Position numbers and translations under genes: made by a program. A stretch of DNA of 64,000 nucleotides from positions 58,931,004 to 58,995,003 of the forward strand of contig NC_090280.1 of NCBI RefSeq assembly GCF_037392515.1. The letters run 5' to 3'. Shown here one piece after another: positions 1-64,000 of the stretch. Every line of letters begins with the position of its first letter. Position 1 is the stretch's first letter. A model generated the notes under the pieces. It worked only from the letters and a program-made list of their open reading frames with translations, ran no database searches and was not told where the DNA came from. The stretch comes from Haliotis asinina. Its lineage: Eukaryota > Mollusca > Gastropoda > Lepetellida > Haliotidae.

Positions 1-1430
1 TAATGAGAAAGGGAGATGTGGGGCACACTTCATTTTCACCCGCGTTTCAATGGTCATATAGCACATTTTCAGGACGAGGGGACGGCGCATCCACTCATCC
101 ATGCTCACAGTGGAAGTTACCTCAAGGAACTCGTGAAGATATTCACTCTCCTACATTTATGATTGAAACAAAATACATGGAACATGTCACGTAAGACAAA
201 TGGTTACCAGTGCTTGTACATGTGAAATAGGAAAAGACAAACATTTAAGATTTTGCTATGCAGCGACTTTCAGTTGGATCGTCCCGAAACCTATGGTTTC
301 GTAACGGTAGTGTATTTCTGAGTCTACCTCAACCAAGATGTACCGGCCTGTTAGTTCCCTGGATTAGATCAAATGTATAATGCACATTGGAGGTATGTTT
401 GCATGTGTAGTTGATAGATCCGTTTGCATAGAATCGCGTGTTCGGCGTCGTATTCCTCAATGTAGTGAAGAATGTTTAACCTTCATGTTCAATCAACGGA
501 TCTGTAAATTACTCATTCGAACAGTCAAATTTGAGTGATCTGAATGAATTGAGTCACGATCCAGTCTCACAAGACCAGGGTTCTTTTGTTTTCAGAATTC
601 CATTTGCAAGAGCACGCTTTGATTAGAGTACGAAACACAACACCCAGTAAAGCAATACAGAGAGAATGAACTGAAACCACTAATATTGACATTTAGATCT
701 AAAGTCGGGTTTCCTAAAGCTTTGATAAGAACTATCCGGTCATTATTCAAATGATATTCTAACCATAGTGCAACATCCGCTTGATCGAGGATGTTCGTGA
801 TAGAAGTGGGGTCTATGCTAAATACCGGTGATTTAGACAATGGATACCCTTGACCTCTGTACACGGTATAAGTATTCTGGAGATGCATTTATCTTTCATA
901 GGCCCTTGTAGACTTGACTTCCATACCCGGATTTACATAAGCTTCAGACCACTGAAATAACGTTTTGTAGGAACCGATTCCACGACACATTTCAGAATTA
1001 CCCACATTTTTTATCAAGATTCATGGCAACTATGAGAAGTAGTAAATAATTACAATTTTGTGCTAGCGTTCTCAAAAATCAAGTGCAAATGCATATCTGC
1101 ATCTTGACTGTTCTGTACTGAGTTGCGGCACTGATTGTGCACAACACAAATCTCTGACAGAAGATCAACCGAATTATACTACTGTGGTCAGCACTGCACA
1201 AATTGGTGACCGTTTCAGACCTATATCACTTCCAGTGAAACTTGTCGTTTAACTGAAATAGTTTTCGAAGCTGAGTGACAACACGCTTACTATCTCTCTC
1301 TGAGTCAAACTCCAACAAAATAACTTAAACTGGTGCACACATGTAAAAAACAGCTCTGTATAATTACAAGTTCCCCAGCCGAAACTAAATAAATGCAAAA
1401 ATGAATCAAAGTTTCAACAACAAACATTAC
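1..1430. other. No recognised gene
   Basis: AT-rich sequence with no recognised domain and no clear repeat. The only longer open frame is the minus-strand 98-codon ORF at 592-888, listed separately. Confidence 0.5.
592..888 (-). CDS. Unrecognised 98-codon ORF, doubtful
   Basis: I do not recognise this ORF. The product is hydrophilic at first, then carries a hydrophobic cysteine-containing stretch near the C-terminus (SGFSSFSLYCFTGCC). No splice partner, signal peptide or family motif is evident. An ORF of this length can occur by chance in this base composition, so it may not be a gene at all. Confidence 0.15.
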   Translation of the reverse strand: MHLQNTYTVYRGQGYPLSKSPVFSIDPTSITNILDQADVALWLEYHLNNDRIVLIKALGNPTLDLNVNISGFSSFSLYCFTGCCVSYSNQSVLLQMEF

Positions 1431-1870
1431 GCAAAGTACAGACTATGATGGGATGTTATAATCATACCAGAGGAGCGACAAGTCTCTTACCATGCACTGT
1501 CACGAACTGGAACCGCGCAGTGTGTCCTCGAATTGGCGGGACCACAATAGATAGCATTTCCCAACAATGACTATGTAAGCTTAGGGACCTACAGGGATCC
1601 CCTGTCAGTTTGGAGCATCAGCGATCAGTTTGTTATACCCCTAACGGTGCAGGTGTTGTAGGATTTGTTTCTCCATAATGACGACATTGCTGACGACAGA
1701 AACAATGCCAATCATGCACCTGTAGTTTGTCTTTTCCGTGAGTAATGTTGGGTTACATTTGGAGGAATGTTTGAATTAATCCTGAGATCAAACGTTTATT
1801 TTCAGACCAATAAACTAGGACTAACTATTAATATGTCCTCTGTAAAACACCAAGACGTAGTCCACCTTGC
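1430..1870 (+). repeat. Duplicated block B, copy 1
   Basis: This diverged sequence recurs at about 8000-8510 and at 15587-15960. Shared landmarks are a 'ttcccaa' segment, 'catcagtttgttatac', a 'gacagaaacaatgccaatca'-like segment and the closing 'tattttcagacca'. In the third copy it lies directly upstream of the partial mannanase copy. It is therefore probably part of the same duplicated genomic unit rather than an independent transposon. Confidence 0.5.
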
Positions 1871-2515
1871 ACAGCAATCACCCTTCACTATTTCATATCT
1901 GAAGTGCTTTTGTGTACCTGTACTTTAACGTACTTTCCCCAAACTGTACGCAGACAGCCGTTGTGTCATACCTAACATAACCACCAACATTCGTTCATTT
2001 TTGTGATATTATTCATGATCCCCGTTGTGATTATTTTGAAGTAGTTTTGTGTACATGTAGTTTCACATAAACTCTTCACAAAAAGAAATGCTGAGCAAGA
2101 ATTTGAAGATAACATAAATGTGCTCTGTTTGTGAGCATATAACACATATAGATGTTTGAATAATGTTGTTAGCATGGCTTAGAAGAACATGCACGAGCGA
2201 AATCAACCATAAACGATTTTGAATGGTTTTATCGATCATGATTGTCATGAGGAGCTTGACTGTTATTTAACACATCCCAAAAGCCGCAGTTACTACTTTT
2301 CACTCACAAAATTTGGGTACAACATATGACCATAAAATACTCACAAGAACCTCACAAATTCGTACACGACCCTTGCAGATACTTAATAAGGAAATAAGAA
2401 AATGGGACACCTCAGCAGTGCCGACCGAAATATTGTCTTTCGACGATTACAAGCTAGCAAATCAAAGAATGGCATGGTAAGGACCGTCAGTGTTCATTCC
2501 AGCACAATAACATGT
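1871..2515. other. No recognised gene
   Basis: Two overlapping short minus-strand ORFs are present but neither resembles a known protein. I see nothing else. Confidence 0.5.
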
Positions 2516-3290
2516 TTGTGGGTTCACTTTGTACATTCAAACTCGACCATATGACAACCCATAGGCAGGAAGACCACGAGTCAAATAAAGATCGCTACGT
2601 CCGGGTAACTCACTATCAACGTCCTGCCAATACGCAACTGCCATCGTTCCGGGACACAGAACAAGAACGGCTTTGGAGCCCGGAGAATGTCCGACCAGAC
2701 AATCAGGAACCGTCTCCGAGAGGCAAGTATGCGTAAAAAGTTGCACCCTCTCTGACACGATTACCAATCACTGGACCTTGGAAACTGGAGGAACATATGG
2801 TTCAGTGATGAATCGCGGTATCCTCTCAAGCTACGTGAAGGAAGACAAGGTGTCTACTGACCAATCGGTGAACGTTCAGTATCAAACTGCATGTGGCAAA
2901 TGGACTGATTTGGTGCAGATGGTGTCATGGTGTAGGGACCCATCTCATACACATGTAGATCGGAACTGATGCTCGCCTAAGGCAATCCCAGCTGTTGCCC
3001 GACAGATCGTTCAGATTCTCCGTCCTCACGTGCATGGACTTGTCGACTGCCAGAGGGAGCTGTACCAATAAGACAGTGCCAGACCTCACAAAACACGTGC
3101 TTCATTGGACTACCTGGTCAATAGGACATCAATGTCCTCCCCTGGAGGGTTTCAGCCCTCCATCCGAAACCATTCGATTATCTGTGGGATCAGATCAATG
3201 CATGTGTACGTCAACGTCGTAATCTGCCGTTGACCCCTTTACAGTTGTCCAACAGGCTGCAGGAGGAATCATGATTTCACAATGAAACAT
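2516..3290 (+). pseudogene. Tc1-like transposase relic
   Basis: This is a decayed DD(E/D)-type transposase of the Tc1/mariner superfamily. In scattered frames I can read a GRPR-like AT-hook start near 2566, an 'FSDES'-like catalytic segment near 2800-2816 (ttcagtgatgaatcgcgg), and near 3135-3220 the C-terminal block 'PFDYLWDQINACVRQRR', which matches the usual 'IEHLWDEM..R.RQR' end. Several frame breaks separate these pieces, so no intact protein is possible. Terminal inverted repeats were not found. Confidence 0.65.
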
Positions 3291-3553
3291 CCAACAACTG
3301 CTTGGATCTTTGTCACGCAATTTTACATATAACTGAATAAGACCTCAGTTTTCAATGTTATTTTGTTTTTGCGTTACTTTCTTTTTTTATTTTATTTTCA
3401 GGCAGTAACTTACTGCACTCCTTCTGGTAGATTTCGAGTATATAGTTGCTTACACATAAATGCACACACAGAAAAAGGGTCGAATACATACATGTACCCT
3501 TCGACTTTGGCAGAGACACTAATGATCATAGTAATTATTATGCATATATATAT

Positions 3554-3682
3554 ACGGGACAAAATAAGTTAGGGATATTGGTATATGTATGATCGATGGG
3601 TCATCAGAATATCAATGGCATTGAATAAATAGATCATTATTCATAATTTCAAAATTTATATATGTATCTATTTTTGTCCAGT
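3554..3682. mobile_element. Small mariner-like MITE
   Basis: A 129-bp element. Its ends are inverted repeats of about 20 bp: the left end reads 'acgggacaaaataagttagg' and the right end, on the other strand, 'actggacaaaaatagataca'. It is flanked by TATATA-rich sequence, as expected for TA-targeting mariner-type elements. The interior is AT-rich and non-coding. Confidence 0.6.
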
Positions 3683-3892
3683 ATATATAAAGATTCGTGA
3701 TATCTAATGACAGTTGCAACACATCCATCACAAGGTACAGTTTGGTATACTGCATGCCCATGTTGTGCTTTATAAAGATATGTTTTCTCAGATTAGTGTT
3801 ACAGCTCGAGTATTGGTATCGACGTTCAGTTATTCCAGAATGACACGTATAATCATGGAACCATTATTTTTTTCTGAATCTATATGCAATAC

Positions 3893-4012
3893 TGGCCAGC
3901 TATTCTCGAAACGTTCGTACGCCTACGAACCACTTAGCCCATTCTTAAAGCACTGGCTACGATCAAAGTTAAGAGTTCTTTAGGGCTACGAACGTTTCGA
4001 GCATAAGGGTCC
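3893..4012. mobile_element. Palindromic MITE-like element
   Basis: Two arms, 'ctcgaaacgttcgtacgcct' (from 3905) and its near-perfect inverse ending at 4001, enclose about 50 bp. RNA or single-stranded DNA from it would fold into a hairpin. A second element of the same style, with different arm sequence, lies at 30823-30937. It is non-coding. Confidence 0.55.
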
Positions 4013-4359
4013 ATACTATAGTAGAAGTGGTTCCTACAAATGAAATGTACTTTTCGATACAGTCATAAGCTTCTATTTTGAACTCAGGTAAAGTATTTCT
4101 TCTTACGGACAGGTGATATCCTTCGCCCTTATTTTGAATATAGCATTATATTCAACTTACATCTTTCCTAAATAAAATAAATCAAAGAAAATATCAAAGA
4201 ACATGTAGACAGCCTCTTTAGTATAACACACCCTAGCCAATGAACAGGAACGTTACTGTCTGAGCAAGCGTTTTATGACAGGATGAAATTCTATTCCATA
4301 AATAGACAAAAACGATCTCACATGTACGTTTATACCAATGCAACATATAACCTCTGATG

Positions 4360-4700
4360 GATACCTTCACTACCTTTGACTGCAGTAAGACGATGGTGAC
4401 GGAATATTTAGGAATATATAGAACCTACGTAAATCTGGTGAAGAAAGTCGACTTCGCTGCTACAATGGCTGTCCCCTAAAATAGCATGACTGCTGCCACT
4501 GATGATGGTTTCTATCACTTGGAAATGTACGACCTTCTATAATTAGTGGGGCACAATTTACACGTCTTGACAAATGAAGGCACCGGAAACTACTTGGCCA
4601 GTGGCAATGTTTGCAAATGTCAAAAGTGAGGGACAAGACGAAACGAAACGAAATTGTATGCAAATATTGTTAAGAGGCGTCACAGTTTTCTATTTCAAAT
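4360..4700 (+). repeat. Duplicated block 'a', fragment
   Basis: This matches the mannanase-downstream block also found at 18440-18900, 21110-21540 and, inverted, 46880-47400. Landmarks are 'acctacgtaaat', 'caaaatagcatga', 'ataattagtggggc' and 'caccggaa.ctacttggcc'. It is non-coding and probably a remnant of a further copy of the same segmental unit. Confidence 0.65.
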
Positions 4701-6289
4701 GATTACGATGTAGGTTTGAATAAAAAAGAGGACCCTTGTCAATACCTTGTAAGAAAAATAAAGACTAGTGAGGTACTGATGGTGTGTTGTGTCTTTTAAG
4801 TCAAATAAATTTAAGCTTGAAATAGGCAAACGATAGTCAGGTATCTCCATACTTTAAAATATCACAGCTTTTGAGTGAAATTATTAAAATTCGTATGTCC
4901 AGTGTATTCTCATATTCACACATCTTACACTGAAGCAGACTAAAGTGGTAGGGTGTAATGTGAGTGGTCATTTTCAGTCCGACAACAAACCATGTGGGAA
5001 AGGAAACAAACACACGTTCTCGAAGCAGATTCTCATGTTTGAACTTACAAGAAAACTGTATCAATGTGCTTGGTTTGTCAATGCACTTTACAAAATTGCT
5101 AAAGCGTCCTCAGATAGCAGGAAAATTGGACATGATTCCAATGCTAACAAAGGTGGCTTGATTTTTGGGCGAAAATACAAAATGTAATGCGTTGGGAAAA
5201 TAATGTTCATCAAACGGTGGAGTATGGTGGAGAATTTGAGTTTATTGCGTACCAAACCAAGCCACCTTTCAAACCATCTTCTTAGACTTTATTCTTAATT
5301 CTTATTCCTTAATTCTGTTCAAATGCTAGTGCAAAGGCTCAAACATGTAACCGCCAATGTATGGGCCATTGTATTGAAAACAGTTAGAAATTTAAAAGGC
5401 TGAGGCACTATTCAGTGCTGGTTGGAGGGTTGATAGAACAATACTTTTAATGTTTTGTTCTCTATGGCTACATTTCCTTTCAAATGTCATGGGGACACCG
5501 TGGCATGAAGCAGATTTGTAAAATACAATGTGATATAAGCGAATGCGTCTTGCTTTTGAGTGAGCGAGTATATTTTTCTCACACTCAGAAAAAGTCCAAC
5601 ATAATATATATAATCGAGTCTGGAACATACAATCTAGTGATCAAGAGCATGACCATCCATGTACAGTAATGAGATAGGTCAGCGAGCTTGACCACTCGAG
5701 CTGGTTCGTCGCCTCCTAAATCAATAGTCTTAATGGGTTTTTTTTGTAATCTGAATGGTGACATTTAGGAGAATTAATAAATGGAAGGAGCACCCATCAA
5801 TGCAAAGGGCGCACACTTGTATAATACATTCCTTTCACAGTCTAGTAGAATTACAACAGAAAATTTAAGTTTCGTTTAAGTTTACAGTTCAAGTGGAGAC
5901 AAAGATAGCCGAATGTCCAATTCGGCCGGAATTCGTTGTCCACGATTTCATAATGGTGGTAAACCTTCAACACCAATAGCACTTACTATCTACTTCTAGC
6001 TGCGATACCGTAATAAACCTGGGGTATTTTCAGTATGAGTGAATATATTTTGTAAAGTTTCACACACATATATCATAGTTTTAGGCTAGCAAAAATATCT
6101 CCTCATGTGCAGTTATAGCTGCTTAATCTTCTTAGTTTTTTTTATTCAAATTCAGCCATGTAATACAGTCGCATATTTTCATGTACAATATGATGCATGA
6201 AATCCATTACGCTTATTAGCGCCGTTTGTGAAATCCATCTGTCGAATATCGGTCTGTTTCTTTTGATGATATTTTCTTCCCTTTTTGAG
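4701..6289. other. No gene; one SINE relic
   Basis: No coding sequence is supported. At 5610-5720 a diverged piece of the common abalone SINE can be read ('aatcgagtctggaac', 'gtcagcgagcttgaccac'). The remainder is AT-rich and unassigned. Confidence 0.5.
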
Positions 6290-6780
6290 AACTCCCATCA
6301 GACGCATCGTTACAGCAAGAGATCCGGACAATGTCCTGAAGACAAGTCTTAATGGGCGATTCCACTACATCAGACCTCGAAAGAGACTTTCAATGAGACC
6401 AATGCTAGGAGGCGTCTGGATACTTTCAGAAAAGAATCAAACCTGAAGATGTCTTTCTTCAGCAAGTTTAAGTCACCGTTGAAAAAACAGTTTTTATCTT
6501 CTTCTGCCCATAAGGTATCAATATTTAATTTGGATGGTGACAAATATTCCTTCTGCCGACGGCTTTAACTATTCATGTATAGCTAACATAGGAAACGATT
6601 AGAATCGATATATCATTATTCTTGATTTCTTCACAGAGTAGTGTTGGCAAAAGTTGTCGAATATTTGTTTCAAGCACCGTGTTCCGAAGTACAAGTGATA
6701 ATCCAATCGACATTAATCCACTTTGCTAGTTACCCAAAGGAAAAGGATAGTTAAATGGGTTCTGCAAACACCAAAAAATA
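6290..6780 (+). repeat. Duplicated block 'b', fragment
   Basis: This matches blocks at 20300-20970, 26090-26600 and, inverted, 38195-38830. Landmarks are 'gaagacaagtcttaatgggc', 'ggtatcaatatttaatttgg' and 'aaatattccttctgcc'. It is non-coding. Together with block 'a' at 4360 it suggests one more decayed copy of the mannanase-downstream unit in this part of the window. Confidence 0.6.
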
Positions 6781-7980
6781 AAACATATTTTTCACATGCT
6801 ATAATCAACTTCAACAATCACTGGCTCGGCCGTCGATATTTCCAACAAAGGAACAGTTCTGATACAAATATGAGATGGGTTTCAACTTTCCAAATGAATG
6901 CAACGGATATTAATATATTCCAGATCTTTCTTCAACGAAGCCAATTTTTAAAGACGTTTTGGAATCTATGATCAATTCCACGCTCAAGCGATATGAAGAT
7001 GGTCTGCAGAGAAATCATTAGGGACAAAATGGGATCCTAGAGACTTTCATCCCGGATGCTCATGGGAAACTGTTTTATCAGAATGTATGTTACTTTCCAT
7101 AATTGGAAACATACTTCAGTATTTTCAGATTTGACGCTGTGGTCAGTAATAATCAAGCTATATGATGGTGGTTTCTAGCTCCAACTTGACATCATCAGCG
7201 TGCATCGCACGCAGACCGAGTATGATGTCCGCCAGATCATGTCAGTCGCCTCCTACTAAGAGATATGACATGGTTTTATCTGACACATGTATATATAACT
7301 TAGCATGGTGATATAATCTCCGTCACAAGTGAATGTGGTTTGTAAATTCTAGTGATTGCAGTATTTATAAAAGGAAACGCGTGTCGTCAGAGAACATTAC
7401 ATGTATTCAAACAGACGATGTTTCAGTATGTTCTTTTTTCAGAAGAACAACTGTGTAATGACCATTTGCTCTGATCAACACATTAGACTTGATGACCGAA
7501 GATGTAAATTTGCGTGGCAGCAATACTTTACACAATCCTTTCTTAAAGATTAGCGCATTAGATTTTGATGCGCTACCGTACACTTATGAAAGTGTGCCAA
7601 ACCTGAAATAACTTTCCATAGTGAAATGGGATCCTAACGGTCATGAGTTTTCAGGGTGATATAATGTCAGAAATCCTTGATTCTGGCTTCCATTCCAGGT
7701 TCTCATATAAAGGTTCTCTTTACCTTTCACGCACAGTCAGCACTAAACCCATCTAAATGTATCCTGCGCTTTGTACGCACTGATTCGGGATTTTCTCCAA
7801 CGCCGGCACACCACGTCACTGAAACACTGTTAAATACGGCCAGAGGACAAATTCACCTTCATTTGACCTCAAACAGTATAGTCTGTCAAAACAGCACAAA
7901 TACTAACATGACATTTTCTCAAGCATATTAACGCAATCAGTCTTCAACACCTTCGTACGTTCATCTACTGGATAAAGAAA
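6781..7980. other. No recognised gene
   Basis: There are short ORFs only (for example 84 codons at 7677) with no family resemblance. No repeat was recognised. Confidence 0.5.
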
Positions 7981-8510
7981 ACACACCCAAAACAAGTCAA
8001 TATTGATTTTACAACAAATAATGTCGCACTGTATATTATCAATGTACAAATCCAGAGTGTAGCAGCATAGTTACTAGGTAGCTAATAAGATAATGATGAC
8101 ATGCAATAATAGGCCCCAGAGGGACACCACGTTCTTTACTCCCATTTCACATTGGTGCCAAGCAGCGTGTTGGAGGAAATTGAGGTTTCACATTGGCTAA
8201 CACTTCCCAACAGTTAAAAAGGTAATCTCACGAGTCTCCAGGAATCTGTTGATAGTTGGGAGCATTGCCCATCAGTTTATTATACTTTCATAGTGCTGCC
8301 GTTGGCTTATTTTCTCCTTCCGGAGTAATCCCATTACCTATGAGACAGAGGCATTAACCATCATTATAGTGTACTTTCCGTTTGTCGTAAATGTATTTGG
8401 TCACTTAAGAGCAAATGTGTAAGTTAGCCCTCAGATCAAACTTCTATTTTCAGACCATTGAGGGGACTAAATGCTGAGTATCCACTGCAAAACACTCAGA
8501 TGCTCTTGAC
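7980..8510 (+). repeat. Duplicated block B, copy 2 (empty site)
   Basis: This copy is collinear with the sequence flanking the large DNA transposon. Positions 8010-8110 resemble 9230-9311, and 8111-8510 resemble 15587-15960. It therefore serves as a paralogous empty site for that insertion. It is non-coding. Confidence 0.55.
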
Positions 8511-9220
8511 GCTGAAACGAGAACAGGCGATACTGGTCGTTTCGAGGCTAGTGAAATCACAGACCATTGTTTTCTTCTGCGTCTATAGATCTATAGAGCT
8601 AAATTCAATTCTCTGAACCTACGACAAAAATACATGCGTAGGATGTACAATGATATGAAGTACTTTCATGGCAAAGTCTCTTATCTGACTTAGCATGACA
8701 GAGGCTTTGGTATTCCGTACAGTGGTTTTCTTTGTTATGATAAATAGTGGTCTTACATTTGCATTCTATTACAAACATCAACAAACTACAATTTCTGTTT
8801 TTCTACTCGGTTGTCCTGGGCAAAATGTACACATACTATAGTATATATACCGACCTATAAGTGTTCCACATCAAGCTTACACACATCCTTTGGTGTGACA
8901 AAACAAACATAAGTTGCTCTGTGACAAACTCAAATCAATTTATTTCTGCACAAAATGTCTAGCTGTGAAAAAGAAGCAAACATATAAATGATTAATGGTG
9001 CAAAAAGACAAGTTTCATATGTACCTTTTGGCATCCACGTAGGGGTTAAAAGGTGGAAAGGTCAGTTCTGCAATCGCATGTCATTACATCACACTGCGCA
9101 GATGAACGGTCATGACGTTGATCACTGTATTGGCTGATCGAGATCAATTGTTTATAAACCTTCGACATGTAGCCGGAGCCTGGATGGGTACGAAGCTAAA
9201 CGCCAAACACATAAATAAAC
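8511..9220. other. No recognised gene
   Basis: AT-rich sequence; nothing recognised beyond the left flank of the transposon that starts at 9312. Confidence 0.5.
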
Positions 9221-9330
9221 AAAACATTCCTAAATTTTCAATATACAATGGTAAAATTTTGTAACATAGCTGCCCCTTTTACCTCATCCATGATGGAACG
9301 TTATAACGGACCACAGCAAAAATAACTTGG

Positions 9331-9640
9331 TTTCCGTTCTTGCAGAAACCTGATGGATACTGGGTAATGTAGGTTTCCGCTAGGTTTCAGTTTCAGGAAA
9401 CGCACAATGAGAGTTTCCGCATAGTTTCCACAACTGAAACTAACAAGTCTTAGTTTCCGTCATGTTTCCGTCAACTGAAACTGTAGTTGGAAGTTTCCAT
9501 TTAGTTTCAGTTTACTGAAACCTTTATAGGTGGAGTGAGTACGTTTCTGGTCTTCCGCAAACCTTGTGGATCTTGGGTAATGTAGGTTTCCGCTAGGTTT
9601 CTGTACAAGGAAGATGACAATGAGAGTTCGCTTAGTTTAG
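9331..9640. repeat. Left subterminal repeat array
   Basis: At least ten short motifs of the GTTTCC/GGAAAC type occur here in both orientations. A longer module, 'aaacctgatggatactggg' followed by 'taatgtaggtttccgctagg', appears near 9349 and again near 9560. Such arrays are typical binding sites for transposon proteins in CACTA and similar elements. Confidence 0.7.
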
Positions 9641-9892
9641 AAAGCTGAAATATGTTGTATTATCTTGTTATATTTATTACATATTTATTTGAACAAAAAA
9701 CATACTCTGGAAATGTTATGATTCAACTGTTTCATTTCTTAGAAAAGCTCACATTTTAATGCAACAGGGCAGTTGTAGTAGTACACAATTCGCTGTATTA
9801 AGAAACTGGGGCGCTCAGAGAAGAGTAACAGAATTCTCTCCACAGAAGCATTGCTCAGGAAGTAGGCACACTGAATGAAGACGAGCTAGCCA

Positions 9893-10650
9893 CTACACAA
9901 AGTGCTTTGTTCTTCTGTAGATGTTTGTTGGTGTATGCGAGTCCTGGTTAATATCTAGCGAAACATCTGAATCCGAATCAATCAGGCTCTCACATTGTGT
10001 TGGTAATAGCTCGCAAACCTTGAATGTGCTGTTAATATCTTGGTCACTGTCAGTGCCTGGAAAGGAAAAGGACATTCAGTTTGAATCATCAATTCAACTG
10101 AGAGACAATTCACTGAAGAAAAGCTTGTAAAATCTAACATTTCCAATGAATGAAACACAGCAATATATATGATAATGCAGATAACATGTATTACAAATAT
10201 TAAATACGTATTACCATTTGCTCACTTTCAGTTATTACAGTTACATGTATGATACATACATTAAATATATTAAACATGGATAGCAAAGTGACAGTGCAAA
10301 CTTGATTTTTAGTGAAATCTAAAAATTCTTTGATGACTAACCTGATGAAACATTTGTCATTCACCCGAAAAATCTTTACAAACTAACAAACATCTTGTCG
10401 TTACGGAGATGGAGATAACGTGTTTTTCTTGAAACAGACGTCCGGCAGTGAGGACAGAAAAGCCGTATTTCTCAAAGGTTTATTGTATGTATGTACATAG
10501 TGTCTGCTTCATTATAAAGCTATATGAATAATATTGTTATAAAAGAGATTCCCTTACCGGGCATATAACAGATAATATAGCGTGAATTATAAATACCAAT
10601 GAAGGCGTCTTGTCACTCTCCGAGTTTGTTGGTCCACAATCCATATCTGT
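9893..10650 (-). CDS. Transposon ORF: zinc-finger-like, acidic protein
   Basis: Parts of a spliced minus-strand gene inside the CACTA-like element. A likely exon at 10646-10597 encodes MDCGPTNSESDKTPSL. A segment near 10470-10395 encodes CPHCRTSVSRKTRYLHLRND, a CxxC...H pattern resembling the N-terminal finger of proteins carried by some animal DNA transposons (from memory, unverified). The last exon, 10056-9893, has a clear acceptor (tttccag) and encodes an acidic tail with TDSDQDI and DSDSDVSLDI, ending NIYRRTKHFV and a stop. A polyadenylation signal follows at 9678-9673. Exact joints between the first pieces are unresolved; phases did not all agree by eye. Upstream non-coding exons probably reach 11684, where a GTAAGT donor is seen. 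Confidence 0.4.
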
Positions 10651-11390
10651 AAATCAAATAACTGACACAATGATTCTTTCAGAAATATGAAACTTGAGGT
10701 GTGATAATAATGTCAATGCATTGTAGGGCTAACACATGCAACATGTACTGATGGGCAAGGTTTTAATGGTTATAAAACAAATATCAAATCATCAAACTGA
10801 TTAACTGGTACAACTGGATACACAGAACTGACACAGAACATAAGATACTAGATAATTTGATGAACTAATAAATGTATGATGTGACTTGGTTGAAATATTT
10901 CTGGAGTACAGATTGTATGAATAGATATAACGAAGACATATATACGGAATATCTCTGGGTACCCATGTTAAAACAAATATTGTAGAAACCAACTATATTT
11001 CTGAAACTTATTTCTCGTAATTTTAGGCTGTCTTTCTTGACAATTACTTGTCGCAATGTCCACAAAGAACTGTGTCCCTGCAGCAGAAAGTGCCACGAAT
11101 AGTCTACAGAAATTATGCATGTACAAATCATAGCCAAAGGGTCAGTGGGATTGTGCTTCATTCTTCATTCACATTGACAAATGAATTAAGGCCTGAAAGA
11201 AATTGTGACACATCACCAAATTATATTAGTAATAGTAGTAAAGGTATTCATCAAGTTAACGTAAAGGGTAGATAGGGATAGTAGATCTGGGTGTACAACT
11301 GAAAAGAACAAACAATGTTAATATTTCTAACCCCCGTGCATGTTTTGAGCACTGTGCGTAAATTACTTACATGGTATGTGGGGGGAAGGG

Positions 11391-11402
11391 GGGGGGGGGG
11401 TC
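11391..11402. repeat. Poly-G tract
   Basis: A run of G inside a purine-rich stretch around 11380-11402. It may fall in an intron or exon of the minus-strand transposon gene and is likely to be length-variable. Confidence 0.6.
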
Positions 11403-11683
11403 CATCCAGCAGAAACATATCCGGATACTACCTTCTCCTGACAGGATTTTAGAAAATAACTTATTTGCCACAATAAAGTTCCCCATGAGTGCTAAATCAG
11501 TAGGACTCATGACGCTCGGGCCTGTTGAAGTAAGGTGAACATGTTTTCACAATTAATCACTGTTAATAATCACAAGGCCTACATATTGATGCTTGACACT
11601 GAGAAAAAACAATCAGTGACGCTAATGCGATGAAAAGACTGCTAAAACCATAACTGCCCACTGTTGTCACTTTGAGTACTTAC

Positions 11684-11996
11684 ATTCAATCCGCTGAATT
11701 CCACTTTTCACACTCCCCTTTGATGTCGGCAATGTAAACAAATAAACGAATGGCGACAGGATCACGTCCACGCGAGACTATCTAATTGTTACAAAAACAA
11801 CTCACAACAGGGTGTACCTTCCTCTTTTGTTGTAGAACGCGGAAATCTACTGTCAAATGGTCACATTAGATTTATTTTTAAAAAAACAATGACAAAACTG
11901 TGTATTTCCCGTGAGTGTTAGCGAGACGCCATCTTGTTTGGCGGGTAGGAACAAATTTGTTTTCCTAGCAATTATTTTCAAAACTTTAAGCATAAG
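11684..11996. promoter_or_regulatory. Shared divergent promoter region of the transposon
   Basis: The two transposon genes face away from each other across this interval. A GTAAGT donor on the minus strand (11683-11678) marks a probable first exon of the left gene, and the right gene begins with ATG codons at 11997 or 12022. The interval is richer in GC than its surroundings. No TATA box is evident. The promoter role is inferred from gene layout only. Confidence 0.35.
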
Positions 11997-12837
11997 ATGG
12001 CTGCGTCGTGTAAACTTTGCCATGGCCACCTCACTTTCCCCAAAAGCACTCGACGAAAGAATTCGCGACTTGAAGAAGAAGGCAGAGAACGGATGCGAGA
12101 AACACGGAGTACCTCGGATGTGTCAGGTATGACCGAGGGTTTTTTATTGTCAAATAACGTTTAAAGAATTATTGCGTTAATGACAGAAATCCGGATAGAT
12201 TCTAATGTTTATCCCTCGATTGTATATTTTCGCTTGTATTATTTTTAAATGTTATCGTAAAATCTACGTAAAATAGATTGAAAAATAAGTTTGTTTATAT
12301 TCAATTTCAATAGATCGACATGGTATAGAATGCACCAAGCTTGTATTTGTAAGTAACTATCTTAGTACTAACCACAAGTATTTATTTAAGTTTAAAGGGG
12401 CAGACTTTGATTTTAGTGCTCCTGTTAATAGTTTGCAAATTTTAGCGTTGCAACTCGGTTAACACTTGTACAAAAGGTGGGGGAGGGGAGGGGATGAATT
12501 ACGATCTGCATCACAAAGATCCGCCATATGTAGTGGTTCACTCATGGGTTTACTGGGTATTGCAAGATATATTTCACCAATTCAGATATATTTTAAAGAA
12601 TGATAAAAATGATGGGCTTTTACAATGGCAACATTTCGGTGTAATTTATTAAATGCAATCCGGGATCATTAGTGAAATGAATTTGTTTACCCCCAAATTC
12701 GCTCAGAGGGGTCAGATGTGTTTCTGAACTATTTAAGGCAAACACTAAATTCATGTAAGAAACTGTTAGCTTTGCGTAGGATACATTTGAAATTTAATGT
12801 AATTTTTCAGTAATTTAATACATATGTGTTAAGCATA

Positions 12838-12929
<92 letters not shown>

Positions 12930-14628
12930 ACGTATTTGATTTAATCTTTTAGGCTGTTGTGAGAAAAATCTTGACACGACTGCTCCTGGAGGATCACCCT
13001 TGTCTATCGAAGGTATGTGCTCATGTAACTAGGTAATTTCACTTTGAATATTTCATTAATTCACTTCCCTACGTACGTTTTCTCAAAATGAATAATACAT
13101 GAAAGTATCATTTGCAAATGGATTTGAATAGCCGGTAAACAAAATCGGTTTAACATTACACCTGTGTGAAATTGCCATCAAACTGACTCTTTGATTTTAC
13201 AATGCTTAATTGCTGCAAGGTTATGTCATGTGATATAACTAAAATTCTTTTATCATGATCTTTATGTCAGTTGTTCACTTACCGGTTGCATAACTTTGGC
13301 AAACAGGATGTACATAGAATTTGCACGAAATAACACAAAGGATGGTTAGCCTTTTTGGAAGTTATTTTAAATCATTTAACTACAAAATGGTAAACTTTCA
13401 GAACAATATATGTGTTCAAAGTGATATATCTGTAGTTTACTTGGTTGTATAATTTTCACTGACGATCTTTAATTTTTATTAGACATTGTGTTGAATGCAT
13501 GATTGAATGAAGTGCAAGGAAAATGACATTTGTTTTTATTTCAGTAAAGCCGGTGACGAGGACTCTATGAATATAGTAGTCAAAGAAACAAGTGACTATA
13601 TCACGACCAAGGATGGTCAATAGGATCTTGTGAAGGTAATTTTACTCACCTGCCTGTCATTATAAATAGCTAATGATTTAATTAATAGTGTAAAGACAGA
13701 TTTATGGATGTTAACTTCAGTAACCCAGCCAGCATGGCATATATAAATACCTTTGCCTCACAGATGAACTAAAATGTGTGAAACATGCTGCATAGTACTT
13801 TAAACATTTATTTTCAGAAGCGCTTTGTAGAGTGTGGCGGAACAGGCGTGATGTTCTCAGTAGACAAGAAACCGGAAAGAAAGTGTCACACAGAACAGCA
13901 GCAAAAAAAAACAACAAAAAGAATGAAATCCGTAAGTATATCTATTCGAATAATGTAATAACATGTAATAACCCTTCTCATTACAATGTCTGATGACAGA
14001 ATCTAAGTTCCGGAAATATACATTTAAAATGTTTATGGATTATTGCTTTTTACATTCTTAAGATATGTAACACATGATTCAGATCATAATTTCATAAATC
14101 ATAACATAAGAATCAAGTCAGTTAATGATGATATATGATTATGTTACTACACTTCAGTGACTTCATGTCACTTCAGATCAACAGATTGTGTGTCCATAAG
14201 AAAATAGGATATGTCATTAAATGTGATGAACTGCTTAACAAGTGTTGGGGTGATTAATGAAATAAATAATTTGTCACGACACTTCCTTTTTAATAATTTG
14301 CAATCCATCTTGACATTATGGTTTATCTGTTGATTGATTTTTGTTTAATTTTCAGAAAATTGCACTGCGCATGAAAAGCCTGAAAACTATTGACTGGCCA
14401 GATCGACGAAAGGAAAGGGTTTCAACTATACTTACCTTGGAAATGACTTCACCATTTGTGAGTGATGAAGAAGATGCCAATTTATTAATCTCTTACCCCT
14501 TTACCTGGGAATCTAAACTTAAGACGTCTGCACTGGACTCAGCCACAATTTTCAACGCCACCACCAAAGCTAAGGCCAACATGAAGACCAGGATGCGGCA
14601 TCCAACCAGAATGACAGATATCCGCTGA
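11997..14628 (+). CDS. Transposon ORF: basic protein with acidic SDEED segment
   Basis: Five exons with good splice sites: 11997-12126, 12953-13012, 13545/13550-13635, 13818-13931 and 14356-14628. The last two join in phase 0 and encode RFVECGGTGVMFSVDKKPE, then KSLKTIDWPDRRKERVS, then an acidic SDEED, then LISYPFTWESK and a basic end. The first two exons are open in two frames: one starts at 11997 (MAASCKLCHGHLTFPKSTRR, with a CxxC), the other at 12022 (MATSLSPKALDERIRDLKKK). Both ATGs have a good start context. The first frame continues through exon 3 if its acceptor is at 13550, but meets one in-frame TAG at 13621; the second must skip exon 3. I do not know the function. A polyadenylation signal lies at 15100. 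Confidence 0.5.
12841..12927. repeat. (TA)n microsatellite
   Basis: More than 40 TA units in the first intron of the plus-strand transposon gene, ending about 25 bp before the exon 2 acceptor. It is likely to vary in length between individuals. Confidence 0.95.
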
Positions 14629-15242
14629 AGGATGCCCAAATGGGCTAGTAAATAGCTAATCGATCACATGAACGCAGTGTTTTCTGTGATCAATTAAATT
14701 TGAATTATTCTCAATTTAAAACTTTAATAGTTTTGATATTCTGATTGTATTTCAATTAATACAATTTTATTCAATCTTAATTTTTATCTATTTTCCAAGA
14801 GACCTTTATTTACTTTAAATACGTTTTTTGTACTTTCAATGTAACCTAAGTTCTTTATTGCATTTTATTTCATTGTTGTATTGTATTGCATGGTGTGTGT
14901 TAAAATATGTTTAGCATTGACTGACTGTGGTGTGTTTTTCTGTGTCAGCGTGAGGAGGTGCAGGAGGAGTCAAGGGATGCAACTGTTATAGCATGTTTTT
15001 AGAAATATTTTTGTCATAAATTACAAATGTTGATCTGTTATCTAGTGCTATATCTTTTTATTATTTATTAGATATATGTTTGATCCATATTTGTCTGAAA
15101 ATAAAACAGTGAATCTTATTGTATCTTTTGTTTTTCTTTATGTATACTCGATGATTGTACACAAACTCCTTATATTGTCTTTGCCAACCAGGAGTAACAA
15201 GAATGTTATATGCAATGACACACATTGAATGACTCCTGTGAA

Positions 15243-15575
15243 CCTGAGTAAATGAAATGCTGTGGCAACGGAAACTCTGCGGAAACTATGTAGGTCAGTT
15301 TGTAACTGAAACTCTGCGGAAACCTGATGGAGTCTTGGTAACTGAAACTCTGCGGAAACCTGATGGAGTCTTGGTGACTGAAACCCTGCGATAACCTGAT
15401 GGATCTCTAACTTAACTGAAACTCAACGGAAACTTGTTGGAGCATGGGTAACGGATACCGTGCGGAAACACTTAGAAAGTGGGTAATTGAAAGTTTCCGT
15501 CATTGCGGAAACTCAGTGTAAAAGAACGGAAACTCACTGGATTCTTGGTGGAAACTTAAGTTTCAGTCCACTTTC
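15243..15575. repeat. Right subterminal repeat array
   Basis: About a dozen 'GGAAAC'/'GTTTCC' motifs. A repeated module 'gaaactctgcggaaacctga' followed by 'tggagtcttggtaact' is spaced at roughly 40 bp. The same 'aaacctgatgga' core occurs in the left array, which ties the two ends into one element. A small perfect palindrome (gtttccg...cggaaac) lies near 15490. Confidence 0.7.
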
Positions 15576-15586
15576 CATCAGTGGAC

Positions 15587-15960
15587 CCAAGAGGGGCCAT
15601 GCACTTTGTTCTTTTTCAAATTGGATTTCAGTGGTGTTTCGGAGATCGGAGAAGCTGTGGGATCACATCAGCTAATATTTCCCAAAAGGGACGAAAATAA
15701 TCTCACTAGCCTATGGGGATCCGTTCTCTGTATAGAGAATGTTCGATCATTTTGTTGTATGCTGCAGGCTTTTACTTTTGTACAATGATTACGGGTGAGA
15801 CAGAAACAAAGACAATCATTAAAATGCAATTTACGTTAAAATATATTAGGTAACTTACAGGGAAACGTGTGCATTGAAAAAGCTTCTATTTTCAGACCAG
15901 AACCCAGGGACCAAATAGCGAAAGTCAACTGCTGAACACTGACATTTAGTTGATAAGGAC
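15587..15960 (+). repeat. Duplicated block B, copy 3
   Basis: Third copy of block B. It starts exactly at the right end of the CACTA-like element and ends about 80 bp before the partial mannanase copy. Landmarks are 'gagacagaaacaaagacaat' and 'cttctattttcagaccag'. Its left part lies on the other side of the transposon, at 9220-9311. Confidence 0.55.
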
Positions 15961-16042
15961 GTAATTCGTTACTCATCGGTACATATAGATTTAATACATA
16001 ATGGTTTAATACAAAATGTGTGAATATGTTTGTTAAAATAAA

Positions 16043-17112
16043 TTGTATAACAGCATGTTGAGGCTAGCCCACAGCCCTAACAAGGTCACGTTTGGACACC
16101 ATGAAGGCACACTGACCGGCATATCTAACTACCAGGTTACCAAATACGACCACGCCTGGAGACCATTTTGGAAATTAACGGTAAGTACTACTATTGACAT
16201 GTTATAATTTTACCTGGAGTGTGTTTAATTGATTGGAAAATGTAGTTATGGTCGTTGTTCATCACTGAAGATGGGAATAAGCTACTGTCAACACTAAGGT
16301 GTAAATAGACTCCAGTCTTCCTTCTGAGGACCAAACGTTTTAACTACATGATCAGTGTGCCTTAAATGAAGAGATATATACAGTATATGTTGGTTCTCTC
16401 GTAATAACCGGCCTCAGGTGCAGTGGACATCCTGTAAATAGCCTGGTAAATGCGTTCGTTCGTCCCACTGGTTTCTGTTGTCATAATTGTTGGCTTAATG
16501 TCTGTGATTCTTCCTTGTCTTTCCTAAATTAGACATTAATATTTCGTTTTAATTTACTTTGTGTACTACAGCTGTCCAGGAAATATTTTCAGTGACTTGT
16601 ATTTGCAAATAAATATCATTCACCAAACATGATTCGATTCCGATTGACACGCAACACTGTTGAGCATGGGTGAGCAATTCTCTTGAAAATACGAGAATGC
16701 ATGTCTCTCCGACTGCCATCCCAAGCACTTCAAGCAATGTCATATGTCATTCATACTGACGTCACACTTCTTGTCGTTGTTATGACCAAACCACTTCTGA
16801 AAAGTGGAGTGTGAGTTAGTGAGTTACAATGTAACATACCATCATTCATTATACCATTATTGGTGAATCTGTCCAATTTGTTGTTTGTTTAGTGTTTAGT
16901 GTCTTTTGGTCGTTCTCACATAATGTCCTTGATCTTACTACTGAACCGGCATTTCACCTCTGCAAAATAAAAGTGATTGTATTTGCTGAATGTTTGGTAT
17001 GTTCACCTCAAGGCGCGTCCTATGGGACATCAACACCTGAAGCCCTATCAACACTACATCACACAACCATACTCTTCACTACGAGTTTCACTAAAGTGCT
17101 AGGCATCAAAGA
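16043..17112 (+). pseudogene. Partial GH26 mannanase copy lacking the catalytic exon
   Basis: 16043-16180 encodes a protein segment very close to residues of exon 2 of the intact mannanase (MLRLAHSPNKVTFGHHEGTL; four residues, PGRP, are absent later on). A conserved GTAAGT donor follows at 16181. From about 16400 to 16945 the sequence matches intron 2 of the intact gene. At about 16950 it then jumps to the 3' untranslated region (ttgtatttgctg.atgtttgg...) and follows it to about 17112. The exon carrying both catalytic glutamates (48057-49022 in the intact gene) is missing, as are the start and signal peptide. Because intron sequence is present, it arose by DNA duplication and not by reverse transcription. 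Confidence 0.85.
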
Positions 17113-17865
17113 CCAGCATCACTTCATCTAACATCAAGCTTAAGGTGACACACTGCACAAAATGGAACACTCATCAAAGCGGCGTTGAACAAAAGTCCTT
17201 AATTAAGCATAAGGTAACAAATGGTGAAAACTGAAACATTCGTCAAAGCGGTGACGCAAGTCATTCATTCAAATGCATCGTACAATTTACTGCACTAACC
17301 TTACTGTTTGCAAAGACCACTGTGCATGCATGGCAATGTTGATAATACACCATCATATTAGGCATAAGGACATTGCACTGATATTTAAGGACAACATGCT
17401 CATTCCATATTTTTTTGTTTCAACACATGTTGTGTGTGTAGGTTGAAGAGTATTGCAGTTTGATTTGAATATAATGTATGTTCCTCTGATGATAGTGCAT
17501 CGATCTTGGTGATTCGCAGCTCATTCGCATGGGTATTTTCGATTGTTTCTCCGGGTGATAAGGTCTACGTGACTTATAGATCATTGTTTATATACCTTGA
17601 CATATCGAGTCCATTTGCCTCTGTGGTGTTGATACACCGTAAACGATCATGGTCCATTGTGATCAGGATCTGTTTGTAAGTTCATTTTCATTCAGCTGAT
17701 TGCTTTTGCCAATCAACCATGCATTAGTCTTGGTGATCAACAGTCTCCCTGGATTGATGCTCACAGAGGTACCTGTCATTCTGTTAGCATGGTCCTTCCT
17801 ACCGTTGTAATGGTTTTATAGAAATCGTTCATATTTTACCAAATTTTGTTTAAATCCAATATTCC
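17113..17865. other. Sequence unique to one duplicate
   Basis: This 750-bp stretch interrupts the collinearity between the two mannanase-downstream regions; homology resumes at 17870 and, inverted, near 47880. It contains a short tandem duplication of about 65 bp (17140-17265, 'aagc.taaggt.aca' and 'catt.gtcaaagcggtg'). No gene is seen. Confidence 0.5.
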
Positions 17866-20800
17866 ACGTGTATACTTGTAATAACCTGGTTCTCTACTCC
17901 AGTAGTAAGAATCGGTCCACAGCATATGTGAATTGACACACACATTGCCATGTCACAGGGACTAAGAAAATACTCTGGCATTGACATTACAGAACGCCTG
18001 AGAAATGGAAACTAAGAATCCATTGTAACCACGTCCACATGAATCTTTTTCTGTTCATTGCTACTTCTTTGATCGAAAACACCTAATATACTTGGGAAAG
18101 CTATAACTTACATACCAAACGCTTTTTGCAGATAAATGCAAAACCATCTGTAATACGATTTGATATTTCAAAACATAATTCAATCCAAATATCAAAGTAG
18201 ACCCTCTCGATAATTAGAAACGTTACTCAGGTCAAATAACGAACATCATAACATGACAATATTCGGTTTTAAAGAAGGAAGTCCAAAATGGTGGATTTAT
18301 GAGTTTGCTTGTCAAGTTATAAACCATGATCTATCTATCCCCTTACGAAACACCCAGTTCTTTGCTGCAATATAAGATGATGGCGAGGCTGACATTTCAG
18401 GAATTTTACGGACCCTACGTAAATATTACGAAGAAATTAAATTAAAATTAAACATTCAAAGTACACCCTCTCGGTAACAGAAAAGTTACACATGTCAAAT
18501 TAAAAATGAAGATATTTTGTTCAAATAAGTCTCAGAATCATGTACAATGATGATTTTGCATGTAACGTTATAACTATGCTACATGTGTTCCGTGCAATGA
18601 AGAGGCGGTGCAAAAACTGCAATACTTTCCTGCAATATGAAACGAAAGTGATGTTGACATTTCAGGAATATAACAGAACCTACGTAAATATTACGGAGAA
18701 AGCGGACTCCGCTACTTCAGTGACTGTTCCCCAAAATAGCATGAGTGCCGCCAGCGAGACGGCCGTCTCTTTCAGTTTGAAAAGTACAGTCCTTTCATAA
18801 TAAGTGGGGCGCGAATTACGCGTTGTGACAAATGATGGCACCGGAAGCTACTTGACCGCTGGTAAGGCTGACAAACGTGAAAGTGAGGCGCAGGTCGAAA
18901 CGAAATTCTATAGTGACATATTCTTACTAGGCCAGTTTGGCAGGTGAATACTTTATTTTCCCGACAGCTTATTTCAGACTTGACAATGCACCGTTTAAAA
19001 ACACTTGAAATAAGTTCACGCTCATGTACCCAAGTCACATCGACTACGCAGCCTACCCGATACTGACGCTGTATACCACAAGGAGCTTGTACAACTCTAG
19101 ACCCTGTCCACTCGATATTTTGCATTTTATAACGGTATGCGATGCCCTTGTCTCTATCATCATAGACACATTTTCCTTGTGAAACCTATGACTAATATGT
19201 CGAACACATTTTATTAGATTAACATTTTATAAAAATACATCTTCGAGAAACAGATATTGTCCAAAAGATTATTTCGAACGAAATATCAAAGAGGATTCAA
19301 TACCTCATCCAAGTCAATAAACAGGACCCTTAACCATCTCAAAAGTCGAAAGCAAGGTCAAATTTCTTACATAACATGAAGCAATTTAGTTTAAAGAGTC
19401 ACACACATGTAACGTTAGAACCATGTCGTGCATATACACTCACACAAACACTACACTATCTTTGACGAGAAGCATCTTGCTGCAGTTTGAGACTATAGAA
19501 ACAGTAACAGAGCCTATGCATATATCAACACAAAATCCCTCTTCGAAGCTTTAGTGTTCGTCCTCCAAAATAGCATGAGTCCCGCCAGCAAGACTTCGGC
19601 TTCTTTCACTTGGAAAAGTAAGACCTGTCATAATTAGTGGAGCGCAAATTACACCTCGTCTAAAAAGAAGATACCGGAAACTACTTTGCCGCTGGCAAGG
19701 TTGGCAAATGTCAAAACTGACCGAACAGAACGTAATTCTGGGGGAAGATTGTTACGAGGCGTCATTGCCCCTGTTTCATATTTCAGACACCGATTACACA
19801 CTGCTATCAGTGAACAAAATAAGCCTGTGAAGAAAAATGTCAATATTATATTCCTATCATATTTAAGCTATGGAGGGTCACGCTTCAAAGTGTAAAACCT
19901 GGGTTTAACTGGATTCCTTATCTGTTTGGGCGGTGGGGTACCTTTGTGGTTGCAGCGTTAGTTCATCACATGGAATACATGGGTTCAATTCACCACTTGG
20001 GTAGTGTTTGAAGCCCATTTCTGGTGTTTCACGCTGCTAAAAGCAGCATAAAACCACACTTACTTGCACTTCTCACTTCCCACAGTGTGTTACCAGGCAG
20101 TAACATAACTATGGTTTCTTCTTCATTTGTAGATATTTTAACACGTGTATCACTGTACACGGAAAGTGTCATGCCATGCGAAATATATATCCACTCCTTG
20201 TTCCAAGTCTGTGGTTGTATTTTAGTGAAAACAATGCCATTGCAGTGCAACTGTGATGTCTTTAAGGTGGATGAAGAACCTTTGTGCTGTTTGTGGATTT
20301 TCCCTTTATAGATCTGGATAACGTCCTGAAGAAGAGTTTTAATGGACGACATGATTACAACAGAACCAGAAGGCACCATTCAAGAAAAACCAGTGCCGGG
20401 AGGGGTCTCGCTATTTTCTGAAAGGATTCAACATATTTTTGTCATCTTCATGGTTTAGTCACAGTTCGATAAGCAGTTTTTTTCTTTGTCAAATCCTCTC
20501 CTGCTCATAAGGGATCAATATTTAATTTGGATGATGGCAAATATTATCTCTGCCTTCAACATTTACTATTCATATATATTTAACATAGGAATCCGCGTAT
20601 GAAAAGAATCAATAAATCATTACTGTTTATTTCTACACAGTATTGTTAGCTGAAACTCGCGGATATTTGCCAAAAGTATAACATACTGAAGTTCAGTTTT
20701 ACGACAATCGAAATTAATTTACATTTCGCCAAATCCCTCATTGAAAGTGAGTTGGCTCTGATAGTTCAGCCGGGTTTTACAAACACTCATGGATTAAGAC

Positions 20801-20970
20801 ATCCTTCCCTCGTGTCCTATATTCAGACATAGCAATTCACCCAGACACTTTCCCCAAAGTTCTGCGTGAACTGGTAGCTGCACTCTTAGAAGTTACGCAA
20901 ATAGGACGTCTAAATTTCCATTTCAGTTCCGTTACAAAATCGGAAAAAAACGTGAAAGCAGGATTTGTGT
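17866..20970 (+). repeat. Mannanase-downstream unit, copy Y
   Basis: Non-coding duplicated unit with sub-blocks in the order: spacer (17870-18300), 'a' (18440-18900), 'c' (18950-19340), 'a-prime' (19400-19800), a SINE, and 'b' (20300-20970). The same order is present inverted at 47900-38195, apart from the LINE insertion there. 'a' and 'a-prime' are themselves related (shared 'caaaatagcatgagt.c.gc'), so the unit also contains an older internal duplication. No coding frame is conserved between copies. Confidence 0.75.
19925..20072 (+). mobile_element. tRNA-derived SINE (in unit Y)
   Basis: The head contains A-box-like 'tttgtggttgcagcg' and B-box-like 'gggttcaattc' (19981-19991), and the tail is 'aaaaccacacttacttgcac'. 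The same SINE sits at the equivalent place in the inverted copy (39052-39205). It therefore inserted before the segment was duplicated. Confidence 0.7.
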
Positions 20971-21109
20971 GTGTGTGGTGTGTGTGAGTGGTTGGGCAGG
21001 GGGAGCTATTTGTTATTTTAAGTCGCTTTTATCAATATTCCAATACGTTGTGTGTGTCTGGTATAGAGTTTTGCAGGTCAATTAACGAATTTCAGAAAGT
21101 GCAATTATG

Positions 21110-21560
21110 ATTTTGCTTGTAAAGTTATAACCATGCCCTATGTATCCCCCTACATACCTGCAATAAGACGATAAGACGATAGCAGCATAAGACGATAGCG
21201 ATGGTGACATTCCAGGAATATAACAGCACCTACGTAAATATTACAAAGAAAATCAACTTCGTTGCTTCAGTATCCCCAAAATAGCATGAGTGTCGCCAGT
21301 GAGACGATAGTTTCTTTCACTTAGAAAAGTAAACACGTTCATAATAAGTGGGGCACGAATTACACGTAGTGACAAATGGACGCACCTGAAGCTACTTGGC
21401 CGCTAGCAAGGTTGGCAAATGTCAGAAGTGAGGCACAAAACGAATCAAATTCTTGGGAGATATTGTTACGTGGCGCCATAATCCTCATTTCTAATCTGAA
21501 ATGACAGTGATTACAATGTTTGAGTAGAGCTAGCCCCGATAGATACCTTTAGGGGAAACA
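21110..21560 (+). repeat. Duplicated block 'a', unit X
   Basis: This matches block 'a' of units Y and Z (acctacgtaaatattac, ccccaaaatagcatgagtg, ataataagtggggcacgaat, cttggccgctagcaaggttg). It is probably the left end of a third, partial copy of the unit that continues at 24440 after the 109-bp satellite and unassigned sequence. Confidence 0.7.
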
Positions 21561-22281
21561 TGCATCGGTTCAGATTTCAATTCATATTTAAACCAGTCTT
21601 CAATGATAAAGTTCACACTTTTCTTATTTTTTTCCTGAAAGGAAAGCCTTTCAGTGTTGAATTTGAAACAAAAGACTACATCAAGCTTAGGTGTTCGTAT
21701 GAAAAGGTTTCTTACAAACTCAACACTACTGTGCCATTATCAAACTTATGAGAAATTTTCTCTAACAGCTGTGATATTTCATACCCGCAGTGTCTTCTTT
21801 TTCGATTAACACCTCTGCCTATAAGAGTATATTCACAACTGCATTGTATCCGATATGCCTATTCTCCACAGGATCCGAATCTTAATTCACACAGACATAA
21901 AGAGAAAATAGCTAAGAGCGTTACCATTGAGTTAATATAGTACCTTTATCCCAATATAATATTGTATTTACGACACTGAAGGTTCCTACGACAAGGTTAA
22001 ACTCTTTTCAAAAGATACAATCCCAAAATAACCATGGGAATATAAACTCTGCTAAAAAATATACACAAAAAGTCTAATAAAATACAAATCTTTGGGTTGT
22101 GAAGATATTCATATAAAATGAATGCTTTACCAAACATGAATTTCTCGTGTCTGCATGCATCGAGGTGAAGCGTGTGGGGGACAAAATACCGAAAAATGGG
22201 GAAACGCGAGTCAACTGAGAGCATAGCGGCTAAAAACATTAAAATGAAATGTACGTACAGCATGACTTACTGGGTTGAGAA
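21561..22281. other. No recognised gene
   Basis: There are two short ORFs (63 codons plus, 88 codons minus) without family resemblance. I see nothing else. Confidence 0.5.
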
Positions 22282-23707
22282 AAGTTTGCTTTACATTCTT
22301 ACAGCAAGTAGAATGTGAAAACATGCCATGACTGGCAGATGCTCAAGGCAAGCGACTGTAGCCAGGTTGTGTTGCCACGCACCTGTACAAGACGATCGTT
22401 TACATTCATGCAACAAGTGAAATGTGAAAACATGCCATGACTAGCAGATGCTCATGGCAAGCGACTGTAACCAGGTGGTATCGTTAGGCACCTCCACAAG
22501 ACGATCTTTTACATTCATGCAGCAAGTAGGATGTGAAAACATGCCATGACTAGCAGATGCTCATGGCAAGCGACTGTAACCAGGTTGTATCGTTAGGCAC
22601 CTCCACAAGACGATCGTTTACATTCGTGCAGCAAGTAGAATGTGAAAACATGCCATGACTAGCAGATGCTCATGGCAAGCGACTGTAACCAGGTTGTATC
22701 GTTAGGCACCTCCACAAGACGATCGTTTACATTCATGCAGCAAGTAGAATGTGAAAACATGCCATGACTAGCAGATGCTCATGGCAAGCGACTGTAACCA
22801 GGTGGTATGGTTAGGCACCTCCACAAGACGATCTTTTACATTCATGCAGCAAGTAGAATGTGAAAACATGCCATGATTAGCAGATGCTCATGGCAAGCGA
22901 CTGTAACCAGGTGGTATGGTTAGGCACCTCCACAAGACGATCGTTTACATTCGTGCAGCAAGTAGAATGTGAAAACATGCCATGACTAGCAGATGCTCAT
23001 GGCAAGCGACTGTAACCAGGTGGTATCGTTAGGCACCTCCACAAGACGATCGTTTACATTCATGCAGCAAGTAGAATGTGAAAACATGCCATGACTAGCA
23101 GATGCTCATGGCAAGCGACTGTAACCAGGTTGTATCGTTAGGCACCTCCACAAGACGATCGTTTACATTCGTGCAGCAAGTAGAATGTGAAAACATGCCA
23201 TGACTAGCAGATGCTCATGGCAAGCGACTGTAACCAGGTGGTATCGTTAGGCACCTCCACAAGACGATTGTTTACATTCGTGCAGCAAGTAGAATGTGAA
23301 AACATGCCATGACTAGCAGATGCTCATGGCAAGCGACTGTAACCAGGTGGTATCGTTAGGCACCTCCACAAGACGATCGTTTACATTCGTGCAGCAAGTA
23401 GAATGTGAAAACATGCCATGACTAGCAGATGCTCATGGCAAGCGACTGTAACCAGGTTGTATCGTTAGGCACCTCCACAAGACGATCGTTTACATTCGTG
23501 CAGCAAGTACAATGTGAAAACATTCCATGACTAGCAGATGCTCATGGCAAGCGACTGTAACCAGGTGGTATCGTTAGGCACCTCCACAAGACGATCGTTT
23601 ACATTCGTGCAGCAAGTAGAATGTGAAAGCATGCTATGACTGGCAGATGCTCATGGCAAGCGACTGTAGCCAGGATGTATCGCCAGGCACCTGCTACAGA
23701 CGATCGA
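22282..23707. repeat. 109-bp satellite, 13 units
   Basis: Head-to-tail units with an exact 109-bp spacing. The 'gacgat' landmark falls at 22391, 22500, 22609, 22718 and so on to 23699. Interior units differ at only a few sites (cattcAtg/cattcGtg; ggtTgtat/ggtGgtat). The first and last units share variants absent from the interior: 'tggcagatgctca' instead of 'tagcag', and 'ctgtagccagg' instead of 'ctgtaaccagg'. It is non-coding. Confidence 0.97.
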
Positions 23708-24439
23708 ACCGTATTCACAAGCAGGGGTCATCTCGTGACCTACCTAGATCGAACACATGTCATAACAGCAGACGGGATATGCTAGTACTGATCTCTGTAT
23801 TACAAAATGTTATGCTACGTTAACCATCAATTTTTATCAATATTTCTAATAATAATATTAATATAAACACGCATTACCTTTAAGAAAGTGCTCAACTGCA
23901 ACATGACACGCATTCACAAACCTTGCTTTCTACGTCAGAAGGAATCTGCTTCTACCGGTAGTCAAGGCTGGGTTTGCGCTGACGTTTTAAAATGACTTGG
24001 AACTGGGTATGTGTTCTGTCTCGTGAACTGAACTGCGAGATTCTCTATAGCTCTGTGACATGCATCTGTGCTTAGACAATTACAAAAGAAATGTTTGGTC
24101 CCAGACATTCAGACAAACACAACCTTATCGAGAACAAATCATTCCCTCTTTTGGGAGTATCTGAAACAGGGTTGGTTGTATAAATTCAAAATCAGTAAAT
24201 GCATTTTCCGTTTCATTTTTGACTGGAGAGTATGGGTTGTTGAAAATCTATTCGTGCGTAAACTTTTCATGGTTAAATGTCCCTTTGCGATTTTGACTGA
24301 ATCGGTTTCTCTGCATAATTTCAGGACTAGGTATCGTGTTGCACAGGCGTCACATATTCATCTTTGTAAGGTTTTAAAATCCGTTCACTTTAATGTTTTG
24401 GCTGACAACTCCATTTTTTCACGGGAATACTTTCATCAA
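23708..24439. other. No recognised gene; one 127-codon ORF
   Basis: A plus-strand ORF at 24068-24451 would encode 127 residues rich in aromatic and basic amino acids (WEYLKQGWLYKFKISKC). I recognise no family, and it has no splice context. It could be chance. Confidence 0.3.
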
Positions 24440-26660
24440 GTTGAGACTTGATTTAAAAAGCAACAAGAAATGAGTTCACGCTTACGTAGCCTCTTCGATC
24501 TTGACACCATGTACCACGAACAGCTTACTTCTCTTCTAAACCCTGTTCCACTCGAGTCTTTTTTTTTCTTAACACCATGCTACACCCATGCTTTAACACA
24601 TATGTACTTGTGAAATCTATGACTCATATGCCAAACAGATTTTATAGGTTAATATATTATAAAAAAAGTATCTTTTAGAAACAGATATTTTCGACATACA
24701 TATTTTTTAACGAAATATCAAAGTGGATTCTTTCCATCCAATAGCTCATCCAAGTCAATAAACAAAACAATTAACCAGCTCTTATTTCGAGTTCCATGAC
24801 ATGAAGAAATTCATTTACAAGAACTATGTCTCAGGAAGTGCTATAATGGAGAGTATGAGTCACTCGCATATAACGTTAGAACCATGTCATACATATACAC
24901 TGACAAAAACACTACTGTATCCTTGACGAGCAGCATACTGCTGCAATTTGAGACTATAGAAAAAGTAACAGAACCTACGCAAGTATCACGACAAAATCCT
25001 ACATCGAAGCTTCAGTGCCCATCGTCCAAAATAGCATAAGTGTCGCCAGCGAGACGATGGTTGCTTTCACTTGAAAAAGTAAGGCCTTTCATAATTAGTG
25101 GGGCACGAAATACACGTGACAAATGAAGGTACCGGAAGCTACTTTGCCGTTGGCATGGTTGGGAATTGAGAGAACAAAAAAAAAAGAAAATCTAGGGGGA
25201 TATTGTTTCGAGGGACCATTGCCTGTATTTCAAATTTCAGACACCGAACGTTGTTATCATCTAAAAAAGTAAGCCCTTATTAAAAATTAGACTTAGTATT
25301 TCGGTCATGGTAAAACTCATTTTTCCCTATTTTCCGATACGGTGTTTTTCCTGGTTGATGTACTTGCGCTTGATTGTGCGACCTGCACAAGACGAGACTG
25401 TAGTTTCTGGGCGAGGTATGTTATCTCCATCTCCAACAATATAATGAGGCATTTATTATTTTATATATAATTCTCAGACTGTAAGTTCCCGTGGTCTCTC
25501 TGATGGTGACCAAACGTCAGTTGATGGCGATCCACTGCCCGTTTATATTTTGTATTTCTCTTTAATAGAAAATACTTTTAGACTTGCATGCTCCAATAGT
25601 CTTTACTATAAAACTTTATTAGGCTGTTACCAAGGTATGGTTTGATAAAGTCAAGACCAGGTGTGAATGCTGATGTGCCCTGAAATTTTAACTCTTTCAA
25701 TCTTTGACTCTTTATGTTGTTTTATAGCCAGGGTCCCCTGTTACTTTAACCCCATACACTCTGGTAGTTTCAATTATTAAAATGCATTCGTCATCAAACT
25801 GTGTCCAATTGGTGACACTCTCAATTTGGAAGTATATATAGAGATTATGTGCATTTCCGTATAGCACATGTCACTATTATATTCCTCCTCTCTTTACGGC
25901 AGTCACACTATAAAGAGTAAAAGCTTGATATAACTGGATCACTTCCGAAGTGAAAGCAGCGTAAAACTATACTCACTTGCACTTATATTAGTTTTAAATC
26001 CTTTCAGAAATAATCAAATAAATAGCATTGCAATTGTGGTGTCTGTAAGATGGAGGGAATGCACTGGTGGTGTTTGTGAACGTTTCCCTTCATAGATCCA
26101 GACAATGTCCTTAAGGAGAGTCTTAATGAACGCTTTGACTACAACAGAACCAGAAAACACCATTCAAGGAGGAGTCTGGCAATTTTCTGAAAAGATTCGA
26201 CCTGAAGACATCTTTTCTATCTCACGGTTTAGTCACAGTTCGATAACTATTTTTTCTTTGTCAAATCCTTTTCTGCTCATAAGGGATCAATATTTAATTT
26301 GGGCGATGTCAAATATTCTCCTTGCCTTCGGCATTAACTATTCATATATATTTAACATAGGAATCCGCGTATCAAAAGAATCAATAAATCATTATTCTTG
26401 ATTTCTACACCCAGTATTAGTGGCAAAAGCTCTTGGATATTTGCCAAAAGTATAGCACACTGAAGTTCAGTGTTACGACAATCGACAATCGACATTAATT
26501 TTACATTTCTCCAAACCTCCACTGAAAGTGAGTTAGCATTGATAGTTCAAGTGGGTTTCATAAACACTTATGGAATAAGACATCCTGTCCTCACATCATG
26601 TAATTCCATGTAGCCCCTGACGCTGAAACAGCCCCCAAAGTACTACGCCAAGTGGAATCC
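24440..26660 (+). repeat. Mannanase-downstream unit, copy X
   Basis: Third copy of the duplicated unit: block 'c' (24440-24790), 'a-prime' (24830-25290), a remnant SINE tail near 25960-25990 (gcagcgtaaaactatactca) and block 'b' (26090-26600). It is diverged from both other copies. Between 25300 and 25950 I see only AT-rich sequence without an assignment. Confidence 0.7.
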
Positions 26661-26869
26661 TAGGCAGAAAAGACTTTATTTTCACTTCTTTAGTATCTAA
26701 GTTCATGTTTCGTCCAGATCTACATAGATTCCCCCTCCACTGTTTATCCAGCTGAACTGGACCTCGATCACGGCGAGGTGTAATTGACAGCATTGATATT
26801 AACAATACAAATGCGATGACATGTTAGCAAACCTGATCCTGTTAGACGAGCACTGATGAAGAGATCCTC

Positions 26870-27090
26870 GCGGATGTCTTTTAATGTTTCCGTTGTGCCT
26901 GAAGATCCTACATGCCTTATCGCCACATGATTCATTTCTGAATCATTAGCTGTGTTTGACGCGGTGACAAAGCAAGATCTACAGTTTCGTTAGTCAAACA
27001 AGATCAATGGCAAAGACAATTATGTCGATATTGCAAGTTCATTAGCGAGGAAATAAAAGCTCCTAACATTTTGACATCTGACATTGGTGC
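26870..27090 (+). repeat. Inverted-duplication block, arm 1 (27.0 kb)
   Basis: This matches 37600-37790 in inverted orientation over about 200 bp. Shared landmarks are 'gaagatcctaca.gcctt', 'ttagctgtgtttgac' and 'ttc.ttagcgaggaaataa'. It is non-coding and continues the collinear order beyond block 'b'. Confidence 0.8.
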
Positions 27091-27654
27091 CCCGTGAGCG
27101 TCAAGGGCAGAAGTTACACACAATAACAGAAACAAAAACAACCCAAACGTATTTAAAGTGAGTTACTGAGCCAATACGACAGTTTACTATTGCTTATGGG
27201 TGTTTCGTGCATCTTATGCTTAAACATTGGTGTCGCAGCTGAAAATAAGAGACTTAAAATCGGCACAATTTGTCCACGATTCAGGGCTGGCAGGCATGTG
27301 ACCCCGTTACACGGCTCACAGGTTACACAGGGATAGGACTGGGAATTGTGTTGTCATTAAGTCTGCTAACTGTACCGGGCAACATAGAATTGAACCCAGG
27401 ACCTCATTACACCCCTACACCTGATTAAGTACAGACGTGACACTCAACGAAGAATATTAGTGGACAGTGTTTGACGAACGAATCGACTCATATGCGTCGG
27501 TCATGGAGGATCTCGCTTCATTGCTGAAATCCATTCAGGGACAGATTACCTCCCTTAGCAATAAACTAAATTTACCAGCGAATACGATGGCAAAATACCT
27601 TAAAAGATGAAAATAGTGAAGTTAAGATTTCGTATTTAGAAGTTAAAACTAACG
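27091..27654. other. No gene supported
   Basis: A short open stretch starting at 27504 (MEDLASLLKSIQGQITSLSN) is coiled-coil-like but ends after about 36 codons. It has no supported context. Confidence 0.4.
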
Positions 27655-28010
27655 TGTAACGTGATATCATTCACTATCACAGGCCACACTATCACACAAC
27701 AGGCCAATGCAATGTGTAGGGACAACATGTCACAACGTTATCGCAGGTACTCGATCATTGAACTATAGTGTGATATCATACTTATTGCAGGTAGTCTCAG
27801 AGGGTCATTGCACAGTAATGTTACAGAGGGCCACTGTACTGTAAAATCATACCATTCATTATGTAGGTAATTACAGATTGTTATAATTACTCCGTAACGT
27901 CATTTCCTTCATTTCCCAGGTAATGTATCGTCCTAACAATAGATTGTAACAATACATCATTCATTATCTCAGGTAATCACAGAGGGTCACTGCACTGTAA
28001 CGTTATATTT
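27655..28010. repeat. Decayed tandem repeat
   Basis: Three or four diverged units share 'gt.at.tcattcatta...caggtaatcacagagggtcac-tgcactgtaa' fragments (near 27658, 27769, 27893 and 27945). Spacing is irregular, 50-125 bp. It looks like an old minisatellite. Confidence 0.5.
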
Positions 28011-28014
28011 TCAT

Positions 28015-28150
28015 CTGTATCTCTGATCAGTTGCTTTCTACAGCCACCCTCTACTCCATATTTGAAATGTCCACATGGCTATCTTATCATATGTTATAGA
28101 CACTTTTAAAAGTTCTTTACAAAGCTGTCGTGAATAATTTAAGGATCTCA
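28015..28150 (+). repeat. Inverted-duplication block, arm 1 (28.1 kb)
   Basis: Inverted match to 35350-35480. Landmarks, read on the minus strand, are 'gctttgtaaag', 'tttaaaagtg', 'gtggacattt' and 'tagagggtggc'. It is non-coding. Confidence 0.75.
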
Positions 28151-28529
28151 AAGAGCGACAATTTCAACTCAGCTTATTACCGCGTGTATCTTCATGTTTC
28201 GTTTAATCAACATTAGATTGGACAAAATTACAGGGATCTAGACGTTATTCCTTGTATTTATTAAAGAAATAGGTACATTTTCACATTTAATGTCACTTTT
28301 GAGATGAACATAAATGTCGAAATGAAACTGCCACATCATATTTCATGTTTTCCTGTATGGAAATAGAAGTAACAAAATACAAACACAAATATGTTAGCAA
28401 TCTGTACAACACTGACTATAACCGTACGTCGTATGCGTGTGTCTGTGAAATTCTGTATTGCAATTACGCGCCTCTTTCTCGTTGTTTCTCCATTTGTTGT
28501 CAACGACTCATATGAAACTGTTTTGTTTT

Positions 28530-29172
28530 CTTTCACAAGAGATACGTACTTCAATATCAAAAGATTGAATAATCGTAGTTGTAAGACGAATTTTGATAAA
28601 AGTTGTGTAAATAGATAAATGTCTATGAGTAGATAAGCTTAACAACTGGTATTCTTAGTGGTTGTACTGTCAAAGAGGGATAAAGCACTGTAGAATTACT
28701 GTCTTTTTGAGAGAGTATGTAAATCTCAAAACAATTACTGTAAACATAAAATTATTACCATCCTTACCGTAGTGTATATGTCAGTTTGATGTATGCTAGA
28801 TTGTCAATAATTGCTAACATCAGAAGGGTAGGCGTAAATCCAGCTAGGGTCCATGCAGGAAGCAAAAGGTACTGTAAGTCTTCATGATCCCTTGCATAGT
28901 GATCTACCTCCAGTTGCTCGTAGTTATGTAGCCTGTTTTATATTTTATATTGTTTATATATAGTGGCTTGTAGTTAGATGATTTAGATTTAATTACCAGT
29001 TTTAAATATATATCTGTGATAACCTAGTTGTCTTACGTTCTTTCCTTCACAGTGTTTCGGGGTTTTTTTCTGGGTTTTTTCACTTTAGATGACTATAAAT
29101 CTATATCTTGATTTAGTCACGATATGGCTGAAATTCTGCCAATGTTACTTAAAATGTTAACTCACTCACTCA
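28530..29172 (+). mobile_element. 5'-truncated LINE copy (3' end)
   Basis: The first part still resembles the ORF2 C-terminus of the full LINE (RDTYFNIKRL versus RDKYFNVKTI). The 3' UTR then follows with 'ggttgtactgtcaaagaggg', 'aactagggtccatgcagg'-type and 'gatatggctgaaattctgcc' segments and an 'actcactcact' end. It is diverged, hence older than the LINE at 39793, and was truncated at its 5' end on insertion. Confidence 0.75.
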
Positions 29173-29224
29173 TCGAACAATCTTAAGTACATACAGGAAG
29201 GCACAACATTAAGTAATTTTTAAC

Positions 29225-29656
29225 CTGACCGTCGCCATCCCAGGTTCGAAATGCTGTCAATGCAAGAAACAAATGCAGTTTAAGTCCCCATGGTCCCCTG
29301 ATCTATCTAAGTTATTGGCCATCTATAGCCTAGTTTCTGTCTGTGATATTCGGGGTTTTTTCTATTGTTCTTCATCGACAGGTTTTTATACTTAAACCTT
29401 TACTTATTATGAAATCATACCTTGGTTTTTTTTCGCTGTTGTACAAGAAAGAAGATGATCATCCGAAACACTTGTCATACCTGTTGTTATCTAATGTGTT
29501 AGATTTTATAACTCGTTTCTACCTGTGGTATTCGGGGTTTTTTTCTACTGTTCCTCATCGACAGGTTTTTACACTTTACCTTTATTTATTATGAAATCAT
29601 ACCATGATGTGGTTGAAATAACACCGATGTGACATAAAACCTTAACTCACTCACTC
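29225..29656 (+). mobile_element. LINE 3'-end fragment with internal duplication
   Basis: The LINE 3' UTR motif 'cttcatcgacaggtttttat' and the following 'ttattatgaaatcatacc' occur twice (near 29370 and 29550). The tail 'ttaactcactcactc' closes the fragment. It is non-coding. Confidence 0.65.
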
Positions 29657-30822
29657 GTTTAAATCTCTAAATTGTCAGGTTGAAGCATGAAGGTATTTTC
29701 ACGTCACGAAATGTACGCACATCGTAATAATTTCTTATGCAATTAAACAACGACCGATTCTAGTTCTTACCTTAAATGTTCTTAATCGTCTTCTGACTGT
29801 TGAGCTACTAGGAATAGTTTTTCATCGTACACATTATCTCATCCATTAAAGTAGCATATACATGTATTCACACAAGAAAAATGTTTCATTATCATTATTA
29901 AACGTAATACAAAGGTACAAAAGCAATAGGAAGGGTTCTGCATCTTCCATCGATCTACTGGACATCCTGTTGGCCACAACGGGATGAATCGTCAATAACG
30001 TGTTTAGGTTTTAAATCCACACTCAGCAATTTTCAAGGCATGTCGCTGCGGTGTGTATAATTATAATGAATTCTGGAATAGACAGTCCACTGATTTACAT
30101 CATGAGCAAGGGGGATACGAAGACATGCATCAATCAACTCAGCGATCCTCATCACCCAGTCTTGTTAGTCTCCTATTACAGATTAGCATAGCTTACAGAA
30201 GAGCAAGTCTTAGCTTTTGTCTCCTCTCATAAAGTATTCAAGTTGTCATCTTGGTCATTTACGTAAATTGTTCCTCATGGAAATATTTGGTAAAATACTT
30301 GATGTACTGGCGGCCATGCCTCCCTCATAGAGACGGAATTCAATTGGTGTTTCCTGTCGCCTTTCAAATAACTGCTACATACAGCGATCGTTCTCAACGT
30401 GGGGTAAGCCTATTTCAAGATGATCGATGGGAACTTTGGTTGTGACATAAGACAAGGATTACCTACAAATCTGTGTCTGGTTTTCAGATATAACCACGCC
30501 ACAGTCTGGTAGCTTCGACAAACGCGGCCACGCTGTAATATTACTGTCAGTGGTGAATATAGCAATTAGTGTGCTCTGCTGGGCTAGACTAGCTGTTGCT
30601 GGTCCTGATGAGAAAAGTGGCATTGCATATCAACGTTCACTTCGCAGCCAAACCTCCCATCATGTCTTCTAACTACGGAAATACTATTGAACTTCCAGTG
30701 AGTCAGTGTCTCTATATGGACAACTTTATCAATATAGGATTCACTGTATTAAAGAAATGCTCTATATTCAACCAGGGTCCCTTGTTTTGTCTTCAGCCTT
30801 CTCTTGCTGGTGATATCTAAAC
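29657..30822. other. No recognised gene
   Basis: Short ORFs only (64 and 74 codons, plus strand); no family resemblance or repeat recognised. Confidence 0.5.
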
Positions 30823-30937
30823 CCGGGCCTAGACTTTCGAAGCTGTCTTAGCGCTACGGTAGTTGTAAGTGCTATATATATATATTATTACCCTACGTCT
30901 ATCTTTCCACTACGACAGCTTCGAAAATCTAGGCCGG
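30823..30937. mobile_element. Palindromic MITE-like element
   Basis: The arms 'ccgggcctagactttcgaag' plus 'ctgtcttagcgctac' and their inverse ('gacagcttcgaaaatctagg') enclose an AT-rich loop. The element is about 115 bp and hairpin-forming, non-coding. Confidence 0.65.
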
Positions 30938-30989
30938 TTTTTAGATTGTGTTGTTGTCCATACAAATAGCTTTAAAGGATAGAATTCCA

Positions 30990-31137
30990 GTTTTATGTTA
31001 CTTTCTGTGATAATCTAGTTATTGTTCTGTTCATTGGCGACAGGTTCTTACATTCTAAGTTCATTAATTTTTATTCAAGAGTTATTCAATGGCTGAAATA
31101 GTGCCGATGTGACTCTAAATATTAACGCACTCATTCA
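30990..31137 (+). mobile_element. LINE 3'-end fragment
   Basis: A short copy of the LINE/SINE tail: 'ctgtgataatctagttattg', 'ggcgacaggttcttac', 'atggctgaaatagtgccgat' and 'attaacgcactcattc'. It is diverged. Confidence 0.65.
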
Positions 31138-31444
31138 ATAACTTGATATTTAATACCGGATTTTGACCTGCTGCCATAGCTAATTATCTCATATAAATAG
31201 TTACTATTTTTCTTACTTGGTATATGTTTTGCATTTGGCATTGATGTCTTGTAAATGTCGTGTTTAGATAACGTTTATGTTTTGAAATCTACAACGTCAA
31301 TGTTGACTGATTATCAGTATATTCCAAGGTGGCACTCTGTCGCATTTTTTAACTAGTCTTGAAACAAGCAGAGAATGGCGGTTCTAGAAAAGCACCACAA
31401 AGGTAAAAATCTACACATTTTGCTGAAATATATTACGTTTGTAA

Positions 31445-31446
<2 letters not shown>

Positions 31447-31483
<37 letters not shown>

Positions 31484-31490
31484 ACACACC
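31447..31490. repeat. (CA)n microsatellite
   Basis: About 20 CA units with interruptions at the right end. A minus-strand ORF crossing it is an artefact of the repeat. Confidence 0.95.
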
Positions 31491-32004
31491 CTTATAACGA
31501 CTTGACAGATATATCGAACTCTGTAGCGGTCCAAACCATTTGCTTAACCGCAATGTTGTTTACCGAATTGTGGTTTTAGGGAACTAATACTAATGCTACA
31601 TTTAATTTGGTTACCCGTAGTGTACAGCATTTGTCTTACAGTCTTGGCGGTTGTGTAGCCCATAGCTACGTCGCTTTGGAATATTCTAGCAATAGGGAGA
31701 CACCAGTACATATCTTGGAAGTCGAACCGGGTCTTATGCGAGTGAACACTATAGTTAAACGCACTCACTCAAATGTCGTATCGTAAAATAGTAAGCTTTG
31801 AACCATGGTCTTCACCTGAACCAACTTCAACCAATGGGCTTCCCCTAACCTAATAAATACCTTTAACACGAGTGACGTTTGTACAGCATCACCCAGTCTG
31901 TTGTGTAACCTTTTATAACAGCAACACCCAATCTGATGTATAACCTTTTATAACAGAGCCTTCATGTGTCAGCTAAGACAAAATAATACACATATTTTTC
32001 AAAG

Positions 32005-32170
32005 GATAAATTTCAGAATGGTTCATGCCACAATGATTTAATCAAACGTAACAGAAAAGCCCATTAATGTCGCTAGAAATGTGAGCGCTATAATCAGTAT
32101 GTACTGAATTACACATTGTGAAAATTGGGTTGTACCCCTTAAAGGTCAACACCTAACTTCATGAGGAAGA
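32005..32170 (-). repeat. Inverted-duplication block next to the centre
   Basis: Read on the minus strand it matches 34285-34450 and 34735-34900 (ttaggtgttgacctttaa, acatactgatta, gttac.t.tgattaaatca.tgtggcat). It is non-coding. It is the innermost pair of the large inverted duplication. Confidence 0.75.
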
Positions 32171-32504
32171 ACGAAGGACATTCGTCTCATGTTGTCACAT
32201 TGCCAATGTTCTTTCTTGTAATCAGTATCCCTTAAGTGCTAGTTCAACTAACCATCTAATTATACGTCACGCTGTTTTTCAAGTCTTAGAGGTGACATAC
32301 GGGATCTGGTGGTCATCTTCGCCGACTTTGTTGATACGCATTATCGCAAACCTACCGCTTACATATACTCATTTTAACGGGTTGGTGGCGGAGACCGGCT
32401 TTGTTTGTATGTTTGATGTCACACCCCAACCTTCGGTTTTGATACATAGATAAAACGGCTGCAAAATAAAAACAACATACTGCAAGTCAATGGAAATTTA
32501 AGCC

Positions 32505-32735
32505 AGTGAGTTTAGTTTTACGCCGCAGTCAGTAATCCAGATATCTGTGAATAATCGAGTTTGCACCAGACAATCCAGTGATCAACATCATGAGCATCGA
32601 TCTGCGCATTTGGGAACTGATGACATGTGTTCAGCATGTCAGCGAGCCTGACCACCCGTTAGTGGCCTCTTACGACAAGCATTGTCGCCCTTTACGCAAG
32701 TATGGGTTGTTGACCTTCATGGGTACAATGAAAAT
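32505..32735 (-). mobile_element. Abalone-type SINE, full-length-like
   Basis: On the plus strand it begins with 'agtgagtttagttttacgcc' (the inverse of the tail) and continues 'aataatcgagtttgcacca', 'gatcaacatcatgagcatcg' and 'gaactgatgacatgtgt' to 'gttgttgacc'. The same element is at 54055-54315. The tail is related to the 3' end of the LINE in this window. Confidence 0.75.
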
Positions 32736-33538
32736 TTGTACTTGTTGTTATTATGTATGTAGCTACATTGTCAAACTGTGAATAAGCTGATCGCAAGATG
32801 TCTGCTATGGCTAATGTAACACTTGTCAATTTTGACTATATATAACTTTTTTTGTAATTTCTAGATTTTTATAAATCGACTTCAAAAGAAAATATCATAA
32901 TGTCCAAGGACAGAGCCAGTGACGTTTCGCTGTAATTATTATACAGGGAGTTTAAAGTAGACATTATCAAGTTCTGTATTGAAAACGAGCTGTATTTATC
33001 TCCTGAACAACCACATACAGAAAAAAACAGAAATTAAATCTCACAGACAAAAAGCAATTATTATACATCTGACATTTCTGTTGATATTTCAGCAGATCAC
33101 GATTTGTTGTTTCTTTTTCATTTCACCGACAGGTGTCACGTTGATTTGTATGACTTTGCAGAACTTTACTTCTCGAACATTACCGACGAGGCGATTGGAT
33201 AGCTAAGTGAATTCAAATGGAAAGAATAGATGGAATTTCATTTTGACTATGCCGAATACAACCAACGAGCACACTCTCTACCATGATTCCTCTCTTTCAA
33301 TCGTCTGTTTCTAAAATTTACCCGTTTGTAATTTGTTAAGATATTACTCTGTGTCGTGGTGGTGCATCTGTCTGATCAACGTGATTCAGCTGAAAGAAAC
33401 GAAACGTTTTATAGGCAATCCTACGGATATATTCCTATTACAATGACATTAAACACAGGCAAACTGTAGCACATATGGGGTTTCGCAGCGTAGAGAATAT
33501 GACAAGTCGAGCGAGCGAAGTGAGCAAAGGTTAGCAAC
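32736..33538. other. No recognised gene; centre of the inverted duplication
   Basis: AT-rich single-copy sequence as far as I can see. By the positions of the paired blocks, the axis of the inverted duplication falls here or in the adjoining MITE. Confidence 0.45.
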
Positions 33539-33974
33539 GTACTTCCCTCGCTTCGGATCGAAAAATATTTTTCTTGTCAAAATAAAATATCGCCACCATC
33601 AAAGGTACACTACGATTGTTACGTTGCTATTGGTAGAATTTTAGTAACATTTATTCTACCTAAAAACACTTCTGTTGTAAAGGGCGAATGAAGCAGGGGA
33701 GGTACCTGTAAGTATTCCATATGGAATAACACCCTGCTGTTCCTTCTCTCCGTTGAACCGGAAGCTGGAGGAGGGAATGGAGGCGAAGAACGGTCTGACC
33801 TACCGCGAGTTGCGCTTAAAATCTTGAATGAAAAATATTACACGGGAGTAATTTTTCAGCATGGGGTTGGAAATGTGAGAGTAGTGAAGAAATGGGTGTA
33901 TACCTGCGATGTGATGGTGGCGATATTTTATTTTGATTTGAAAAATATTTTTTCAACCGAAGCGAGGGAAGTAC
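33539..33974. mobile_element. MITE with ~60-bp terminal inverted repeats
   Basis: The left end 'gtacttccctcgcttcgg' continues through an A/T-rich stretch to 'aaaatatcgccaccatca'. The right end is its inverse, 'tgatggtggcgatattttat' to 'ccgaagcgagggaagtac'. The arms match over about 60 bp with few changes, and the interior of about 310 bp is non-coding. The superfamily is unknown and the target duplication unclear. Confidence 0.75.
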
Positions 33975-34284
33975 GCTGTCAGTCGGTTCTCGCCTCGCGC
34001 CCATGTAGGAAGAGTGGTCATTTTCTCCATGCTGCGCAATCCCATTGGCGCTACAGTTTGCCTGTGCGTTTACAGTCCATCTTAAAGAAAGTACTCTGTG
34101 TATGTGACAGTGACTCTGTTGTCATATGCGGATAATGAGCACGTATAACGACGTGGGAGGGGGAGGGGAGGGTTACAGAACTTGGCTTCACACATATTAG
34201 TTTCCAAACAACATTTGATTAATACATTTTCTTCTTTCTCTTTGCAAATCTAAAAAAAATATTTTTTAGGGTTCAAGTAGAATT

Positions 34285-35175
34285 TCATGAACTTAGGTGT
34301 TGACCTTTAAAGAGTATAACCCTCGTAGGCACCGAAGGCTGTCCATCTCACAATACGTACTCATTATGGCGTCCACATTGGCGTCGACATTCATGGGCTT
34401 TACTGTTACATGTGATTAAATCAGTGTGGCATTAACCATTCTGAGTTTGATATTAGAAAACACTGTGTAATTTTATATTATAATATGGCACAGTAGACAT
34501 ATCAAGGCCCAGTTATAAAATGTTGTACAATGATCTCAGATTTGGTGATCGAGTCCAAATGTCACTGTTGTTAAAGGTATTTATTAGTTAATGAGTAGCC
34601 AAGAGTATGAATAGTGAACACTGAAGATCGAGGTTCAAAGCTCCTACAATGGTACATCTGAGTGAGTCAGCTTACGACACTTTCTTCAAGATTCCAGAAA
34701 TATCACTTGGGTAGACACAAGACTTCTGGACTTCAATTTAGGTGTTGACGTTAAAAGGGTTCAGCCCTTAAAGGCGCCTAAGGCTGTTCTGTAAGGCTGT
34801 CATTTTCACAATGTGCAATTCAATACGTACTGATTAAAGTGTCCACATCTCTGGCGCCACTGATGGGTATTATTGTTACATGTGATTAAATCAGGGTGAC
34901 ATTAATCATTCTCACGATTTTCTTTTTAAAACGTGTGTATTAGACATAGCTGACAAATGAAGGTCTTGCTATATAAGGTTATAGAACATTATTGATCTCA
35001 TACTGTACAAATGTCACCGGTGTGAAAAATACAATGTGTTTATGGGGTTAAGGGTAGCCCAGTGGCTGAAGTTGGTACTCGGAAGATCCTGGTTCAAACC
35101 TCGGCCACCAATATTCCAGCAATACCACTTATTAGTCACCACTGGGCTAACCCCTCGACCACTCTCCAAACTCCC
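34285..35175 (+). repeat. Tandem pair of ~445-bp units
   Basis: Two diverged units, 34285-34725 and 34735-35175, each run from 'ttaggtgttgac' through 'ttacatgtgattaaatcag' to a tRNA-like SINE head and 'attccag.aataccact'. The first part of the unit is also present inverted at 32005-32170. Confidence 0.75.
35048..35160 (+). mobile_element. tRNA-derived SINE head
   Basis: 'gggtagcccagtggctgaag' resembles a tRNA A-box region and 'tggttcaaacctc' a B-box, followed by 'caatattccagcaata'. A related, more decayed head is at 34585-34680 ('gaggttcaaagctcc'). It shares its promoter design with the SINEs at 19925, 39052 and 57735. Confidence 0.65.
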
Positions 35176-35349
35176 TCCCTAGTTTCCATCTACGTTCTAC
35201 TGAATAGTGACATTAAATGTGAAAACATATCCGATTGGTTAACAAGTACAAAAAATAGTGTCCCTTTATCCAGCCTTGAGTTGATCAAGCGAAACATGTA
35301 CAGGAAGATATAAATGGTAATAACCTCAGATGAAATGTGACGCTCTTTC

Positions 35350-35480
35350 AGATCCTTAACTCATTCACGGCAACTTTGTAAAGTGTTTTAAAAGTGTTTA
35401 TGAAATATTTTAAGGTGGACATTTACAAATATGATGTAGAGGGTGGCCGTGGAAAGCAGTTGATCTGGCATTTAAGTACA
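35350..35480 (-). repeat. Inverted-duplication block, arm 2 (35.4 kb)
   Basis: Partner of 28015-28150 in inverted orientation ('aactttgtaaag', 'tttaaaagtg', 'gtggacattt', 'tagagggtggccgt'). It is non-coding. Confidence 0.75.
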
Positions 35481-36594
35481 GAAATTATTATTATTAACTA
35501 TAATAGTTCAGGGCAAAAGTGTGTTTTATTACACTATACATGGTTGTAAAGCAAAATGTATTTCTTTTCTAAGATGCCGTATTTAATAATTTCTAAGCCT
35601 AATTTCGATTAATCCATGGCAGAAAACAAACGACGATGTCTGTGACCGAAATTAAGAATCCTCACTCAGAGCTAACTGACGCGCTGTTCTTTTGACGTGT
35701 GGGCCGCCTACGTTAAGGCAAACGTTACTAAAAAAACAAATGAACTTTTTGGTTTATGTTCGGGTTAAATACCTTCTCTAATTCATCTTAATTACACCTG
35801 TGATTCTCTTAAACCACGCAAGGCAATATGAAAGTCTCATTTCTACTACCAACGAAAGTTTAGATCAGTACATTCAGCTGAAGCTGACTAGTCATGCGAC
35901 ATTCCACGATTGCATTGTGGGAATGTAAACATTGCAACCATTACTGTGTCTCTGTAAAATTTCGAGTCGAACTGTGAGACATAAACGTAATGTTTCCACC
36001 AGTGATGTTAGCTGTGTGGTGCAACTGCAAACCAAGAAACGGAATGCGACGGACTGTGAGAGGCTTTACGAGGCTCTGGCAGCTGCCACCCATCGTCACG
36101 TCGGTTACATTGTGACGTAATGCAAAAAGAGCACATAATCGTCTCATAAAGTATTGTCGCCGCCTTTGATATTTCACCGAAGCATCTTAGAATGTTTCGT
36201 AAAGGACATGTGTTTGGTGAATGCGGGTAGGATATTACCCAGCGTGTATGTTGCACATACGTTTTGTCACCAGTCCAGTTAACATATTGCCGCAAGAACC
36301 GTAATCGTGAATCGATGAAAGTTTCTCGTGAATACCGGGTACCGGTACTACTTACGTCATACATACAAGTGCTGCGTTATCACATTAAGGTTCAGAAGTA
36401 TCACTGAAAATCCAACGAGACGCTATAGCGCATATCACAAACGATAGGGACAGTTTGCAAATGTGACTCATCAGTCATTCCTGAGCTTTTTAATCATGCC
36501 AGTTCTCCAAATGCATATGGCATCATTCTACCGTGACTTCAGTAAATAATAGATTATGACTGGTTAATCAAAGTCATTCAGAGGTATATAGTCA
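35481..36594. other. No recognised gene; GC-richer patch
   Basis: 35880-36380 is less AT-rich than its surroundings and carries two TGACGTAA/TTACGTCA-type (CRE-like) sites, near 36113 and 36353. Overlapping ORFs of 62-118 codons on both strands match nothing I know. It could be a promoter-type region, but no gene next to it is supported. Confidence 0.3.
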
Positions 36595-36933
36595 CGTTAT
36601 ATACCTCTGATTTTCCAACACATGCATTTGTTTAAAATCCGGATAATGCGGTTATGGTGGCATTTAGATAAACGTAATGTATTGGAAAATCACAGGTATA
36701 TAACGAAATTATACTAGCTCTAAATTTTGTATTTAAAGCTATTATAATTTCGTTATATACCTCTGATTTTCCAACACATGCATTTGTTTAAAATCCGGAT
36801 AATGCGGTTATGGTGGCATTGAGATAAACGTAATGTATTGGAAAATCACAGATATATAACGAAAATATACTAGCTCTAAATTTTGTATTTAAAGCTATTA
36901 TAATTTCGTTATATACCTCTGATTTTCCAACAC
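36595..36933. mobile_element. Tandem MITE dimer with a third truncated end
   Basis: A 111-bp palindrome-ended element, 36595-36705, is repeated at 36751-36861 with an identical 45-bp spacer. A third copy begins at 36907 and stops after its first 27 bp. The spacing is exactly 156 bp. The terminal inverted repeats are about 27 bp, starting 'cgttatatacctctgatttt'. The two full copies differ at only a few positions. Confidence 0.85.
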
Positions 36934-37599
36934 AATATGTTCATCTCCTAATATTTCTATTTTGTTACCTGTCATGAAAGGGTGTCTTTTTCCCATAATT
37001 TTCAGTTAATGTTGTAGAGCAAAGGTTGTAGAGGACGTTGATTTTTTTCGTGACATGCAATGTGATTATGGGTTGGAATCCCATATTCACCCTAATTATG
37101 ATTGTTGGTTGCAGAATTACTGTGCCAGTGGTCTCAGTCCAATTCGAAACCACGATAGCGTGCACCCTCATGAGTCATCTTTCATGGCGGGAAGTGGACA
37201 CTGCATACTATGAAAACCCCGGAATCTCTAAGCCATTTTCAACGATAAGGAAGTATCATGGCAACAAATCCACAGATTGTTGAAGACTGGGAACACGACG
37301 TTTACAAAAATGGCCCGATTCCTTTTCCTGACCTTTCTAAATCTGCCATACATTGTTGATTATACTGAATTTCAGTCTTACATAGAGAAGTAACATAATG
37401 TAACTAGATGGCGATTAGCTGTGATAATTCATTGACATTTGTCTCTGTTTCAAACATGTGATTATGTAGAATACTGAGAACCTGCGTGAACTGACGATCG
37501 ATAATGTTCATTTAGATAATAACACTCATCAACCAAATATAATACATCCTGTTAACATAACATTTTCTTCTTTAAGGATCAAGTCAATACCCAATAATA
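36934..37599. other. No recognised gene
   Basis: Short ORFs of 68-81 codons on both strands; none is convincing. Confidence 0.5.
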
Positions 37600-37790
37600 C
37601 TGTGCAGATGTCAGTATGTTAGAAGCCGTTATTTCCTCGCCAGTGAACTTGTACTGTCGACATAACTGCATTTGCCATCGATGCTGTTTGAATAACGAAG
37701 CTGTAGATGTTGATTTGTCTTCTTGTCAAACACAGCTAATGAAATTAATCATGTGGGCACAAGGCCTGTAGGATCTTCTGCTAATCACAG
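37600..37790 (-). repeat. Inverted-duplication block, arm 2 (37.7 kb)
   Basis: Partner of 26870-27090 in inverted orientation, with long shared runs. It is non-coding. Confidence 0.8.
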
Positions 37791-38194
37791 CATGGCTTCA
37801 CGAAGCTTTAGCTTGTCCAACAGCAGGTATCGGTATGGTCTGTACGCGAACATTCCATTTAAAATTCGTCAGATGCGTTTATTGTTGCCGGAAAGGTTTT
37901 TTTTACAGGAACGCCAGTGCACAGTGGTTTTTCGTCTGCTCTTAATTCGTAATCTGTCACCATCATGAACTGGATTCTGTGACCTTTAATCCCATATGCC
38001 AACATATAGGTTAACCCCGGGGTTGCTGAGGACCAACCATACCACAATATATTATCCATGTCTCTGGTATGCGACGGTATGGATAGAAGCCTGTAATGTC
38101 AGTCACTGGCTTATCTGCTCCAGATTAGACGCTGTGACCGCACTGATACAACTGGAATATTGATAAAAATAAAAATAACAGACCTAAAAAAGCA

Positions 38195-39792
38195 AAATCC
38201 TGCTTGCACAGTGTTTTTGTAACGAAACTGAACAAGCAATATCGACGTCTTATCTGCCTAAACTCTAAGTTACCGGAATACGGAGGACTGTCGGGACTGT
38301 GACAGAGTGAAATGCTACGTTTGAATATAGGATGTAAGGACAGGATGTGTTATTCCATAAGCGTTTGTAAAACCGGGCCGAACTAGCAATGCTAGCTCAC
38401 AGTCAATAGGAGAGTTGGTGACACGTAAATTAATTTAAGAACGAACTTCAGTATGCTATACTTTTGGTAAATATCCGCGAGTTTTGTCAACAATACTCTG
38501 CATAGAAATCAAGAATAATGATTTATCGATTCTTTTGATACTCGGATTCCTATGTTAAATATATATGAACAGTTAATGCCGAAGGCAAAGAGAATATTTG
38601 ACATCACCCAAATTAAATATTGATTCCATATAGGAAGAAGCGGATTTGACAAGGAAAAAAATGATTATTGAACTGTGACGAAACCGCGAGATGAAGATGG
38701 CAAAAAGATGTCTTCAGGTTGAATCTTTTCAGAAAATAGCCAGACTCCTCCTTGAATATTCTGTTGTAATCAAGACAACCATTAAAACTCTCCTTGAGGA
38801 CATTGTCCGGATCTATGAAGGGAAAAGTCCACAAAGAGCACCGTTGTATTCTATCCAGCAGTATCGCAGTGGTATTCATTTGATTATTTTTAAGGGATTT
38901 TCGGAAAATGTAGTTGCTCTATGTTTCGCATGACATGACACTTTCCGTCGTACATTGATACATTTTGTGTGACTTTATTAGAATATCTACAACTGAAGAC
39001 AAAACTATAGTTATATTACTGACTGGTAACTAAGTGTGGAAAGAGAGAAGTGTAAGTGAGTATGGTTTTGTGTAGCTTTTAGAAATATTCCATGGCGGGG
39101 AACGCCAGAAATGGGCTTCAAACACAGTACCCAAGTGGTGAATTGAACCCATGTATTCCATGTGATCAGCGAACGCTTTAACCACACCGTCCTAACAGAT
39201 AAGTGATCCACTTAAACTGATGTTTCACACTTTGAAGCGTGACCCTCCATTGCCGTAAATATGACAGGAATATAATATTGACATTTTTCTTCAAAGCTTA
39301 CTTTGTTCACTGATAACAATGTTGTCATCAGTGTCTAAAATATAAAACAGGGGCAATGACGCCTCGTAACAATATCCCCCAAGAATTTCGTTTCGTTTGA
39401 TCAGTTTTGACATTTGCCAACCTTGCCAGCGGCAAAGTAGCTTCCGGTATCTTCATTTTTCTCCAGGTGTATTTCGTGCCCCACTAATTATGAAAGGGCT
39501 TACTTTTTAAAGTGAAAGAAGCCATCGTCTCGCTGGCGGCACTCATGCTATTTTGGAGGACGAACTCTAAATCTTCGAAGAAGGATTTTGCCGTGATATT
39601 TGCGTAGGCTCTGTTACTTTTTCTATAGTCTCAAATTGCAGCAAGATGCTTCTCGTCAAAGATAGCATAGAGTTTTTGTCAGTGATGTGATATATGGCAT
39701 GACTCTAACGTTAAATGTGACCGAATCTTAAAATGCATTTCTTCATGTTATGGATCTGGAAATTGGAGCTGGTTAACGGCCCTGTTTATTGA
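38195..39792 (-). repeat. Mannanase-downstream unit, copy Z, distal part
   Basis: Read on the minus strand: 'a-prime' (39780-39300), a SINE (39205-39052), a spacer (39000-38930) and block 'b' (38830-38195). It is collinear with 19400-20970. The unit is cut at 39792 by the LINE and continues at 45796. Confidence 0.8.
39052..39205 (-). mobile_element. tRNA-derived SINE (in unit Z)
   Basis: Minus-strand head 'gtgtggttaaagcgttcgct' with B-box 'gggttcaattc', and a tail 'ccatactcacttacac'. It occupies the same place as the SINE at 19925-20072, so the pair descends from one insertion. Confidence 0.75.
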
Positions 39793-40316
39793 GGTCCATA
39801 GCACCCCATTGCTGGTCGCAAGGAGCGACCGAATTGGGCAACCTGTTTGCCGTGGGTTGCGTCCCGTGTCGGTGGAGGACGGTAGTCTGGTGGTTGAGGG
39901 CAATGGGAGCCTGCGATCGTGTTCCTTTCGCCTAACACACCACTTTGGCCCTTACTTCACCTAGACGGGTGGTAGAATCGGCCCGATTCAATCAATCGGC
40001 TGGTCACGCCATGCCCTGCGCATGAACGTTAATTTTGATAACTGAGAAAAGTTTAGGACACTTTCGACCATTTTCACTTTGTGTGTTCTAACCATGTCAT
40101 ATACTTACATTGCCTAGAGTCCTATGCCAGAAGGCGGTGGCTCATGGGCCAATCTGGTAGGACATATCTTTTTTAAGATATATTCCTGCTTGAGTATACC
40201 CTCCGGGTATCCTTGGTGTCGTCTGTTGGAGGTCCACAGACATAAGACATCGTCCATGTAGACACTCCGTGGTGGGTGAGGAGCTAGGAGGATGAATTCT
40301 ATCCAATATAACCATG

Positions 40317-41541
40317 GCACCCCCACAAAAAAAGTTCACACGAATCGGATGATTCGTGCACTTCAGATGATGATGTTATAACACTTCCAAAAAATCTTGA
40401 TCATTGGGCACGGTTTCTCGTTATGTCTTCTCCCGATGGTAGTCCTCTAAAGTTAAATCCCTATGCTATTGCTAAGGGCATTGAAGGCTTAGCTGGAGAC
40501 GTAAAGGAGGTCAAAAAGCTTCGATCTGGACTTCTACTGATAGAATGTAAGAAACAGATCCAGTCTCAAATTTTACTCTCTACCAAATCACTGGCAAATG
40601 TTCCTGTTGAGATTTCACCTCATAGAGCATTAAACAACAGTAAAGGCATTGTACGCGATGTTGGACGATGCCTATCAGACATGAATGTGTATGACATTGT
40701 TTCAGAACTTCACTCACAAGGAGTAACTGATGTAAAGCGATTCACATCCAGAAAAGACAATGAAGTCACGAACACCAATACGTATTTGTTTACCTTTGGT
40801 GTCCCAACACGCCCGGATTCACTCAAAGCAGGCTATTGCAATTTAAGGGTAGATGCTTTTATACCAAATCCCCTTAGATGCTACTCTTGTCAAAAATATG
40901 GACATGGCTCAAAATCTTGCCGAAACCCAGCTGCCTGTCATAGATGTGGAGGGAAATGTGACAATAGCACAATATGTGACAAATCTCCTTCTTGTGTAAA
41001 CTGTTCTGGCAATCACCCTTCTTCATCCAAAGACTGTCCAACTTGGAAGGTACAATCTAAAATTTTACGCATCAAGCATGAACGTAACATATCTTTCCTT
41101 GATGCAAAGAAACTTGTTCTTGCCCAAGAATCACCAGGGCCATCATATGCTGCTGCTGTTTCCACGTCCACTCGAACTTCTAGCACAGATTCTAGAGCCA
41201 TTTCGTGCAATTCCGTTGGTTGCCAGACTGACTACACTTGGACTGACTCTTCGGCTCCTGCTTTACTGCCTCCACCTATCCAGATTCAACCCGGTCAGAG
41301 GACATCTGCTTCACAGACAACTCCTGTTTCTAGAGATAAGAACACTAACGCCAATGTTAATTATTCGAAGAAAAAACCGCAATCTGATCGTGTTCCTAAA
41401 GCACAGAAAAACACCACTTTTCTGTGTAACAAGTTTGGGGTGCTTGAGGACATGGACGTGTCCTCTCTTCAAAACACCCGCTCCCGGAGTCATTCTCCAA
41501 AGAAAAAAGATCGTGAGCGGTCTCCCATAACTCCCCCTTAA
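40317..41541 (+). CDS. LINE ORF1: nucleic-acid-binding protein
   Basis: The open frame from 40423 has 372 codons. The likely original start is ATG at 40317 (MAPPQKK), because the frame just upstream of 40423 reads DDDVITLPKNLDHWARFLV, a typical ORF1 lead-in. The two are separated by a one-base break in the A-run near 40327-40333. Domains: an RRM-like N-terminal region (about residues 1-140 of the 372) with 'LKLNPYAIAKGIEGL' and 'VKKLRSGLLLIE'. Cysteine knuckles follow around residues 153-210 (CYSCQKYGHGSKSC, CHRCGGKC, CVNCSGNHPSSSKDC), then a Ser/Thr-rich tail. It should coat LINE RNA in the ribonucleoprotein particle. The stop TAA at 41539 abuts the ORF2 ATG in the same frame. Confidence 0.88.
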
Positions 41542-44500
41542 ATGACCACCAATCCATTAATCCAGTGGAATTGTAGAGGTCTTAGGAATAATTTAAATGA
41601 TTTACAACTCTTAATTCAAGATTTTCAACCATCGGCCATCTGTTTACAAGAGACATACTACAAAAACACTGATAAATTTGACGTAAGAGGCTATACTTCC
41701 TATAATGTCTTTTCCCCTCCTGGGCCTAAAGCGACTGGAGGTTCAACCATCTTATTAAAAAATGGCATCATCCATAGTCCTGTCCATCTAAATACTCCGC
41801 TTCAAGCTGTAGCACTCCGTATAACTTTGCACATTGCGTTTACATTGTGTTCACTGTACCTTCCACCATCTGCTTGTATACAACAGTCTGAACTTCAAGA
41901 TCTCTATAACCAACTCCCCAAGCCCTGCATTATTACGGGTGACTTAAACGGACACAACCCCCTTTGGGGTGGTGCTCAGACGAATACTAAGGGGAAGCTC
42001 TTAGAAGATTTCATTTCTAACAATAGCTTATGCATACTTAATGATGGCTCAAACACCTATTTACATCCCGGCACAGGAACTTACTCTGCTATTGATTTAG
42101 CAATTACAGATTCAGCATTATTAAACGAATTTGAATGGTCTGTCCACGAGGATCTCTGTGGAAGTGACCACTTCCCTACTATTGTGAAAACTGTGACTCC
42201 TTCAGATGTTCCTCCTAATACAAGATGGAACTTTTCCAAGGCCAACTGGTCTTTATTTCAACTGCTTGCTTCTAGTACATTTAAACCTGGTCTATTTCTT
42301 GACATCGCCGACCCTGTACAACTATTTTCAGATGAACTGAAGAAGATAGCCGATGAATGTATTCCTAAGTCCTCCACAAATCAACACATTCGAAAACCAT
42401 GGTTTAATGATACCTGCAAACAAGCCAGAAAGGCACGGAGAAAAGCTGAGCATTATTTCCGTCGCCATCCAATGGTCCATAGCTTGAACAAATTGAAAAT
42501 TTTAAATGCAAAAGCACGGCGTACCTTTAGGCAAAATAAACGCCAATCTTGGCGAACCTATGTCTCTAAAATCAATGCACGTACACCAATTTCTAAAGTA
42601 TGGAATATGATCCAGAAGATCAAGGGTAAGGGTTCTAGATCTAGCATTCACCATCTTAAAGACGGAAACCAGTTGCTGACAAATAAATCCGATATTGCTA
42701 ATAAACTTGGTGAAACACTGGCGAAACATTCTTCTTCATCAAACTATGTACCTCAATTTCAAAAGTATCAAAATCAGCAGGAAAAAAAACCTATTAATTT
42801 TACTTCCGATAATGGTGAAGATTATAATGAAGTATTTTCGATTAATGAACTCCATACTGCTCTTGACCAGGCTCACGATACTGCTTCAGGAGCTGATAAC
42901 ATACATTATCAACTCCTGAAGCATTTACCGGAATCATCTTTAGAGACGCTTCTTCATATTTTCGATGGTATTTGGACGTCTGGAAATTTTCCTTCTTCAT
43001 GGCGTGATGCTATAATTGTGCCCATTCCTAAACCTGGACGTGATCACACTGATCCTTCCAATTATAGGCCGATTTCATTAACTAGCTGCGTTTGCAAGAC
43101 CAAGGAACGCATGATAAATAATCGACTTGTTTGGTACTTGGAAACAAATAACTTAATAACAGATATTCAATGTGGTTTCCGTAAAAACAGAAGTACTACT
43201 GTTGATCATTTAGTGCGTTTAGAATCGTTTGTGAAGAATGCCATCATTAATAAGCAACATGCAGTGTCAATATTTTTCGATTTAGAAAAAGCATACGACA
43301 CAACCTGGAAACATGGGATTTTAAGAGACTTACATGACTTTGGATTGCGAGGCCGCTTGCCCCAATTTATATCCAACTTTCTAAATGACAGGCAATTTCA
43401 AGTCCGCGTGGGTTCTACCCTGTCTGATCATTACAGTCAGGATCAGGGTGTTCCACAAGGCAGCATTTTGTCTGTCACTTTGTTTAGTATTAAAATAAAT
43501 AGTCTTTCAAAAGTGTTAAGAGATTCAATCAACGGTTCCCTTTTCGTGGATGACTTTAATATTTCTTGTCGTGGCACAAACATGCGAACCATTGAGAGAC
43601 AGTTGCAAATCTGTCTCAACAAAATTCATAAATGGTGCCTTGAGAACGGGTTTAAATTTTCTCAATCTAAAACCAACTGCATTCACTTCTGTCGAAAATA
43701 CAAACCTCATAAAGACCCTGACTTATCTTTGAATGGTGCACCCATCAAAGTTGTCAAGGAAGCTAAGTTTCTTGGTCTCATCTTTGACTCACACTTAACC
43801 TTTCTGCCACATCTTAAATACCTAAAAAAACAAATGCCTGAAGGCGCTCGATCTGTTGAAAGTCGTTTCAAATACAACGTGGGGAGGAGACCAAACAACC
43901 CTTCTACATTTATACCGGTCACTCATCAGATCTAAACTGGATTACGGCTCCATTGTCTATGGTGGAGCCTGTAAAAGCAACCTCAAAATACTTGATTCTA
44001 TCCATCACCAAGGTCTGAGGCTTTGTCTTGGATCATTTCGAACTTCTCCTGTTGACAGTCTATACGTTGAAGCAGATGAACCTTCTCTTGACCACCGTCG
44101 TATTAAACTATCCTTACAGTATCTCGCTAAACTGTCTTCAAATAAGTCCAACCCTGCATATAACTGTGTCTTCAATCCCTTGTATGGGGATTTGTACAAT
44201 AAGAAGTCTTCTCTTGCTCCACCTCTTGGGCTAAGAGTGAAACCTTTCCTTTCTGCTGCTGGCATTGAACTAGAAAATGTAGCTCCTTCTCGCTTGTTTT
44301 CTTCTCCTCCGTGGCAGCTGGTTAGACCACAAGTTGATCTTACATTAAGTAAATATAAAAAATCAGATACTAATGAATTACAATACAAACAGGAATATAA
44401 TCAATTGAAAGATAGGTATAGTACGTATAAATCCTTATTTACAGATGGGTCCAAGGATGGTGGCGCTGTGGCTTGTGCCACTGTCATTGGATCCAGAACA

Positions 44501-45232
44501 ATATCTTCTAGATTACCAAATAACAGTTCCATTTTCACAGCAGAAGCACATGCCATATTAACAGCCCTAAAATATATTAAAAAACACCCTAAGTATAAAC
44601 AATATATCATTTATTCAGACTCTCTTTCATGCCTCCAGGCTATTAAGAATGTATCTTCTCAACATCCACTTTTAGCTGACATCGTTGAATTGTATAATGA
44701 TCTTGCTACTGGCCAATTCGACATCGTCTTCTGTTGGTTACCCAGCCATGTTGGAATCTCTGGTAACACAATGGCCGATCTTGCTGCCAAAGCCGCTCTC
44801 AACAAATCTGTGACACCGCTTCTGCTCCCTTATTCTGATTATAAAGCCGTTATAAGATCATATATCCGAGATCTAATGCAAAAGAAGTGGGACACCCAAG
44901 TAGGTATCAATAAATTACATGGTATAAAGCCCTATATCGGTTATACCTACATGGGTTGTCAGTCCAGATTTGAAGAGGTTATTATGCGACGATGTCGCAT
45001 TGGCCATACGCGATATACTCACGAATACTTGTTAAAAGGTGAGGATCCTCCGTTTTGTATCCCTTGTGATGAAAGAATCACGGTCAAGCATGTCCTGCTT
45101 GACTGTGTTGATTTTGCCATCACAAGGGATAAATATTTCAATGTGAAAACTATAAAGGATCTTTTTTATAATGTTAATCATCATTTAATAATTGAATTTT
45201 TAAAGGAAATAGAATTGCTACATAAATTCTGA
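41542..45232 (+). CDS. LINE ORF2: endonuclease, reverse transcriptase, RNase H
   Basis: One frame break near 43832-43845, in an A-rich run, separates 41542-43935 from the frame that ends at 45232. Apurinic-type endonuclease: 'QWNCRGLRN', 'ICLQET', 'GDLNGHNPLWGG' and 'GSDHFPT'. Reverse transcriptase: 'NYRPISLTS', 'QCGFRKNRSTTVDH', 'FFDLEKAYDTTW', 'QGVPQGSILS' and the catalytic 'LFVDDF' (Val where Ala is commoner), then 'AKFLGLIFD'. RNase H: 'FTDGSKDGG', 'FTAEAHAI', 'YSDSLSCLQ' and 'WLPSHVGISGNTMADLAAKA' carry the acidic and histidine residues. A short C-terminal region follows with 'CRIGHTRYTHEYLLKG' and a 'CIPCDE...KHVLLDC' cysteine-histidine motif. It nicks DNA and copies the LINE RNA at the target. 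All motifs are intact; only the frame break disables it. Confidence 0.9.
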
Positions 45233-45795
45233 ATATATATTGTACATAGATAATATATATTTTAATCATGGTATTGTAAAATAGCATCTGCGATCGTTAG
45301 TGGCTGTACCCTCAAAGGGGGTTGAAGTAGCGTAAAATTATTGTCCTCCCGAGAGGGTACGTAAGTCCCAACAACTTTCAAAGTCAATTTTGCCCAGCCA
45401 TACTTTTTAGTCGTAGTATTTTTGTTCTTTTAAATTCTGGCTAAATCTTCATATCATCGCCAGTGGCTGAAGGGATGGTGTAAATCCAACTAGGGTCCAT
45501 GCAGGTAGCAAAGGTACTGTAAGCCCCCATGGACCCTCGCATGGTGATCTACCTTCAGCTGCTGGTGACGTATATAGCCCGTGTTTTACCTTGTCTTGTC
45601 CAAATAGTTATATCAGTTTTATCGTTCCACACTAGTTTTACCCGCAACTGTGATATTCTAGTCGTTTTACTGTCCTTTGATGACAGGTTTTTATCATATA
45701 GCCATAACCCATTTCGATTTCAAATCTGTTCTCGTCACGATATGGCTGAAATATTGCCGATGTGACGTTAAATATTAACTCACTCACTCACTCAC
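45233..45795 (+). repeat. LINE 3' UTR and tail
   Basis: The 3' UTR contains 'aactagggtccatgcaggta' and the tail 'cacgatatggctgaaatatt' then 'gccgatgtgacg', ending in repeated 'actc'. Older copies of the same tail are at 28530-29172, 29225-29656 and 30990-31137. The SINEs at 32505 and 54055 carry a related tail. Confidence 0.85.
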
Positions 45796-45801
45796 TATTG
45801 A

Positions 45802-47906
45802 CTTGGATGAGGTATTGGATCCACATTGATATTTCGTTCGAAATACTCTTTTGGAAGATATATGTTTCTCAAAGATGTTTCTATATATTAGTCTAGTAAA
45901 ATGAGTTCGACATACGAGTCATAGATTTCAAAAGGAAGAATCTGTCTATCATCATGGAAGCAAAGACCTCGCTCACCGTTGAGGAAAACAACCCGTGGAC
46001 AGGACCGAGTAGAAGCAAGCTTATTTAAGCTCTTTGTCGAATATCGCGTCAGTATCGGCGAGACTGCTTAGTCTCTTACGACGGGTTCATGATCGTGCAC
46101 GCATTTCAAGTGTTTTTAAACGTGGTATTGTCAAGTCTCAAATAAGCTGTCTGGTAAAAGAAAGTATTCACCTAGCAAACTGGATATGGCCTGAAAAACA
46201 CTCAAATGAACGGTTTTTAAAACGTTATAAAGATAAATATGTAACTTCTGTGCTTAACAATACCAAATCCTGATTATCCTGAGAAACAGATGCGATCAGT
46301 CGTAAAATGGAACTTACAAACATACCATACAATCCAGTGCTAATTGAAACGGAAAATATTTTTATTGATTTTGAATTATTGCAACAGCGTTTCAGATATT
46401 CCGCTGCTTACAAGTAGTCAAAACATTCCAGTAAATGATCTATTTTTCAACACTGTCGTGATTGTCTAAACGTCTCGTCATTCCTTTGGTAATTGTCTCA
46501 GCACAGATACATTCCACTGACCTAATGGAGAATCTTGAAGACTTCAGTTCACCAGCCAGAACATCCACCCACTTCAAGGCAATTTCAAATCTCTGCGCAA
46601 AGGAATTCCCTAATTCAGCTACCCTCAGAGGCAGCGTCCTTCTGGCGCAAACGGTGAGTTTGTGAATATATATCATATTGCATTTAGACACCCTCTCAGA
46701 GACAATGTGTATGCTAATTCTTATATCAACATTATGAATCGATCGGTACGGGTGACACCAGGTGTTCACTAACACCCGCCAGTCTCATGGCATCGTCGGG
46801 GGCTTAATTAACTCAAAACCTTGCAAGCAATGTCTGAGATTTGAAACAATCACTATTGCGCAATGTTATAATATGACACTATAGAATTTCGTTTGGTTTA
46901 GGGCCTCACTTTTACATTTGTCAGCCTTAGCCGCGGTCAAGCAGCCTCAGATGTTTTCAGTTGTCATAACGTGTAATTCACGCCCCACTTGAAGGGCCTT
47001 ACTTTTCCAAGTGAACGAAACTACTTTTGTTATTTTGGGGGACAGTCACTGAACCTGGAGGTCGATTTGTTCGTAACGTCGTAACATTTACGTAGGTTCT
47101 GTTATATTCGTAAAATGTCAGCATTGCTATCACCTCCTATTGCAGGAAAGTTGGTTTTTTTTTTGTTTTTTTTTTTGGTCGGGAGATGTTTTGCGCCACC
47201 TCTTCGTTGCACGGAATACATGCAGCATAGTTATAACGTTACATGCAAACTCATCATTGTACATTCTGAAACTTGAATATTTGACATTTTTACCTTTTCT
47301 GTTACCGAGAGGGTCTACTTCAATTTTCCATTTACGTTGTTTGTAATGTATCCGTATGTCTGACAGAGTCATGTTCTTGAAATGTCAGCAGCGCCATCGT
47401 CTTATGCTGCAGAGACGTACTGTATGTTTTGAAGGGGGATATGAGAGCATGGGTATTACTTCACAAGCAAAATCATAACTACACTCTTTTGAGATTTGCT
47501 TATTTAAAATCGAATATTCTCATTTGTGAAATCTGTTATGTGACTCGTTTGTAATTACTTAGAGAGTCTACTGTGATATTTTGTTTGAATTATGTGTATT
47601 TGAAATATCAAATACTGTTTCAGATGGTTTGTATAAATCTAATATTAGGTGATCTATAAGTTAAAGCTTCGATGAAAGAGGCAAGAATAAATGTGATGTA
47701 GAAAATAATGTGGACATGGTTTCAAAGGAGGCTTACCCTCCCTTTCTTAGAAGTTCAGTAATGTCAATGCAAAATGAATTTGCTAGTCTCTGTGAGATGG
47801 CAATATGGGTGTCAATTCACATTTGCAATGGACCGATCCTTGTGACTAGACTACACAACCAGGTTAATAAAAGTATACACATGGAAAATTGGATTTAAAC
47901 AAAATA
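45802..47906 (-). repeat. Mannanase-downstream unit, copy Z, proximal part
   Basis: Minus-strand order from the gene outward: 3' flank and spacer (47906-47460), block 'a' (47400-46880), then block 'c' and related sequence (46180-45802). It is collinear with 17866-19340. 46180-46850 includes ORFs of 67-111 codons that I consider spurious. Confidence 0.7.
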
Positions 47907-48056
47907 AGATCTTAGATGTTTACCACTTTAGTGAAACCCGTAGTCATGAGTATGGTAGTATGGTATAGTGCTGATAAAGGTATATTTGTTGATGTCCCAT
48001 AGGACGCGCCTGGAGGTGAACATACCAAACATACAGCAAATACAATCATTTGTATT

Positions 48057-50852
48057 TCAACCATAAACATTCATACCACGTAATTCCTTTTCAAATACGA
48101 TTACGGGATCTTTGTAGAATGTATCGCGGAACTGACTCTCACCACTGAATCCTTGAAAAGGGACCCAGTATTCGCATATAGCGTTTGACCAGCAAATGTT
48201 GTGCCACCCTAGGATGTACAGAATGCGACGAAACTTGGGATCGGTTTTCATTATAGTTAAGAAATTGTCAGTCCAGAAATTCGTATGGTTGTAAATTCCG
48301 TCATCAAACATACCAGCTTCTGCTATAGCGGGAATCTTTCCTCTTGTTTCCGCGATGTCTACAAGGTTTGCAAGATTGGTCTTCAATGCTTCCTTTGTTG
48401 TGGTCGGTGTAAATTTGTAGTAGTAGTCGACGGCAATGATGTCAATGTAGTCATCCCCTGGGTACAGCATGTGAAAATTGTCAGTGTTGGACAAGCAGTC
48501 AATGGCGAAGTTGTACAGGAAGTTATGGACTCCCTTAATGTCCCGGAGGTAGGAAACGGTGTATCTCAAAATATCTCGTACATCCTTGGGTGTGTTGTGG
48601 CACCTGTTGTTCATGCCCCACCAGAACCAATCACCGTCCATTTCGTGGAACAGACGGTAGATGATTGGGATGGACTTCCCATGTGCGTCCTTCAGATTGG
48701 TGGCCCAGGAAGCAATTTTATCCAAGTTGGCCTTGTAATTCCCATGAGCATCCCCACCAGGTAATGATCGCCTGAGTGTGTGGGTCACAGTTCCGTTGTC
48801 CCAGCTTAGTCTGAAGGATCCCCCAGACACTGGGTTGTTGTTGTGCTGACAGACGGTAATAACCTGACCTCGGGCGTGGGCTTTCTTCACCAGGTAGGTC
48901 ACAACTTTCATTTCGTCCGCGTCGAAGTTTTTAAAATCGAAGCCCACGATTGCAGGATACTCCCCAGTTACACTTCGTATGTCTGATAATTCGTCCTCAT
49001 CACCTCGATCCACTTGTGAAGTCTGCAAGATAAATATTTACATTCAGTAACTTTGTAATGTGTGTACACCAATTGAAATGAAGTAAAAACAGGTCCATGT
49101 CGTAGCCAATCTGATTAGGCAGCTCACAGACAATTCATATGCAGAGTAATATGTTTCACATAAATACCGACATTTTTTAAATAAATGTGCCTTTGCGGTA
49201 GAGGACAATGCATTGGAAAAAAACTCATTTTAGTTTTGTAGTTAAACAAGAGAAAAATACGCGTACGAGCACTACTTGCTATATACATTACAGTTTTCAT
49301 GACGTTATAAATCTGTAGATCTTTTTTTGTCAAGCGGTAAGATCAAGGCCATTGCGCGAGACCAACCACTAGACACTAATTATAACAAACAAACAAACAA
49401 ACAAATTGGACAGATCCACCAATAACAATTGATGGCATGTTATATTATAACTCACTAACTCCACACTCCACTTTTCAGCGATGATTTTGTCATAACAACA
49501 ACAAGGAGTGTCAGTATGGATGAAGCGTGATATGGCTTGAAGAGCATGTGATGGCAGTCGGAGAGACATGCATTCAATTGTTTTTAAAGGGGACTGCTCA
49601 TCCATGTTGAGTATTGGAAAGCAATGCCATGTATGGTGAGTGATCTTTATTTGCAAAAAAAACTTCATCAAATATGTTTGCGGGATAACAACTGCACACC
49701 AAACACATTCAAACGAACTAAGAACGTCTGATTTAATAAAAGAATCGCTGGCATGAAGCGAACTAGCGCGACCACAGAAACCAGTGTGACGAACGAACGG
49801 ATTTGCCAGGCTATTACCAGGATGTCAACTGCACCTGAGGCAAGTTATAATAAGAAGAGGAGTAACATATGTTGCAACTAGCATGTCTCTTCAATTAAGG
49901 CGGACTGCTCATATGGGTAAAACGTTCGGATGAGGATGACCAGCAGCTGAGACCACCGTTAGAACTGACTGTAGCATATTACCATACCTTTTACTAATCG
50001 GCTCAACGATCATGATCTTCACATTTTAATCTAATAAAGGCACTTCAAGTAGAAGCATGACATCTCACTAGAAGTACTTACTGTAAATTTCCAAAATGGT
50101 TTCCAGGCATGTGCGTACTTGGTAACTTGGTAGTTAGGGCGACCAGGAGATATGCCGGTCAATGTGTCTTCATGGTGTCCAAACATGACCTTGTTAGGAC
50201 TGCGGGCTAGTTTCAGCATGTTGTTATACAACGCCACTGTTTCTGGCGTGGCATGCTGGTCCACTGGAGATCCGTACAACGAGGCCCACACAAATGTTGA
50301 AAGGGCCAACAGCCTGGACACAAATTATCGACTAGTAGAATTATACTACCTTCTTCAAACAAACGCGGAATTATTTAATACCCATTTACCTTCTGAAAGA
50401 GCGTGGAACTGTAATTCTTGCTAATTTCTAAACGTGCTTACAGACAGTTTGTTTTCCATAATTGGAAACTGAATTGAGGATGCTATATGGCCAGAAAACA
50501 TACATTTTAGACATGTTTCTTTTTCTTAAATAAAATAGCGATATCTGAAAAAGGAAGCACTGAGGTCTCAGGTGTCTTCTTACTGAAGTGGTTCTTATAG
50601 TTCTCGTCTTGTCAGACCAGAGACATTAACTAGATTTTAACTAGACACTTTAACGAAAACAAACGATAACGCTGTAGTTTCAACGTTCAGTGACAAAGTG
50701 ACCTGTGTTGCTTTTTCCTAAATTTGATTTGAGATAAGGATCAGACATATCTTCTTATGCTTAGCACTTAATTCTCAAATATGCACTACTATGCTCTAAA
50801 TTTCTGAGGAGTGGGGTAATGAGAAAACTCACCTCAAGATGTGGTTTTCCAT
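48057..50852 (-). CDS. GH26 endo-1,4-beta-mannanase, secreted
   Basis: Hydrolyses internal beta-1,4-mannosidic bonds of mannans; GH26 is a (beta/alpha)8 retaining family with two catalytic glutamates. Three exons: 50852-50833 (start, MENHIL plus two bases), 50313-50082 and 49022-48057, all with GT/AG borders and agreeing phases, giving 405 aa. The joined start MENHILRLLALSTFVWASL is a signal peptide, pointing to a digestive secreted enzyme. The acid/base Glu is about residue 211 in FHEMDGDWFWWG and the nucleophile about 319 in IPAIAEAGM. 'SPNKVMFGHHEDTLTGIS' near residue 50 and 'WDNGTVTHTL' are further family-like segments. The protein ends at the catalytic domain, with no binding module. A partial inverted copy lies at 16043-17112. 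Animal GH26 genes may descend from bacterial transfer, but the introns and TATA box show it is now a normal host gene. Confidence 0.9.
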
Positions 50853-50894
50853 TGCGATCTACAGACAGGCACTGATTATTGCCAGAAATACATG

Positions 50895-50905
50895 TATTTA
50901 TATAC
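50895..50905 (-). promoter_or_regulatory. TATA box of the mannanase gene
   Basis: The minus strand reads TATATAAATA about 45 bp before the start codon at 50852, so transcription would start near 50870. The position and match are good; activity is inferred. Confidence 0.6.
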
Positions 50906-51185
50906 CAGAGACAGTGCTGATAGATAAGAATGAAAAAAAAACAGATAAAAGTTAGTATATGGGTCGTGACCTCTATAACATGAATAGAAGGATCATTAAC
51001 CGTGTAGTGTTGACACTAATTCTTTTGTGTACATAATGCATAATGCTTACTACACCATAATGTGCGGAATATATGTGACTTGTATCAAAAGCTCTTCACG
51101 TATGTTATGACGGGAGAAACTGACTTGATATTATCTCGTATAAGTTTCTGACTATTTCACTTGCATCTAAGATAAAGACCAAAGA

Positions 51186-51545
51186 CAGATAGCGGATCCA
51201 AAACGAGTGAAGTCATAATATCAAGTATAGAAAAGAGAAATTGCACAGAGTGTGAATACAGTTAAGCGCCAAAATAGAAATATCAGAACATTTGTGAAAC
51301 GTTAATTGGTCTCAGTACATGGCATATAGAAATTACAACAAGTACCAGTAATCGCACTACATACCACAGATAGCGGATCCAAAACGAGTGAAGTCATAAT
51401 ATCAAGTATAGAAAAGAGAAATTGCACAGAGTGTGAATACAGTTAAGCGCCAAAATAGAAATATCAGAACATTTGTGAAACGTTAATTGGTCTCAGTACA
51501 TGGCATATAGAAATTACAACAAGTACCAGTAATCGCACTACATTT
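51186..51545. repeat. Perfect 181-bp tandem duplication
   Basis: Copies at 51186-51366 and 51367-51545 appear identical by eye over about 177 bp, starting 'cagatagcggatccaaaacg'. The pair begins about 280 bp upstream of the mannanase TATA box. Either it is very recent or it is an assembly effect. Confidence 0.9.
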
Positions 51546-51649
51546 TGTTTCTTGAACCTTTCTCTCTCTCTGTATTACAGAAACCACAGTATATATACAT
51601 GTCAAGGACAGAATAGGCACCATAAGAAAACTCCATATCCTGTCATAAC

Positions 51650-52290
51650 AGGTTCACGAGAAGAGCCTTTGTCAGAACACATTTCAGATGGAATGTAAGT
51701 AGAGATCGGTCCAGGGTAATATTTCCAGATGAGACTCAAGTTGTTGCAGGAAAAGATCAGAAAGTTTATGTTTGGATTACAAACGAAGAAATGTGGAACT
51801 GGTGCCTTGGTATGTATAGGGATAACGATGCTCCATGTTTGGGGGTGTATGTCTTTTTAAAGTGTTGGAACCCTTGTTAGTTTTGATAATCACATCAACT
51901 CAAGAAAGTATATAGATATACTGGACAGCAACCCTTGGCCAATAATAGCCAAAGTTCCAGCATGTCGGGGCTATATATTTCAAGAGGACAATAATTTGTC
52001 ATGTTTATGTTTCTAGACAGGCAATTCAGTCGAAACGTGTGAATGATATTCAGACAATGAATTGGCCTCCTCAGTTCCCAAACTGTAATATCATTGAAAA
52101 TGTATGGCGAACTCTGAAAATCAGGCTACAAAGACAGTTACATGAAATATAAACGAAGCAGGATCCTATAGATCACATCCAAGGTGTCTGGACATCGCTT
52201 ACTCCAGAGTACATAAAATCACTGTATTCTACTCTACCTAAGCGAATGAGGGCTGTACCAGCAGTAAATGACTGTATTACAAATACTGAA
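51650..52290 (+). pseudogene. Tc1/mariner transposase relic
   Basis: C-terminal two-thirds of a DD(E/D) transposase in broken frames: 'VIFPDETQ' (near 51720), 'FQEDN' (near 51978), then an open stretch from 52057, 'MNWPPQFPNCNIIENVWRTL', matching the family's 'DWPxxSPDLNPIENLW'. An in-frame stop follows soon after (near 52150). It is a different lineage from the relic at 2516. No terminal repeats were identified. Confidence 0.8.
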
Positions 52291-52299
52291 AATATCAGG

Positions 52300-52705
52300 T
52301 TAGTGACTTGGGACATTATTTTGAAATCAAACGTTAATTACATCCTTCACAGAAGGTGACAATTACTTTAATGTGGCACATTAGTGTAGCTACACATTAT
52401 CACAATGTACCTCACACACCTTTATCTCCACACCATACATACATACACATCCATATAAGGATCGTTTTGCATCCTACTGATAAATGCAGGCCGTGCATCC
52501 TAACTTGATAACCTAAAGAGTATGTCATTTTTTCCCGCTTTCATAGCTGTCATTGCATAGCATAATTATGTACATTATTAACATGCTTTCTTTTGTGTAC
52601 GTCTTATATAGAAAAAGTCTTTAAGAAATCTCAGAGCAGGTTCAACTGCACAGTTCTGACTATGGGCAGTGCAGTGAATGGCAGTGCATGAATGGCAATA
52701 TTGAC
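52300..52705. other. No recognised gene
   Basis: AT-rich sequence after the Tc1 relic; nothing recognised. Confidence 0.5.
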
Positions 52706-52709
52706 ACAA

Positions 52710-52820
52710 GTTTCGTTGACACAGCAGTTACAGTAGTAATACAGCCCTACACCTAGATCTGACACGTTTCGTTGACACAGCAGTTACAGTGGTAATACAG
52801 CCCTGCATCTAGAACGCGCC
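52710..52820. repeat. 56-bp tandem duplication
   Basis: 'gtttcgttgacacagcagtt' followed by 'acagt.gtaatacagccct' occurs at 52710 and 52766. The two units differ at a few sites. Confidence 0.8.
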
Positions 52821-54050
52821 ACCATTTTCCTCTATTACCACCCTAAACACAACACATGATATGCATGTGCACAACGCAGTAGCCCCGTTGCAAGGGCATG
52901 GGGTCCCATCCTTGATTTTGACGTTTGTTTAAGAAGGTCGAGAATTCACTTAGAACATTAATTTTGACTCTCACCTTGCATCACACATTTGTTAGTGTTT
53001 GTTTCTAGTCGTTTGTTTTGAAATGAAAATCGTATACATGTAAGTTACTTGCCACACAACAATCATCTTTCAAAAGCGACTACATTCCAAATACCTACGC
53101 TTGTATGGAAGTGCAAATGGTGATGCATCCTCAAAACGTTCAATAATATCATATCAACATTGATTGACTCCGATAAATCTCCTAAATATTTTAATCGTAA
53201 TTAAAAAGATGAAGTTCTCCTACATTTTTGAAGAGTGTACACGTACTCAGAGCGGTTAACCATTGGTGTGTCCATTTGTCGTCACTAAACATGAACGCTC
53301 AGATCTGTCAACAGAAATACATAGATCTCCTTTATGCCCACGTTCTGTGACAAGTTCCCCAAAGACTCTAGTTCGCCTGTATCAGAAGGTTCTCACAGGC
53401 CATGGTATCAACAACTCGCGGATTTCCTCTATACAATGAGTATCTAATATGTCCATTCCTATATGAGACCATTCTCCAAAAGCACCTCACATGGAAGATT
53501 ACATCGGAGAAGCTACTGGTACATTTTGCTGGCATGAATCTCTTTTTTTTCATCCTCTTGTATTTTCAGAAATTCTTCCCTGAATGATGCACATGTTATT
53601 AATCAGAACAAAATGTAGTGAGTACCTCGTGCAAATATTACGAAACTAAATCTTTAGGATAAAGAATAAATGTAGGAATGGTCCCTTTTTGAGAAATGAA
53701 CTGCCAGCGGGAGGAGTTTGGAGTGAATACGGGATTACGGGCACCTTTATCCTCGCCCTTCAACGACATAGAGTGAGGTTGAAGAATTAGATGCACAGAG
53801 ACCCTAGAGAAAACTTTGATCTGAATACCGTTCCGACTGGAAGCATTCGCTGAAATATATTAAAAACTAACAAAAAGTTATGTTTTATTCTTCAAACTTG
53901 TGTGTTCTGTTTCCGTTAAATGACCTTGAAGCTAATAACATTAAGTGTATATTACACAAACCGAGTTAAAGGTAAGAGATACATTAATACTGAATGAGTG
54001 AGCCGAATGCCGCCTCTCACAGCCATATAGCCTCGGTATTAACCCCGAGG
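52821..54050. other. No recognised gene
   Basis: There are two antiparallel 61-codon ORFs near 53368-53587 only; I do not regard them as genes. Confidence 0.5.
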
Positions 54051-54054
54051 AAAT

Positions 54055-54315
54055 ACAGTGAGTGAGTTTAGTTTTACACCGCGCTTACCAATATTCCAGC
54101 TATGTGACGGCGGTCTGTAAATAATCGAGTCTGGACCAGACAATCCAGTGATCAGCAACATGAGCATCGACCTGCGCAATTGGGAACCGATGACATGTGT
54201 CAACCAAGTCAGCGAGCCCGACCACCCGATCCCGTTAGTCGCCTCTTACAACAAGCATTGTTGCCTTTTATGGTAACCATGGGTTGCTGAAGGCCTATTC
54301 CACCCCGGGACCTTA
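54055..54315 (-). mobile_element. Abalone-type SINE, full-length-like
   Basis: The best-preserved copy in the window. The plus strand reads 'gagtgagtttagttttacac', 'caatattccagctatgtgac', 'ataatcgagtctggaccaga', 'gagcatcgacctgcgcaatt', 'gtcagcgagcccgaccaccc' and 'gggttgctgaaggcc'. The tail ('gtgagtgagttt', inverse) resembles the LINE 3' end at 45740-45795, so the LINE may mobilise it. Confidence 0.8.
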
Positions 54316-57251
54316 CAGATACAGATACTAACATTTACGTCTTCAGTGAAACTCACGAGACTGGTATCTTGATAAATACAGTGAAAGTATAGCAGCATGA
54401 CGTAATTAATAAAGACTGCACAGGTGTCTGATCTAGACATTTATACATGCATTCACTGTGCAGATCCGAGACCCTCTCTATCCAAGCAAATACTCGGTGC
54501 AACATGCCACCCAGGCTTTCCCTGAACCAGGTCTCCTAGTCAAGGATTTCTTCCAGTGGGTGACCCAGCCAGTGACTACTAGCACACCAAGCCAAGTACT
54601 TCCTGCATCAGGTCTGGTTATTAGACCCCACAAAAATCATCGTGCAGAGTCCCTTATTTCATGAATTACTCAGTATCCATTTCATTCAACTGTTAAGGCA
54701 ATTCAGAGATTGTTTTGAGTTAACGTCTGACACAACGCTGTCATAACACACACTTTCACAATCGAGATACCTTGGTTGAGTCAGGAAGAGGCACTCCTTC
54801 ACAACTAAAATCAGTGTTTCATTGTGCTAATTAGCAATCTTCTGGGACTCCAACGCAGTCGCCGTGTGTCAAAGATAGTCCTTGCATTTACAGTTTTCAA
54901 ATAATTTAGCCTGCAGTTATTTGCAACGGTATAGCCACTTCAAGGGTGTTACTAGTACTACGAATATTCCCAGTAGTACCTTAAATGCAAAGTTTTCTGC
55001 AGCCGTTCAGCTAAATAATACTTACAGTTCCTCGTGTACTCTTTGGATTTATTGTGTAAATTGTGTCTCGTTATATACGCACAAGGTCTAATGAGATGAA
55101 ACGTTTGTGAATTACCTCCAGTGTGATGTGCAGATCACAAAGATTTCCCAATCATCAGGCGAAACTGTGGTGACAATTACACGAATGGATCAATGAATAG
55201 CAATGAAGGCAGCAAGTACTCAAATTTTGGATGTTAAAATATATTAAATAAATCAAATGTGTTTGGTGTAAAAAAAAGAAACGTTTGTGTTCCAAAGTTT
55301 ATAATGTACAGTTTCGTCTGATTTATCACAAATTGTAATTTGAATTCCTTCTTGGTTAGGATAACCATAACAGGGATTCTGTTGGGTCCTTCAGTGAACA
55401 AGATCAAGCAGACATGTGGAGGAGGACAGTACTAACAATCGATCTCTGCAAAGACTTTTGGCAGCTATAAGTTTAGGTAACGGCTAAATAGCTGTTTGTC
55501 AAGTTTCTCATCCTTTTTGAAAGCTATCGATGTCTTCAATTTGTACTTGATTGTTTTTCCTCATTTGAAATGTCAGCATCTACTGAATGTTCATTCATTA
55601 CCAACCAGCTGTTCTCTGAACATGGTCAATCAGACCGAACGCCGTAAATGTTTCTGGTCACTCTTTCAGGTACTGCCTCGACTTTGTCACTAGATATTGT
55701 CTGCACCTGTTTCCAAGTACTGTATGTGCCAAGTCACCAAGTACTGAGTGCGTCAGGTCACCCTACTTTCAAAAGGTCCTCTGAGTACTGTTTTCACCAG
55801 GTAGCCAAGTAATGTCTGCCACTGAGGGCACAATATTCAAAGCGAACATATATTTTAAAGACGTTTCTCTTGCCACACCAGGTTTTCATTGTGGGAAATT
55901 GTCATTTTTATTTTGAGAACACACGAAACACTGATTTCAGAAAGGTACATGTTATCTAGATACTGTCCTTTTATCTGAAGATCTTCGATTTTGACCTTTT
56001 CTACGTCAGTCACGATAGGCTAGGAAACACACACGTAGACATATCGTCAGCCATGGCAGCTGTTTTTACTGTAACAGTGGCTCAGGTAAGTCTTCTGAAT
56101 GATGAACATATACCAAATATACATATGGTAGCAACAATGACATCATCATTTTGAAACCGACTGATACCATAACTGTTGCCATGGTCCAATGCTACAGGAA
56201 TTGTAACTATTGTCAACGGGTCACGTACACAAACCTAAAGAGAACACCAGATAAGACGTAAACTAGATTGCAATCTCATGTTTTCGGGTCTGAAATTATT
56301 ACAGACCCAGTATCATATTTATTGTAGGTCATTCTCGTGCTTTTCATGGGTCAAAGTAAAGGTATGTATGTATTCAGTTGATCTGTAAGTCATTTCATTA
56401 AAGCATTAATGGAAAACAGACACTGGAGCATTGCCATTCCGTCCATCCCAAGGAATGGTTTCATATTCTGCGTGATGTTGTCAGTCCTTCTCGGTGGTCT
56501 AGAGGTGTCCTAGTCGTGTTCTGGATGATGGGGCGAAAACCGGACTCGAAGCCAAAACACTGATTGGTATCCATGCCTATTCAGGCATTAAACCGTCTGA
56601 ATAGTCAAGCCACACACACACATGCACGCAGGCACCTGATCGGTTTTGAATATACAATAAACGCGAAGTTAAAACCTCTTCCTACTTGGTGTCTTGCTAA
56701 AATTATTCTTGTTGATGCCAATATGATCAACGCGATAAGGATTCAAATGTGTCATCACTGACGTTGCTGAATATACACACTCACTCCGGGCTCTTTAAGT
56801 GACGATGTGAGTTAAATGTTTGGATTTGTAAAAGACGAACCTGTCCAAATGGAATAAGATGTTTCTTTAATGAAAAATTATTGCAAGAGTTGCTCCGTGG
56901 TTGAGATGAGATGAGATGACACTTTTATCAATACATCATTCCTAGTATCACAACAAATATGTTTCATAAAACAAACGAAAAACAGATTATCTGTAATAGC
57001 ACATGTAGTTACTGTGATAGCAAATGTAGTTACTGTGACTAGAAGAGGTATTCTTGACATTGGATGTGTAAGGAACACTGTCATAAACATCATTGCGGCT
57101 TCAGGACTGCTCGAAACAAACAGAACTCCAAAAGTGAGAGAACGTGATATGGTAGGAATGCAACTGTTTACCAATATTTCTTTGCGAACATGGGGAGAGT
57201 TTCGTCTCCTTTATAGGAAACTTGTGAAACTGTTGTTACGTTGCATTTCAG
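54316..57251. other. No firm gene; possible first exon of the Ly6/EGF gene
   Basis: A short coding-like stretch at 56053-56085 (MAAVFTVTVAQ) ends at a perfect GTAAGT donor and looks like a signal-peptide start. It ends in phase 0, however, whereas the exon at 57252 needs one base from its predecessor. Either an exon between them is missing from my model or this is not the first exon. An ORF at 54458-54664 and 'ccaagtactg'-type degenerate repeats at 55670-55820 were also seen. Confidence 0.3.
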
Positions 57252-60200
57252 CTGCTTCATCGTTGTATTGCCGGAGCTGCGTGGATGTTTACAGCCCGGC
57301 TTCCTGCAGAAATATACGCTCATGTAAAGAAACTCAAGTAAAGATATTTATTATCACACGTGAGATGCGTGGTACATTAAAATAGAAAATGTTTCTGCTA
57401 AATCAGATCTAAAGTTCTGTATTCATCTGACTCAGCCCATATATTCACCTCAGGTGAACACATCAGTCGAACAACGTCCTGGATTAAAATGTGAGCGAGA
57501 TGGAGAAAATCAAGTAAAGATATTTATTATCACATGCATAGTACAGTCGGATAGGAAATGTCTTATTTAAATCAGATCTTAAGGTCCGTATTGATCTGAC
57601 TCAGCCTCATATATTCACCTCAGGTGAACACACCAGTCGAACAACGTCCTGGATGAAAATATGGGCGAGATGGAGGCATTCCGAATTCTTTATGAATGCC
57701 ATGACATCAACACCTACAATGTACAACTGTGAGGCGTTAGGGTTGCCCATTGGTTAAAGCTTTCGCTCGTCACACTGAAGGCCGATTCCTCCCATGGTGC
57801 GATTCCTCACTTGGGATAATGTCTGAAAGCCATTTTCTTCTTTCCACCAACGGAAATGTTCCATAAATCTAAACTCACTCACCTAAATTAACGTAGTGTA
57901 GATGGTGTAGGCTTTCGACTAGAAGTAGTATTGAAATCATAATACACAGTTATTCGAGGCTGTCATCAAATGACAAGAAACCAGGTGGGGTTTCTAAGGT
58001 AATGATATAGAATACATAAGTTTACTCATGACAATAGGATAGCAACAGGGTGAAGATGGTGGCTGATGCATACCAACAGCACTAGTAGGAGTCGCAAGTC
58101 ACAGTAATTAATATCAGGTTACCAGGGATATTTCACGAACCATACTGTCGTGATGTAATAAGGTAACGACAGTCTCACTTGGCGACACTTTTAGCCTGCT
58201 GTATGTACAAGTCTAAATTCTCATCTGAAATCTGTTATGACTGATTGTGATTTGTATAAATCTGACACTTGTCTCAAATGTATTATTTATCAGCTGTGTT
58301 CCACAAGAGAAATACGGAGTCTCAATGGTGACGTTGTCTATACACTAGGATGCGACGACAGTGACGTGAGTAATTAAAACATACTACATGTTTCAGAGTG
58401 GATTTGAACCACCCGAATTCATTTATGATGATGGCAATATATTGTGCTTGCGAAAGGCTGATGGTGTTCATGCACAGTGGTAGTCTTCCCTTTGTGAAAA
58501 TTACGTTTCCTGTGTAATTATTCCGCTTTCTTCGTGAACACTATCACGAATGATGCTTGTGATGCTGGTGATGATGGTAATGATGAAGTCGGAGAGGTGC
58601 TTGTGGTAGTGGTGAGATGATGGTAATGGTAGTCATGCTGCTGCTGCTGATGTCAGAGAGGTGGTTATGATAGTGGTGGTCGGCGGGTGGTTGTGGTAGT
58701 GATGACATGATGTTGATGGTGATGTCGGCGGGTGGTTGTGGTAGTGCTGAGATGATGATGAAATATTACAAGGGCCGAGGCTCAAAATTGAAATTGTTAC
58801 ACGCATACTTAATTTAAGCAAAGCGACTGCTGTTTCACAAACATTACAGTACAGATGACTGTTTGTAATGCTATTTAGTACCGCCTTTACTCCTGTAGGT
58901 ATGTAAATCGACTATGCCGAGTTTGGTCATCGGACGACGTGCAGCCTCTGCCTGTTTTCAATGCTGCGGAACTAACGAATGCAACGCTGGACTGTGTGCT
59001 CATCAACCATCGACAACACCACACACTAGCATTCCTGTTGGTAATGTGCTCTTTCTAAGGTGCATCGTACACTATTACTGATACACACTAGCCCTCTTGT
59101 TGGTAATGCAGATATTTCTAACGTGCTCTTTACTATAATATTGATAAACCCAACACACAAGACTATATGTTGATTGTACACCAATAACTATGATACACTA
59201 CCCTTCCTGTTGGTTATGTGAATATATAGCTTATGTTGTACAATAAACTTGATACACTCCACACTAGCTTTCCTACAGCGTATGTGAATAACGTAGATTG
59301 TACAGTATTCTTGTTACACTCAACACGCTAGCCTGCCTACCACTTATGCATATATAATTAACGTAATATTGTGGAGAAAGTTTGACACAGTTATAAATAA
59401 CGGTACGGATACCCTAACGACAATACAGACATATCTCACGTAATTTTACCGTAACCGTGATATAATCAACACATTAACCTTCCTGTTGGTACTGCAGACA
59501 CATGTATCGTACATTGTACAATTGCATGGGCACATTCAAGACGGCAGCTTTTCTACTGGTACTGCCATACATTTCTGTCGTAATTGTACAATATTCCTGA
59601 TACAGTCAGCACCGTACCCTTCATACTGGCAATGAAGATATATTTAACCTACATTGTACAATATTCCTGATACACTCAGCACCGTACCCTTCATACTGGC
59701 AATGAAGATATATTTAACCTACATTGTACAATATTCCTGATACACTCAGCACCGTACCCTTCATACTGGCAATGAAGATATATTTAACCTACATTGTACA
59801 ATATTCCTGATACACTCAGCACCGTACCCTTCATACTGGCAATGAAGATATATTTAACCTATATTGTACAATATTCCTGATACACTCAGCACCGTACCCT
59901 TCATACTGGCAATGAAGATATATTTAACCTACATTGTACAATATTCCTGATACACTCAGCACCGTACCCTTCATACTGGCAATGAAGATATATTTAACCT
60001 ACATTGTACAATATTCCTGATACACTCAGCACCGTACCCTTCATACTGGCAATGAAGATATATTTAACCTATATTGTACAATATTCCTGATACACTCAGC
60101 ACCGTACCCTTCATACTGGCAATGAAGATATATTTAACCTACATTGTACAATATTCCTGATACACTCAGCACCGTACCCTTCATACTGGCAATGAAGATA

Positions 60201-62989
60201 TATTTAACCTATATTGTACAATATTCCTGATACACTCAGCACCGTACCCTTCATACTGGCAATGAAGATATATTTAACCTACATTGTACAATATTCCTGA
60301 TACACTCAGCACCGTACCCTTCATACTGGCAATGAAGATATATTTAACCTACATTGTACAATATTCCTGATACACTCAGCACCGTACCCTTCATACTGGC
60401 AATGAAGATATATTTAACCTACATTGTACAATATTCCTGATACACTCAGCACCGTACCCTTCATACTGGCAATGAAGATATATTTAACCTACATTGTACA
60501 ATATTCCTGATACACTCAGCACCGTACCCTTCATACTGGCAATGAAGATATATTTAACCTATATTGTACAATATTCCTGATACACTCAGCACCGTACCCT
60601 TCATACTGGCAATGAAGATATATTTAACCTACATTGTACAATATTCCTGATACACTCAGCACCGTACCCTTCATACTGGCAATGAAGATATATTTAACCT
60701 ACATTGTACAATATTCCTGATACACTCAGCACCGTACCCTTCATACTGGCAATGAAGATATATTTAACCTATATTGTACAATATTCCTGATACACTCAGC
60801 ACCGTACCCTTCATACTGGCAATGAAGATATATTTAACCTACATTGTACAATATTCCTGATACACTCAGCACCGTACCCTTCATACTGGCAATGAAGATA
60901 TATTTAACCTATATTGTACAATATTCCTGATACACTCAGCACCGTACCCTTCATACTGGCAATGAAGATATATTTAACCTACATTGTACAATATTCCTGA
61001 TACACTCAGCACCGTACCCTTCATACTGGCAATGAAGATATATTTAACCTACATTGTACAATAATCTTGATACACTCAGCACCGTACCCTTCATACTGGC
61101 AATGGAGATATATTTAACCTACAATAATCTTGATTCACTCAACACCGTAGTTTTCATAGTGGCAATACAGATATATCTGATCTACATTGTACAATAATCT
61201 TGATTCACTCAACACCGTAGTCTTCATAGTGACAATGCAGACGTATTAATCTACATTGTACAATAATCTTGATTCACTCAACACCGTAGTCTTCATAGTG
61301 GCAATGCAGACATATTTAACCTACGTTGTATAATATTCTTGATTCACTCAACACCGTAGTCTTCATATTGGCCATGCAGATATATCTGATCTACGTTGAA
61401 CAATAATCTTGATTCACTCAAAAAAGATGTCTTCATAGTGGCAATACATATATATCTGATCTACATTGTACAATAATCTTGATTTACTCAACACCGTAGT
61501 CTTCATTGTGGCAATGCAAAAATATCTGATCTACATTGTACAATAATCTTGATTCACTCAACACCGTACTCTTCATATTGGCAATGCAGACATATTTAAT
61601 CTACATTGTACAATAATCTTGGTTCACTCAACACCTTAGTCTTCATAGTGGCAATGCAGACATATTTAATCTACATTGTACAATAATCTTGATTCACTCA
61701 ACACCCTAGTCTTCATATTGGCAATGCAGACATATTTAATCTACATTGTACAATAATCTTGATTCACTCAACATCCTAGTCTTTATAGTGGCAATGCAGA
61801 CATGTTTAATCTACATTGTACAATAATATTGATTCACTCAACACCGTAGTCTTCATAGGGGCAATGCAGACATATTTAATATACATTGTACAATAATCTT
61901 GATTCACTCATCACCGTAGTCTTCATAGTGGCAATGCAGAAATATCTGACCTACATTGTACAATAAGCTTGATAGAAATAGAAAGCAGTTTTCCCTGTGG
62001 TAATGTAATCATATCCCATGTACATTGTAAGTTGTCCAGGGAATAGAAACAACCCACAGAAGGCTTTTTCCTCTCGTATCCAGCGAACAACTTAAAATGT
62101 ACGTTAGGTATGTTTTCATTACCTCAAGGGTGTCTACTTTGTAATGAAACCGAAGCGCGAGGGAAACATAAAAAGAGGGCGGGGTACCAATTAACAATTT
62201 ATTTATCTCACCGAACACCTCAGTGATAACTTTGAAGTGTTTGAAGCACGGATATTGGATCATAATAAGGAATAGGCAACAGGCCAAACACTACTAAATC
62301 AAAGTACCAAACGTATTCCCACTGTTCGGTATTTCCAGCGGGTAACATAGAAAATGTTACTATCAGGGCACATTCACTGGCCCAGCCAATCAAAAACTGA
62401 CACTTATCTGTGAGGCAAGATAAAAATCTTACCCTCACCAAATTAGCATTCCAAGTCAAAATGCAAAGTTTCCTTATTCCAGAGGAATGTATCCTACTGA
62501 CTGGCTTATACAGTTTCAATGTTTATAAAATAACCATTAGTTGTCCCATGTTTTGTTAAAAGAAGCATAATCCAATTGGAAGCGTCACATGGCATAGTGT
62601 GTTTTGCATAAATACGATTGGGGTTTTAGTCGAGATGTTGCCATTGTTACAGAGTGTTCTACATATAATTCTAGGATGTATGTTGTTTTGAAAGTACACA
62701 TAATTCTTCATAATTTGCATTCGGTTTGAGATAATCGGTTGACCAAAATTAACTTTAACTATATGTCATCGGTTAAGTGACCATGACAAAATCACTTGTT
62801 ATTTCCTGTAGGTGTCGTTGATCACTGCAAGTCGAACCCTTGTAAGAACGGCGGTTCCTGCTTTGAGAGGGTGGATGGTTTCGTGTGTGAGTGCACGGCC
62901 GGGTTCACGGGTCTTCACTGCGATATTACGGATATGTGTGCTTCTGATCCCTGTCTGCATGGAGGCAAGTGCCTCGATGCTAAAACAAG
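57252..62989 (+). CDS. Ly6/uPAR three-finger domain plus EGF protein (partial)
   Basis: Four exons agree in phase: 57252-57337, 58294-58365, 58899-59040 and 62812-62989. Joined in order they encode YCRSCVDVYSPASC, LCSTREIRSLNGDVV, YTLGCDDSDVCKS, ACFQCCGTNECNAGLC, and then VVDHCKSNPCKNGGSCFE and CECTAGFTGLHC. The cysteine spacing, with a closing CC....CN, is that of Ly6/uPAR (three-finger) domains. It is followed by one complete EGF module and the first half of a second (CASDPCLHGGKC) that ends at the phase-2 donor at 62990. The protein must therefore continue past 64000. The N-terminus is uncertain. It is probably extracellular or membrane-bound and involved in binding; no partner can be named. 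The intron at 59041-62811 is mostly satellite. Confidence 0.65.
57335..57685 (+). repeat. 176-bp tandem duplication at a splice donor
   Basis: 'caagtaaagatatttattat' occurs at 57335 and at 57511, and the following about 150 bp match (caggtgaacac.ccagtcgaac, cgtcctgga). The repeat begins at the donor site of the first Ly6 exon, so the intron now carries a second copy of that donor. Confidence 0.85.
57686..58293. other. Intron with a SINE
   Basis: Contains a diverged tRNA-derived SINE at 57735-57890 ('gggttgcccattggttaaag', 'gctttcgctcgtcaca', tail 'aaactcactcacc'). Nothing else was recognised. Confidence 0.55.
58545..58765. repeat. GAT/GTG-rich minisatellite
   Basis: Imperfect repeats of 'gtggttgtggtagtg.tga' and 'gatgatg' units inside the intron before exon 58899. 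The overlapping minus-strand ORF of His, Ser and Thr codons is an artefact of the repeat. Confidence 0.8.
59041..59570 (+). repeat. Decayed ancestral units of the intronic satellite
   Basis: Irregular units of 60-85 bp resemble the 70-bp satellite: 'cactagccctcttgttggta', 'tacactacccttcctgttgg', 'tacactccacactagctttc' and 'tacactcaacacgctagcc'. The first unit begins inside the preceding exon: 'cacactagcattcctgttg', then the GT donor at 59041. Confidence 0.65.
59571..61975 (+). repeat. 70-bp satellite, about 34 units
   Basis: The unit contains 'cactcagcaccgtacccttc', 'atactggcaatgaagatata' and 'tttaacctacattgtacaat'. Units from 59641 to about 61110 are almost identical, with one recurring C/T variant (cctaCatt/cctaTatt). 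From about 61120 to 61975 the units are older and diverged (caataatcttgattcactca, gtagtcttcatagtgg). The whole array lies in one intron of the Ly6/EGF gene. Confidence 0.97.
61976..62811. other. Rest of the intron, no gene
   Basis: There are minus-strand ORFs of 92-99 codons without family resemblance. Nothing else was seen up to the acceptor at 62811. Confidence 0.5.
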
Positions 62990-63440
62990 GTACAGTTAAA
63001 CCCCTTTGTGTCGAATTCATCTGGACAAGGGAACAGTTCGATCTATCCAAATGTTCGACACATAAGCCAGCATAGAAATAATGATAAATATAACGAAACC
63101 TGAAGAGAGAGAGATCAGTTCGACACAACCGAGAATTCGTCTCAGCCGAGTTCAAGATTTTGGGTTCGATAGTAGTTACATGTGAGGATAAATTCTATAT
63201 ATATTCATAATAAAACAGATTTCCTTGTGAAATGTAACCTACATGCCTATGTTATCTCAGGTTTCTTCTGAACCACTGTCTGTCCTACCTTCTGTATCAT
63301 AATAACTCTAACATAAGGTGAAATTTTACACCGCACTTTGAAACCTGATCATTTTGTACTGTTGAATTTTAATGTGTTATTCACTAAGTGTTATTAAGCA
63401 GAGTGCATTTCATCTTCATACTTCGCCTGAGTGACAAATA
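62990..63440. other. Intron sequence, no further exon found
   Basis: I looked for the second half of the second EGF module (a C.C.GF.G..C pattern) after 62990 and did not find it. The next exon is probably outside the window. Confidence 0.4.
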
Positions 63441-63902
63441 TCACATCAAATGAACATTGAGAGTGTCAGCAGCGCGTCCAGACAATAACATTGATGACAT
63501 GGCACATACTGTGTTGTGAAGCTTGAACATGTTGAGAACTTCTTCTGATATACTTCTGAAAGAAACAATGCACATTCTTTTAATGTTTTCTTTGAGTGGC
63601 ATTTTATGGAGCTGGAAGTCCAAGTATATGGATGACAAATTCTTTAATTCTGGAGCACAAGGTTTCGAGTATGAATGACTCATACTTAAACCGATACAAG
63701 AACCTGCACTAGGATAAAAGAGGTTGTCGTCCAGATATACTTGCTTTAATGTTGTGTTCTTGTGTTTAATGTCTACCGTTTCACACAAAAGGCTTCTCTG
63801 GAGACCTATTCCAGACAAGGTCGATCTGTAACATGCACTCTTGTCGGTTAAGTCGACCATACTGAACAACAGCGTCCTGAGATGTAAGGCTGTGCACTGC
63901 AG
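63441..63902 (-). CDS. Leucine-rich-repeat-like ORF, doubtful
   Basis: The ORF is open from about 63902 to a stop at 63441, with the first ATG at 63869 (142 codons). Segments such as 'LQCTALHLRTLLFSM', 'TLKQVYLDDNLF' and 'ELKNLSSIYLDFQLHKMPL' resemble degenerate leucine-rich repeats of the Toll-like-receptor type. A stop lies just upstream, so it is a fragment or a single exon. No signal peptide, membrane segment or TIR domain is visible. It could be a pseudogene fragment or chance. Confidence 0.3.
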   Translation of the reverse strand: MQCTALHLRTLLFSMVDLTDKSACYRSTLSGIGLQRSLLCETVDIKHKNTTLKQVYLDDNLFYPSAGSCIGLSMSHSYSKPCAPELKNLSSIYLDFQLHKMPLKENIKRMCIVSFRSISEEVLNMFKLHNTVCAMSSMLLSGRAADTLNVHLM

Positions 63903-64000
63903 ACATACCTCGGAAACTTATTTACAACGAAACGGGACCTCACACTGTTCTCCGTCACTGTCTAATGGGATAGTATTGATATTTAAAGCAAATAGACGGC

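Follow-up and report, generated by a model that had tools for sequence, protein, structure and literature searches.

Evidence for a dSpm-like internal-deletion derivative of an animal EnSpm/CACTA family in Haliotis asinina

Introduction

Among plant CACTA elements, dSpm and similar deletion derivatives combine CAC-type ends, a 3-bp target-site duplication and subterminal arrays with internal loss of transposase sequence, are related to a tnp2-bearing parent, and move in trans (PMC2613891, excerpt). Alternative splicing of one unit yields both the transposase and the array-binding protein TNPA of Spm/En (PMC2613891, excerpt). The animal TRC elements, including SmTRC1 with its Transposase_21 domain, encode extra short proteins and occur in many copies, and have CCC termini and 2-bp duplications (PMC1636069, PMC4298943, excerpts); Spongebob is treated in the latter excerpt among animal elements of the CACTA superfamily. 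In Repbase-style usage, EnSpm elements are characterized by CAC..GTG termini and 3-bp duplications, and the EnSpm families in the excerpt of PMC12730594 are fungal and carry TET/JBP genes, unlike the family described here. The excerpt of a paper on bivalve transposons (PMC10294476) mentions CMC elements and contains nothing on this family, and none of the literature matches listed, judged by title or the start of the abstract, describes it.

The window studied here is a 64,000-nucleotide stretch of the Haliotis asinina genome, in which an earlier note had recognized a CACTA-like, non-autonomous transposon keeping two accessory genes. Its CAC-type ends, 3-bp duplication, subterminal arrays, internal deletion of transposase sequence and tnp2-bearing relative resemble those of dSpm, and its movement in trans would follow the same pattern. 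We conclude that this high-copy, non-autonomous element very probably derives by internal deletion from an EnSpm/CACTA DNA transposon: a dSpm-like derivative of an animal family, with an ordinary mechanism.

Results

Element ends and copy number

The transposon occupies positions 9312-15583 of the window, as read from the sequence, and is bounded by the following features:

9309..9311, no strand: left target-site duplication GAC (sequence)
9312..9350, plus: left terminal inverted repeat, CACAGCAAAAATAACTTGGTTTCCGTTCTTGC(A/G)GAAACC, with a 24-bp core matched genome-wide
9330..9591, plus: left subterminal GTTTCC array, 8 plus-oriented and 1 opposite (hexamer count)
9673..9689, minus: two AATAAA hexamers, candidate poly(A) signals of the transposase gene (by eye)
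15100..15105, plus: AATAAA, candidate poly(A) signal of the second gene, just inside the right array (by eye)
15270..15555, minus: right subterminal GGAAAC array, 9 in one orientation and 1 opposite (hexamer count)
15574..15583, minus: damaged right end, lacking ~34 bp of the terminal repeat with GTG kept (compared with other copies)
15584..15586, no strand: right target-site duplication GAC (sequence)

The left end at 9312 reads CACAGCAAAAATAACTTGG and the right end reads ...CATCAGTG, with 15583 as its last base, so that the CAC...GTG ends and the GAC duplication on both sides are as first described. The arrays are likewise present in both subterminal regions: the left 400 bp contain 9 GTTTCC/GGAAAC hexamers, 8 of them in the same orientation, and the right 350 bp contain 10, of which 9 have the orientation opposite to the left; the middle 5,522 bp contain none, the arrays being confined to near the element ends. 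At each end, the observed count was reached by 0 of 1,000 dinucleotide shuffles. In other copies the intact right terminal repeat ends GTTTCCGCACTGCGGAAACCAGGTTATTTTTGCTGTG, and the window copy is without ~34 bp of this sequence; given this partial loss, it would probably be immobile now.

The 24-bp core of the terminal repeat has 371 exact matches in the 1.14-Gb genome (186 forward and 185 reverse), compared with 0 for the same core read backward; the copies number roughly 185. The proposed search for other copies with the same ends was therefore productive, and within the Haliotis asinina genome the two genes are not single-copy host genes. Among 24 copies examined, 16 of the 18 scorable at both ends have identical 3-bp duplications, and a group of nine copies shows pairwise identities of 98.7-99.2%. 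A search with the left flank of the window element recovered the flank at full length only at its own locus, together with five short matches, and thus revealed no empty site.

Membership of the TRC (SmTRC1-type) elements is ruled out by the CAC ends and 3-bp duplications. PIF/Harbinger elements also have two genes and a 3-bp duplication, with a TWA-type target. This target is not seen here, where the duplications include GCG, CTT, AAC, GTT, AGT and GAC.

Parent-type relatives

The search for a tnp2-bearing copy between similar arrays, also proposed in the earlier note, led to a relative at C13:324276-333228 (8,953 bp), with similar ends and arrays, a TAC/TAC duplication, and both window genes in the same order together with a tnp2 transposase exon. 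The two genes diverge from the centre, with the tnp2 transposase on the minus strand and the small-protein gene on the plus strand, a layout that differs from the single alternatively spliced unit of Spm/En. The transposase consists of two CxxC...H finger exons, acidic segments and then the large tnp2 exon. It matches tnp2 in Pfam (PF02992, E = 5.4e-14, over the cut-off), while the match to DUF4218 (E = 0.0055) is below the cut-off. The EnSpm/CACTA motifs C(2)C and H(3-4)H were sought between the second D and the last E; reading the frames by eye, without structural alignment, gave in order ADIPA (D), CSHC, HLHCH and FERYNG (E), with the frames split by a break. The break divides the C13 transposase into two overlapping frames, and the second gene of this relative carries a stop in exon 5.

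A second parent-type copy, at C5:64263471-64269857, has an ATG/ATG duplication and retains the tnp2 exon, but its centre is absent. A relative at C4:59657001-59664678 has 59% tnp2 identity, similar ends and arrays and the finger-A exon; its flanks, CTC and CTT, do not match as a duplication, and its transposase is broken into several frames. The C13 and C4 relatives each have subterminal arrays close to both ends. A convincing second gene was not found in the C4 relative by tblastn with exons 4 and 5, which argues against a universal helper or for fast evolution.

In a search with a 282-aa tnp2 sequence, 138 of 251 candidates were scored and 140 matches listed. Among the matches listed, only C13 combines full length with high identity, followed by C5 in two pieces (84-87%) and C4 at 59%; approximately 120 of the 140 (a count made by eye) reach no further than residue 93, like the relic in the derivative. 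No intact transposase of the window family was found in the genome, the C13, C5 and C4 copies each being broken or incomplete. Further tnp2 families (L033 and L035-L037) are also present, as are 814-aa frames at C1:58321189 and C11:224430.

The window family therefore shows CAC...GTG inverted termini (the right repeat of the window copy itself being damaged), 3-bp duplications and subterminal arrays, and the tnp2/Transposase_21 feature of EnSpm/CACTA elements is found in the C13 relative, itself broken, and not in the window element.

Internal deletions

Compared with the C13 relative, the window family lacks ~2.4 kb of transposase exon and a further ~0.56 kb, with both ends and both arrays kept. 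The junctions were located by alignment:

9718..9763, no strand: larger deletion junction, with 2.4 kb (C13:324630-327052, the main tnp2 exon) missing
9965..9968, no strand: second deletion junction, with ~0.56 kb (C13:327272-327830) missing, by alignment to C13

Element positions 1-407 correspond to C13:324276-324629 and positions 452-657 to C13:327053-327271. The second deletion also appears as a gap of ~0.6 kb in the window element relative to C5. The window element has no transposase of its own, as first reported.

Minus-strand gene

The minus-strand AATAAA hexamers, seen by eye as TTTATT at 9673-9678 and 9684-9689, lie just inside the left array. Upstream of them are the following segments:

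9742..9885, minus: relic of the start of the tnp2 exon (LVFIQCAYFLSNACVERILLLFS...), with similar short relics across the genome
9896..10054, minus: acidic-exon relic of the transposase (TDSDQDINSTFK...DSDSDVSLDINQDSHTPTNIYRRTKHFV*), fused across the second deletion (C13 comparison)
10380..10472, minus: finger-B exon of the transposase N-terminus (RLFCPHCRTSVSRKTRYLHLRN; parent QLFCPHCQTFVSRKTRYLHLRH)
11000..11085, minus: finger-A exon relic with TAA stops (parent TVLCGHCDKYVSRKTAYNHKKKFQK)

In C13, the 'DINQDS...RRTKHF' segment and the following 'VFIQCAYFLSNACVERILLLFS' continue directly into the tnp2 exon. Because its segments run into this exon, the 'finger plus acidic tail' gene, which the earlier note had taken for an accessory gene, is the decayed 5′ part of the transposase. 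In the finger-A exon, the first TAA is present in 17 of 19 aligned copies and the second in all 19. The dN/dS values of the acidic segment (0.58, 1.88 and 1.29) come from a 20-codon piece too short for use, and a dN/dS for the tnp2 part between C13 and C5 was discarded since misaligned frames had been compared.

Plus-strand gene

The exons of the second gene are as follows:

12022..12126, plus: exon 1 in the parental frame (MATSLSPKALDERIRDL...) (C13 comparison)
12953..13012, plus: exon 2, shorter by 5 bases than its C13 counterpart (C13 comparison)
13545..13635, plus: exon 3, starting with TAA in the parental phase and with a 1-base deletion relative to C13 and C5 (alignment)
13818..13931, plus: exon 4 (EALCRVWRNRRD...), with an A-tract of variable length (dN/dS)
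14356..14628, plus: exon 5, encoding the basic protein with the SDEED segment (dN/dS)

The upstream ATG at 11997 (MAASCKLCHGH...) was rejected as the gene start: its frame has stops in exon 2 of C13, where exons 1-3 can be read without interruption from the second ATG, which was therefore taken as the start. In the window copy, the parental frame meets a stop immediately behind exon 2, giving 55 aa; exon 5 is reached (183 aa) only with exon 3 skipped, and exon 4 is then in a non-parental frame. Along the parental exon chain, none of 19 copies reaches exon 5 from either start. With exon 3 skipped, the frame runs into exon 5 from the parental start in four of the 19 (the window copy, L013, L030 and L031, all reading exon 4 in the non-parental frame) and from the upstream ATG in three (L015, L017 and L024). 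As first described, an AATAAA lies just inside each array. The exon chains of the earlier note do not yield the proteins of the parent.

Between the window family and C13, dN/dS is 0.15 for exon 5, and for exon 4 it is 0.21 in the parental frame versus 1.05 in the alternative frame. Among 19 copies, shared exon-5 changes comprise 5 synonymous and 4 replacement, and singletons 6 synonymous, 26 replacement and 3 stops (p = 0.03); among 39 copies, the shared changes are 11 synonymous, 30 replacement and 1 stop, and the singletons 25, 67 and 6 (p = 1.0), at a site ratio of ~3.3 replacement sites per synonymous site. No stop is listed in 137 of 150 scored exon-5 matches (the best 150 of 317 candidates; counted by eye). 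These comparisons indicate that the parent had the plus-strand gene as a true second gene, formerly constrained, and that in the amplified family exons 2-3 no longer keep its frame and exon 5 drifts neutrally. The protein that had looked conserved is so relative to C13, but not among the derivative copies.

Pfam gave nothing significant for the translations of either window gene. At E up to 1, a profile built from 10 exon-5 sequences matched no PDB chain, and the exon-5 structure predicted by AlphaFold (mean pLDDT 45.9) was too poor for use.

Discussion

The derivative would have arisen by deletion from a C13-like parent and spread by cut-and-paste with transposase supplied in trans by a parent-type copy, the arrays probably serving as binding sites of an element protein and the genes being carried along as relics. 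The exon-3 deletion absent from C13 and C5, and the finger-A stop in all 19 copies, are expected if the shorter form decayed. That two accessory genes are kept under selection is ruled out by the broken frames, the continuity with the transposase and the neutrality across 39 copies: one gene is a transposase remnant, and the other has a broken frame and a neutral exon 5.

It is improbable that the derivative has been selected to keep the plus-strand gene alone, as an array-binding helper analogous to TNPA that improves the mobilization of itself and its relatives. The strong exon-5 constraint against C13, the rarity of stops among the scored matches, the frames opened by exon-3 skipping and the more synonymous shared changes in 19 copies are consistent with such a helper, but the last contrast is gone at 39 copies, the parental exon chain fails in every aligned copy, and exons 2 and 3 are short by five bases and one base relative to C13. 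A Pack-type element, with two host genes captured by a transposon, could also present two spliced genes within a non-autonomous element, but is hardly credible here: both genes occupy corresponding places in the transposase-bearing C13 element, the minus-strand gene is continuous with its tnp2 exon, and no match outside the family was recognized among the best 150 of 317 and 150 of 440 candidates, a minority of which were inspected individually.

For the parent of this deletion derivative, the second protein may have had an array-binding helper role. A broader reading, which we offer tentatively and regard as rather doubtful, is that the parent represents an animal EnSpm lineage in which a central promoter serves two divergent genes, one for the transposase and one for a distinct array-binding helper, a layout different from plant Spm/En with its one alternatively spliced unit; the second protein, while under constraint, would recognize GGTTTCCG...CGGAAACC palindromes, and the loss of constraint in the derivative would mark the moment of its becoming a pure passenger.

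What had been a puzzling 'transposon with two accessory genes' becomes a defined pair of parent and derivative, with the deletion junctions placed on the sequence. In this animal CACTA family, the ends resemble those of plant elements (CAC, 3-bp duplications and subterminal arrays), in contrast to the animal TRC elements with CCC ends and 2-bp duplications, and the divergent two-gene layout of its parent is mildly interesting. The once-constrained second protein, together with its candidate palindromic site, offers a helper/array pair that is open to direct test.

Ends, duplications and arrays

The element (window 9312-15583) starts with CACAGCAAAAATAAC, ends with GTG and has GAC on either side, in agreement with the CAC start and 3-bp duplication proposed in the earlier note. 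In a blastn search with the whole element the genome yielded 73 matching pieces; identity to the longest partners was 91–95%. Twenty-three copies were fetched by place (20 + 3) and examined with the window copy (24 copies). The flanking 3-mers, which include GAC, GCG, TAA, CTT, TAT, TTA and AAC, were identical in 16 of the 18 copies scorable at both ends, the exceptions being loci L009 and L025 (binomial estimate 2e-19, with a chance match taken as 1 in 20). L012, L018, L019, L020, L023 and L028 were left out of the scoring because one end was off pattern; for L022, which showed two left ends, the inner one was used, and the right end of the window copy was placed by hand because its terminal repeat is damaged (~34 bp are absent relative to other copies).

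The terminal pattern CACAGCAAAAATAACYTGGTTTCC occurs genome-wide at 186 forward and 185 reverse places, and at 0 for the backward-read control, so that the further copies with common ends anticipated earlier do exist. On contig C1 (49 ends, all listed), 19/19 neighbouring plus/minus pairs less than 40 kb apart combine a left-type end with a right-type end, and 15/19 of these pairs enclose 5.8–6.2 kb. The GTTTCC/GGAAAC arrays noted earlier were also recovered: the left 400 bp contain 9 motifs and the right 350 bp contain 10, with none across the intervening 5,522 bp; the counts at either end were reached by 0 of 1,000 shuffles. The motif is able to form a near-palindrome, such as the GGTTTCCGCACTGCGGAAACC that other copies carry at their intact right end.

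Some element matches are nearly evenly spaced (C13:40832924-40842237, ~4.54 kb; C21:244560-746152, 0.24–0.26 Mb), and those on C2 at 10.21 and 10.23 Mb form near-identical pairs, which suggests tandem or segmental duplications bearing the element.

A parent-type element with a tnp2 transposase

A genome search with PF02992 (tnp2) gave six matches. The strongest of them, at C13:326302-326676, is 5 kb away from C13:331835-332107, the most diverged exon-5 match among the matches listed.

Relatives of the window element and features of the C13 element
C13:324276-333228, 8,953 bp: parent-type element, CAC...GTG, flanked by TAC/TAC, GTTTCC and GGAAAC arrays near the ends
C13 element, minus strand: finger A, TVLCGHCDKYVSRKTAYNHKKKF
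C13 element, minus strand: finger B, QLFCPHCQTFVSRKTRYLHLRH
C13 element, minus strand: acidic segments, with the finger A, finger B and tnp2 frames
C13 element, minus strand: 366-aa frame, PF02992, E=5.4e-14
C13 element, minus strand: 511-aa frame, weak DUF4218 similarity, overlapping the 366-aa frame in another frame
C5:64263471-64269857: second parent-type copy, ATG/ATG, tnp2 exon present, centre missing
C4:59657001-59664678: more distant relative with similar ends, arrays and finger A; tnp2 split over several frames

The tnp2-type transposase between similar arrays that the earlier note had suggested seeking is thus present at C13:324276-333228. Aligned blocks of the C13 and window elements are 70–82% identical and in unchanged order, and the window's second gene is also found on the C13 element (plus strand). 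The larger length difference falls between element positions 407 and 452 and corresponds to C13:324630-327052 (2.4 kb); the second, between positions 654 and 657, comprises about 0.56 kb of C13, a stretch also present in the C5 copy. The C13 element is itself defective, since its two transposase frames are unconnected and exon 5 of its second gene contains a stop. In the C5 copy, a single frame runs through the point where the C13 transposase frames break. The flanking duplication of the C4 relative does not match, and the second gene was not found in it by tblastn. No intact transposase of the window element's family was found among the six PF02992 matches or the tnp2 matches listed.

The two finger exons of the C13 transposase, CGHCDKYVSRKTAYNH and CPHCQTFVSRKTRYLH (L032/L038, minus strand), resemble each other, which likely reflects exon duplication; only one convincing finger exon, nearer the first C13 finger, was found in the C4 relative. 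A further tnp2 family has three near-identical copies (L035–L037; C4:41.7, 42.2 and 42.6 Mb). Also among the tnp2 matches are uninterrupted 814-aa frames at C1:58321189 and C11:224430 (36% identity), which may represent intact transposases from a different EnSpm family. Frames that resemble, by eye, the integrase and reverse transcriptase/RNase H of a Gypsy-like LTR element directly adjoin the parent-type element (L039, C13:320802-324275).

The minus-strand gene

The minus-strand gene, previously read as an accessory gene, is identified by homology as the 5' part of the transposase gene, because its fingers, acidic exons and first tnp2-exon codons are homologous to those of C13 and in the same order. 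The reading that gave the acidic tail crosses the second deletion junction. The gene has decayed. Of 19 aligned copies, 17 carry the first TAA of finger A and all 19 the second; the acidic exon runs into a stop beyond the TKHFV segment in 8/19 and stays open there in 8, and in L025, L027 and L031 it is shifted. The dN/dS values are 0.37 for finger B (22 codons) and 0.89 for the first acidic piece (33 codons).

The plus-strand gene

In C13, the reading frame that starts at the second ATG (MATSL..., window 12022) has no stop in exons 1–3 and is carried on by exons 4 and 5; the first-ATG frame has stops in exon 2. Exon 5 gave dN 0.154 and dS 1.02 (ratio 0.15) between the family majority and C13, with ratios of 0.30 for majority–C5 and 0.17 for C13–C5. 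Exon 4 gave 0.21 in the coding frame vs 1.05 in the other; exon 1, with low dS, gave 0.84 and 1.08 in the two frames and is uninformative. The low dN/dS of exons 4–5 therefore indicates constraint on the second protein, in these exons at least, while these lineages diverged. An (AT)43 microsatellite lies in intron 1 (window 12841-12926), a place at which many other copies show an interruption in their blastn alignments.

In the amplified derivative family, exon 2 is 5 bases short relative to C13 and exon 3 is 1 base short relative to both C13 and C5. The gene on this strand, proposed to be accessory, is a constrained second gene of the C13 parent, but its frame is broken in the derivative, where the parental exon chain from either ATG reaches exon 5 in 0/19 copies and stops after 55 aa in 12 copies and the window copy. 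With exon 3 skipped, exon 5 is reached from the second ATG in 4/19 (window copy, L013, L030, L031), exon 4 then being in a non-parental frame, and from the first ATG in 3/19 (L015, L017, L024).

Exon-5 changes, counted against the majority sequence with no fitted tree, gave a hint of constraint within the derivative in 19 copies (p=0.03), which was lost (p=1.0) after the addition of 20 copies hand-picked from the exon-5 match list so as to include diverged ones. Among shared changes there were then 11 synonymous, 30 replacement and 1 stop; the singletons comprised 25 synonymous, 67 replacement and 6 stops. The exon offers ~3.3 times as many replacement as synonymous sites. Neutral drift of exon 5 in the amplified family is the simplest reading.

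Neighbouring features

Two further features of the window were recorded.
40423-45232, plus strand: non-LTR retrotransposon, with three frames in order:
ORF of 372 aa, CCHC-type as judged by eye; Pfam gave no match
endonuclease/reverse transcriptase of 797 aa (RVT_1, E=1.1e-35)
458-aa frame containing RNase H, which overlaps the 797-aa frame in another frame
48057-49028, minus strand: 323-aa open frame, Glyco_hydro_26 match (E=1.2e-42), mannanase-type enzyme, apparently without introns across that stretch

Classification and proposed mobilisation

The window element is filed as a non-autonomous EnSpm/CACTA member. Its host is an animal and, judging from the genes, probably a mollusc. The element's family agrees in termini and duplication with EnSpm as described in PMC12730594, and disagrees with the animal TRC elements, which have CCC termini and a 2-bp duplication (PMC1636069). 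Unlike Spm/En, which has a single transcription unit, the C13 parent has its transposase and second gene divergently arranged.

According to PMC2613891, trans-supplied proteins move those Spm/En deletion derivatives that keep the cis sites, and TNPA binds the subterminal repeats. By analogy, the derivative family, with its ends, duplications and arrays, stretches missing relative to C13 and both genes decayed, may have been mobilised in trans by a parent-type transposase. Nine copies are pairwise 98.7–99.2% identical, which suggests recent movement.
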